Origin: Thiotrichaceae bacterium
GTDB taxonomy: Bacteria; Pseudomonadota; Gammaproteobacteria; Thiotrichales; Thiotrichaceae
Assembly (NCBI GenBank): GCA_026989145.1
Contig: JALSJU010000124.1
Span: 1 to 40,423 of the forward strand
Direction: 5' to 3'
Length of the DNA: 40,423 bases
How positions within the stretch are numbered: the first letter of the stretch is position 1; every line of letters begins with the position of its first letter. Under the pieces are notes generated by a model. The model worked only from the letters and a program-made list of their open reading frames with translations. It was not told the origin of the DNA and searched no databases. A program made the translations under genes and the position numbers. Below are positions 1-40,423 of this stretch, one piece after another.

Positions 1-1289
1 TGTATGTTGGTATGGCAGGTGGTGCTATGAGCGTTATTGATGTTGATCGTTGGAAGATTGCAAATAATATTGATATAGGTATCCGCACAGGGCCAGGGCA
101 CATGTGTTTTTCAGAAAAAAATAATGTAGCTCTAAGTTCAAATCACGGCTTCAGCACGGTTTTTGGTCGAAGCATGCATCGTTCGATTCGTTATATTAAC
201 TCAGAAAGACCGATTGGTTATTATTGGATAGGGCTTCCATTTACACGTGAAAATATTACTTCTACTGCACAGTCACATACATGTTATGTCGATGAAAGTG
301 GTGATAACTATTACAACTTCTTCACAGATGGTGGTGTCTTCTACAAAATTGATATGGCGGGTGTCTTTAATAATCCTACCAATGGTAGTACTGCATTAGT
401 TGTAGATTCGCTGTATACAGGTGGAATCCCTATTCAGGGAAGTTATATTGATGTGGATGATATTCGTTCGACAACGCCTAATGTTCAGTTCGTAGCAAAT
501 AATGATACGGCTACATCAACAGGAAATGCTGTAACTGTTAATGTGTTAGCCAATGACACGGGTACTGGTTTGGTGCTTGAAATGGTTGATCCGGCGTCTA
601 ATGGTCAGGTTTCAATAGTCGGTGGACAGCTAAGATATACACCCAATAGTGGCTTTAGTGGTACCGATACAATTTGGTATGGCATAAGCTCAATAACGGC
701 TAATACGTGGGAGTGGGCGGCATTGACTGTAACGGTTAATTCAACGGTTCCACCTACTGTATTAAAAGCTAATAAAGATATTGCAACTACCACAGGTGGG
801 CCGGTAACTATAAACCTTATGGCAAATGATACCGGTACAGGCTTAAGAACAGGATGGATCGATACTGTTATAGGTGGATTATTAACTAACAACAACGGTA
901 CGATTACTTATACCCCACGACCTAACTTTAGTGGTGAAGAGAACTTCTGGTACGAGCTGATTGATAGTTCGGGTCAAACCACCTGGGGTAATGTTGTTAT
1001 TACTGTTGGTGGTATTCAGCCTCCACCAGTTATGGTACAAGCAAGAGATGATACTGCAAGCGTTGCTAGAGGTGGTACGGTAACGGTAGATGTGATAGCA
1101 AATGACTCAGGTAATAACCTAGAAATCTACGAAGTAGATCAACCATGGATTGGAACAGCTCGAATTGTAAATAATAAACTCGTTTATACCGCTGCGGTAG
1201 GCATGACAGGTACGATTGATCTTTGGTATGGCATTAAAGACTCTAACTGGAATGATAGCTGGGCTAAAGTAACGGTTACTATTCGATAG
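1..1289 (+). CDS. Surface protein with three Ig/cadherin-like repeats (5' partial)
   Basis: The reading frame is open to the left edge and there is no ribosome binding site before the first ATG (position 12), so the gene most likely starts outside the window. The first ~150 visible residues are rich in Gly, Asn and aromatic residues, like the last blades of a propeller or lectin-like domain. Then come three tandem repeats of about 85 residues (roughly 160-245, 250-333 and 341-425). Each has a motif of the form xxDxAxxxxGxxVTVxVxANDxG, a late YTP or YT turn and a WYG/WYE strand. These resemble the Ig/cadherin-like domains of large secreted or surface adhesins. No anchor or secretion signal is visible at the C-terminus. 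Function beyond surface binding cannot be assigned; repeat architecture is seen, adhesion is inferred. Confidence 0.75.
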   Translation, partial: YVGMAGGAMSVIDVDRWKIANNIDIGIRTGPGHMCFSEKNNVALSSNHGFSTVFGRSMHRSIRYINSERPIGYYWIGLPFTRENITSTAQSHTCYVDESGDNYYNFFTDGGVFYKIDMAGVFNNPTNGSTALVVDSLYTGGIPIQGSYIDVDDIRSTTPNVQFVANNDTATSTGNAVTVNVLANDTGTGLVLEMVDPASNGQVSIVGGQLRYTPNSGFSGTDTIWYGISSITANTWEWAALTVTVNSTVPPTVLKANKDIATTTGGPVTINLMANDTGTGLRTGWIDTVIGGLLTNNNGTITYTPRPNFSGEENFWYELIDSSGQTTWGNVVITVGGIQPPPVMVQARDDTASVARGGTVTVDVIANDSGNNLEIYEVDQPWIGTARIVNNKLVYTAAVGMTGTIDLWYGIKDSNWNDSWAKVTVTIR

Positions 1290-1303
1290 AATCAAAAACA
1301 TTA

Positions 1304-1334
1304 TTAACCCAGCTATTAATAATAGTTGGGTTAA
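1304..1334 (+). terminator. Stem-loop after the surface-protein gene
   Basis: A near-perfect inverted repeat of 15 bases per arm (1304-1318 and 1320-1334, one G-T pair) begins 15 bases after the stop codon. It is not followed by a T-run, so it may stabilise the mRNA end or act as a weak terminator/attenuator before the small lipoprotein gene. Confidence 0.4.
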
Positions 1335-1360
1335 ATTAAAATTTGAAAAGAGGTATAAAC

Positions 1361-1543
1361 ATGAAAATTTTATTACAAATGCTAACAGCATTATTTATTG
1401 CCAGTGTTTTAACGGCATGTGGTGGAGACACGACATCTGCACCTTCTAACTCGGCTTCAGAGTCATCAGATTCTGCAGAATTAATTATTAATAACGGTCG
1501 TGGCACCGTTAACGGTAGTGATACTGAAAAGCCTAAACACTAG
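1361..1543 (+). CDS. Small lipoprotein, 60 aa
   Basis: A short N-terminal hydrophobic stretch ends in the lipobox LTAC (Cys20 of the 60-residue protein), followed by a Ser/Asp/Glu-rich tail with no recognisable domain. The ATG at 1361 is preferred over the in-frame TTG at 1343 because AAGAGG lies at 1348-1353, correctly spaced, and it gives a normal signal peptide. The mature peptide would be about 40 residues, anchored by lipid in the envelope. It follows the surface-protein gene by about 70 bases and may be co-transcribed with it, for example as a secretion or anchoring accessory, but that is only suggested by position. No family recognised. Confidence 0.6.
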   Translation: MKILLQMLTALFIASVLTACGGDTTSAPSNSASESSDSAELIINNGRGTVNGSDTEKPKH

Positions 1544-1563
1544 TTGCTTAGTTAGTTTAGATT

Positions 1564-1593
1564 AAAAAGGCTTAGCTTATGCTAAGCCTTTTT
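1564..1593. terminator. Bidirectional terminator between lipoprotein and mobB
   Basis: Perfect 13-bp stem (AAAAAGGCTTAGC and its complement) with a TTAT loop and A/T runs on both sides, so it can serve both convergent genes. The last codons and the TAG stop of mobB lie inside the stem. Confidence 0.85.
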
Positions 1594-2172
1594 AATTGAT
1601 GCGCGCTGTAGCGTATTTTTTATAATAAAGTCTACTATTTCATGAGGTTTATTAAGATCCAACTGAGTAGGAATGCCTTTATTCTTATTATTATTGTTTT
1701 TAGTGGATTCGAGTGTATGACTTAACTGATGGTCTAACTGATGGTCGAGAGCAATAGCAATAATGTTTTTATCAGTCGGGTAAAGATAGGGTTTATTTAA
1801 GGCTTTGCGGTGTAGCTCAATCTTCGGGATGTTTGCACACTTAAAGCCTTCGACCAAAATCAAATCAGAAGCTTTCATATCAACTTGTTTAAGCGCATCT
1901 TCTAAGCTTGGTTCTTTTTGATTGTCGGGGTGCTCGATAATTATCGCGGTACGTTTGCGTGAAGTAATAACAATATTATTTGCGCCTGATTCGCGTAATT
2001 CGTAACTATCTTTACCGGGGTGGTCAATATCAAACTCATGATGTGAATGTTTAACAACAGCAACGCGAATTCCTGCGGCATTAAGTAACGGGATTAGTTT
2101 ACAAAGTAGTGTCGTTTTACCTGTGCTACTGTATGCAGCAAAACCGACTACGGGTAGGGTGGTTTTAATCAT
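1582..2172 (-). CDS. mobB: Molybdopterin-guanine dinucleotide biosynthesis adaptor MobB
   Basis: MobB is a P-loop GTP-binding protein that assists MobA in attaching GMP to molybdopterin, giving the bis-MGD cofactor of many molybdoenzymes. The N-terminus carries the Walker A sequence GFAAYSSTGKTT (about residues 10-21), followed by the family motif VVKHSHHEFDIDHPGKDS and the SGA segment. A second hallmark, LVEGFK, lies near residue 110. Length (196 aa) is slightly above the usual 170-175, the surplus being a Lys/Asn-rich insertion near residues 155-165. The start is 8 bases after the mobA stop, so the two are in one operon. The 3' end runs into a bidirectional terminator. Confidence 0.92.
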   Translation of the reverse strand: MIKTTLPVVGFAAYSSTGKTTLLCKLIPLLNAAGIRVAVVKHSHHEFDIDHPGKDSYELRESGANNIVITSRKRTAIIIEHPDNQKEPSLEDALKQVDMKASDLILVEGFKCANIPKIELHRKALNKPYLYPTDKNIIAIALDHQLDHQLSHTLESTKNNNNKNKGIPTQLDLNKPHEIVDFIIKNTLQRASIKKA

Positions 2173-2180
2173 CTGATTTT

Positions 2181-2783
2181 TTAATCAACTGAATATAGCT
2201 CCAGCAGTTGCTCCGCACTATTAATATTAAAAAAAGCCCTCGGTCGATCTGAGAAATCGACAAAGATAATATCTTGTTGCGAGTAGAAATTTTTAACAGC
2301 GCGTTCATCTGTTGATAAAAAAGCATCAAGTTTATCGATTAATGCCACAGGAATAAGGGCGTGTATGAATTGAGCTTGGCTCCCATCGTGTGCTACTGCA
2401 ATACAATTATGTTGGGTTTTAATAGTTCTTAGTTTGTTAAGCATTCTCGCGACGAAATTAAGAGGTAGTAAAGGAGCATCGCAGGGCAGGGTGAGAATAT
2501 AGTCAGTTTTTACAGACTTCATTGCAACAGAAACCCCTGCTAAAGGCCCTTGGTAGTTGCTCATGGTATCGCTAATGACAGGGTAGCCAAGCTCTTTATA
2601 AGTTTGATGATTGCGATTTGCATTAATGACAATATCAGCGACTTGCCCTTGTATACGATCGATAACATGTTGAATAAGTGTTTTTTCTTGATAGACGACC
2701 AAGCCTTTATCTTGACCTTCTAGTCGGCGACCTTTGCCTCCTGCTAGGATGACAGCGGTAATATTGTGTTTATCAAGCATCAT
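2181..2783 (-). CDS. mobA: Molybdenum cofactor guanylyltransferase MobA
   Basis: MobA transfers GMP from GTP to Mo-molybdopterin to make molybdopterin guanine dinucleotide. The nucleotide-binding signature LAGGKGRRLEGQDKG is near residues 13-27, and the conserved ISD, GPLAGV and LPCDAPLLP segments follow, giving the expected nucleotidyltransferase fold of 200 aa (E. coli enzyme 194 aa). I chose the ATG at 2783 because the open frame further upstream (to 2867) is encoded by a palindromic repeat (2801-2965) and is not MobA-like. No clear Shine-Dalgarno sequence is visible before this start. The gene lies between moaA and mobB on the same strand, forming a molybdenum-cofactor operon. Confidence 0.9.
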   Translation of the reverse strand: MMLDKHNITAVILAGGKGRRLEGQDKGLVVYQEKTLIQHVIDRIQGQVADIVINANRNHQTYKELGYPVISDTMSNYQGPLAGVSVAMKSVKTDYILTLPCDAPLLPLNFVARMLNKLRTIKTQHNCIAVAHDGSQAQFIHALIPVALIDKLDAFLSTDERAVKNFYSQQDIIFVDFSDRPRAFFNINSAEQLLELYSVD

Positions 2784-2800
2784 GTATGTTGTTGGAGTGG

Positions 2801-2965
2801 TAGGAGCCTGTCCGAGAACTAGAAACCTACTGCAAATTCCACAATCATCATAATTTGAGCTTATCAAAATCGTTAAATAGCCGTGCTATTCGCCTCTTTC
2901 GATAATCACAACTTATGATAATTCTGTAATTTTCGCTACGGTCTTAGTTCTCGGACAAGCTCCTA
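2801..2965. mobile_element. MITE-like palindromic element, 165 bp
   Basis: Terminal inverted repeats of about 20 bases (TAGGAGCCTGTCCGAGAACT at 2801-2820; its complement with one C/T change at 2946-2965) bound an element with no gene. The whole interior is an imperfect palindrome, with an AATAGC/GCTATT apex near 2876-2891. The outermost TA on each side fits a TA target duplication of the IS630/Tc1 type, which is an inference. It fills the moaA-mobA gap, starting 17 bases from the mobA start and ending 13 bases from the moaA stop, so the operon mRNA would contain a long hairpin there. Confidence 0.75.
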
Positions 2966-2978
2966 GTTGTTTGTCAGT

Positions 2979-4001
2979 TTAGCCACCCGTAGCACTCATG
3001 TGGCGCATAATAATGGGTTGCTCGTTGAGGTTGAAATCATGCCCCTTAGGTTTGAGTTTCATTGCGCCAATAATGGCCGTTTTTAGCGCCTCATCGTCTG
3101 TGGGATTTGCGCGAACCACTTTGCGTAAATCGAGCGAGTGTTGTTGCCCTAAACAGAGTAGCAACATGCCTTCGGCGGTGACACGAACACGGTTACAATC
3201 ATCACAAAAATTATGGCTGTGTGGTGAAATAAAGCCAATACGCGATTGCTCGTTATCGGCAAAACGATAATATTTTGCAGGACCACCGGTTTGTTCTGTG
3301 GTGGCGGTTAATTTGTAGTGGTCTTGTAAAAATTCGCGAAGCTTATCACTTGAGTAATACGTTTCTGATCTATCGTGATCACCAATTTCGCCCATCGGCA
3401 TTTCTTCGATAAAGCTGATGTCCATATTGCGTTGACGAACAAACTCAACAAGGTCAAGAATTTCATCATCGTTGTAGCCGTGCATAATCACTGCATTGAG
3501 CTTGACCTTTTTAAAGCCAGCGTTAATTGCCGCTTCGATGCCTGTGAGAGTTTTCTCTAATTTTCCGTTGCGAGTTATTTTTTTAAATCGCTCAGCACGT
3601 AGGGTATCTAAACTTATATTGATACGAGTTACGCCTGCATCTTTTAAAGGCCGGGCATATTTTTCGAGTAAAGTACCATTGGTGGTTATGGTTAAATCTT
3701 TTAAGTCTTGTTGCGAGCCTAAGGCCTGAAATACGCTAATGATGTTTCGGCGTGTCAATGGTTCGCCACCGGTAAGACGAATTTTATTTACGCCTAATGC
3801 TATAAAGGCATTACCGATGCGCGTCATTTCTTCCAATGTTAATAACTGTTCGCGCGGAACAAACTTCATATCCTCAGACATGCAGTATACACAACGTAGA
3901 TCACAGCGATCGGTGACGGATAAGCGCGCATAGGTGACTTCACGACCAAAGCGGTCAATGAGTTGGGGTTTTATCGTATCCATATCAGTTGGTGCTGTCA
4001 T
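2979..4001 (-). CDS. moaA: GTP 3',8-cyclase MoaA
   Basis: Radical-SAM enzyme that starts molybdopterin synthesis by converting GTP to 3',8-cyclo-GTP. The N-terminal cluster motif CxxxCxxC is present as C33, C37 and C40 (CDLRCVYC), followed by the TGGEPL segment. The C-terminal second [4Fe-4S] site is present as C266, C269 and C283. The protein ends in Gly-Gly, as active MoaA proteins do. Length 340 aa is normal. The first ATG was taken; Met7 is an alternative, and neither has a clear ribosome binding site. Its start lies only 22 bases from an inserted inverted-repeat element, so its promoter probably lies in or beyond that element. Confidence 0.95.
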   Translation of the reverse strand: MTAPTDMDTIKPQLIDRFGREVTYARLSVTDRCDLRCVYCMSEDMKFVPREQLLTLEEMTRIGNAFIALGVNKIRLTGGEPLTRRNIISVFQALGSQQDLKDLTITTNGTLLEKYARPLKDAGVTRINISLDTLRAERFKKITRNGKLEKTLTGIEAAINAGFKKVKLNAVIMHGYNDDEILDLVEFVRQRNMDISFIEEMPMGEIGDHDRSETYYSSDKLREFLQDHYKLTATTEQTGGPAKYYRFADNEQSRIGFISPHSHNFCDDCNRVRVTAEGMLLLCLGQQHSLDLRKVVRANPTDDEALKTAIIGAMKLKPKGHDFNLNEQPIIMRHMSATGG

Positions 4002-4023
4002 ATAACGGTTATCAGTGGGTGTA

Positions 4024-4301
4024 TTAAGGAATCTCTGAACAATCTAGTTGGGTTCTGCGAGTTTACAAGGCATCAATTCCTAGGCGTATTTTTTGTGAAT
4101 GGTCGCTCCCTTCGCAAAAAATAACAACAACGGAATTGATGCCTTGTAAGCTCGCCACTTTTGTTAGCTTGCGCGGCTTGGCCAAGTTTCCAATTTCTTT
4201 GTTATTGATTTAACCATAGAATGACTATGCTTAAATTCAATGCCTCGAACTTGAAAACTTGGCGTTGCCAGAACTCAGCTAGGTTGTTCAGAGCCTCTTA
4301 A
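4024..4301. mobile_element. TTAAGG element copy A, 278 bp
   Basis: Gene-free element with about 33-base imperfect terminal inverted repeats (4024-4057 and 4269-4301), starting and ending in TTAA. Two internal hairpins are visible. Hairpin 1 has 24-base arms (4057-4080 and 4132-4155, one G-T pair) around a 51-base loop starting TAGGCGTATTTT and ending AACAACAAC. Hairpin 2 has 17-base arms (4181-4197 and 4247-4263, 15 of 17 paired). The copy at 34027-34313 has the same layout with different helix sequences. The 15-mer TTGGCGTTGCCAGAA near the right end is identical in both. It shares its right TTAA with the next element. Confidence 0.8.
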
Positions 4302-4461
4302 GGAAACCCTGATCAAGTCCAATTATTTTTAGCTTGCCAAATTCGCCGATATTTTCCACGAAGGTCGGCGCAATAGAATAACTATTACGTCTCACTTCAT
4401 GAAAAATAGCGACAGATTTTTCTGCGCTAAATTCTAATCGACTTGATCAGGATCTCCTTAA
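4298..4461. mobile_element. Short TTAAGG palindromic element (copy C), 164 bp
   Basis: Terminal inverted repeats of 22 bases (4298-4319 and 4440-4461, two differences) begin TTAAGGAAACCCTGATCAAG, the same end type as the copy at 34027. The interior folds back over nearly its full length to an apex AATAG-AATAA-CTATT around 4372-4386. The minus strand carries CGCTATTTTTCATGAAG, similar to the TAGGCGTATTTT core of the larger elements. No gene inside. It abuts copy A through a shared TTAA. Confidence 0.7.
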
Positions 4462-4541
4462 GCAAGGCTAAAGATTAGCGCTAATCACAGCAGAACCTGA
4501 AAGAGTTATTGTTTTTACTAGGTTCTGCGAGATTGGTAATA

Positions 4542-4618
4542 TGGCGCGCTGGGGAGGATTCGAACCCCCGACCCCCTGGTTCGTAGCCAGGTACTCTATC
4601 CAACTGAGCTACCAGCGC
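4542..4618 (-). tRNA. tRNA-Arg (anticodon ACG)
   Basis: Cloverleaf on the minus strand: 7-bp acceptor GCGCTGG/CCAGCGC, D arm GCTC...GAGT, anticodon stem CCTGG/CCAGG with loop CTACGAA (anticodon ACG), T loop TTCGAAT, discriminator G and an encoded CCA. The ACG anticodon is the usual inosine-modified arginine tRNA reading CGU/CGC/CGA. Confidence 0.96.
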
Positions 4619-4705
4619 GTAGGTCGTTTATTAACGAGGTGGCGTATTCTGCTTTCTTCAATAGACTAAGTCAAGAATTACCTATTGAACAGTATACGAT
4701 AATAA

Positions 4706-4797
4706 TGGCGGAGAAGGAGGGATTCGAACCCTCGACACGGGATAAACCATGTACTCCCTTAGCAGGGGAGCGCCTTCGGCCTCTCGGCCACTTCTCC
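4706..4797 (-). tRNA. tRNA-Ser (anticodon GCU)
   Basis: Class II tRNA with long variable arm on the minus strand: acceptor GGAGAAG/CTTCTCC, anticodon stem CTCCC/GGGAG with loop CTGCTAA (anticodon GCT), T loop TTCGAAT, discriminator G and encoded CCA. It lies 87 bases upstream of tRNA-Arg in the same orientation, probably one transcript. A TATAAT sits just before the 5' end on the minus strand, perhaps too close to be the -10 element itself. Confidence 0.96.
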
Positions 4798-4919
4798 AAA
4801 TATTATATCTTATAAAGTCACTGCTTTTTAAGAGAGCGCAAGGATACATCTGCGTAGCCTTAAGGTAAAGCAGGTTTTGATAATTTTAACCGTTTTTTTA
4901 CATGGGTTTATTTCAAGCC

Positions 4920-4947
4920 TTGATTTTAGTTATTTAGCACATATCAT
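4920..4947 (+). promoter_or_regulatory. Probable promoter of ppiC
   Basis: TTGATT (4920-4925), a 16-base spacer and TATCAT (4942-4947) make a reasonable sigma-70-type promoter about 35 bases before the ppiC start. Prediction by eye only. Confidence 0.45.
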
Positions 4948-4981
4948 GTTGTTTTAAATTTTTAAAAGATCGGGAGATCCC

Positions 4982-5263
4982 ATGGCATCAGCAAGCGCAC
5001 GTCATTTATTAGTAGCAACAGAAGAGCAGTGTAACGATATTAAAAAGCAAATTGAAGAAGGGGCTGATTTTGCAAAAATGGCTCAAGAACATTCAAGTTG
5101 TCCATCAAAAGCTCAAGGTGGTGACTTAGGAAGCTTTGGCCCGGGTCAAATGGTGCCTGAATTTGATAAAGTAGTTTTTAGTGCACCGGTTAATACGGTG
5201 CAAGGTCCTGTTAAAACACAGTTTGGTTATCATTTGTTGGAAGTGACCAGTCGCGAAGATTAG
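4982..5263 (+). CDS. ppiC: Peptidyl-prolyl cis-trans isomerase, parvulin type (PpiC)
   Basis: A stand-alone parvulin that speeds proline cis-trans isomerisation in the cytoplasm. The 93-aa length equals that of E. coli PpiC and the whole domain is recognisable: ARHLLV near the N-terminus, GADFAKMAQEHSSCPS, GGDLGSFGPGQMVPEFDKVVF, and the terminal TQFGYHLL. There is no signal peptide or membrane anchor, which separates it from SurA and PpiD. The ATG at 4982 follows GGGAG at a normal spacing. It is a single-gene unit with its own likely promoter and a shared terminator downstream. Confidence 0.95.
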   Translation: MASASARHLLVATEEQCNDIKKQIEEGADFAKMAQEHSSCPSKAQGGDLGSFGPGQMVPEFDKVVFSAPVNTVQGPVKTQFGYHLLEVTSRED

Positions 5264-5267
5264 TTTC

Positions 5268-5283
5268 ACAAGGTCTTTGCGCC
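5268..5283. repeat. AAGGTCTTTGCGC repeat end, copy 1
   Basis: The 13-mer AAGGTCTTTGCGC, starting about 6 bases after the ppiC stop, recurs at 15786 and, in altered form (GAGACCTTTGCAC), at 6954. It looks like the end of a degraded IS5-like insertion sequence or a small repeat; a partly matching GCAAAGCTTTC lies near 5333. No transposase remains. Confidence 0.35.
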
Positions 5284-5362
5284 AGTTGGCGAAAAAGAAG
5301 TATCACTCATATTTGCACGCCATTTGAGTTTGCAAAGCTTTCTCTATATTGACTCAAGCAAT

Positions 5363-5401
5363 AAAAAAGGGCTAACCGTAAATAATGGTTAGCCTTTTTT
5401 T
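5363..5401. terminator. Bidirectional terminator between ppiC and lipoprotein
   Basis: Stem GGCTAACC/GGTTAGCC with flanking A6 and T7 runs and a nine-base loop, between two convergent genes; usable in both directions. Confidence 0.88.
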
Positions 5402-5417
5402 ATGTGCCATAGTATTT

Positions 5418-6461
5418 TTAAACAGGGTTTCTGTAGGTGTTAGTACGGTTTCTCCAGCCGGGTAGCCATTTTCTTTCATTGCGGCTAGGTTTTGAGTTTC
5501 TTACACGTCTTTCCAAAACGCGCATGGCGGCATCAGCAAATTCATTGAGAGCTGGTTGACCAACTTGGGTAGGGCGCATTTCTTCAAGCACTTGTAATAA
5601 GCCCCAGTTTTTACCCTTGTAGCCACCGTGACGGTTTAAACCTTCACCTTTGAAGTTAACGTAGTCTACTAATACATAGCGACCGCCGCGTGAATTGGCG
5701 ACATCATTTAGGTTTTTAGCCACTTGGGCGCGTAAATGAGGAGGGGTCTTTTTTACTAAGCGAGGCATGGCACGCATCGCACGATCCATAATGTATTTAG
5801 CTTGTAAATGACGAGTGTTATATAAAAGTTGCGCAAACTGCCTAACTTCTGGAGTGTTTTTAGCACGCATTAATTCACCACGTGTACGCCAAGGAGCGCC
5901 TTCAAATCGTGCGCGTTGTACCCATGCAGGTAACTTAACACCGTTCTTTTGCAGGTGGTCTAATAGTCCAGGAAACGTATTTCCAAAGCTTTGTCTACGC
6001 CCAGCAGGGTACCAGGTAAAATGGCCAATCCCCATTGATGCAAAATCTTCCCGATGATTCCAGTGAACCAGTTGGTCAATACGCCCACCAGTTTCATTTT
6101 GAAATATCTTTGTTCCGATAGCGTATAACTCAGCTGTTTGTGCATTGGCCGAGTTTTGTCTTGGCTGAGCACGAGTAGGGCGTGTAACGGTGCGAGGAGC
6201 ACGCCTAACTTCAACGGGGCGCTTAACTTGAGTACGTCTTACTTGTTGATAAGGTGTTCTTTGGCGGTAAACAGGTGTTTTTGTAGGGCGTGCTGGTTGC
6301 CGGTAAACAACACGTGATACAGTTGGTGCTGGGGGTTGGTTGTCAACATAGTAACTTTTAGTCGATTGCGTACTTTGTGTTTTTATTGGGGTATTCTGGC
6401 TGCAAGCAGATAGGCTTAATAAACCTACTGATACAAGACCTAACAGGGGGTATAATTTCAT
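5418..6461 (-). CDS. Lipoprotein with basic linker and lysozyme-like GIGH domain
   Basis: Starting at the ATG at 6461, the 347-aa protein has a clean lipoprotein signal with lipobox LSAC (Cys20). A long Arg/Pro/Thr-rich linker (about residues 45-100) follows, then a globular domain of about 240 residues. Its start reads NETGG (E123) then, 21 residues later, GIGHF (144-148). This spacing resembles the catalytic Glu and the GIGH turn of T4-type lysozymes, so a peptidoglycan- or glycan-cleaving role is possible but is inference. A longer open frame to 6539 would bury the signal peptide, so it was rejected as start. It converges on ppiC and shares the terminator. Conserved domain, unknown function. 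Confidence 0.7.
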   Translation of the reverse strand: MKLYPLLGLVSVGLLSLSACSQNTPIKTQSTQSTKSYYVDNQPPAPTVSRVVYRQPARPTKTPVYRQRTPYQQVRRTQVKRPVEVRRAPRTVTRPTRAQPRQNSANAQTAELYAIGTKIFQNETGGRIDQLVHWNHREDFASMGIGHFTWYPAGRRQSFGNTFPGLLDHLQKNGVKLPAWVQRARFEGAPWRTRGELMRAKNTPEVRQFAQLLYNTRHLQAKYIMDRAMRAMPRLVKKTPPHLRAQVAKNLNDVANSRGGRYVLVDYVNFKGEGLNRHGGYKGKNWGLLQVLEEMRPTQVGQPALNEFADAAMRVLERRVRNSKPSRNERKWLPGWRNRTNTYRNPV

Positions 6462-6699
6462 AATTATGTCGCTTTCTTTTATTGTTATTATTACGACCAT
6501 CTTTCGCTGAGGTGGTTCGTTACTTTTATAAAACTGCAACTATGATAATGGTTTGCTAATAGTTTGTATAGTTATAGACGACGAAGTGACATGTTTGATT
6601 GTATTGGATGTGGTATTAATTTGTAAGTGTATTTGATGGTTTGTTACTTTCTTCTGTATGATTGGATTTAATCGTAAATATATTTAAAGGAGAATAAGT

Positions 6700-6948
6700 A
6701 TGCCGCATCGTTCAAACCCTGTTGTTGCCAAGAAGGGTCCCTATGTCGTCGAGCTTGAAGCTGGTAAAGAGTATTATTGGTGTAGTTGTGGGCGTTCAAA
6801 TAGTCAGCCTTTTTGTGATGGTTCACATAAAGGGACTGATTTTGAACCCGTTAAGTTTTTAGCTGGTGAAACGAAGAAAGCAGGTTTGTGCGGGTGTAAG
6901 CACACTAAGAATGCGCCGTATTGTGATAGAGAGCATTCAAACTTATAA
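6700..6948 (+). CDS. CDGSH iron-sulfur domain protein (tandem)
   Basis: An 82-aa protein with two CDGSH-type [2Fe-2S] motifs. The first is complete: [16 protein letters not shown] (three Cys and one His). The second is [16 protein letters not shown], which keeps CxC...CxxxH with DRE in place of DGS. Tandem CDGSH proteins of this size occur in many proteobacteria; roles in iron or redox homeostasis are proposed for the family but no reaction is established. AAGGAG lies just before the ATG. It appears to be a single-gene unit; the 160 bases upstream are very AT-rich and probably hold the promoter. Confidence 0.92.
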
Positions 6949-6953
6949 ATCGA

Positions 6954-7080
6954 GACCTTTGCACTACTCGGATGATGAGTGAAAAGGGCTGAAATTCCAC
7001 TGATTTTCGATGGGGGGGTTACTAATAACACTGTGTTGGCTTCATTTTCCGCTCAATCAGTGGGGTTTCACCCGATTTTA
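6954..7080. repeat. Degraded repeat / IS-end remnant, copy 2
   Basis: Begins six bases after the CDGSH stop with GAGACCTTTGCACTAC, related to repeats at 5270 and 15786; the following ~20 bases (GATGATGAGTGAAAA) match the 15786 copy with few changes. An internal inverted pair, CCACTGATTTTCG and CAATCAGTGGGG, suggests a folded or partly palindromic element. No coding potential. Likely a remnant of an IS5-like element; not certain. Confidence 0.4.
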
Positions 7081-7133
7081 GCGAGCTTTAGCCGTTTCTT
7101 TCGCTGTCGACACGCGCTAAGCTATTAAATCAA

Positions 7134-7424
7134 TTAGGCTTTTTTGAGTAGGTTTTCTTTGTCAAAGTTACGTCGGTATAAAACAGCTATATTGCCAATT
7201 CTTTGTACCAATACTGCTTTGTGCTTTTTGATAAAATCAGCAATAAGCGCATCTCTGGCATCACGATCCCCGACATTAATTTTAATTTTCACTAATTGAT
7301 GAAAATCGATTGCAATAGCTAACTCATCGTTGATACTGTCTTTCATGCCGTGTTGCCCAACGGTAACAAGTGGTTTGAGTTTATGTGCTAATGATTTAAG
7401 CTGTTTGATTTGTGATTTATCCAT
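7134..7424 (-). CDS. yhbY: YhbY family RNA-binding protein (CRM domain)
   Basis: A 96-aa CRM-domain protein associated with pre-50S ribosomal particles. The N-terminal LKxLAHKLKPLVTVGQHGM carries the conserved GxxG loop (VGQHGM), and the VKIKINV, AVLVQRIGNIAVLYR strands complete the fold. It is transcribed divergently from rlmE with a 66-base gap, an arrangement common in gammaproteobacteria, which supports both calls. The shared intergenic region must hold both promoters. Confidence 0.95.
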   Translation of the reverse strand: MDKSQIKQLKSLAHKLKPLVTVGQHGMKDSINDELAIAIDFHQLVKIKINVGDRDARDALIADFIKKHKAVLVQRIGNIAVLYRRNFDKENLLKKA

Positions 7425-7490
7425 ATTGGCTGATTGTACGCGTTAAATTGATTCGTTACGATAGGCATGTTCAATAAGAGTTGATTTAAA

Positions 7491-8126
7491 ATGGCAAGAA
7501 GTAAAAGTAGCGGAACATGGTTAAAAGAACATTTTGATGATGAGTATGTCAAAATGTCTCAAAAAGAAGGTTATCGTTCGCGCGCTATTTATAAACTCAA
7601 AGAAATTCAACAAAAAGATCAACTTATAAAACATGGTATGCAAGTGGTTGATTTAGGTGCTGCGCCAGGGGGGTGGAGTCAGTATGCTGTTGAATTAGTT
7701 GGCGCGAGTGGTCGAGTCGTGGCGAGTGACATTTTGGCGATAGACCCTTTGCCGTTTGTAGAGTTTATTCAAGGTGACTTTACTGAGCAAAGTGTCCTAG
7801 ATGACATTTTAAGCGTATTACACAAAGATAATGAAGAATCTAAGGCGGATGTTGTAATCTCAGATATGGCCCCCAATGTTACAGGTGTAGAAACTATTGA
7901 CCAGCCAAAGTCTATTTATCTGTGTGAATTATCTTTAGATATGGCAAGAATTATCTTGAAGCAGGGTGGTTCTTTTGTTGCAAAAGTGTTTCAAGGTGAT
8001 GGCTCTGATGCGTTTGTGAAAGATGTAAAAAGTAGTTTTAAACAGGTTAAAATTCGCAAGCCGAAAGCATCACGCCCACGTAGCCGCGAAGTTTATGTTG
8101 TTGCGCTTGGGTTTAAAGGTGTGTAA
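7491..8126 (+). CDS. rlmE: 23S rRNA (uridine-2'-O-)-methyltransferase RlmE (FtsJ)
   Basis: Methylates the 2'-O of U2552 (E. coli numbering) in 23S rRNA during late 50S assembly. The SAM-binding motif VVDLGAAPGGWSQ is at about residues 52-64, and the K-D-K-E catalytic set is visible: K35 in AIYKLKE, Asp in SDMAPN, Lys in VAKVFQG, and Glu in SREVYVV. Length 211 aa is typical. It precedes ftsH by 136 bases, the classic rlmE-ftsH pair. Confidence 0.97.
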   Translation: MARSKSSGTWLKEHFDDEYVKMSQKEGYRSRAIYKLKEIQQKDQLIKHGMQVVDLGAAPGGWSQYAVELVGASGRVVASDILAIDPLPFVEFIQGDFTEQSVLDDILSVLHKDNEESKADVVISDMAPNVTGVETIDQPKSIYLCELSLDMARIILKQGGSFVAKVFQGDGSDAFVKDVKSSFKQVKIRKPKASRPRSREVYVVALGFKGV

Positions 8127-8262
8127 TTTCATTGCAAAGTGATTGTAAAGACAGCAGGTGAGTGAACTAAAAGTAGCCTGTAGTCTCAAAGAGATGATAA
8201 ATTTAATTACAGGGTGTAGACTGTAATATTAGGATATAAAGTTTAGAAACGAGGAAAACTTC

Positions 8263-10224
8263 TTGAACGATTTAAATAAAAATATAGTGATGTGGGTAGT
8301 GATCGCACTGGTGTTAGTGGCGGTTTTTAGTAAATTTAATGTGCCACAAACACAATCACAAGGTCTTTCTTATTCAGACTTTGTTAAACGTGTTGAAAAT
8401 AAAAGTGTTCAAGCTGTTGAAATCAGTGGTCAAGTTGTTACAGGGGTTGGTTCTAGTGGTGATAAATTTCAAACCTACGCACCTTATAATGACCCTAAAA
8501 TGATTGATGAGCTTTTATTGAATGATGTGAAAGTGAATGTGCGTGAACCTGAAGGTCGCTCGGTATTGGTAGATATTCTCGTTAATACGATTCCTTTTTT
8601 ATTAATTATTGGATTGTGGATTTACATCATGCGTCAAATGCAAGGCGGTGGTGGTAAAGGCGGGCCGATGTCTTTCGGTAAATCAAAAGCACGCATGATG
8701 ACCGAAGATCAAGTGAAAATAACCTTTGCTGATGTCGCAGGTTGCGAAGAAGCTAAAGATGAAGTGTTTGAAATAGTAGAGTTTTTACGTGACCCTAGTA
8801 AGTTTCAAAAGCTAGGTGGTAAAATTCCTCGTGGTGTTTTATTAGCAGGTTCACCCGGAACAGGTAAGACATTACTTGCTAAAGCAATTGCTGGTGAAGC
8901 AAAAGTACCATTTTTCAGTATCTCAGGTTCTGATTTTGTTGAAATGTTTGTGGGTGTCGGTGCATCACGTGTACGTGATATGTTTGAACAAGCCAAAAAA
9001 CACGCACCTTGTATTATCTTTATTGATGAAATAGACGCTGTAGGTCGTCAACGTGGTGCCGGTTTAGGTGGTGGAAATGATGAGCGCGAGCAAACGCTAA
9101 ATCAATTATTAGTAGAAATGGATGGTTTTGAAGGCTCAGAAGGTGTGATCGTGGTTGCTGCTACAAACCGCCCTGATGTGTTAGATCCAGCGTTATTGCG
9201 CCCCGGACGTTTCGATCGTCAAGTAGTGGTACCATTGCCAGATGTACGTGGTCGCGAACAAATATTAAAAGTTCATATGCGTAAAGTGCCTTTAGGTGAC
9301 GATGTTAAAGCAAGAATCCTTGCTCGTGGTACACCAGGTTTTTCTGGTGCTGATTTAGCAAACCTTGTCAATGAGGCGGCGTTGTTTGCAGCAAGAGCTG
9401 ATAAGCGTACGGTTAACATGGAAGAATTCGAGCAAGCTAAAGATAAAATTATGATGGGTGCTGAACGTAAGTCCATGGTGATGAATGAAAAAGAAAAAGA
9501 AAATACGGCTTATCACGAAGCAGGTCACGCTATAGTTGGCTTAAGTGTTCCTGATCATGACGATGTTTATAAAGTGACTATCATTCCGCGTGGGAGAGCC
9601 TTAGGTGTCACTATGTTCCTGCCAGAAGAAGATAAATACAGCGCAAGCAAGCAAGGCTTAGAAAGCCAGATAGCCACTTTATTTGGTGGGCGAATTGCGG
9701 AGGAAATGATTTTAGGCAAAGGAGGGGTTACAACGGGTGCTTCTAACGATATAGAGCGCGCAACGAGTATTGCTCGTAATATGGTAACTAAATGGGGCTT
9801 GTCGGAAAAACTTGGGCCGCTATCTTACAGTGAGGAAGAAGGTGAGGTTTTCCTAGGTCGCTCGGTGACACAAACAAAACATGTTTCAGATGATACTGCG
9901 CATGAGATTGATGATGAAATACGCCGTATTATTGACTCGAACTACGAGCGTGCAGAAACTATTCTTAAAGAAAAGATTGATATTTTACATGCTATGACTG
10001 CTGCTTTAATGAAATATGAAACTATTGATCGGAAGCAGATCGCCGCTTTGATGAAAGGCGAGGTTCCTCCTCCGCCCGAGGACTGGACTGACGATGATTC
10101 GTCATCAGTTGATGGTGATGATGGGGGAGCGGCTGTCGAAGCAAGTGATAGTGCAGAAGAAGACAAGCCTACTAAAGACAAAGATGATAAAAATATTGTC
10201 GGAGATCCTGCGAGCTCGCACTAA
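8263..10224 (+). CDS. ftsH: ATP-dependent zinc metalloprotease FtsH
   Basis: Membrane-bound hexameric AAA+ protease that degrades misassembled membrane proteins and regulators such as LpxC. Two membrane segments (about residues 8-24 and 102-123) flank a periplasmic loop. Then come Walker A GSPGTGKT (196-203; the usual form is GPPGTGKT), Walker B IDEID (254-258), the second region of homology with RPGRFDR, and the zinc site HEAGH (418-422). The C-terminal tail is strongly acidic. The start codon is TTG at 8263, supported by GAGGAAAA upstream and by the need for the full first membrane helix; the next ATG (8290) would cut into it. A terminator follows. Confidence 0.97.
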
Positions 10225-10241
10225 CTGATGAGTTTAATTGA

Positions 10242-10280
10242 AAAACAAAAAGACGCCACCTCTGGTGTCTTTTTTGTTTT
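10242..10280 (+). terminator. Terminator after ftsH
   Basis: Stem AAAAAGACGCCA / TGGTGTCTTTTT with a CCTC loop followed by T-rich sequence, 18 bases after the ftsH stop. It separates ftsH from glmM, which must therefore have its own promoter in the following 100 bases. Confidence 0.88.
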
Positions 10281-10381
10281 ATGGAGTGTTAAAAAATTAT
10301 AATTGTTAGTTTTGTTAACACCCTATTAAGTTAGTGAGTGTTAAAATATGGTTAAAAATCAATCAATAAGAAGTTAATACT

Positions 10382-11719
10382 ATGAGCAGAAAATATTTTG
10401 GCACGGATGGCATACGCGGTGAGATTGGTAAGGCGCCAATGACCCCAGATTTTGTTCTTAAGTTAGGTTGGGCTGCCGGTAAAGTATTAGCGTCGCAGGG
10501 TGTACCTCTGGTACTGATCGGTAAAGATACCCGTATCTCTGGCTACATGTTAGAAACTGCATTGCAAGCAGGTTTAGTTGCAGCTGGTGTTAATGTACGC
10601 TTATTGGGGCCAATGCCGACTCCTGCTGTTGCTTATTTAACGCGTACTTTTCGCGCCTCTGCGGGCGTAGTAATTAGTGCTTCGCATAACCCCTATCAAG
10701 ATAACGGTGTTAAATTCTTTTCAGCTGATGGCACAAAGTTGTCTAACGCAACAGAACTTGAAATAGAAAAATACCTAGATAAGGATTTAGAGACGGTTTG
10801 TTCGAAACACCTTGGTAAAGTAGAACGTATTCAAGATTACTCAGGTCGTTATATTGAGTTTTGTAAGCGTTCAATTCCTTCTGATGTAAGCCTTCAGGGT
10901 TTGCGTATTGTGGTTGATTGTGCGCATGGCGCAACCTATCAGGTGAGTCCAGAAGTTTTTACTGAGCTAGGTGCTGATGTGATTAAAATTGGTGTCGAGC
11001 CTAATGGTATTAATATCAATAAAAATTGTGGTGCAACTTCACTCGCTTTTTTACAAGAGAACGTAAAACATTACCGTGCAGATTTAGGTGTTGCTTTAGA
11101 TGGTGATGGTGACCGTTTAATGATGGTTGATGAAAATGGTGAAGTGGTAGATGGTGATGAAGTGTTAGCCATTATAGCGGCTCATCGTCATGAGAATGGA
11201 ACATTAGGTGAGCATGTGGTTGGTACACTGATGAGTAACTTGGGTCTGGAAAAAGCTATCGAAGGGATGGGATTAACGTTTCATCGAGCCGATGTAGGTG
11301 ATCGCTATGTTATGGAAATCATGCGTAAAACGGGTAGTATTCTAGGCGGCGAATCATCGGGTCATACCATTGTTAGGGATCGCATAGCAACGGGTGATGG
11401 AACGATTGCTGCACTGCAAGTATTACACGCAATAATTGATAGCGGTAAGTCCTTGAAAGATTTAAAGCGGGTCATGGCAAAATATCCGCAAACCTTGGTT
11501 AATGTGAGGATTAAAGAAAAAATTGATCTAGATGCAAGCAGCGCCATTCAAAAAGCTGTAAAAACGGCTGAAAAACAAATGGGAGATCGTGGTAGAGTCT
11601 TACTGCGTGCTTCAGGTACTGAGCCGTTAATTCGTGTAATGATCGAAGCGCAAGATGAAAGTGAAACTAAGCAACTGGCCAATATGATTGCCGATGTGGT
11701 AATGCAAGAAGCGGGCTAG
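10382..11719 (+). CDS. glmM: Phosphoglucosamine mutase GlmM
   Basis: Converts glucosamine-6-phosphate to glucosamine-1-phosphate for UDP-GlcNAc, feeding peptidoglycan, LPS and polysaccharide synthesis. Starts with [10 protein letters not shown]; the phosphoserine motif ASHNP has Ser101; the Mg-binding loop DGDGDR is at 240-245; the C-terminal phosphate-binding loop [14 protein letters not shown] is intact. Length 445 aa is standard. The gene follows ftsH directly, without the folP gene that usually lies between them. Confidence 0.98.
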
Positions 11720-11862
11720 TTTCTTAGCTATAAAGACATTTGGAATCATTATTGTCAACTTAAAATTAGATTAGCTAGATTGAAAAAAACCTGCATAATT
11801 CTTGCTTTATCCCTGTCTACGCGGTAACCTTCCGCGATTCAAAAAGACTGGGAAACAACACT

Positions 11863-12609
11863 ATGCGTCAGACTTTAGTAGCAGGGAACTGGAAGCTTAA
11901 CGGTTCAAAAGAAAGCATCAAAGAGTTATTAGCAGGTATTCTTGACGGTATGTCAGAAGCTAAAACTGACGTTGCAGTTTGTGCGCCTTATATCTATCTC
12001 CCATTAGTTGATGAACTTCTGTCAGGAAGTAAAATAGGGTATGGCTCAGAAAGTATTTCAGAGCATGATTCTGGTGCATTTACGGGCGAGATATCAGGTT
12101 CAATGTTAAAAGATTTTAACTGTCAATATGCTATTGTTGGTCACTCGGAGCGACGTTCATTATTTGGTGAAAAAGATGCTGATACTGCCAATAAATTTGC
12201 TGCTGCACGTAAGTATGGTCTAACTCCCATTCTTTGTGTAGGCGAACTATTGGAAGAGCGCGAAGCAGGAATTACAGAAGAAGTTGTATCTCGTCAGCTA
12301 GATGCTGTTATCGCCTTAGAAGGTATTGCGGCCCTGTCTGATGCAGTGATCGCTTATGAGCCGGTTTGGGCCATTGGTACAGGTAAAACGGCTTCACCAG
12401 AACAAGCCCAAGAAGTACATGCGTTTATTCGTGCCAAAATTGCCAAACGTGATACGGCTGTAGCAGAAAAAGTACAGATTTTATACGGTGGTAGCGTCAA
12501 CGGTGGAAATGCTGATGAGCTTTTCGCGATGGAAGATATTGATGGTGGCTTAATTGGTGGTGCTTCGTTAAAAGCAGAAGACTTTTTAGCTATTTGCAAA
12601 GCGGGTTAA
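11863..12609 (+). CDS. tpiA: Triosephosphate isomerase
   Basis: Interconverts dihydroxyacetone phosphate and glyceraldehyde-3-phosphate in glycolysis. All key residues are visible: N9 and K11 in AGNWKLNG, His94 in VGHSERR, the catalytic Glu166 in YEPVWAIGTG, and the phosphate loops GGSVN and IGGASL. Length 248 aa is normal. A 143-base gap after glmM likely holds its promoter. secG follows 55 bases downstream. Confidence 0.98.
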   Translation: MRQTLVAGNWKLNGSKESIKELLAGILDGMSEAKTDVAVCAPYIYLPLVDELLSGSKIGYGSESISEHDSGAFTGEISGSMLKDFNCQYAIVGHSERRSLFGEKDADTANKFAAARKYGLTPILCVGELLEEREAGITEEVVSRQLDAVIALEGIAALSDAVIAYEPVWAIGTGKTASPEQAQEVHAFIRAKIAKRDTAVAEKVQILYGGSVNGGNADELFAMEDIDGGLIGGASLKAEDFLAICKAG

Positions 12610-12664
12610 CATAGTTTGGAAGCATTTCTTCCATTTAGCTGTAAGAAAAATAAAAGGGTTTTAC

Positions 12665-13087
12665 ATGTTATATAACATCTTATTGATTGTTCAAATACTA
12701 GTGGCATTAGGCATTATTGGTTTAGTGCTTATGCAACACGGTAAAGGCGCAGATGCTGGTGCGGCTTTTGGTGGCGGGGCTTCGGGAACTGTTTTTGGTT
12801 CTAAAGGTTCAGGTAACTTTTTAACAAAACTGACTACCGGTCTTGCCGCTTTATTTTTTGCAAACTCACTGATGTTAGCTTGGTTAGTGGCACATCCTAG
12901 CGGTGTTGATGGTGGCTCTATTATACCTACACAGATTATTGAACCTGCCGATAGTAAAGCAGCGCCGGCGACAGTGATTAATTCAACGCCTGTTGATGTT
13001 CCTGGCGGTGCAGCTCCCTCAATAAAGGCAGCTATAGATGCTACGAAGCCTGCTAAAGAAGAGACTCCCTCAGACATACCTAAGTAA
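12665..13087 (+). CDS. secG: Protein translocase subunit SecG
   Basis: Small SecYEG subunit that assists preprotein export. Two membrane helices (about residues 3-22 and 52-72) are joined by the typical Gly-rich cytoplasmic loop with QHGKGADAGAAFGGGASGTVFGSKG, a SecG hallmark. The C-terminal ~65 residues are a low-complexity Pro/Ala tail, making the protein (140 aa) longer than E. coli SecG (110 aa). The tpiA-secG-tRNA-Leu order is conserved in gammaproteobacteria and supports the call. Confidence 0.95.
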   Translation: MLYNILLIVQILVALGIIGLVLMQHGKGADAGAAFGGGASGTVFGSKGSGNFLTKLTTGLAALFFANSLMLAWLVAHPSGVDGGSIIPTQIIEPADSKAAPATVINSTPVDVPGGAAPSIKAAIDATKPAKEETPSDIPK

Positions 13088-13103
13088 GCCTAGCTTACAT
13101 AAA

Positions 13104-13188
13104 GCCGATGTGGTGAAATTGGTAGACACGCACGCTTGAGGGGCGTGTTGCGCAAGCAGTGCCGGTTCGACTCCGGCCATCGGCACCA
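13104..13188 (+). tRNA. tRNA-Leu (anticodon GAG)
   Basis: Class II cloverleaf: acceptor GCCGATG/CATCGGC, anticodon stem CACGC/GCGTG with loop TTGAGGG (anticodon GAG, reading CUC/CUU), a long variable arm, T loop TTCGACT, discriminator A and encoded CCA. It lies 16 bases after secG, the expected position. No duplicate of its 3' end was found at the far side of the accessory block. Confidence 0.97.
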
Positions 13189-13216
13189 CTACAACTCCTA
13201 AAAGGTCTTAGGAAGC

Positions 13217-13247
13217 AAAAAACCCTGCGTTTATCGCGGGGTTTTTT
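13217..13247 (+). terminator. Terminator after tRNA-Leu
   Basis: Stem ACCCTGCG / CGCGGGGT (one G-T pair) with a TTTAT loop and a T6 run, ending the secG-tRNA transcript. Confidence 0.88.
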
Positions 13248-13472
13248 GTTTGTTTTGTGTGTACACTGATGTACGTAAGCCGTTTATATCCGCATTATTT
13301 TAGGGTATTTTTTTGGGTGTGTTAAATTAATGAATAAGAACTTTTCTAATGTCACTTTTGGGTTAGAGCTATTATTTCTGAACTCAAGAAAAATTATAGC
13401 AATGTTATGCGGTTGTTTAAAATAATGAAAATACCTAACTATCAGAGTAATCGATTAAGCCTAAAGTCAAAT

Positions 13473-14768
13473 ATGATTAAACTTGTTATGATACATCTAG
13501 TGTTTTTTCTATTAGGTTGCTCTCCTGAGCAAAAAAATACAGGTGGGTTTTATGAGCCAGAGTTAATAGAGGGTGTTCATTTCTATAAAGAAACAATAAG
13601 ACGAGTGGGTAGGGGGCCGCAAGGTGATAATTGGTGTGTAACTTGGGCTAGTGATGATACTCAGTTAATAAATATGGATGATGGATCATGGCTAGATCGT
13701 CATGGAAGCTTTCATAATCGCCTTTATAAAATAACGGGTGCTAGTGATTTTGATTATAATAGTGATGTAACTGAAATTAATAATTATCCTATTTTTAATG
13801 ATGGGGGTAACGAGCGTGGTTGGTATGGTTACGGCATTGTTTCTATTGGTGACACTATTTATACGGCAGTATCTTTAACACCGAATACTAAATTTAACCC
13901 TTTTATAGGCGTTAAAATATTGAAATCACCTGATAATGGAAAAAGTTGGTCTCGGGTTGATAAGATGGGTAAGGAGAGAGATCTGCCATATGGTAACCCC
14001 GCTAATTATGAAACAGATTTTTCTGAGATGTTTTTTAATAAAGAATTTGGTAAGGCAGGGCATGGACGAACATCATACCCCTTTGTTTGGCTGAGCTTTG
14101 TTCAAAATGGTAAAGCAGGTGGTGCCTCAAAGGATGGTTACGTTTATATTTATTCACCTGAAGGCTCAGATGCTTCGCAACTTTTGTTGGCAAGAGTGAA
14201 GGAAGGTCAGTTTGAAGTAAGATCAAATTGGGAATATTTCAAAATCTGGAATGATGTAACACCAGTTTGGACGAAGGATATTAAGCAGCGTGGTGTTATT
14301 CATAAATTTCCTGATAAGAATAAAAATAATGATTATTTTGGCTGGTATTCGTGGTTGCCTTCAGTGGTTTGGAATGAAGGGCTAGGCGTGTACATTATGG
14401 TGAATGGTGGTACTTATGCAGGAATGAGAATGAGTCAGTCGAGCTCTGATTATTATAATAGTTGGGTGCATGTAAAATCAGGTAGTTTAGGCTTTTGGTA
14501 TTCCAAAAATCCTTACGGTCCTTGGAGAAAATTTTATTATACGGAACATTTTATTGTTGATAATGAGAGAAATCGTACCTATCAGCCTAAATTATCACCA
14601 AAATGGATAAGTGACGATGGTAAAAAAATGGTTTTGATATGGTCCGATGCAGGACAGAATAGCAAGGGTGAGTATTATTCTGAGAATTATACGTGGAATC
14701 AAATGGAAATAGAGATCAAAAATGACTTATGGGAAAAGAAAAGGCTGAATAATGAATCAGGATTATAA
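13473..14768 (+). CDS. Lipoprotein with propeller-like, possible glycan-binding or glycan-cleaving domain
   Basis: A signal sequence ending in lipobox LLGC (Cys16 from the ATG at 13473) marks a lipoprotein of 431 aa. The frame is open to 13407, but the start at 13473 gives a normal signal peptide; no strong ribosome binding site marks any start. The mature part is rich in Trp, Tyr, Asn and Gly, with repeated strands such as SPDNGKSWSRVD, WYGYGIVSIGDTIYTAV and GFWYSKNPYGPWRKFYY. Asp-box-like SPDNGKSW and periodic aromatic strands suggest a sialidase-like or five-bladed propeller, as in some secreted glycosidases. A role in processing the neighbouring exopolysaccharide is inferred only from position. 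Codon use is AT-rich compared with the upstream housekeeping genes. Confidence 0.6.
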   Translation: MIKLVMIHLVFFLLGCSPEQKNTGGFYEPELIEGVHFYKETIRRVGRGPQGDNWCVTWASDDTQLINMDDGSWLDRHGSFHNRLYKITGASDFDYNSDVTEINNYPIFNDGGNERGWYGYGIVSIGDTIYTAVSLTPNTKFNPFIGVKILKSPDNGKSWSRVDKMGKERDLPYGNPANYETDFSEMFFNKEFGKAGHGRTSYPFVWLSFVQNGKAGGASKDGYVYIYSPEGSDASQLLLARVKEGQFEVRSNWEYFKIWNDVTPVWTKDIKQRGVIHKFPDKNKNNDYFGWYSWLPSVVWNEGLGVYIMVNGGTYAGMRMSQSSSDYYNSWVHVKSGSLGFWYSKNPYGPWRKFYYTEHFIVDNERNRTYQPKLSPKWISDDGKKMVLIWSDAGQNSKGEYYSENYTWNQMEIEIKNDLWEKKRLNNESGL

Positions 14769-14793
14769 AACAATAAGTAGGTGTTTATTTTGA

Positions 14794-15786
14794 GTGCTTC
14801 CGTATGATTGTTCTATGACAAATAATACTATCTCCTCCAGACTGGTTAACCGTACGGTATTAAGTAGAAAGTTTGCAAATGAGGTGGAGGAACTTCTTAA
14901 ACCCCTTGATAGAATAAACAATAGTCGTTTAAAACTCATCTTGCATGTAGGTACACCGAAAACAGGAACAACCAGTGTTCAAGCTTATTTAGATAAAAAA
15001 CAGCGTAAGTTGCGTAAAAAGGGGGTGCTCTACCCTAATCGATTTCATAACCCGAATGCACCTAAGCATCAATGGTTTGAGCGGAATTTAGTTAGTGTGA
15101 ATGCTGAAAGTTTAGTGGATAATTTTAAAGATATTATCAATCATGTTGAGGATCATACTCATACTATTTTATTGTCATCGGAGGGTATTTATAACCATTG
15201 GTGGGATTTTTCATACGAGTCAAAAGCATTATTGCTTGAACTTAATGAGTTATTTGATATAGAGGTGTGGGTATGGTTTCGTGAGCCATTAGCCTTTGCT
15301 GAGAGTTTTTATAAGCAGTGTTTACGTAACCCTCAGGTTGGCCACATCAATAGTTACGGTAGAGATTTATCATTTATGGAAGTATTAGAAGACCCTTGGT
15401 TTAATCAGCATCTGGACTATAATGGCTTTGTTAATGAATGTGATGAGTTGTTTGGTCGAGGATCTGTAACTGTATTTGAATGTGATCAAGACACAGTAAC
15501 AACAGTGATTCAACGACTAGGGTTAGATACACCGCATGATAATCCAGTGCCAAGAAAAAATAATTGCATGAATGCGGTGACTGCGGAATTATACCGAGTG
15601 ATTAATCGTATGCAGCTTACGGCTAAAGAGAAAGAAAATCTTGTGCCAATTGTTAATGACTTGGATGCTGCTATAACCCCTTATAGTAATAGAGAAAGCG
15701 GCTTGTTAATTGATGACGAATCAAGAGAGAAAATTATTAGAATGACGGCTGAAGGTTGGCTGGAGATACAGAAACGCTATAATTAA
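14794..15786 (+). CDS. Sulfotransferase-like protein
   Basis: Residues 51-61 read HVGTPKTGTTS, matching the 5'-phosphosulfate-binding loop of PAPS-dependent sulfotransferases; a later WFREPLAFAESFYKQ (about residue 167) fits the 3'-phosphate-binding region with Arg and Ser. Cytoplasmic, no signal peptide. Such enzymes sulfate carbohydrates, and the exopolysaccharide locus nearby suggests a polysaccharide substrate (inference). The GTG at 14794 is chosen because AGGTG lies upstream at 14779-14783; the ATG at 14815 is the alternative and has no ribosome binding site. The gene follows the lipoprotein by 25 bases, so the two probably form one unit. Confidence 0.7.
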   Translation: MLPYDCSMTNNTISSRLVNRTVLSRKFANEVEELLKPLDRINNSRLKLILHVGTPKTGTTSVQAYLDKKQRKLRKKGVLYPNRFHNPNAPKHQWFERNLVSVNAESLVDNFKDIINHVEDHTHTILLSSEGIYNHWWDFSYESKALLLELNELFDIEVWVWFREPLAFAESFYKQCLRNPQVGHINSYGRDLSFMEVLEDPWFNQHLDYNGFVNECDELFGRGSVTVFECDQDTVTTVIQRLGLDTPHDNPVPRKNNCMNAVTAELYRVINRMQLTAKEKENLVPIVNDLDAAITPYSNRESGLLIDDESREKIIRMTAEGWLEIQKRYN

Positions 15787-15830
15787 AGGTCTTTGCGCGG
15801 CTCGATGATCAGTGAAAAAATGGTTCGTGC
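15786..15830. repeat. AAGGTCTTTGCGC repeat end, copy 3
   Basis: Starts at the stop codon of the sulfotransferase gene with AAGGTCTTTGCGC, identical over 13 bases to the site at 5269, followed by GATGATCAGTGAAAA resembling the 6954 copy. Probably a truncated insertion-sequence end. No coding potential follows until 15976. Confidence 0.35.
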
Positions 15831-15884
15831 TAGGTCAAATAACGGATTGACGTTTGAATTGTACAAATAGCAAATTCATGTTAT

Positions 15885-15900
15885 TACCCCAATAGGGGTA
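15885..15900. promoter_or_regulatory. Palindrome TACCCC-AATA-GGGGTA, candidate operator
   Basis: A perfect 6-base inverted repeat with a 4-base gap directly next to the proposed -35 element of the small downstream gene. TACCCC...GGGGTA is similar in style to operators of CsoR/RcnR-type metal-sensing repressors, but no such regulator or metal gene is in the window, so the assignment is speculative. Confidence 0.3.
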
Positions 15901-15928
15901 TTCAGAACTTACTACAGTCACGTATACT
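15901..15928 (+). promoter_or_regulatory. Possible promoter of the 64-aa gene
   Basis: TTCAGA (15901-15906), a 16-base spacer and TATACT (15923-15928) form a plausible sigma-70-type promoter about 48 bases before the start codon. Confidence 0.4.
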
Positions 15929-15975
15929 CCACCCAAATTTTTTAAACCTTCTACCCAATTCAAGAGGATAAGCAA

Positions 15976-16170
15976 ATGAATCAGGAATATTACGACGCAG
16001 TTGTATCAATGGAAAAAGCAGGAGTTGACGCAGAATACTTACAAGGCTGGCAGGGCGGATACCTTGTAAACCCTGAGCGCGAAGAGCAACGTGTAACAGA
16101 TGCTTATGAGGCTGGTTATGCGGATGGTGTTGAACACAACATGGATGGTTATAAGAGCTGGATTAAGTAA
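15976..16170 (+). CDS. Small acidic protein, 64 aa, unknown function
   Basis: A compact soluble protein rich in Glu, Asp, Tyr and Gly, with two similar GY turns: LQGWQGGYLVNP and DAYEAGYADGVEHNMDGY. No signal peptide, metal site or known domain is recognised. AAGAGGA at the right distance before the ATG, its own likely promoter and a strong terminator support it as a real single-gene unit. Its AT-poor coding style differs from the AT-rich genes on both sides. Confidence 0.7.
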   Translation: MNQEYYDAVVSMEKAGVDAEYLQGWQGGYLVNPEREEQRVTDAYEAGYADGVEHNMDGYKSWIK

Positions 16171-16199
16171 TAAATACTTATCAAGTTTTATACTCAGGG

Positions 16200-16233
16200 C
16201 CTCTTGTTCTTAATGAGCAAGAGGTTTTTTTTT
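16200..16233 (+). terminator. Terminator after the 64-aa gene
   Basis: Ten-base stem CCTCTTGTTC / GAGCAAGAGG (one G-T pair), five-base loop, followed by nine T residues; a textbook factor-independent terminator. Confidence 0.92.
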
Positions 16234-16288
16234 AGGCGGTCATTCGCTATCTTAAATGTTTATCCCTCAATAAACACGAAATTATCGG

Positions 16289-16399
16289 ATGAGTTGGTTA
16301 ATATTTGTACTACCTGTCGCTTGTATAGCTACTATCATCAAGAATCTAATTTTAAAAGCTCTTTATCTAATAGAAACTAGTTCAATCCAAAGTGGCTAG
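16289..16399 (+). CDS. Possible 36-aa hydrophobic peptide
   Basis: An ATG-started frame of 36 codons encodes one hydrophobic segment (WLIFVLPVACIATIIKNLIL) followed by a short polar tail. It fills most of the gap between the terminator and the glycosyltransferase gene, ending eight bases before the latter. No clear ribosome binding site. It may be a small membrane protein, a leader peptide or chance. Confidence 0.2.
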   Translation: MSWLIFVLPVACIATIIKNLILKALYLIETSSIQSG

Positions 16400-16407
16400 G
16401 AACTATT

Positions 16408-17706
16408 ATGATAACAAAACAAACAGAATTGCTTGGAATTGGAAACTGGTATGAGAAGCTGGTAGATGGTAAGACTAATTTTTTAGATAAAGTTTATGAC
16501 CTACTCTCCGATTCTCATCATGCATCAGTTGTAAACAATAATGAGCAGCATATGAGCCACAATAAAAAAATAATCCTGCACGTTGGTGGTGAAGATGTGC
16601 GAATGCGTATACCGATGTTGAATATACTTTCGTCACGTAACTTTAATGTTGGTGCTATTGGCTGTGAGGACTATGAGGCCTTTGAAAGAACGGACATCCC
16701 ATATTTCAATTATACATTACATCGTTGGCTTACACCCTTTGCCGATGAAGCCAGTAAAAAAGAACTCAGCAAAATTTTTAACAATGTTGAGCCTGATCTA
16801 ATCCATCTGTTTGACACGAAACCTGGTGTTTTAACACCTAAGGTTGCCAAGAAATCGGGTGTAAAGTGTGTCGTTCGAACCGTTACAGGTATGGGTTATA
16901 TTTTTTCATCAAACTCATTAATTGCACAGTTATTGAAGCCTTTTTATCGTTTGTCCCAGAAGCGTGCTATTGCATATACCGATGTTGTTATTTTTCAAAA
17001 TGAAGATGATAAAGCGTATTTTGAGAAGTATAAATTAGTACCGCCAGAAAAAAGTACGTTGGTGCGTAGTTCGGGTTTAAATGTCGAAGCCTTTTTAGAA
17101 AATAAGCCTAGTAAAAAAGAAACGCTTAAAATCCGTACTCAACTGAAGGTTAGTGAAACTGATGTTGTCGTGACAATGGTGGCGCGCTTGGTAAAGGATA
17201 AAGGTGTTCTAGAATTCTTAGAAACTTCTAAGAAGCTATCGCAATACTCGAATATAAAGTTTGTACTCGTTGGGCCTTTAGGCTCTGAGGGTAAACAAGC
17301 CATCGATAAAAAAACTATTGAATACTATTCACAATATGTTAACTATATCGGTTCGGTGAGTAACGTAGTGAAAGTATTAGCAGCCTCCGATATGTTTGTA
17401 TTGCCGACCTACTATCGAGAAGGGTTACCTAGAATACTTCTTGAAGCAGGAGCATTAGGATTGCCTTTAATTACAACTGATATGCCGGGTTGCCGAGATG
17501 TAGTTAGAGATGGCTGGAATGGTTTTTTAGTGCCAACACGTGATTCAAATGCACTGGCAAATGCCGTTAAAAAGTTATCCGATAATAAAGAACTGCGTGA
17601 AAAAATGGGGGCAAAAAATCCTATTTTTATTAAAAATAATTTTAGCTTATCTCAAGTTTCTGAAGCTTACATGGAGATTTATAATAAATTACTTAATAAT
17701 TTGTAA
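16408..17706 (+). CDS. Glycosyltransferase family 4
   Basis: A retaining GT-B glycosyltransferase (432 aa) likely to add a hexose to a lipid-linked oligosaccharide at the inner face of the membrane. The N-terminal domain begins near residue 53 (KKIILHVGG) after an unusual 50-residue extension. The C-terminal donor domain shows VTMVARLVKDKGVLEFLE, then FVLPTYYREGLPRILLEAG near residues 331-349 with the E-x7-E motif, and GLPLITTDMPGCRDVV. AGGA precedes the ATG. It is on the opposite strand from the main polysaccharide operon and separated from it by the GTPase genes, but is likely part of the same pathway (inference). Confidence 0.85.
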   Translation: MITKQTELLGIGNWYEKLVDGKTNFLDKVYDLLSDSHHASVVNNNEQHMSHNKKIILHVGGEDVRMRIPMLNILSSRNFNVGAIGCEDYEAFERTDIPYFNYTLHRWLTPFADEASKKELSKIFNNVEPDLIHLFDTKPGVLTPKVAKKSGVKCVVRTVTGMGYIFSSNSLIAQLLKPFYRLSQKRAIAYTDVVIFQNEDDKAYFEKYKLVPPEKSTLVRSSGLNVEAFLENKPSKKETLKIRTQLKVSETDVVVTMVARLVKDKGVLEFLETSKKLSQYSNIKFVLVGPLGSEGKQAIDKKTIEYYSQYVNYIGSVSNVVKVLAASDMFVLPTYYREGLPRILLEAGALGLPLITTDMPGCRDVVRDGWNGFLVPTRDSNALANAVKKLSDNKELREKMGAKNPIFIKNNFSLSQVSEAYMEIYNKLLNNL

Positions 17707-17787
17707 GTCTCAGTTGTGAGGGTTATAGTTATAAAAAATTTGATACTTATTCTAATTCACCTAGAACGAAGTTTCACAAAGTGGTAG

Positions 17788-17818
17788 TTTAAACATTCTA
17801 TATTACAGAATGTTTAAA
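17788..17818. promoter_or_regulatory. Perfect 12-bp inverted repeat abutting the GTPase start codon
   Basis: TTTAAACATTCT (17788-17799) and its exact complement (17807-17818) with a 7-base loop end one base before the ATG at 17820. There is no Shine-Dalgarno sequence between hairpin and start. It could be an operator, or an mRNA hairpin that controls initiation. Seen directly; function unknown. Confidence 0.55.
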
Positions 17819-17819
17819 A

Positions 17820-19310
17820 ATGAAACAAAAGAGTTCTAAATTCCGTAAACTAATTGCACTCGCAATTATAATCATCACAATGCTGTTATTACTTTTTGTT
17901 TTTTCAGCAACAAGAAGTGCTTTAGATGTTTGGGATAGACTTCAGCAGCTACCCGAAGCACTGTTCTATACCTATTCCGCATTGATCATTACTGGTTTAT
18001 TCTTCAGTTTTTACCTCGTTTATAAACTTTTGCGTCCAACTTCCTCATTGTTTAGGAAGCAAGAGCATGAGGAAGTGTCCCAAGAAGCCGTACTAAAAGA
18101 AATTACTCATGCTGAAGAGTCAGGCATGGAAACGAGTGCACTACGTCGGGAAATAGAGCATTTAGAAGAGCGTAAAGCGACGGGTAAAGTGTATGTTGCA
18201 TTATTTGGTGATGTCAGTACAGGGAAGTCATCTATCATTAAAGCATTGCTTCCAGATGCAAAAGTAGAGGTTAATGTGCAGGGTGGTTCTACCCAAAATA
18301 TTCATCAATACACATGGCAAAGTACCTCAGGGGATGAGTTGGTGTTGACTGATCTCCCCGGTAGGAGTGAAGCTGAGGGTTCTCTTGATTTAATGGCGCA
18401 AGAAGAAGCCATTCGTGCCCAAATAGTCGTGTATGTGACGGATTCTGATTTATCACGAAGTCAATTTAATGATGTATTAGAGCTACTAAGCTTTGGTAAG
18501 CCTTTAATCATTGCCGTCAATAAAAGTGATCGTTTTAACGATGAAGAAAAAGATTTGATTCAAGCACGGTTTATGGAGCACTTTACTAATAATGATAGTC
18601 CGTCTGCAATGAGGATAGTTTTTGTTCAATCAGGAGGGGAAGAAGAGATTTTGAAAATCTATCCTGATGGGCGAGAAGAAAAAACTCAACGCGAGAGAAA
18701 AGCAGATGTTGCAGCGTTAGCTGAATCCTTGCAAACCGAAATTGATACGCAAACAGAACTTTTAGAATCTTTACGCGACGCTAGTGTGTTTGTCTTAGTC
18801 AAACAAAAATTAGACATAGCCAAAGACCAGTTTCGACAAGAGAAAGCTGAATTAATTATTAAAAGCTCAACCCGTAAAGCTGTATTAGGGGCCTTAGCTG
18901 CGGTAAGTCCGGGCTCAGACTTAGTTATTCAAGGTGTTTTAGGTACTCAAATGGTCAAAGGGTTATGTGCTTTATATGATGTCCCTGTACGCCAGTTAGA
19001 TATTGATAAATTATTAGATTTCAGTGGTAGCCAGATGAAGAAAAGTGCCCCGTTATTACTCGCAGTGGCAGGCAATGGCATGAAGGCATTTCCGGGATTA
19101 GGCACTGTTACAGGTGGCTTAACACACGCTGTTGCTTATGGTTTAATTTTTGATGCGCTAGGCCATGCGGTTAATAAAACCTTGCAACAACGTGGTAAGC
19201 TACAAGCAGCGCCAGCTGCGATTACCTTTAAGGAGATGTTAAGTGAAGATCTTGAATCACGTGCAAAGTTATTTGCCAAACTGGTTTTCGACAAAAGAAG
19301 ATCGGAATGA
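17820..19310 (+). CDS. Membrane-anchored Era-like GTPase with DUF697-type C-terminus
   Basis: 496 aa. Two N-terminal membrane segments (about residues 9-29 and 48-70) and a short charged coiled region precede a GTPase domain: G1 GDVSTGKS (130-137), G3 DLPG (178-181) and G4 NKSD (234-237). The C-terminal part (about 345-480) has Ala/Gly-rich amphipathic helices like the DUF697/YcjF family, with AVLGALAAVSPGSDLVIQGVLG. Target unknown; membrane-associated nucleotide switch is the safe reading. The start has no Shine-Dalgarno sequence but abuts a perfect hairpin. Its last 68 bases overlap the next GTPase gene in another frame, so the pair is translationally linked. Confidence 0.82.
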   Translation: MKQKSSKFRKLIALAIIIITMLLLLFVFSATRSALDVWDRLQQLPEALFYTYSALIITGLFFSFYLVYKLLRPTSSLFRKQEHEEVSQEAVLKEITHAEESGMETSALRREIEHLEERKATGKVYVALFGDVSTGKSSIIKALLPDAKVEVNVQGGSTQNIHQYTWQSTSGDELVLTDLPGRSEAEGSLDLMAQEEAIRAQIVVYVTDSDLSRSQFNDVLELLSFGKPLIIAVNKSDRFNDEEKDLIQARFMEHFTNNDSPSAMRIVFVQSGGEEEILKIYPDGREEKTQRERKADVAALAESLQTEIDTQTELLESLRDASVFVLVKQKLDIAKDQFRQEKAELIIKSSTRKAVLGALAAVSPGSDLVIQGVLGTQMVKGLCALYDVPVRQLDIDKLLDFSGSQMKKSAPLLLAVAGNGMKAFPGLGTVTGGLTHAVAYGLIFDALGHAVNKTLQQRGKLQAAPAAITFKEMLSEDLESRAKLFAKLVFDKRRSE

Positions 19311-20664
19311 TGCTGTTGAGCAAATGGATAACAGTGAAACTTTAACTAACGGTTCTTTAACAATGGGCAAAGGCGATTCAAATATTGATTTAGCGAGGGA
19401 GTCTTTAACCGCACTTCTTGATGATAGTCGTGTCCCTGATTCTGTGCGTAATGTTTTGCAAGATGACTATAAGCAGTTACGCAGCATGTTGGATAAATTG
19501 GAAAATGGCCATTTGCATATTGCCGTGTTTGGTCGTGTCAGTGTAGGAAAGTCCTCGGTACTCAATGCCTTATTAGGCAAACAAGCGTTTAGTGTGAGTA
19601 TTTTGCATGGTGAAACCAAAACAGAAGGTATAGAAGAGTGGCAAGAGGTGGATGCAGGTGGTGTTTATCTTATTGATACCCCAGGTATTAATGAAATAGA
19701 TGGTGAAGAAAGAGAGCGCTTAGCGCACGAAGTTGCAAACCGTTCTGATTTATTGCTATTTGTGGTTGATAGCGACTTAACTGATGTCGAGCTGAGTGCT
19801 TTAAAAACGGTTGCTGCCACAAATAGGCCGATAATCTTAGTGGTTAACAAGGCTGATCAATACAATGAGAAAGAAATTCTTCAGCTACGAACTATTATGA
19901 GAAAACGCGTAACGAAGCTTATTGCTCCTGAAAATATAGTTTTCACAGCTGCATCACCCAGCCAACAAACTGTAATTATGATCGATGGAGCAGGAAATGA
20001 AAACGAAACCGTTCGACAACGTCCCGTTGATATTCTGAATTTAAAGTCACGACTCTGGGATATTATCGAGGCAGAAGGTAAAACGTTGTCAGCATTAAAT
20101 GCTTCATTGTTTGCGGGTAGTTTGAGTGAGCAGCTTGGTGAAAAGTTACTCGAAACGCGTAAGCAGGTCGGTGAAGATACGATTCATATGTACTGCGTAG
20201 GAAAAGGTGTTGCGGTTGCGCTTAACCCAATACCCGTAGCAGACTTACTCGCTGCAGCGGCAATTGATGTGAGCATGGTTATTCATTTATCTAAAATTTA
20301 CGGTTTGCCGATGAGTAAGTCAGAAGCAGGGGAGTTAATTAAAACTATTGCAGCTCAAATGTTAGTGCTTTATGCAACCTTTTGGGCGATTCATTTAGCT
20401 TCTTCAGCATTAAAAATTGGTACTGCAGGCATTTCTACAGTTGTAACAGGTGTTGCTCAAGGTGCTGTAGCTTGGTATAGCACACTGGTAGTAGGTAGAG
20501 TTGCAGAAGATTATTTAGCAAAAGGAAAATCATGGGGGGATACGGGGCCTAAGCTTACCGTGCAAAATATTTTGGATAGTTTAGACAGAGACTCTGTCAT
20601 GAGTGAGGCCAAAGAAGAAATTGTAGAATATTTAAAATCATCAAAAAAGCCGAAAAAGGTCTAG
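19243..20664 (+). CDS. Second Era-like GTPase with DUF697-type C-terminus
   Basis: 473 aa. G1 GRVSVGKS (97-104), G3 DTPG (145-148) and G4 NKAD (202-205) define an Era/Obg-like GTPase domain, followed by a hydrophobic C-terminal half (about 310-435) with ALNPIPVADLLAAAAIDVSM, typical of DUF697 proteins. Unlike its neighbour it lacks N-terminal membrane segments. The GTG start at 19243 is strongly supported by AAGGAGAT at 19230-19237; it lies inside the preceding gene, overlapping it by 68 bases. Paralogous to that gene, and the two may form a heteromeric GTPase pair (inference). Cellular role unknown. Confidence 0.82.
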   Translation: MKILNHVQSYLPNWFSTKEDRNDAVEQMDNSETLTNGSLTMGKGDSNIDLARESLTALLDDSRVPDSVRNVLQDDYKQLRSMLDKLENGHLHIAVFGRVSVGKSSVLNALLGKQAFSVSILHGETKTEGIEEWQEVDAGGVYLIDTPGINEIDGEERERLAHEVANRSDLLLFVVDSDLTDVELSALKTVAATNRPIILVVNKADQYNEKEILQLRTIMRKRVTKLIAPENIVFTAASPSQQTVIMIDGAGNENETVRQRPVDILNLKSRLWDIIEAEGKTLSALNASLFAGSLSEQLGEKLLETRKQVGEDTIHMYCVGKGVAVALNPIPVADLLAAAAIDVSMVIHLSKIYGLPMSKSEAGELIKTIAAQMLVLYATFWAIHLASSALKIGTAGISTVVTGVAQGAVAWYSTLVVGRVAEDYLAKGKSWGDTGPKLTVQNILDSLDRDSVMSEAKEEIVEYLKSSKKPKKV

Positions 20665-20733
20665 AGTTAATCAGTATCTTTTTCGTTTGTAAGTCTTTAA
20701 TGAGTTTTTAACCAACCGACAGGAGAAGTATGT

Positions 20734-21408
20734 ATGAATATTTTAGCTTTTGGACCGAATGGCAGTGGTAAGGGCACGCAGGGCGCAATTGTAAAAGAGA
20801 AATATGGTTTAGATCATATTGAATCAGGCGCAATTTTTAGAGAGCATATCAAAGGTGGTACTGAACTGGGCATGAAAGCAAAAGCCTATATTGATAGTGG
20901 CGACCTTGTTCCAGATGAGATTACTATACCAATGGTATTAGAAACCCTGAGTAACTCGAAAGATAAAGGTTGGTTGCTTGATGGTTTCCCAAGATCATTG
21001 GCACAGGCAGAAGCACTTGATAAAGCGCTGAAGGAGTCAGGTATGGATCTTGATTACATAATTGAAATTAAACTTGATCGAGAAATTGCTAAGCAACGCA
21101 TCATGGGTCGCCGACTCTGTGCGAATGATAATAATCATCCGAATCATATTGCCTTTGATGCGATAAAACCGGTAGAGAAAGATGGTGAGTTAGTTTGTCG
21201 GGTCTGTGGCGGTGAGCTTTCAGCACGCGCAGATGATCAAGACGAAGAAGCGATTAATAAACGCCATAATATTTATTATGATAATACGACAGGTACCATG
21301 GCAGCGGTTAATTACTTTAAAAATGAAGCAGGAGCGAAGATAATTTCAGTGGATGGTTCTAAAGCGATTGGTGATATTTCTGCGGAGATAATGGTTCAAC
21401 TGGCTTAA
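20734..21408 (+). CDS. adk: Adenylate kinase-like nucleoside monophosphate kinase
   Basis: Transfers phosphate between ATP and AMP. P-loop GPNGSGKGT at 7-15, AMP-site residues in SGAIFREHI, the core motif WLLDGFPRSLAQAEAL, and the lid arginines RRLC and SARADDQ. The lid carries Cys129, His135, His138, Cys155 and Cys158, consistent with a zinc-binding lid, though spacing is not the usual CxxC...CxxC. The P-loop begins GPN rather than the GAPGAGKGT of the common enterobacterial enzyme, so this is a divergent Adk type and may be a second copy. AGGAGAA precedes the ATG; 69 bases separate it from the GTPase gene. Confidence 0.85.
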   Translation: MNILAFGPNGSGKGTQGAIVKEKYGLDHIESGAIFREHIKGGTELGMKAKAYIDSGDLVPDEITIPMVLETLSNSKDKGWLLDGFPRSLAQAEALDKALKESGMDLDYIIEIKLDREIAKQRIMGRRLCANDNNHPNHIAFDAIKPVEKDGELVCRVCGGELSARADDQDEEAINKRHNIYYDNTTGTMAAVNYFKNEAGAKIISVDGSKAIGDISAEIMVQLA

Positions 21409-21420
21409 ATCTCGGATTTA

Positions 21421-21736
21421 AATAAAGGGCAGATTCAACACTGAAATGCATAACTTATTAGGCCGCCCTTAAAGCGGTATATTCTTTCATTCTATTGGCA
21501 GGAGTTTTGAACTTCAACTTTTTTCTTGGTCGGTTATTCAGTTGAGATATTACACTAGTCACTTCATTTAACGATATCTTCTTAAAATCCGTACCTTTAG
21601 GCCAATACTGCCTGAGTAAACCATTAGTATTTTCGTTTAAACCCCTCTGCCATGAGCAGTAAGGGTCGGCAAAGTAAACAGGGGCATCCAATGCCTCTGT
21701 AATACTTGCGCTCTCACTCGCGTTTCTATCTATGGA
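21421..21736 (-). mobile_element. IS30-family insertion sequence remnant
   Basis: Left with the last part of a transposase plus what looks like the IS end, ATTCAACACTGAAATGC at 21433-21449. The rest of the element, including the other end and the transposase N-terminus, is gone. It lies between the adk-like gene and the polysaccharide locus and marks past rearrangement at that boundary. Confidence 0.65.
21458..21736 (-). pseudogene. IS30 transposase C-terminal fragment
   Basis: About 92 residues in frame, with the IS30 catalytic-core end: EALDAPVYFADPYCSWQRG, then GLNENTNGLLRQYWPKGTDF and LNNRPRKKLKFKTP. The N-terminal two-thirds (DNA-binding region and first acidic residues) is missing; an in-frame TAA stands at 21737-21739. 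The last acidic residue of the DDE triad would be the Glu in RGLNENTNG. Not a functional transposase. Confidence 0.88.
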
Positions 21737-21796
21737 TTAGGGAAATGACTTGATTTTCTATCGGCTCACTTCTGTGTAAGAGTCTCAGTCTATATT

Positions 21797-23995
21797 TTAT
21801 AGATTTCGCACTTTAGCTGTTCTTTTGACTTTTTGGCTAGTCGCATAGGAATAATATTTTTGATTATAGTCAGGGTTAATCGCACGACTCAAACGCGTTA
21901 GCACGCTACCTAGTAAATTAGCTTTCGCGCTCTCTAAACGTTTTAGGCTGTCTAGCAAATTAGCTTTGTGGGTAACGCCTGCTTGTACCGTTACAATTGT
22001 CGCTTCGGCCAAATTAGCGATAACCAGAGCATCTGCTAAACCTAGCACTGGCGGGCCATCAATAACAATATGATCGTATTCTTGAGAGGTGTTCTCTAAA
22101 AGTTCCACCATTTTTTGGCTAGACAAAAGCTCTACAGGGTCGGAAGGAATGGGTCCAGAGGTAATCACTCTTAAGTTTTTAATCATGCAAGGGTGGCTGC
22201 TGTCTTCATAAGGAGCAGTGGTATTTGCTAACAGGTTGGTCAAACCTTCAATGTTATTAAGTTCGAGTAATTTATGAATGCTCGGATTTCTAAGGTCTGA
22301 ATCAATTAATAGCACCTTGCTGCCTGTCTGTGCATAAGCAGTAGCAAGGTTGAGTGCAATTGTACTTTTACCTTCAGCTGCTCCTGAACTTGTGATGAAA
22401 ATAGTCTTGGGTGCGCCATTACGTGTTGAAAAACGTAAACTGGTGCGTAAAGATTTTATTGCTTCTGTAAGCGGTGATCGAGGTTCTAGAGCAACTTGGA
22501 GTGCTAATTTTTTAGGTTCACTGTCCTTCACATCAGGCAGTTGGGTTAATACAGGCAAGCCTGTGGTACGTTCAAGCACGCGATGATCTTTAATGGTGTC
22601 ATCAGAAAACTCACGTAAAAAGGCGATACCCATGCCTAATAACAAGCCTAGTAAGGTTCCAAATAATAAGTTGGTTTTTAAGCTGGGCTTATGCTTTTTA
22701 CTCGGCGGACTAGCTTTATCAATGATTGTGATATTGTTTGAATTAACATTAATGGCGGTATTAATTTCCATCAACTGCTCAAGTTGTTTATTGTATGAAA
22801 GCTGATTGATTTCTACTTCGCGTAATAAACGATTATATTTGGTGTTTTTAGCTTGGCCATTTAAGGCCCCTTTTTTTAGTACTTCAAGTTGAGTGCGCAA
22901 CATATTTTCTTTTTGCTGTGCCTCTAAAAAGCGAGTTTTTAATGATGACTTTATGTTACTTGTCTCTGCATTGATATCACTTAAAATATTATCAATTTGT
23001 TTGCGTAAACGACGTGCGCTAGCTGTACGCTTGTTTTTAAGGGACTGGTATTTAGCTTCATTCTTTGCCGCGGCTTTTTTTAAAGATAAAATATAGGGAT
23101 CATTAATTGTAGCAGAGATACCATTGTCTGGGTTTTTTTGATGAAGTTTAAAAGCAGCTTCAGCTTCAATTCTTTCTTTTTCAGCTAAAACAACCTCCTC
23201 AGTATGTTTTTTTAAAGTAAAGCTACCACTTGATTGCCCGTCTGCATCTTGCACTATGCCTTCAGCACGAGCATAGTCATTGAGCTTTTTCTCAGCTTCT
23301 TCTAAGCTTCTTTTGGCGATAGTTATATTTTCGTTGACGTAAGCTTTAGAGCTCGTTGCGGTATCAAAACGACGCTCAAGGTTTTGTCGAACAAAGGTTT
23401 TTGCAACGGCGTTACTTATTTGGGCAGCGAGCTGAGGATCAGATGAGTCATAACTCACCTTTAATAGTTGGGAGGTGCCAATGGGTTTTACCGTCAACCC
23501 TTCTAAAAAAAGCAATTCTACTTGATCTTTCTTATTAGCATTTTTTGCTCCAAAGATACGATTCTTTATATTGGATATAAACCCACCTGAAACAGCTTTA
23601 GTATCCAAATTGAGTTCATCAATAACACGGCGTGCGAGGGTTTTAGTTTGTAGTAACTGAATTTGTGTTTCAAAATAGTCACGGTCACTTCTGGAAACTT
23701 CCGTTTTCAAAATATCGCTGGTGTTTGATCCAGCAGCGTTTCGTTCAACCTTAATGGTAGAGTCTGCCCGATAAACAGGTTTCATGAGTAATGTAGCTAG
23801 CAGGGCAAGTAATAAGGTAGCAAGTGTGGTTGCTGCTACTAGCTTTTTGCGGCGTGATAGCACTGCCATAAATTCCTTAAGGTCAAGCCCGCTAGATTCT
23901 TCAAGCAATTCTTCAGGATAGATTGAGCTGGGGTGTTTAACCAAATTTGTATGAGATGAATTTGTTTGGCTGGGTAAGTTGTTTGTAGAGTTCAT
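21797..23995 (-). CDS. Wzc-like polysaccharide co-polymerase / tyrosine autokinase
   Basis: 732 aa. An N-terminal Wzz domain with a membrane segment (about 50-72), long periplasmic coiled-coil region, and a second membrane segment near residues 440-465 lead to a cytoplasmic BY-kinase domain: Walker A SSGAAEGKST (about 535-544), Walker A' LLIDSDLRNP (about 560-569) and Walker B IVIDGPP (about 643). A Tyr-rich C-terminal tail (NPDYNQKYYSYATSQ) supplies likely autophosphorylation sites. It controls chain length and export of the polysaccharide made by the neighbouring genes. It is the last gene of the locus on this strand, 164 bases after the acyltransferase gene. No Wza-type outer-membrane channel is present in the window. 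Confidence 0.92.
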   Translation of the reverse strand: MNSTNNLPSQTNSSHTNLVKHPSSIYPEELLEESSGLDLKEFMAVLSRRKKLVAATTLATLLLALLATLLMKPVYRADSTIKVERNAAGSNTSDILKTEVSRSDRDYFETQIQLLQTKTLARRVIDELNLDTKAVSGGFISNIKNRIFGAKNANKKDQVELLFLEGLTVKPIGTSQLLKVSYDSSDPQLAAQISNAVAKTFVRQNLERRFDTATSSKAYVNENITIAKRSLEEAEKKLNDYARAEGIVQDADGQSSGSFTLKKHTEEVVLAEKERIEAEAAFKLHQKNPDNGISATINDPYILSLKKAAAKNEAKYQSLKNKRTASARRLRKQIDNILSDINAETSNIKSSLKTRFLEAQQKENMLRTQLEVLKKGALNGQAKNTKYNRLLREVEINQLSYNKQLEQLMEINTAINVNSNNITIIDKASPPSKKHKPSLKTNLLFGTLLGLLLGMGIAFLREFSDDTIKDHRVLERTTGLPVLTQLPDVKDSEPKKLALQVALEPRSPLTEAIKSLRTSLRFSTRNGAPKTIFITSSGAAEGKSTIALNLATAYAQTGSKVLLIDSDLRNPSIHKLLELNNIEGLTNLLANTTAPYEDSSHPCMIKNLRVITSGPIPSDPVELLSSQKMVELLENTSQEYDHIVIDGPPVLGLADALVIANLAEATIVTVQAGVTHKANLLDSLKRLESAKANLLGSVLTRLSRAINPDYNQKYYSYATSQKVKRTAKVRNL

Positions 23996-24159
23996 ATAAA
24001 TTGGTTCTAAATTTTAAAGGTTATTTCTAGTATCTTATGCTGTGAGCGCTTGATCAAATAGCTGGAGATAAAGGAGTCGGTTATGACGACTAAGTTACTA
24101 TCTTATTGTTAGGAAAAAGCCGGCGCAGTATAACAGTTTACTTATATTGGAACAAATTA

Positions 24160-25242
24160 CTAAGCCGACGAAAATCTATTACGAATAAATTTTCTCATGG
24201 GTGTTTCCAAATAATGATAAGAAGTAATTGAAAGCAAAATTAAAAGTAAAAGAAAAATATAGAAATGCTGGGTATCGGATAGTACTAACCTTGGAACTAT
24301 AATTTTGTCGTAAAGACCGTGAATAGGTTTTTGAAGTATGTATAACGAGTAACTTGCCTCGCCTAATAAAATAAGCCAAGGGTGGCTTAATAGTCGTGAA
24401 AATAGCCCTCGGTCTCTAGCTAAAATAATAATAAAAAATAAAAAAGCGGGAGCAAGTAAACCGTTGGTTAATGCGATTTTATAATTTAAAAGGTTTTCGA
24501 TATGCGCTCTACCCCAAATAAGGAGAAAAATAATAGTGAAGGAAAAAATAATCCAGAGTGACAGGTCTCTTTTTGCTGAAGAAGGTGCACTTTTTTTAAA
24601 TAAAATACCGACAACTAAACCTGCAATAAAGGAGTTTAGATGCATTAGTGGATTATAATAGATAAAATCATGTAGTAATGTTTTGGGTGCGTAGAAGCTT
24701 GAGTTAAGGCTTGTTAATAACACCACTTGGGTTATTAACCATATGACAATGCAAAAAATGACTAACGAGCGAATACCAAATTTATAGACCCAAATTAACA
24801 GGAATGGCAAACAAAGGTAAAAGAATGCTTCAACGGAAAGAGACCACCCAGGAGTGTTGAGTGTAATCGGGTAGCTTGGAATCCAAGATTGAAGTAACAA
24901 CAGGTGTAAGGGTAACTGAGCAGGGTTGACTGCAATTACGCTTAGTTTAGCCACGGCAATTAATAAAAGTGCAACAAGGTAAACAGGGTATATTCTGGCA
25001 AAGCGAGCAATCCAATACTTCTTTTTGTTGATTGCGTGTTGTTTGTTTTTATCCGGCTGGTAATAGGCAATTGCCATAATGAAGCCAGATAAAACATAAA
25101 AGTAACCTACTGCAATAGGGCCAGCGGTTATATTTTCAAATAAAAAAGGGATGTTAGCAGGAAATACACTTTGTCCGTAGTGAAAAAAGACTACGGAGAG
25201 TGCTGCAATAAAGCGCGTAAATGTTATTTGATCAAGTTGCAA
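24160..25242 (-). CDS. Acyltransferase 3 family membrane protein
   Basis: 360 aa, about ten membrane helices. The N-terminal LDQITFTRFIAALSVVFFHYG has the conserved Arg and His of the OafA/acyltransferase-3 family, and GYFYVLSGFIMA matches the FFxxSGF motif. These proteins O-acetylate (or acylate) polysaccharides in the membrane. The first in-frame start is TTG at 25242; a TAA lies just upstream in the same frame and the first ATG would remove the catalytic His, so TTG is the likely start although no ribosome binding site is evident. It lies 29 bases after the WcaJ-type gene. Confidence 0.88.
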   Translation of the reverse strand: MQLDQITFTRFIAALSVVFFHYGQSVFPANIPFLFENITAGPIAVGYFYVLSGFIMAIAYYQPDKNKQHAINKKKYWIARFARIYPVYLVALLLIAVAKLSVIAVNPAQLPLHLLLLQSWIPSYPITLNTPGWSLSVEAFFYLCLPFLLIWVYKFGIRSLVIFCIVIWLITQVVLLTSLNSSFYAPKTLLHDFIYYNPLMHLNSFIAGLVVGILFKKSAPSSAKRDLSLWIIFSFTIIFLLIWGRAHIENLLNYKIALTNGLLAPAFLFFIIILARDRGLFSRLLSHPWLILLGEASYSLYILQKPIHGLYDKIIVPRLVLSDTQHFYIFLLLLILLSITSYHYLETPMRKFIRNRFSSA

Positions 25243-25271
25243 AAAGGGTTATGCTCGGAAAACGTATTAGT

Positions 25272-26657
25272 TTAGTAGGCATTTTTATCATTAAAACCAC
25301 GGAAAATAGTTAAGAAGATAATTTTCATATCAAGCCATAAACTCCACTCGCGCATATACTCTAAATCAAACTCAATCCGCTTACGCATTTTATGAATGGT
25401 ATTCGTTTCACCGCGCCAGCCATTGATCTGCGCCCAGCCTGTGATGCCGGGTTTTACTAAATGACGTAACATGTATCCAGGGATAATTTGGCGATATTGC
25501 TCATTATGTGCCACAGCATGTGGGCGCGGACCGACGATAGACATTGTGCCTTGTAAAACATTGAAAAACTGAGGTAACTCATCTAAAGACGTTCTCCGTA
25601 AGAACTCACCAATCTTAGTGTAACGGCTATCTCCCCGTGTTGCTTGTGTGACAGTATCCCCATCTTCACAGACGGTCATAGAGCGAAATTTCCAAACTTT
25701 AATTTTTTCACCTTTTTGACCATAACGGGTTTGTTTAAAGAGCACAGGGCCTTTTGAGGTTACCTTCACAGCAATTGCGATTGCAACTAGTATGGGTGAA
25801 ATCAGTGTGAGGATAATGCCGCCAACTAGTAAATCTTCAATCCGTTTGATAAAGGCGTGGTCTGCTGAAAAAGGTGAATCATAGATGCACAGTACAGGGT
25901 TGTCTGCAATTTCAATAAATTTGCTTTTTAGTAAGTTTGTGGTAAAAAAGTCTGGTAGCAAGCGAACCGGTGTCGCACTATCAGAGAGTTGATCTAACAG
26001 ACGTAACATGCGTTTACGTGCTTCCACAGGTAATGCGATATAAATTTGATCCCACTCGCCATTACGGGCTGATTTGATCATGTCGTCAAAATTACCTAAG
26101 TCTTGATAGTGATTTAATACATTTTTGTGAATGCGGTCTTCACGGTCATCGTAGAAGCCGGCAACTTTGTAACCAAACTCAGGTTTACTTTCTAAGTCTT
26201 TTGCGAAATCTAGCCCGTTTCTAGTCATGCCAACAATGGCAACAGTACGATTATTTACGCCCATTCTGCGTAAGCGTGAGAATATTTGACGTAAAATAAA
26301 TCGCGCTAAAACAAGTAATAGTGGTGTTGCAACAAGCCATGCAACGAGTACAACGCGTGAGAATTGCTCACTGGTTTTAGTGATAAATCCAATAAAAACT
26401 AAAGACATAAAAGTGAGTAGCCATGCCATGGTCACTCGGATAGCTTCATCGCTTAAAGGGCGCCCACTCCAAGAGGTATAAATATCTGTAAAACGACCCA
26501 CCAAACCAAAGATTACAACGGCACTTAAACCTGCAACTAAGTAGCCTTCCACATTATAAAAATTGGTATAAGGAGCACCCAAAAACAAGATGAAGAGAAT
26601 AACCGAAATATCAGTAATTCGATAAATGAGCTCTGAGCTTATGTGTCGGTCATCCAT
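25272..26657 (-). CDS. Undecaprenyl-phosphate sugar-1-phosphate transferase, WcaJ type
   Basis: Initiating enzyme of polysaccharide synthesis: moves a hexose-1-phosphate (often glucose) from UDP-sugar to undecaprenyl phosphate. Four N-terminal membrane helices, a CoA-binding-like domain (VAIVGMTRNGLDFAKDLE), a fifth helix, then the C-terminal transferase domain with VWKFRSMT, TSLDELPQFFNVL, MSIVGPRPHA and KPGITGWAQINGWRG. I chose the ATG at 26657 (461 aa) because CAGGAGAA lies before it; the longer frame to 26738 lacks a ribosome binding site. About 200 bases separate it from the preceding GT2 gene, with a TATGAT that may belong to a promoter. Confidence 0.93.
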   Translation of the reverse strand: MDDRHISSELIYRITDISVILFILFLGAPYTNFYNVEGYLVAGLSAVVIFGLVGRFTDIYTSWSGRPLSDEAIRVTMAWLLTFMSLVFIGFITKTSEQFSRVVLVAWLVATPLLLVLARFILRQIFSRLRRMGVNNRTVAIVGMTRNGLDFAKDLESKPEFGYKVAGFYDDREDRIHKNVLNHYQDLGNFDDMIKSARNGEWDQIYIALPVEARKRMLRLLDQLSDSATPVRLLPDFFTTNLLKSKFIEIADNPVLCIYDSPFSADHAFIKRIEDLLVGGIILTLISPILVAIAIAVKVTSKGPVLFKQTRYGQKGEKIKVWKFRSMTVCEDGDTVTQATRGDSRYTKIGEFLRRTSLDELPQFFNVLQGTMSIVGPRPHAVAHNEQYRQIIPGYMLRHLVKPGITGWAQINGWRGETNTIHKMRKRIEFDLEYMREWSLWLDMKIIFLTIFRGFNDKNAY

Positions 26658-26857
26658 GATAAGTTCTCCTGAGTTAATAATAAATATAAGCGACTGGTTG
26701 CCTATAGTTTTGGGGGTTATTATTAATCTAAAGTTCAATATAAAAGGCGAAATATCATACCCTTTTCACCAGACTATTTTGCACTATTGTTGCGCAAAAG
26801 CAACATATTTCCAGATAAAAGAAAATACTAAATAAGAAGTGCCTTGTAAGCTTATGA

Positions 26858-27694
26858 TTAACGAGAAGAAGTATCTTTTTCCCATTGATAAGACTGAATT
26901 TTTTTAAATTGGGTTTTGGCTCTGAGTCTTATGATTGAGGCAATGGCGATGTAGATAGTTGTAGAGATAAAGTCCTTGCTCAGTAGCTTCTTTTTCATCA
27001 CGTTGCTGTAGTTTTTTTTCTCAATTATAGGGCATTTTTTTTTGCTAATTAACTCCATATTACCGAGTCGTGCACGGGTTTTTATTTTTAATAATGAGTA
27101 AAAATCACGGGGTGCGGTTATATAGATTTCAGCGCCCCCGATATTGGCTATTTCACTATTTTTAAAATGGCAACGTATAAATCCATCATCACCAATAACA
27201 TCGGCAAACTTATCAAAACGCTGTCTACCTTGCTCACTCACAATAAAGCTACAGGTCGCGATAACACCTTCTTTAATATAGGGAAGGCTAGTCCAAACCT
27301 TGTAATAGGTTTTTACTAGCCATGATGATTTTTGAGTATCAATGATAGGGGTTGGGGCAGATAATAAAATACTGCCCTCGGACATTTTTTGTGTAATGAG
27401 AGTAATACAATTGCTGCTAAGCTTAGTATCCGCATCAATGTAAAAGATAGGATAGGTGACGCCAAGCTCTTGCGCTTTTTGTTCGGCAACATTAAGTGCA
27501 TTGGTCTTAGAGGGTTTTTTTATGTCTAAACAAATGACCTCGGGGAACTTATTTTTAACAATCTCAACAGTGTTATCAGTACAGCCGTTGCAAGGTACGA
27601 TAATATGGTCTACCCCAGTTTGATTCACTAGACTGTTAAGGCAGTCTTCAATCACGGTCGCTTCATTGTGAGCGGGTACAATTACGGTAGCCAT
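26858..27694 (-). CDS. Glycosyltransferase family 2 (A)
   Basis: 278 aa GT-A enzyme. The N-terminal VIVPAHNEATVIEDCLNSL begins the nucleotide-sugar-binding fold and IFYIDADTK carries the DxD metal motif; IGDDGFIR later supplies the acidic ED-like catalytic region. A C-terminal hydrophobic stretch suggests membrane contact. Likely adds one sugar to the lipid-linked repeat unit; donor and linkage cannot be told. It starts 3 bases after the preceding GT2 gene, in the same operon. Confidence 0.85.
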   Translation of the reverse strand: MATVIVPAHNEATVIEDCLNSLVNQTGVDHIIVPCNGCTDNTVEIVKNKFPEVICLDIKKPSKTNALNVAEQKAQELGVTYPIFYIDADTKLSSNCITLITQKMSEGSILLSAPTPIIDTQKSSWLVKTYYKVWTSLPYIKEGVIATCSFIVSEQGRQRFDKFADVIGDDGFIRCHFKNSEIANIGGAEIYITAPRDFYSLLKIKTRARLGNMELISKKKCPIIEKKNYSNVMKKKLLSKDFISTTIYIAIASIIRLRAKTQFKKIQSYQWEKDTSSR

Positions 27695-27697
27695 AAT

Positions 27698-28630
27698 TTA
27701 CTGGTAGCCCTGTAGCCATTGTTTGCGTTGGTTATAAATGGTGCGCCACTCATTACGTTCGGTGATTTTTTCTTTTTTAATAAGTGATATCAGATTAAAA
27801 GCCATAAGTTTATTCACGACATGTGCCAGCAGTAGGACTTTATATAATGGTTTTTTCCAGCTGGCATAGTGTTTGTTGATTAGTTCAGCTTTGCCTTTTA
27901 AGAGCTTAAGCATTTTCCCTGATAAGTTAGTTTCGCTTACACCGCCATGATGGATTATTTTTGCTAGTGGCGTAACACGGGGTTGGTAGCCTTTTTTGAT
28001 GGCCCTAATGCAATAATCGGCTTCTTCGGCGTACATGAAGAAAGTTTCATCTAAGCCCTCTAGCTCTTCCCAAAGTGATCTTGGTGTTAAAAAGAAGCAA
28101 CCCGTAATCACATCGACCTCACGTTCGCTGTTTCGATCCCAGCACCCATAATTATCATGATTAAAAAAACAACTCTTATTAAAGGCTTTACTTAGTCCTA
28201 GTGCGCTAAACAATAGGTTTTTAAAAGAAAGTTGGGCACGGGCATTGTTTGGATTTAGGCTTAAATCATTATTCAAGGTTATGCCACCCCATATCCCTGA
28301 TTGTGGGGTCTTGTGGGCGTAATCCATCAATTTATCGATGGCTCCTTCGAGGATTACCGTATCTGGGTTAAGCAAAAGAATAAATTCACTATTACTAGCT
28401 TTAGTTCCCACATTTACACCACCTGCAAAACCCAAGTTTGTACCTGTTTGGATGATCTTAACGTCCGGGAAGTATTGGGCAATTAGTTCAACCGAGTTAT
28501 CGCTAGAATTATTGTCCACCATAATAATATTGAAGTCGGTTTGTTTGGTTTCATCGTAAACAGATTCAATCGCGCGTTTTGTATATTCGGCGGTATTATA
28601 GGAAACGAGAATAATATCAAGCTGGCTCAT
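27698..28630 (-). CDS. Glycosyltransferase family 2 (B), rhamnosyltransferase-like
   Basis: 310 aa. IILVSYNTAEYTKRAIESV, IIMVDNNSSDNSVEL, GFAGGVNVG and LLLNPDT are the standard motifs of WbbL/RfbF-type GT2 enzymes that often transfer rhamnose. The MYAEEADYCIRAIKKGY segment carries the catalytic acidic residue. Substrate is inferred by family only. Its start overlaps the acetyltransferase gene by 14 bases, indicating translational coupling. Confidence 0.86.
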   Translation of the reverse strand: MSQLDIILVSYNTAEYTKRAIESVYDETKQTDFNIIMVDNNSSDNSVELIAQYFPDVKIIQTGTNLGFAGGVNVGTKASNSEFILLLNPDTVILEGAIDKLMDYAHKTPQSGIWGGITLNNDLSLNPNNARAQLSFKNLLFSALGLSKAFNKSCFFNHDNYGCWDRNSEREVDVITGCFFLTPRSLWEELEGLDETFFMYAEEADYCIRAIKKGYQPRVTPLAKIIHHGGVSETNLSGKMLKLLKGKAELINKHYASWKKPLYKVLLLAHVVNKLMAFNLISLIKKEKITERNEWRTIYNQRKQWLQGYQ

Positions 28631-29135
28631 TGCTAACTCTATCTGATGGTGGTTGCATTTTGTCAGGCGTTGCTTGCGATAAATAATCTTCGGTTAACAT
28701 ACCATAATCGATAGTATCGATACCTGTCTTGATTATTTTAGCAGGGTTTCCTGCCACGATACAGTTATCAGGTACATCTCGTGTTACAACACTTCCAGCA
28801 GCAATAATGCAATGATTGCCGATAGTGATATTAGGTAAAACAACGGATGCGCAACCAATAAAACAGTGTGAACCAATAGTGGTCTTGGCAGCATGCCTGC
28901 GTGATGCATAATCATGTGAGAGCACGATAGCATCAAACGTTACCATAGTTTTTTCACCAATGGTTAAGCCTTGAGGGTTGGTTTTGTCAATGCGTGCTTT
29001 AAATGAAATGCGGACATCTTTAGCAATATTCATACCGTAGATGGTGCGCAAATACCAAGTTCTTGCATAGAGTAACTTATTACGTAGGTTAACTAAAACC
29101 ATAAACATGTTTTGATTAATAAAGCGAGCTCTCAT
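28617..29135 (-). CDS. Left-handed beta-helix O-acetyltransferase (WcaF-like)
   Basis: 172 aa hexapeptide-repeat transferase: repeats such as IGEKTMVTFDAI, IGSHCFIGCASVVLPNITIGNHCIIAAGSVVTRDVPDNCIVAGNPAKII end with the signature of acetyl-CoA-dependent sugar acetyltransferases; the catalytic His is probably in LSHDYASRRH. It would acetylate a sugar of the repeat unit in the cytoplasm. AGGAGAG lies before the start, and its ATG overlaps the wzy stop (ATGA). Confidence 0.87.
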   Translation of the reverse strand: MRARFINQNMFMVLVNLRNKLLYARTWYLRTIYGMNIAKDVRISFKARIDKTNPQGLTIGEKTMVTFDAIVLSHDYASRRHAAKTTIGSHCFIGCASVVLPNITIGNHCIIAAGSVVTRDVPDNCIVAGNPAKIIKTGIDTIDYGMLTEDYLSQATPDKMQPPSDRVSNEPA

Positions 29136-30457
29136 GATTGCTCTCCTAAGGGAGACCTGTTTGCTACTTTACCCTGTTGTTGTTTATTTTGGGCAGACCG
29201 TAGCTTAGCCCTTTGGCTCATAGCGTTGATGATTTTGTTTAGTTTAGGATAATTATTAGCCCAACCAATAGAGCCTAAAATAAAGAAAAAAAGTGGTTGA
29301 ATTTTGCCAAAATAATCAACTGTAAAGCCAATTAAAATGAGTGACATAAAAGCAAGAATCCACGATTTAACCATCCAGCGGCTGGCAGGATGATGCTTAT
29401 GTAAACGATTTAAAACATGAAAAACGGCATATAGACATAAGAATAAAAGTATAAAGCTAGCAATAATGCCATGTTGAAGTGTCATTAATAGCCAGAAACT
29501 ATCAATACTATTGTTCATCCAGCTAGGACGAGTCCAGTCATTTAAACCAATGCCAAAAAGTGGATGATCGGTAATATCATCCATGGTGTATTTCCACTGT
29601 AACATTCGCCAATAGCCTGTAGCGGGATTGAATGTAAGATTGGAGATGAGGATTGCAAAAAAACCACGGTTAGACACGGAGCTTATTAAGATCATGCCAG
29701 ATATTGCAATAAAACCAAAGCCAAACCAAAAGCGTTTACCGCCGGACCAAAATCGCGCTAAAACGGCTGTCATTCCTTGAAAGGCGATAGATAATAAAGG
29801 TGCCGATGAAAGCGTTGAGATCATCCCAATAAAGAGTGCAATGGCTTTTATAAGATTGCTAAGTTTAAACTTATACAGCGTTAACAAGACAATAAAGGGA
29901 AAGAAAATAGCGCCTATCGTGCCGTAAAGAATTGGGTGAGCAAATAAATTAGTCGTTCGTAAAATGCCCATGCGGATATAATGATGGGTGTATAAGCGGT
30001 AATCCAGAGCATCATTGCCTGTTATATTTTTGGCCCACTCATGTAAAATTCGGTGCTTAGCAAATGCTTCGTACAGTGAAAATAGTACCAAAACGGCTAA
30101 GGCGAGCACAAACCAGCTGTTAATTTGGTAATAAGCCTTTGGCGTGGTAATAAATAAGCGTGCTAAATAGAATGCCCCCAGTATTTCAATAATTAAAATA
30201 CCGGCAGATTCAATGCCTTTTTGTAGTCCGTGATTATAAATTAAACTGGCGCTCGCAAGGATCACGAAAAAGAATAAAAGAATATCAATAATATCAGCAC
30301 TTTTAAGTACTTGCCGAATATTGATGAAGGCATAAATTAACGCAAGCGCAAGTACTACTCGGTAGGTTTCTAGGCGCAGAGAGCCTGCAAGCACATGAAA
30401 CTCTACGGGAATGAAAATAGACACCACAAACAGTAGGCCAAGCAATCGAATGATCAT
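29132..30457 (-). CDS. O-antigen/exopolysaccharide polymerase, Wzy-like
   Basis: A membrane protein of 441 aa with about eleven or twelve helices and a large loop between late helices (about residues 275-320, with FNPATGYWRMLQWKYTMDD and HPLFGIGLNDWTR). This loop pattern fits the O-antigen ligase/polymerase family (Wzy/WaaL). It would link flipped repeat units in the periplasm. I took the ATG at 30457, which has a strong AGGAGG site, rather than the longer frame to 30532 that overlaps wzx. It starts one base after the wzx stop. Confidence 0.85.
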   Translation of the reverse strand: MIIRLLGLLFVVSIFIPVEFHVLAGSLRLETYRVVLALALIYAFINIRQVLKSADIIDILLFFFVILASASLIYNHGLQKGIESAGILIIEILGAFYLARLFITTPKAYYQINSWFVLALAVLVLFSLYEAFAKHRILHEWAKNITGNDALDYRLYTHHYIRMGILRTTNLFAHPILYGTIGAIFFPFIVLLTLYKFKLSNLIKAIALFIGMISTLSSAPLLSIAFQGMTAVLARFWSGGKRFWFGFGFIAISGMILISSVSNRGFFAILISNLTFNPATGYWRMLQWKYTMDDITDHPLFGIGLNDWTRPSWMNNSIDSFWLLMTLQHGIIASFILLFLCLYAVFHVLNRLHKHHPASRWMVKSWILAFMSLILIGFTVDYFGKIQPLFFFILGSIGWANNYPKLNKIINAMSQRAKLRSAQNKQQQGKVANRSPLGEQS

Positions 30458-30458
30458 G

Positions 30459-31769
30459 TTAATCGACCTCCTGTTTTTGTGTGAAAGGTTGCTGTAAAAG
30501 CGTATGAAAATAAAATAGCGATAATACGGCAACTAATAAAAAAACATTGGCAAATAATGTTGCTAGAGCTGCTCCATTAATGCCATAAATCGGGATTAAA
30601 AAAGCATTACTAATTAAATTAGCCGCAAGCGCTAAGCCTAAAATAATATTCAAATAACGGACTTTTTCACGAATGATAAACATAAACGAAAAGGTTAGGC
30701 TAATGGCTCTAAATAGTTGAGCGAATAATAGGATCTGTAGTGATTCGCTGGCTAAAGTATAGTCGTTTGTAGCATTACCAAAGAAACCTAAAATTAAATC
30801 AGATAGAAAATACATGGCTAAACTTATACTAAAAACAATTGCTACGACCAATGCTGTAGATTGCCAGAAGAACGATCGTAAATGGTTTGGTTTCTGGCTG
30901 GCTACATTTAAAAGTCGGGGGTAAATCGTGGCCTCCAATGCGCCGAGAAAAAATAGTACGATAAAAGAAACGCGCCCAGCGATTTCATATAGCGCGACAT
31001 CCGCGTTGGTTGAATAAAGTCCTACCATGATTTTATCGGCAAAAATCATTAAAAATGAGATAAACGAAATAGGGGCTAAAGGGAGCGATTTTTTAATCAG
31101 TGTTTTAAAACGTTGCGAGTCTTTAGCTGTTACTGTTTGGCTAAATAGTGCTGCTTTTGTCATAAAAATTGCAACCATGCTCGCTAACAATAGGGATAGG
31201 GTATACAGGTTGATAAAGGCCTGTTGCTCTCGAAAACCGCCCCAAAACACCGCGATTAAAACCAATAAAGTGATAGCAGGTAAGGCGTTTTGAGATAGCA
31301 CTGCTTTTACGGTTTGTTTGATCGCTTTCAGATAAGTGCTGTTAATAACAATAATATTATAAAATAAAATGCCGACACTGGCGAGCATCAAGTAATTAAG
31401 ATTAATCTGATTATCAAAAAAATATTTTTGTAAAAGGGGGCTAAGAATTAACCAGAAAGTGATAAACCCGAGTGAAAATATCGTTATAAAGCGGTAACTA
31501 CTGCGTAAGAACCCATGTTTGAATGCATTGTCGTTATCATTTGCAGAAGCTACTTCTTTAACTAGAAGCTGGTCGATGCCAATTCTGCTAAACAATGCAA
31601 AGCCGGTTACAAAGGTCATTAATAGAAATAACATGCCTGCTTCGGCTCGGGGTAATTCTGTGGTAATAATTTTAGCCACAGCGAAATTGAGAGCGACCCC
31701 CACAAAGCGCGCAATGATTGATAGCAAGCTTTGAATTAATAAAGGGTTGCGGAGAACTTTATTAAGCAT
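30459..31769 (-). CDS. Polysaccharide flippase, Wzx-like
   Basis: 436 aa with about twelve membrane helices of the MOP/polysaccharide transporter superfamily: the N-terminal IARFVGVALNFAVAKIITTELPRAEAGMLFLL and a central APISFISFLMIFADKIMVGLYSTNADVALYEIAGR repeat are typical. It would flip the undecaprenyl-linked repeat unit across the inner membrane. It lies between the PssE-like and Wzy-like genes in one tight operon (25-base and 1-base gaps), which strengthens the assignment. Confidence 0.9.
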   Translation of the reverse strand: MLNKVLRNPLLIQSLLSIIARFVGVALNFAVAKIITTELPRAEAGMLFLLMTFVTGFALFSRIGIDQLLVKEVASANDNDNAFKHGFLRSSYRFITIFSLGFITFWLILSPLLQKYFFDNQINLNYLMLASVGILFYNIIVINSTYLKAIKQTVKAVLSQNALPAITLLVLIAVFWGGFREQQAFINLYTLSLLLASMVAIFMTKAALFSQTVTAKDSQRFKTLIKKSLPLAPISFISFLMIFADKIMVGLYSTNADVALYEIAGRVSFIVLFFLGALEATIYPRLLNVASQKPNHLRSFFWQSTALVVAIVFSISLAMYFLSDLILGFFGNATNDYTLASESLQILLFAQLFRAISLTFSFMFIIREKVRYLNIILGLALAANLISNAFLIPIYGINGAALATLFANVFLLVAVLSLFYFHTLLQQPFTQKQEVD

Positions 31770-31794
31770 AGCCCTTAGAAATATTGACCATCAT

Positions 31795-32307
31795 TTAAAG
31801 TTTAACCAAGGATGCTTTACCATCACCATGAAGAATAAAGTCGGCAATATAGTCACTCAGTTGTTGGTTTCCTACGTGAGAATGTGTTGCAGGCATTAAT
31901 TCCTTAATATTGTTCAGGTGAGAGTAAAGTTCATCTTGGGTCGATGCCGTATAGACACCTTCTAATTTCCCCATCCATTTTAGGCCTTCTGCCTGATGGT
32001 CATTGCGATGTTCGCCTAGTGCTAACTGGCGGTTGATTACTATAATCGGCGTTTGTTGATCGCGCGCGCTAATGATATTACCCATACCGGCATGGGAGAC
32101 AAATACAGACGCTTCACGGATGTTTTTATTGTAAGTTTCAGCGCTCATAAAGCGTTCATATTCGATATTTTTAGGCAGATAATCACCGTCTGAAATTTGC
32201 GCGGTGACTATTTCTTGTTTTTTGTTGCTATCTGATATTGCCCATTCATCCATGTATTGAATTAAACGATTAAACGAGAACTGTGTTCCAACGGCAACGA
32301 AGATCAT
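31795..32307 (-). CDS. PssE/Alg13-like glycosyltransferase subunit
   Basis: 170 aa, the C-terminal half-type of GT28 enzymes. MIFVAVGTQFSFNRLI starts the fold, and VFVSHAGMGNIISARDQQTPIIVINR is the donor-sugar-binding GT28 C-terminal signature. Such proteins work with an Alg14/PssD partner, which is encoded just upstream with a 4-base overlap. Together they form a two-component glycosyltransferase. Sugar unknown; often glucuronic acid or N-acetylglucosamine in related pairs. Confidence 0.88.
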   Translation of the reverse strand: MIFVAVGTQFSFNRLIQYMDEWAISDSNKKQEIVTAQISDGDYLPKNIEYERFMSAETYNKNIREASVFVSHAGMGNIISARDQQTPIIVINRQLALGEHRNDHQAEGLKWMGKLEGVYTASTQDELYSHLNNIKELMPATHSHVGNQQLSDYIADFILHGDGKASLVKL

Positions 32308-32768
32308 AATATTGATCCTTGGTAGCTGATTTTATGGCCGTCACTTAATGGCTCCCATTGAGTGATTACTTTATCAGCAATATTTTTTATAATTCGACCA
32401 GATCGTGAAAGTTGTGCGACATTAGCAATGCTGTCGACCCATATGGTCTTAATGGGTAAAATCTTGGCTAACAAAATGGCAATCGCACCCGGAGCAGCAC
32501 CTGTTGATATGATCGCTGTAGGGCGCTCTTTTATGAAAATAGTGATGAGTTGTAGCACCAGTGGAATTAGTTTTAACTTACTATCGGCACTAGCATCGGT
32601 AATATTGATGATCCTCTTGCTGTCTTTATCCGTGCTGTATTTAGCCCCAGGCGTTATATAAACTATATCAAATTGGTTTTCTAAAGGTTTGCAAATTTTA
32701 TTTAATTGAATCCAATGCCCACCAGGCGAGGCGATTGCGAGTATTTTTTGTTTAGTTAATTTAGTCAT
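32304..32768 (-). CDS. PssD/Alg14-like glycosyltransferase subunit
   Basis: 154 aa. ILAIASPGGHWIQL is the conserved N-terminal loop of Alg14/PssD proteins, and ISTGAAPGAIAILLAKIL and WVDSIANVAQLSRSG follow. The N-terminal region and a hydrophobic segment recruit the catalytic partner (PssE-like, next gene) to the membrane. The overlap of 4 bases with that gene and 6-base gap from the methyltransferase gene place it in the main operon. Confidence 0.88.
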   Translation of the reverse strand: MTKLTKQKILAIASPGGHWIQLNKICKPLENQFDIVYITPGAKYSTDKDSKRIINITDASADSKLKLIPLVLQLITIFIKERPTAIISTGAAPGAIAILLAKILPIKTIWVDSIANVAQLSRSGRIIKNIADKVITQWEPLSDGHKISYQGSIL

Positions 32769-32774
32769 AAATAC

Positions 32775-33797
32775 TTATGTGGGTTTCTTTAGGTAAAAAG
32801 CAGCCTGATCACCTGATTTTGAATGGTTCAACTCTTTGCTATGTTCCTCAAATTCACGAATGTCTTCAGCACTAAAGCGAGATTTATCAGGGTTAACTGC
32901 ATACGAATTTTCATCTTGTAATGCAATGTCGTGTTGGTACTGGATGCTACCCCAGCTCTGAAAAGCAAATGAGTCATAAACAACATCGTCTAAGATAAGC
33001 CCCATTTGATCTGCTAAAACCTGCATGCTGCGGATTGAATGTAAGAAAAAGTGACGCGGTGCATCAAGCTGTACCCAATCAACGCCATAACTACGCCAAG
33101 CCCAAGAAGTAACGGTAGGAATGCGAATCATGCAAACGCCACCGGGTTTTAGTAATTCAAAAACTTTATCGAGAACGTCATGCTGATCAAAAACATGCTC
33201 AAAAGAGTGGTTGAACATGATTAAATCCCAGTCTCCCGATTCATTATTAAGGGTTAAATCATGAATTGATTTTTTTTCAACTTTTAAACCATTGTCATAA
33301 TTTATATCATCTTTATTAAAAGGGTCAATACCTAATAAGTTCTTGAAGCCCGCTTCTTTCATTGAGTGTAGCAGATGCGCTGCACCACAGCCTACATCAA
33401 GAATGTTTGAATCAAGGGTGACTTTAGTATGTTGTAATGAAGGTAGTTTGTCATGCGGTTGAAAGCGTTGCATGATTTTGCCAAGCAGGCACGAGCCTGT
33501 TGCAGCGTAGCGGTCACGTTTTCTAATCAAAAAGCCTTTAATACCCGATGCTGCTTTAACTTTGTCATAAGAATAGTAATCATCACTAGGGTAAAATGAT
33601 TGAATATTGTCAGGCACTTCAGTGATTTGTAAACAACCACAGTCGGCACATTCAAAATAGTTATGAACTGTGCGTAAACCCAGCATCATTTCACGGACTT
33701 CGTAATCAACATTATGTTCGCTATTTTCACAAATACGGCAAATAGTCGTGCTCGTTGATGCTTGCGTATTGCTTATTGCTGACGTTGCTTCTGTCAT
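32775..33797 (-). CDS. Class I SAM methyltransferase with N-terminal zinc site
   Basis: 340 aa. N-terminal CRIC...CADC (about residues 20-23 and 54-57) forms a four-Cys zinc site as in sugar C-methyltransferases. Then ILDVGCGAAHLLHSM is SAM motif I and DLIMFNHSFEHVFDQHDVLDKVF is motif II/III. The family (type 11/12 with zinc head) acts on sugar nucleotides or glycans, so sugar methylation is the likely job. It is the first gene of the minus-strand polysaccharide operon; the promoter should lie in the AT-rich stretch 33798-34026, where no strong sigma-70 match was found by eye. Confidence 0.84.
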   Translation of the reverse strand: MTEATSAISNTQASTSTTICRICENSEHNVDYEVREMMLGLRTVHNYFECADCGCLQITEVPDNIQSFYPSDDYYSYDKVKAASGIKGFLIRKRDRYAATGSCLLGKIMQRFQPHDKLPSLQHTKVTLDSNILDVGCGAAHLLHSMKEAGFKNLLGIDPFNKDDINYDNGLKVEKKSIHDLTLNNESGDWDLIMFNHSFEHVFDQHDVLDKVFELLKPGGVCMIRIPTVTSWAWRSYGVDWVQLDAPRHFFLHSIRSMQVLADQMGLILDDVVYDSFAFQSWGSIQYQHDIALQDENSYAVNPDKSRFSAEDIREFEEHSKELNHSKSGDQAAFYLKKPT

Positions 33798-34026
33798 TTA
33801 TTGGTGCTCTTTTTGCTTTGTTAAGGTTATTAATTTAATGCGCGATATTTTAGCTTTTATATGTTTAGCTAATTGTAGCTGCTACGCCGGTCAAATGATT
33901 CCTTCTTTCCATTTATGCCCTCAAGCAAATTGATAAGAATATTAGTAAGAACTTTGAATAACGTAACTGATATTTTCTTTTCAGCATCAAAGGGAGTGCG
34001 AAATTCTTTTTTAAGTTCGAGGCTTC

Positions 34027-34313
34027 TTAAGGAAAGCCTGATTAAGTCCCATAAAATTCTGTAAGTCTCTAGGGCAGTATATCCTAGGCGTATTTTGAAA
34101 TGAATGCTTATTGCCTTCATGAGAAATACAACAACGGAGATACTGCCCTAGAGCCTTACCCTTTGGGGCTTAGCTAAATTTTCAGCCTCTGTGTTATGTT
34201 CACTTTAAAGGCTTGTTGCACTATGCCACAGGCGTTCATTAAAAGCTCACATGCCTTGATGCTGGAAATTTGGCGTTGCCAGAATTTATGGGACTTGATC
34301 AGGCTTTCCTTAA
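34027..34313. mobile_element. TTAAGG element copy B, 287 bp
   Basis: Terminal inverted repeats of 34 bases (34027-34061, with one extra A; 34280-34313), nearly perfect and bounded by TTAA. Hairpin 1 has 24-base arms (34061-34084 and 34136-34159, 22 of 24 paired) and a 51-base loop starting TAGGCGTATTTT and ending CAACAAC, like copy A. Hairpin 2 has 17-base arms (34173-34189 and 34258-34274; 14 Watson-Crick plus 2 G-T). Arm lengths match copy A, while arm sequences differ. It lies about 230 bases upstream of the polysaccharide operon; nothing else recognisable is seen in 33798-34026 or 34314-34606. Confidence 0.82.
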
Positions 34314-34606
34314 TGGTACAGTAAATTAGTTTTGCTTCCAATAGCTTATGGCTTAAATATTATGCGCTACCTTATTATTGATAAAAGTATTGTCATCGGT
34401 GAAAGAAGTGTTAGTTGTTGGGGCTTTGTTGCCTGTTGGATACTTTTTTGCACTATTAAAGAGAAAATCAATAGCTTGCTAGGTGTGTTTTTTGAGAGTG
34501 GGTGCGCCAGTGGCTCCTTAAATGTGTGATAGATCATAATCCTGCAGAGCATTGAAAGAATAGTATTTCATAAAGTGAGTTTTAGATCGCATTGAATGCC
34601 TTGTTG

Positions 34607-35749
34607 TTACAGTGCGCGTAACTCAATTCGACGATTCGCTCTTCTGCCGCTTTCCGTGCTGTTAGTGGCTCGCGGTTGTGAGTCACCTCGTCCTTCTGCA
34701 ACCATGCGACGCGCGTTAATGCCTTGTTTGATTAAGTATGATTTTACGGCTGATGCTCGGGTTCTTGATAGAAGTTTATTTTCTGCGGTGATGCCTAGAC
34801 TATCTGTGTGGCCAATAATTGCTACGCGCATTTTAGGTTGGTTTTTAAGTTTTCTGGCGATGTTGTTAAGAGCACCTTTGGCTCGTGGCGTCAAGATTGC
34901 GGTACGGGGTTTGAAGTCAACACCATTTAGTACGCCGGCGAATGCAGGTTGCTTGACGATATTACTAATGATGTGCATGAGTTGCGGCGGAGTTTTCTTA
35001 GCGATGCGTCTTGCTGGTTGTTTCCGTCTTTTTGTAGGGGTTGCTCTGCGTTTTACAATTTGTCTTGGTTTAACCGTGGTACTTTTTTCCGGTGTGTTAA
35101 ACTTGTAGCCAAGTAAAATGTTTAGCCCCATTGCATCACTGCTGTGATAATCGCCACTGAATCGAGCGAATAAGCCATTTTTTGGCGATTGCCATTGTAT
35201 TCCAGCGGAAAAACTAGGGAGTGCACTGTTTTGTTTTTTATACGGGACTCTATCTGAGCTTGCGCTATTTTGAATAAAGGAGATGCCACCTTTTGCAAAG
35301 TAATTGATTGTTTCTGAAGTGGGTTTTACAAGATAGCCAATTTGTAAGCTCGGTATATTATAAGAAATGCTTTCGGTGCCCATAATTACAGATGAGTCAT
35401 TTTTTAACTCTGCTTTTCCGAGGCTATTAAAGGCGAGCTCGCCGAACCAGTGAGGTTTTAGTTGGCTGCCGACAACAAGGTTGTAGCCAAAGCTGGAGCT
35501 GTTTGAAGTGCTCCAGCCACCGATAGTGCCTTTAGGTGAAACGTTGGCGCCAATTAATCCCCCTGCGATATAAAAGCAGGGGACGAAGTTGGATTCAGAG
35601 TTACATTTAATTGCTTTTGTTGGGTTTTCTGCGCTAACTACCTGTGCGCTTAAGAGGTATAGCAATACAGTTGTGTTGATTAACGTGCTTACTAATCTTG
35701 CTTTATTGGGTGTGTTGGTTTCTGCGTGTGTAAATACGGATAGCAACAT
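34607..35749 (-). CDS. Outer-membrane beta-barrel protein with OmpA C-terminal domain
   Basis: 380 aa. A signal peptide with a long N-region appears to be cleaved after AQVVSA (about residue 40). Residues ~45-220 form an OmpA-like eight-stranded barrel (alternating Gly/aromatic strands ending LGYKFNTP). A very basic linker (about 222-254, many Lys and Arg) follows, then an OmpA peptidoglycan-binding domain (275-380) with GHTDS (313-317), the LLSRTRASAVKSYL helix and NRRIEL. It would link outer membrane to peptidoglycan. Not in an operon with neighbours by orientation; the promoter should lie in 35750-36169. Confidence 0.88.
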   Translation of the reverse strand: MLLSVFTHAETNTPNKARLVSTLINTTVLLYLLSAQVVSAENPTKAIKCNSESNFVPCFYIAGGLIGANVSPKGTIGGWSTSNSSSFGYNLVVGSQLKPHWFGELAFNSLGKAELKNDSSVIMGTESISYNIPSLQIGYLVKPTSETINYFAKGGISFIQNSASSDRVPYKKQNSALPSFSAGIQWQSPKNGLFARFSGDYHSSDAMGLNILLGYKFNTPEKSTTVKPRQIVKRRATPTKRRKQPARRIAKKTPPQLMHIISNIVKQPAFAGVLNGVDFKPRTAILTPRAKGALNNIARKLKNQPKMRVAIIGHTDSLGITAENKLLSRTRASAVKSYLIKQGINARRMVAEGRGDSQPRATNSTESGRRANRRIELRAL

Positions 35750-36169
35750 TCATGTGTACCGACTGTTAGTATAATAATTAAGCAGATGATACCTAAAATT
35801 TTTAATAGTTGCATTATTATTAGAGGTTTAATCTACGTTTTTAACGTGTGATCTTGTTTGTTTGAAGTATGTAAGAAGGTTTGTAGTGATTTGGTCGGTT
35901 GGCGGGTATTTTGAAATTCTCTCTAAGTAGTCTTAAAAATAGAAAGAAAATATTCCATTATTCCAGTAAAGTGTAATATTTGTTTCCGTATTTATAATAA
36001 TTAGCAATAACAAATTATTATATGCGTATATGGATTTATGCTGTGTTTTTGTTAGAAGTTTGTTGTGAATCACTTTGAAATAAGTGTATATTCGAGGTAT
36101 GGAAATACGCTCCCCCGCTAAATTGGCGTATCTATTTATAGTTGCTTGTTATCATAAATTGGAGAAAGT
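35750..36169. other. Intergenic region between ompA-like gene and nuoA
   Basis: 420 bases, very AT-rich, with no gene seen. It must hold the divergent promoters of the OmpA-like gene and of the nuo operon; a candidate for the latter is listed separately. No clear repeat or terminator was seen. Confidence 0.6.
36063..36092 (+). promoter_or_regulatory. Candidate promoter of the nuo operon
   Basis: TTGTGA (36063-36068), an 18-base spacer and TATATT (36087-36092) about 78 bases before nuoA. A second possibility is TTGAAA at 36075 with a weaker -10 (TATGGA). Identified by eye. Confidence 0.4.
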
Positions 36170-36526
36170 ATGCTTGCAGAATACCTACCTGTGCTAGTTT
36201 TTTTGGCGGTCGGATTTGGGATGGCTGTTATGATGCTAATGCTAGGTAGTTTGCTGTCTCCTCGTCACCCTGATGAAGCTAAAGATTCTCCTTTTGAATG
36301 TGGGTTTGAAGCTTTTGATGATGCTCGTATGAAGTTCGATGTACGTTATTACTTGGTTGCTATTCTTTTTATTATCTTTGATTTGGAAATTGCTTTTCTT
36401 TTTCCTTGGGCGATAACGCTTGATAAAATTGGATTGTTTGGTTTGATTTCGATGGGGTTATTTCTTGCAATTTTAATTGTAGGCTTTATTTATGAGTGGA
36501 AAAAAGGAGCGCTAGAGTGGGAATAG
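36170..36526 (+). CDS. nuoA: NADH-quinone oxidoreductase subunit A
   Basis: 118-aa membrane subunit of complex I near the quinone site. Three membrane helices, with the conserved loop [34 protein letters not shown] between helices 1 and 2 (Cys of ECG included). GGAGA lies before the ATG. First gene of the operon; its last bases overlap nuoB. Confidence 0.97.
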
Positions 36527-37005
36527 AAGGTGTTCTAAAAGAAGGCTTTGTTACGACATCAGCTGATAAGCTTATTAACTGGGCGCGAACAGGGTCTATG
36601 TGGCCAGTTACATTCGGTTTGGCGTGTTGTGCGGTTGAGATGATGCAGGCAGGTGCTTCGCGATATGATATGGATCGTTTTGGTATTTTATTCCGTCCTA
36701 GTCCGCGTCAATCAGATGTGTTAATCGTAGCGGGTACGCTTACCAATAAAATGGCACCTGCGTTGCGTAAAGTATACGATCAAATGGCTGAGCCGCGTTG
36801 GGTGATTTCAATGGGTTCGTGTGCCAATGGTGGTGGTTATTACCATTATTCATACGCTGTGGTGCGTGGTTGTGATCGAATTTTGCCGGTTGATGTGTAT
36901 ATTCCAGGTTGTCCACCTACGGCAGAGGCGTTGCTTTATGGTATTATTCAATTGCAAAATAAAATTAGAAATACCAATACGATAGCCCGACAGGATACAG
37001 CTTAA
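36517..37005 (+). CDS. nuoB: NADH-quinone oxidoreductase subunit B
   Basis: 162-aa subunit carrying the N2 [4Fe-4S] cluster that passes electrons to quinone. Ligands visible: Cys37 and Cys38 in LACCAVEMM, Cys in MGSCANGGG and Cys in [11 protein letters not shown] chose the GTG at 36517 because AAGGAG lies 7 bases upstream and the protein then begins [19 protein letters not shown] as family members do; the frame open to 36496 gives a longer N-terminus lacking support. It overlaps nuoA by 10 bases. Confidence 0.96.
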
Positions 37006-37706
37006 TGAGTGCGCATTTAACTACACTGCAAACTCATTTAGAGTCAGTATTAGTGGATAAAATCGAGACTTCAGTTATCGCTTTGGGTGAGCTGACGATA
37101 GAGGTTGCGCCACAAAACTGGCTTGAGGTGGCTACATTTTTACGTGATGACTCTGTTAGCTCTTTTGAGCAACTTATTGATATTTGTGGTGTTGACTATT
37201 TAACCTACGGCGAGTCAGAGTGGGATAATAGTGGAAGCGGATTCTCACGTGGCGTTAAACGTGAATTTTCGTTTGATGGTTCTGATGATGCGGTTGAAGC
37301 TATAGAATTTGAAGGTAAACGTTTTGCGGTAGTAACACATCTTTTATCCATAAAGCATAATCATCGTATTCGGGTTAAATCTTATTGTGATGATAATGAA
37401 TTTCCTATGATGGACTCTGTTGAAGGTGTCTGGAATGTGGCGAATTGGTTTGAGCGTGAGGCTTTCGATTTGTTTGGTATCATGTTTAATAATCACCCTG
37501 ATTTACGCCGAATCCTAACAGACTATGGTTTTGTGGGTCATCCGTTCAGAAAAGATTTTCCACTGATTGGGCATGTTGATATGCGTTATGATGAAGAGCT
37601 AAAACGTGTGATTTATGAGCCTGTTTCTATTGAAGATCGTACCTTGGTGCCGCGCGTTATCCGTACTGATCAGCGTTTTTCCCCAGCAGTAGAGGGAGAT
37701 GAATAA
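37005..37706 (+). CDS. nuoC: NADH-quinone oxidoreductase subunit C
   Basis: 233-aa peripheral (30-kDa) subunit of complex I. The conserved block [40 protein letters not shown] is present. Separate from nuoD here, not fused as in E. coli. Its ATG shares a base with the nuoB stop (TAATG), indicating coupling. Confidence 0.97.
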
Positions 37707-38959
37707 TGCCTGAGATTAAAAATTTCACCTTAAATTTTGGCCCTGCACATCCTGCCGCACATGGTGTTTTGCGCCTTATTCTTGAGATGGATGGTGAGGT
37801 GATTCAACGTGCCGACCCGCATATTGGCTTGTTGCACCGAGGAACAGAAAAACTCGCTGAAAGTAAACCTTACAATCAAAGTATCGGTTATATGGATCGC
37901 CTGGATTATGTCTCCATGATGTGTAATGAGCATGGTTATGTATTGGCGCTGGAGAAAATGCTGGGTATCGAAGCGCCGATTCGAGCGCAATATATTCGCA
38001 CCATGTTTGATGAAATAACCCGTATTTTAAATCACCTATTATGGATAGGCGCGCATGGCTTAGATGTTGGCGCGATGACGATGTTCTTGTACGCATTTCG
38101 TGAGCGTGAAGATTTAATGGATGTTTATGAGGCGGTTTCTGGCGCACGTTTGCATGCCACTTATTATCGCCCTGGCGGTGTCTACCGCGATCTGCCAGAT
38201 ACGATGCCACTGCATGAAAAATCAAAGTGGTATAGCGATGCTGATATTCGACGTTTAAATAAAAATCGTGGCGGCAGTGTGTTGGATTTTATCGAAGACT
38301 TCACACAACGTTTTCCGCATTATGTAGATGAATACGAAACACTGTTAACCGATAATCGAATTTGGAAGCAACGCTTGGTTGATATTGGTATTGTCTCGCC
38401 AGAGCGTGCCTTGCAATTGGGTTTAACGGGTGCGATGTTACGTGGCTCAGGTGTGGAATGGGATTTACGAAAAAAGCAGCCATACGCAATGTATGATCAA
38501 CTCGATTTTGATATTCCGGTGGGTACAAATGGCGATAGTTATGATCGTTATTTAGTGCGTATGGAAGAAATGCGTCAGTCTAATAGAATTATCAACCAAT
38601 GTGTTGATTGGCTACGTATTAACCCCGGCCCTGTTATGCATGAAGATCATAAGATTACCCAGCCAAAACGTGAGGCAATGAAGGGGGATATGGAAGCACT
38701 GATTCATCATTTTAAGCTGGCAACCGAAGGCTACTGTTTGCCAGAAGGCGAAGCGTATGCGGCAATTGAACATCCTAAGGGTGAGTTTGGCTGCTATATT
38801 GTGTCTGATGGCGCAAATAAGCCTTACCGTTTAAAAGTGCGCGCGCCCGGTTTTGCGCATATGTCGGCGATGGATGAGTTAACTAAAGGTCATATGTTGG
38901 CGGATGTGGTTACCGTGATCGGTACGATGGATATTGTATTTGGAGAGGTGGATCGCTAA
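37706..38959 (+). CDS. nuoD: NADH-quinone oxidoreductase subunit D
   Basis: 417-aa 49-kDa subunit that, with NuoB, forms the quinone-binding pocket. Starts with [15 protein letters not shown], then [14 protein letters not shown], and the ending [13 protein letters not shown] is the family C-terminus. Full length. Start overlaps the nuoC stop by one base. Confidence 0.98.
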
Positions 38960-39528
38960 TGTCTTCTCTTAATAAGCCTAATAAACAAAGTATTTTGACT
39001 GAACATGAGCGCCATGAGATTGATCACTGGCTCAAGCGTTACCCTGAAGATCAGCGGCAATCGGCGCTACTCGGTGCCTTGCGTGCGGTCATGCATGAAG
39101 ATCATTATCTTTCGTATGAGAAGATGGATGCGGTGGCTGAATATTTAGGTATCCCTAGTGTTGCTGTGTATGAAGTGGCGAGTTTTTATTCCATGTATGA
39201 AATGGATAAGAAAGCAGCGGGTAAAAATACCATTGCAGTGTGTACCAACATTTCTTGTATGTTAAACGGCTCGGATAAAATTGTAGAGCATATCGAAAAT
39301 AAGCTAGGCATAAAACATGGTGAAACAACACCAGATGGCGAGTTTTACTTTAAAATCGAAGAAGAATGTTTAGCAGCCTGTTGTGGTGCACCGATGATGC
39401 AGTTAAACCATGTTTACCATGAGCACTTAACTCTTGAAAAAGTTGATGAGTTGCTGGATGGTTGTTTGCCTCAAAGCTCGTCTGATGAACCAGAAATCAC
39501 TAATCCTGATAAAGAAGGAGGCAAATAA
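38959..39528 (+). CDS. nuoE: NADH-quinone oxidoreductase subunit E
   Basis: 189-aa 24-kDa subunit holding the N1a [2Fe-2S] cluster. Ligand pattern Cx4C in CTNISC and Cx3C in CLAAC matches the family. The last ~20 residues ([16 protein letters not shown]) are an extra polar tail. Overlaps nuoD and nuoF by one base each. Confidence 0.97.
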
Positions 39529-40423
39529 TGGTCGATCAAGTTTGCTTCATAACAAAAAAATACGGCGATGAGTCGCATACCTTAGAAAGCTACCTGAAAG
39601 AAGGTGGTTACGAGTCGTGGAAAAAAATCCTTAAAGACGATATCGATATAGACGATATTATTGACGAAGTGAAAGAGTCTGGTTTAAGAGGGCGTGGCGG
39701 AGCGGGGTTTCCCACGGGTTTAAAGTGGAGCTTTATGCCACGCAATATGCCAGGCCAAAAATACATCGTTTGTAACTCAGATGAATCAGAGCCGGGTACT
39801 TGTAAAGATCGTGATATTTTACGTTTTAATCCGCACGCTTTGGTTGAAGGTATGGCAATCGCTGGCTATTGTATCGGCGCAACCGTTGGTTATAACTACA
39901 TGCGTGGCGAGTTTATGGACGAGCCTTCAATTCGTTTTGAGCAAGCTGTTAAAGAAGCCTACGAAGCAGGGTTGCTCGGAAAAGATATTTTAGGCAGTGG
40001 GGTCGACTTTGATTTGTACGGCTCACTCGGCGCGGGTGCTTATATTTGCGGTGAAGAGACGGCGCTATTGGAGTCGCTGGAAGGTAAGATGGGGCAGCCA
40101 CGCTTCAAACCGCCTTTTCCTGCGAGTTATGGTTTATATGGTCGCCCGACAACAATTAATAATACCGAAACATTATCCTCTATTCCTAAAATTCTCTCAG
40201 GTGGTGGAGAGTGGTTTAAAGATATGGGTGTTGAGGGCTCTGGCGGAGAAAAATTATTCTCTATGTCAGGTCATTTAAATAACCCTGGGAACTTTGAAGT
40301 ACCAATGGGAATTCCGTTTAAAGAGTTACTTGAACTAGCGGGTGGCGTGAAAGATGGTCATAAGCTTAAAGCAGTAATTCCTGGAGGATCATCTGTTCCC
40401 GTGCTAACCGGTGATCAGATGAT
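39528..40423 (+). CDS. nuoF: NADH-quinone oxidoreductase subunit F (3' partial)
   Basis: 51-kDa subunit binding FMN, NADH and the N3 cluster. The visible 298 residues include [16 protein letters not shown] and [11 protein letters not shown] (FMN/NADH sites) and [19 protein letters not shown]. The window ends before the C-terminal four-Cys cluster. Start ATG at 39528 overlaps the nuoE stop (TAATG), with AAGGAGG just upstream. The rest of the nuo operon presumably continues beyond the edge. Confidence 0.97.

Follow-up and report, generated by a model that had tools for sequence, protein, structure and literature searches.

Two elements in a 40,423-nt stretch of DNA from a Thiotrichaceae bacterium (the window, by which we mean the whole stretch analyzed) are very probably transposable, being MITE-like nonautonomous DNA transposons that carry two mirrored copies of a conserved hairpin, here called H. 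The best overall explanation, which we hold tentatively, is a MITE-like element with strand-specific end folds used in its propagation. The interior of a bacterial MITE is usually considered unimportant, the element being regarded as what deletion has left of a single insertion sequence (IS). In the present family, the same interior fold, with its conserved loops, is combined with many different ends across the class, and its stems are marked by selection on one strand.

Element 1 proper spans positions 4028 to 4297 (270 bp) and element 2 positions 34031 to 34309 (279 bp), each between two copies of TTAA that represent its target duplication (4024-4027 and 4298-4301 for element 1; 34027-34030 and 34310-34313 for element 2). 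Element 1, of type A, consists of a left inverted end forming the closing stem and starting with GGAATCTCTGAACAATCTAG (4028-4056, forward strand), hairpin H1 (4057-4155, forward strand, loop 4081-4131), hairpin H2 (4174-4270, reverse strand), and a right inverted end where the usual TTCC is without its last base (4271-4297, reverse strand). The 15-mer TTGGCGTTGCCAGAA (4259-4273) overlaps the end of its H2. Element 2, of type B, has a left inverted end GGAAAGCCTGATTAAGTCCCATAAAATTCT (34031-34060, forward strand), H1 (34061-34159, forward strand, loop 34085-34135), H2, whose apical loop contains an 18-bp insert (34167-34280, reverse strand, placed by alignment), and a right inverted end (34281-34309, reverse strand). 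Both H1 units served as training sequences of the covariance model and score 102.1 and 105.4 bits, respectively. The H2 of element 1, from outside the training set, was recovered by cmsearch (E = 5.7e-9) as the hairpin 1 type read on the opposite strand, and the H2 of element 2 had no match to the model at E ≤ 1 in the window search. The shared ends, the 51-base loop, the 15-mer, and the 24-base hairpin 1 arms that a preliminary description had reported are all in place. It had called these arms unrelated in sequence yet complementary within each copy: the complementarity is real (96% and 92% in the two window copies), but the arms of the subfamily A consensus and of B are identical at 14 of 24 positions, and the differences between them are compensated. 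The longest open reading frame overlapping element 1 encodes 53 aa, and neither window element carries a transposase gene.

Element 1 starts 26 bp upstream of the start codon of moaA (window 4002-4028), whose product is of the radical SAM/Mob_synth_C type, and probably sits in the moaA promoter or leader. Its right TTAA is common to an adjoining element C of 156 bp (4302-4457), a single long imperfect hairpin with IS5-type ends GGAAACCCTGATCAAGTCC. Element C belongs to a separate and distinct repeat family of at least ten copies, several of which adjoin A or B copies at a common TTAA. The hairpin fold of a C-related copy has a z score of about −9, and the ends of element C are of the same IS5 type as those of elements 1 and 2.

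The genome from which the window comes (G000) is a draft of 2.63 Mb in 133 contigs. It holds 34 exact matches to the 15-mer, against 0 for the reversed control, and 34 copies of the loop pattern. Consensus queries retrieved dozens of full, shortened, and chimeric copies belonging to two subfamilies, A and B; the elements are intergenic and range from 260 to 330 bp, and the copy number of the family is far above chance. Single-hairpin forms with the same deletion junction were found at five sites, and there are forms of 50 to 57 bp made only of ends, which means either that a pair of H units is no absolute requirement or that these forms derive from deletion. The junction common to the five single-hairpin B forms (contigs C101, C72, and C54 and two sites in C123) is CCCTTTGG/CGTTGCC; either the shortened form has multiplied or microhomology at this place has led to the same deletion repeatedly. 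A module of about 26 nt, ACGCCYGTGGCATGGTGCAACRA, lies in the H1 apical loop of some A copies (contigs C110, C46, and C28) and, in the opposite orientation, in the H2 apical loop of some B copies (window ~34213-34240). One B copy (locus L084, contig C63, ~21466-21853) is split by a small repeat with ends CAGGCTGTTGATTTTCTC and CTAG on both sides, and GAGACCTTTGCACGAGTCGG repeats were seen in contigs C1 and C65.

The preliminary description had suggested a mobile element, and this is supported by the ends, the 4-bp duplications, a nested insertion, and an IS5 relative. Twelve full-length copies have identical 4-bp flanks other than TTAA (TTTA, TTAT, TAAA, TATA, and ATAA), and since palindromic ends cannot mimic identical non-TTAA flanks, these correspond to true target duplication. 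Several of the flanks (TTTA, TAAA, and TATA) depart from a strict YTAA rule. A second end type duplicates CTAG, as revealed by an insertion nested within an A copy (CAG-CTAG-element-CTAG-GTTATC). Sister genomes contain an IS5-family IS of about 1.1 to 1.2 kb, with TTAA flanks and ends (GGAAATCCTGATTAAGTC... and GGAAGCCCTGATTAAGTC...) matching those of the window elements, which accordingly are MITE-like. This IS has a 332-aa open frame in G013, one in-frame TGA in G015 (where it matches NCBIfam transpos_IS5_4 with 278 bits), and a partial copy with the right end in G003. The family thus has terminal inverted repeats, a 4-bp duplication, a short repeated body with no transposase, and ends in common with an autonomous IS. 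By ends, target, and size, the window copies are IS5-type MITEs of an apparently unnamed family, with H as an apparently new feature.

Elements of the window's type would be mobilized in trans by an IS5-type transposase of the DDE class, with TTAA/CTAG-like sites as targets. No recognizable copy of this partner transposase was found in the host draft genome or in the copy-rich genome G007, and no autonomous IS partners were found for the other end types. The PF01609 match in the host genome is a single IS4-like IS and was ruled out as a partner, its ends being unrelated. An IS4-like insertion sequence at L091 (contig C44) has ends ACTAGTGTCCGGTTAAAAACC and is unrelated to the element family. 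A 2.3-kb pair of IS-like ends, considered as a candidate IS, consists of two decayed C elements flanking a SulP gene. Another IS5-type IS, at L279 in G015, has ends GAGACCTTTGCACGA.

Homologs with the same ends are present in five related Thiotrichaceae genomes (G003, G005, G007, G008, and G018). The hairpin itself is far more widespread: the covariance model R1, built from hairpin 1 and used for searches across the order and the class, matched 24 of 63 genomes in the order; at the level of the GTDB class, the matches fell in 62 of 369 sampled genomes, distributed over 48 of 272 genera. The named relatives are located on plasmids (Pseudomonas aeruginosa PA83 and Azotobacter chroococcum) and in a Halomonas replicon. 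A search of plasmids by core pattern or similarity gave relatives only in Pseudomonas, Azotobacter, and Halomonas, and the same kind of search gave none in viral contigs and phages. At most loci, cmsearch placed another hairpin next to the first, in the reverse orientation. The layout comprises a closing stem of ~31 bp, H (~99 nt), 7 to 8 nt, an inverted H, and the closing stem, with both H units pointing inward. Most two-hairpin elements measure 262 to 273 bp, a near-constant size despite their different ends. Outside the window's type, these ends include TACTCCAACAA..., TACATCAACC..., GGGAAGGTCTGC..., GGGTCTGTTGACG..., and others, and they commonly adjoin CTAG. In genome G423, the closing stem even differs from copy to copy, yet it is complementary within each copy. 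Another end type, CTAGGAGGCTGTCTGAGAA, occurs in single-hairpin elements of ~166 bp (L263, L264, and L265) with a weak match to the model.

No existing Rfam entry accounts for the elements: none of the families in Rfam 15 matched above its gathering threshold, including the Moco motif (copy 1 lies upstream of moaA), and subthreshold matches to miRNA families look like hairpin noise. The core sequences were absent from the open-access literature searched, an absence that is no proof of novelty, and the passages in papers that match the end sequences appear to be unrelated primers, mostly in work on eukaryotes.

The loops of H are conserved (CAAGGCG...AATGG-N5-CCCTT...AACGCCG). The class consensus has an outer stem of ~22 bp, CAA-GGCG, an inner helix, GCAGGCAATGGTTRTTCCCTTGNCAA, an inner helix, GCAACGCCG, and the outer stem. 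In 41 Thiotrichaceae elements, 97.6% of the stem cells are paired, against 29 to 43% when the partners are slid, and two-sided changes affect 45 of 91 pairs. The values for 56 class-wide matches, in an alignment fitted to the covariance model, are 94.9% paired against 36 to 44% slid, with two-sided changes at 32 of 33 pairs. The covariation earlier proposed to keep two hairpins on a closed stem is thus supported and extends to dozens of genera, and the searches of the genome and its relatives gave further copies whose helices differ from one another. A phylogeny-aware covariation test (R-scape-like) on the 41 elements had low power and yielded no more than 2 pairs with E < 0.05, since few deep branches carry most of the changes. 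This limit concerns the narrower Thiotrichaceae set; many different ends and arms are represented in the class-wide one. Along the tree, the class-conserved motif columns, chosen partly from the same alignment, show 3 changes on internal branches and 16 on terminal ones, against 95 and 96 for the other unpaired columns, as if copies decay while the spreading lineages keep the motifs. Kissing between the H1 and H2 loops was discarded: complementary apical loops occur in B, D, and others as a mere consequence of the inverted relation of H2 to H1, and in A the complementarity is broken.

Compensatory changes may also arise without any selection on the fold. The interior could be baggage whose arms are kept complementary by template switching (quasipalindrome correction), and direct traces of this process exist. 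In three B copies (contigs C47, C108, and C123), TATTTTGAAATG was changed to TATTTCTCATG, which made the left apical arm exactly complementary to the right one, opposite to it; GGGGCAACGCC forms point in the same direction. Some compensatory changes therefore come from template switching within the hairpin, a source that the preliminary description had left out of account. As a full account, however, quasipalindrome correction is already disfavored and quite improbable. It should erase internal loops too, yet these are kept across dozens of genera; the architecture is constant; and it is blind to the difference between G·T and A·C, yet the asymmetry between these two mismatches is strong.

On the forward strand of H, G·T outnumbers A·C by 105:20 and 87:17. 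The ratio is 65:11 in 32 nonredundant hairpins (<75% identity), with 26 hairpins against 0, and 28:4 (15 against 0 hairpins) in a stem-blind search by loop motif alone with the mismatches scored alike. Six recurrent positions give much of the G·T excess, without which the counts are 19:7 (P = 0.049, A4) and 17:5 (P = 0.012, A3). In Thiotrichaceae, the interior stems have a ratio of 30:12, compared to 16:23 for the end stems on the same strand (Fisher test, P = 0.007). Among 30 mirrored pairs, both partners are rich in G·T (65:10 and 65:18), and the favored strand is therefore the one reading inward from each terminus. Template-switch repair, which cannot prefer G·T over A·C, fails to explain the asymmetry. 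We consider it likely that the fold of a single strand is under selection, as the preliminary description had supposed, now on the evidence of wobble pairs.

The folded strand could be RNA or single-stranded DNA (ssDNA), the latter during replication or transposition. The main rival to a role in propagation is a structured RNA borne by the MITE: read-through from either side would hold one correctly folded H and the other H in antisense, and the RNA would bind a protein or shield, process, or insulate the neighboring transcript, lowering the cost of insertion. The forward strand of each H does prefer G·T over A·C, copies lie near the 3' ends of genes (median of 40 bp, compared to 140 bp to 5' ends), and the transcripts of other MITEs form stem-loops, with effects of RNase III or RNase E reported in the cases of Correia and ERIC (reviewed in PMC10969869). 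On the other hand, in the 17 copies between codirectional genes, a small test, the sense hairpin is not better kept than its antisense partner (74 versus 56 substitutions) and neither orientation prevails (7 versus 10); moreover, promoters in the elements do not exceed chance, and terminator-like sites are absent. With no difference between sense and antisense hairpins, the individual copies thus lend no support to a local RNA role or to the RNA-coding repeat suggested earlier. We regard the structured RNA as an unlikely, though the strongest, competitor. The mirrored placement of H, together with the lack of a sense/antisense difference, makes us lean slightly toward ssDNA.

The ssDNA could also be the substrate of the transposase itself. 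The elements would then be recognized by their fold, like REPINs or IS200/IS605, with an unseen HUH transposase (RAYT/TIRYT-like) reading H while the terminal stems drift. Such an element would be expected to have an inverted hairpin pair, conserved loops, and strand-specific wobble, all of which are present, and its ends could vary between families and between G423 copies while staying self-complementary, as they do; tyrosine transposases flanked by terminal inverted repeats (TIRs), with repeated TIR families, have been described and provide a precedent (PMC3733652). Nevertheless, 4-bp duplications are unexpected of Y1 transposition, the window ends match an IS5-family IS, and a motif search limited to the examined loci, including half of G423, found no RAYT-like open reading frame. 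We find this improbable. Of the structure-recognized mobile element put forward in the preliminary description, the mobility is supported, but recognition by structure is no more than a proposal: the ends of the window's type are IS5 type, and a DDE transposase would read them as double-stranded DNA. A broader version, in which H defines a class-wide, fold-recognized mobile superfamily whose stems are free to change if paired, and in which a loop-reading factor on the inward strand drives mobility whatever IS the ends resemble, is doubtful, if somewhat more plausible.

We favor a strand-specific fold acting in propagation because H is placed in mirror image, as would suit a function at the ends of a transposon. 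Each element is two mirrored ends and little else, every end comprising an inverted-repeat arm and one inward H, and the H would provide a strand-specific single-stranded fold that helps the element propagate. That H acts in propagation rather than in a host function remains, for us, a tentative preference. If H serves mobility, recognition by fold, as in REPs, IS200/IS605, and attC, would also apply to elements with classical inverted ends; should its role lie in RNA, H would be a widespread structured RNA, so far unannotated, that transposition has spread. Annotation with a covariance model of H would mark dozens of copies in a single genome, in Thiotrichaceae and elsewhere.

Several known systems share part of these features. 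Integron attC sites have sequence-variable stems, a conserved structure, and a strand-specific fold, with core boxes GTTRRRY and RYYYAAC. H resembles them in the first three respects but was seen without an array or integrase context, and the core boxes are absent from it, the class consensus at this place being GGCGTTGC / GCAACGCC. The palindromic elements derived from IS200/IS605 (PATE) were ruled out, since they have neither target duplication nor terminal inverted repeats, both of which are present here. REPs are 20 to 40 bp long with a GTAG or CGTC tag, and REPINs are inverted pairs of such hairpins (PMC3733652). The REPIN/RAYT systems resemble the H elements in their inverted hairpin pair, their frequent location near gene ends, and the proposed recognition of ssDNA (PMC3733652), but REPs do not lie inside 31-bp inverted ends with target duplication, whereas H has ~99 nt, conserved internal loops, and no tag; the signature of a 20- to 40-bp palindrome plus GTAG/CGTC is absent from its class consensus. 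MITEPsy1 of Pseudomonas syringae pv. phaseolicola, according to the part of its description considered here (PMC3189936), is 100 nt long, has IS5-like ends GGAAGGTCTGAAAAAGCC, duplicates CTAG or YTAA, and is mobilized in trans. It is like the window elements in its ends and target rule but not in its interior; secondary structure is not discussed in that part of the description, while the window elements carry the H fold. Finally, Correia/NEMIS, ERIC, and RUP are also short, intergenic elements with inverted ends and foldable transcripts (PMC10969869 and PMC3733652). Each of them, however, comes from one or a few related genera and has its own sequence, whereas H recurs in 48 sampled genera with many ends.

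Follow-up and report, generated by a model that had tools for sequence, protein, structure and literature searches.

Two neighbouring GTPase genes of a Thiotrichaceae bacterium, here called P1 and P2, share 68 nucleotides that are read in two frames. We show that this shared DNA codes for both proteins and that both frames are under purifying selection. The genes lie on contig JALSJU010000124.1 of assembly GCA_026989145.1, of which we analysed one stretch of 40,423 nucleotides (the window; see Table 1 for the features). An earlier note, made from the letters of the window, had described the 68-base overlap and an AAGGAG ribosome site of P2 within P1, and both proved exact in the open reading frames and in the sequence. 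Beyond the overlap itself, we show that it is doubly coding, that the two genes are inherited as a pair and that they are paralogues. That the overlap has been kept across many gammaproteobacteria suggests that P1 and P2 work together at the membrane.

Table 1. Features of the P1-P2 locus, in positions of the window.
Feature	Position	Strand	Remarks
P1, 496-aa GTPase	17820..19310	+	ATG start; pair of membrane helices at the N-terminus, plus a G domain and a helical region resembling a degenerate DUF697
P1 membrane helix 1, residues 11-29	17850..17906	+	Hydropathy peak 3.11; helix in the predicted model
P1 membrane helix 2, residues 53-71	17976..18032	+	Hydropathy peak 1.75; helix in the predicted model
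P1 G1/P-loop GDVSTGKSS, residues 130-138	18207..18233	+	G130 and S133-S138 invariant (28 sequences)
AAGGAG ribosome site of P2, within P1	19230..19235	+	Seven bases 5' of the GTG
68-nt out-of-frame overlap	19243..19310	+	C-terminus of P1 and N-terminus of P2
P2 N-terminal peptide MKILNHVQSYLPNWFS	19243..19290	+	Amphipathic, within the overlap; conserved in the family
P2, 473-aa GTPase	19243..20664	+	GTG start; G domain and DUF697
P2 G1/P-loop GRVSVGKSS, residues 97-105	19531..19557	+	Invariant in 28 sequences except position 100
adk, accessory adenylate kinase, PRK14529 type	20734-21408		Downstream of P2; NF011102 above cut-off

Two related GTPases and their neighbours

Both proteins contain an MMR_HSR1 G domain according to Pfam. 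The DUF697 domain (PF05128) is found in P2 with 111.3 bits, above the gathering cut-off of 27.7, and P1 gives a partial match of 15.5 bits that stays under it. For each protein, an alignment of 28 sequences retains the motifs that we take to be G1 (GDVSTGKSS in P1, GRVSVGKSS in P2), G3 (DLPG and DTPG, respectively) and G4 (NKxD). Consequently neither P1 nor P2 looks like a dead GTPase, and since the motifs are present in full, both proteins probably bind and hydrolyse GTP.

The kinship of the two proteins is based on genome searches with both of them and on a joint tree of 18 P1, 18 P2 and six cyanobacterial rows. In this tree (unrooted, built with a quick method) P1 is split off with a support of 100, leaving P2 and the cyanobacterial rows on the opposite side of the branch. 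The paralogy proposed earlier is thereby upheld, and P1 and P2 are ancient paralogues.

The earlier note also held that one of the two GTPases has two membrane helices and the other has none. Two clear helices are indeed present in P1, but the second half of the statement is uncertain: P2 has moderately hydrophobic stretches inside DUF697 (residues 323-341, 365-383 and 400-418), and none at its N-terminus. The N-terminal peptide of P2 has a hydrophobic moment of 0.51, a value reached by 0.2% of shuffles. This end of the protein scores as amphipathic in the seven species tried, where the share of shuffles equalling the score ranges from 0.2% to 7%. One of the seven is genome G436, in which the P2 N-terminus is not part of a long overlap.

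Downstream of P2 lies an adenylate kinase gene (adk), which according to the earlier note might form a cassette of three genes together with the pair. We reject this idea. An orthologue of adk (at least 64% identity) is present in 16 of the 36 genomes of the family, and in only 3 of the 13 in which its position can be judged does it adjoin the pair: the window genome (G000), G004 and G006 have it there, ten further genomes have it elsewhere, and in G001, G003 and G034 the position is not judgeable. Among 40 neighbourhoods (42 loci were given, of which two without a P2 open reading frame were left out) adk follows the pair in three. The window genome moreover carries a second adk (G000:C86). 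A scan for promoters and terminators returned about as many sites as in shuffled sequence, with no terminator-like site between P2 and adk.

The commonest neighbour is a DUF3465 protein directly after P2, seen in 12 of the 40 neighbourhoods. Members of this family, such as the one at 7951-8439 of locus L160, have a hydrophobic N-terminus and lie directly 3' of P2; the domain was tested in one member. On a larger scale, positions 13104-33797 of the window, between a tRNA-Leu (after a SecG-like gene) and a NuoA-like gene, form a polysaccharide gene block. Glycosyltransferases, an acyltransferase, a chain-length/kinase protein and flippase- and polymerase-like proteins were recognised in it mostly by eye, the members at 16408-17703 and 24163-25242 being assigned by Pfam. 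Just past adk, a 77-aa open reading frame on the reverse strand (21458-21691) resembles by eye a remnant of an IS30-type transposase and has no Pfam match. Finally, the pair was considered as a defence system, a reading that we do not favour; the matches returned by PADLOC are to LeoA models, on the G-domain part of P2 (E 2.2e-19) and on residues 88-344 of P1 (E 3.6e-16).

Conservation and double coding of the overlap

Searches with both proteins covered the window genome and 56 other genomes. The 36 genomes of the family yielded 32 assembled pairs (G003 and G034 have no complete pair; G014 and G016 were not assembled). In all 32 the genes overlap by 65-95 nt, the P2 frame runs one base on from that of P1 (offset 1) and stays open across the overlap, and the P2 start, GTG in 30 cases and ATG in two, is accompanied by a Shine-Dalgarno-like (SD-like) site. 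Twelve named loci likewise overlap by 65-95 nt; four of these belong to the family, two of them being contigs of G029 and G021.

A survey of homologous pairs, proposed in the earlier note as a check, gives a similar picture for the class. With both proteins called at E <= 1e-40 in a draw of 274 genomes, P1 and P2 were each found in 37 and both in 36, so that 36 of the 38 genomes with either gene have the two together (Fisher p about 1e-42, kinship ignored); the genomes with just one gene, G272 and G187, are partial matches. A long overlap of 59-95 nt is present in 31 of the 36, spread over 21 families and always in a single phase. Left out of this count are G298, which lacks the overlap, G103 and G233, in which the genes are split, G073, whose genes lie on two contigs, and G091 with its interrupted P2 frame. 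P2 start codons in the class were picked from the motif, the place and the SD site, with two exceptions to the common pattern: in G157 the GTG is absent from its customary position, and G050 lacks a clear SD site. All overlap lengths in the class leave a remainder of 2 when divided by 3, a phase that two papers give as the usual one for long overlaps (PMC3887535, PMC10666635). As to single genomes, the linked pair of G298 (L187/L214) apparently also does without the conserved P2 N-terminal peptide, and the P2 frame of G091 (L225) is broken near its middle, maybe reflecting a pseudogene or a sequencing error.

In a draw of 299 genomes from the phylum, P2 was found at E <= 1e-25 in 11, of which eight are from other classes. 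These eight genomes have nine loci, and in all nine P1 adjoins P2 upstream. With starts chosen by us, the overlap is 4 nt in five loci, 8 nt in one and 20 nt in another, and an 18-nt spacer separates the genes in the remaining two, which are the two copies of the pair in a single genome (G480; L235 and L242). As the genes are adjacent here with little or no overlap, the pairing is wider than the long overlap. The P2 tree needs two changes between long and short overlap, with the outgroup on very long branches. Inside the class, about 2 kb separates P1 and P2 in G449, with YceI-like and cytochrome b561-like genes (recognised by eye) in between, and a Rhodanobacter locus (L074) is probably separated in the same way, its P1 being in pieces. 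Single and unlinked homologues, the outcome that the earlier note named as speaking against it, were thus not the rule: linkage is conserved in Pseudomonadota bar one genus, and the six cyanobacterial loci that we examined look single, apparently with one gene each and no P1 partner.

Several measures concern the coding of the shared stretch itself. Moving a 22-codon window upstream in the P2 frame gave 418 positions; none of them is open in at least 30 of the 32 family pairs, and the best reaches 22. At conserved residues the normalised synonymous-codon entropy has its minimum in the shared stretch with the SD site: for P1 it falls to 0.31 there, compared to 0.83 elsewhere, and no other of the 176 windows is as low, while for P2 it falls to 0.20, compared to 0.81, again the minimum among 201 windows; these figures rest on 10 columns for P1 and 5 for P2. 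All 32 family pairs have GAG as the glutamate codon of P1 at the SD site, a codon used in 55 of 252 cases at the other conserved glutamate columns of P1. If the P1 tail is re-drawn synonymously, the start, the SD site and the open frame arise jointly with a probability of 0.003-0.10, depending on which of five family genomes is used. The genomes of the family are related and the counts consequently not independent, which is partly offset by the conservation at class level and by a genus in which the genes have been split.

This genus (g76) provides a natural experiment. In both of its genomes, G103 and G233, P1 and P2 lie on different contigs. The relocated P2 still carries a fossil of the P1 tail, which reads VNG.AL.MFEDNLSEDLEA in the former frame and is located before and into the P2 start. 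Conversely, P2-like letters remain in the P1 copies, in G233 reaching the P1 stop and slightly beyond. Between the two genomes the first 18 codons of the relocated P2 differ at four sites, all of them silent for P2, and in the old P1 frame the same sites amount to two replacements, one silent change and one stop. Codons 19-20 show four further differences, all replacements for P2. Both split P1 copies have GCG where linked relatives have the GTG start codon of P2, a change that is silent for P1 (AGT to AGC). After separation, each copy has kept its own frame while that of the other gene decays, though this rests on small counts from a single genus. This retention argues for an N-terminal peptide that genuinely belongs to P2 and is under selection. 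Taken together, the suppressed codon choice, the conserved overlap and the frame retention in the split genus demonstrate the double coding.

Possible roles of the pair

We think it rather probable that P1 and P2 are two subunits of one heteromeric membrane GTPase system, with P1 as the anchor and P2 as the peripheral partner; contact between them is what we infer, along with membrane binding by P2 and assembly during translation. P1 would be held in the inner membrane by its two-helix hairpin. P2, either cytosolic or peripheral, would attach by its amphipathic N-terminal helix and perhaps also by the DUF697 helices. The likeliest working unit would be a P1-P2 heteromer, in which the G domains or the helical parts may meet in a GTP-dependent manner. 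With a ribosome site of its own, P2 would start to be translated inside P1, some 22 codons ahead of the P1 stop. Both proteins would then come from a single message, with P2 arising next to P1 in the membrane, and this would favour their assembly in the course of translation. Reinitiation at the P1 stop is unlikely to be the main entry, given the distance of about 22 codons and the steep fall of translational coupling with distance that is described in PMC10666635; the SD site of P2 is probably used instead.

The heteromer is favoured by the conservation of the overlap, the co-occurrence in the class, the adjacency in all nine loci outside it, the suppressed codon choice, the split genus and the paralogue tree. 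Published work points the same way: subunits of heteromeric complexes are enriched among gene pairs that lie -8 to +10 nt apart, by 4.5-fold in E. coli and by 8.1-fold in H. volcanii (PMC10666635), although this applies to short spacings and not to overlaps of 68 nt. Other observations argue against it. The predicted models are weak and chiefly their G domains match solved structures; linkage or overlap can be lost (the split genus, G449, G298 and probably the Rhodanobacter locus); the four differences at codons 19-20 of the relocated P2 are all replacements; and the RNA structure around the P2 start is unremarkable (z -0.52). We go one step further only tentatively, and are slightly inclined to doubt it ourselves: the stretch of 59-95 nt may be at once a functional C-terminus of P1 and a membrane-targeting N-terminus of P2, kept in much of the class because a start of P2 on the message of P1, next to the membrane, would let the heteromer assemble while being translated.

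Alternatively, P1 and P2 may be linked in function without touching each other, acting in parallel or sequentially in one pathway, so that the overlap merely secures common expression. Co-occurrence and linkage alone indeed do not prove contact, and separate loci are tolerated in one genus. However, common transcription could presumably be obtained by ordinary operon spacing, without a doubly coding stretch of 59-95 nt, and a paralogous pair of GTPases in Campylobacter, DLP1 and DLP2, forms a heteromer (PMC6104087). We regard an arrangement without contact as rather unlikely.

Compatible with a heteromer, but in our view improbable, is that the pair is a dynamin-type machine for membrane remodelling, like the paired bacterial DLPs or LeoABC. 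On the predicted models, whose confidence is moderate to low (pLDDT 71.9 for P1 and 65.5 for P2), a dynamin-like nature is possible. Foldseek places IRG GTPases first for P1, and BDLP and mitofusins first for P2 (E about 1e-7), with LeoA, IniA and a DLP pair further down, yet the query-normalised TM-scores are 0.21-0.34 among the 50 matches listed per model. Structural alignment with VIA-align covers mainly the G domain, where Era (P1: Z 19.1, rmsd 2.9, 164 residues aligned) and EngB/YsxC (P2: Z 17.6, rmsd 3.0, 168 residues aligned) do as well as any; the 343 residues of P2 aligned to BDLP have an rmsd of 27.8. P2 passes the Dynamin_N model (51.3 bits at a cut-off of 27), whereas P1 falls below it with 23.1 bits. 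The LeoA matches of both proteins and the resemblance of the pairing to paired DLP genes also fit a dynamin-type machine.

A role in inorganic-carbon uptake seems more doubtful still. It is suggested by a cyanobacterial relative, slr1306, which a 2008 paper reportedly presents in its title as a putative component of the CO2-concentrating mechanism. With the slr1306 model both proteins give matches, albeit far under the cut-off, and RuBisCO is weakly associated with the pair (26 of 38 holders against 116 of 236 other genomes, p 0.035 in a hand tally that ignores kinship). Twelve of the 38 holders are nevertheless without a RuBisCO match, and we recognised no gene for carbon uptake in the recurring clusters of neighbours that were inspected.

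Least credible, to the point that we can hardly believe it, is that the overlap is an annotation artefact, with the true P2 start lying later (for example at an ATG 13 bases past the P1 stop) and the upstream frame open by accident: this in-frame ATG does exist, P2 of G298 starts after the overlap position and the starts of G050 and G157 are irregular, but all 32 family pairs retain the SD-like site, the start codon, the frame and the peptide, 31 of 36 class genomes have a start in this position, the first 18 codons hold the same peptide despite four silent changes after relocation, and none of the other windows tested stays open to that extent in the P2 frame.

Comparison with known systems

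The literature on DUF697, slr1306, YcjF/YcjX, sll0804, overlapping genes and dynamin pairs yielded, as far as the titles listed tell, no description of the P1-P2 pair. The systems that come closest to it share some of its features. The slr1306 family of cyanobacterial DUF697 GTPases (NF049994) has, like P2, a G domain and DUF697, and the cyanobacterial rows group with P2. Nonetheless both proteins remain under the family cut-off of 490 (157.3 bits for P2, 77.2 for P1), and the six cyanobacterial loci have one gene each instead of a pair. In E. coli YcjX-YcjF a DUF697 membrane protein adjoins a GTPase, whereas P1 and P2 both have a G domain; P2 weakly matches TIGR01620 (E 0.0033). Campylobacter DLP1 and DLP2 resemble P1 and P2 in being two different GTPases encoded side by side, and form a 2:2 tetramer (PMC6104087). 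P1 and P2 differ from these in the long coding overlap and the N-terminal membrane hairpin of P1, and any dynamin stalk in them is putative.

Long co-directional overlaps were judged to be misannotations in PMC2478687, where the longest real one named is holD-rimI with up to 56 bp. All P1/P2 overlaps counted here are longer than 60 nt, save that of G063 (59 nt). Unlike those presumed misannotations, the P1/P2 overlap passes several independent tests, including the natural experiment of the split genus. We claim it as an exception to that study, not as a record. If our tentative reading of the stretch as two functional protein ends is true, it would be a long-lived, doubly coding and co-directional overlap in a length class without a real case in the systematic study. 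The pair offers a concrete system for asking why long overlaps persist, and whether a start inside a neighbouring gene serves co-translational assembly. With 36 of 274 class genomes containing it, it would also mark a little-studied two-GTPase membrane system. The holD-rimI overlap itself is co-directional, involves conserved ends of both proteins and measures 32-56 bp in Enterobacteria (PMC2478687). It joins unrelated genes, whereas the overlap of P1 and P2 extends over 59-95 nt, occurs in 21 families and joins two paralogues.
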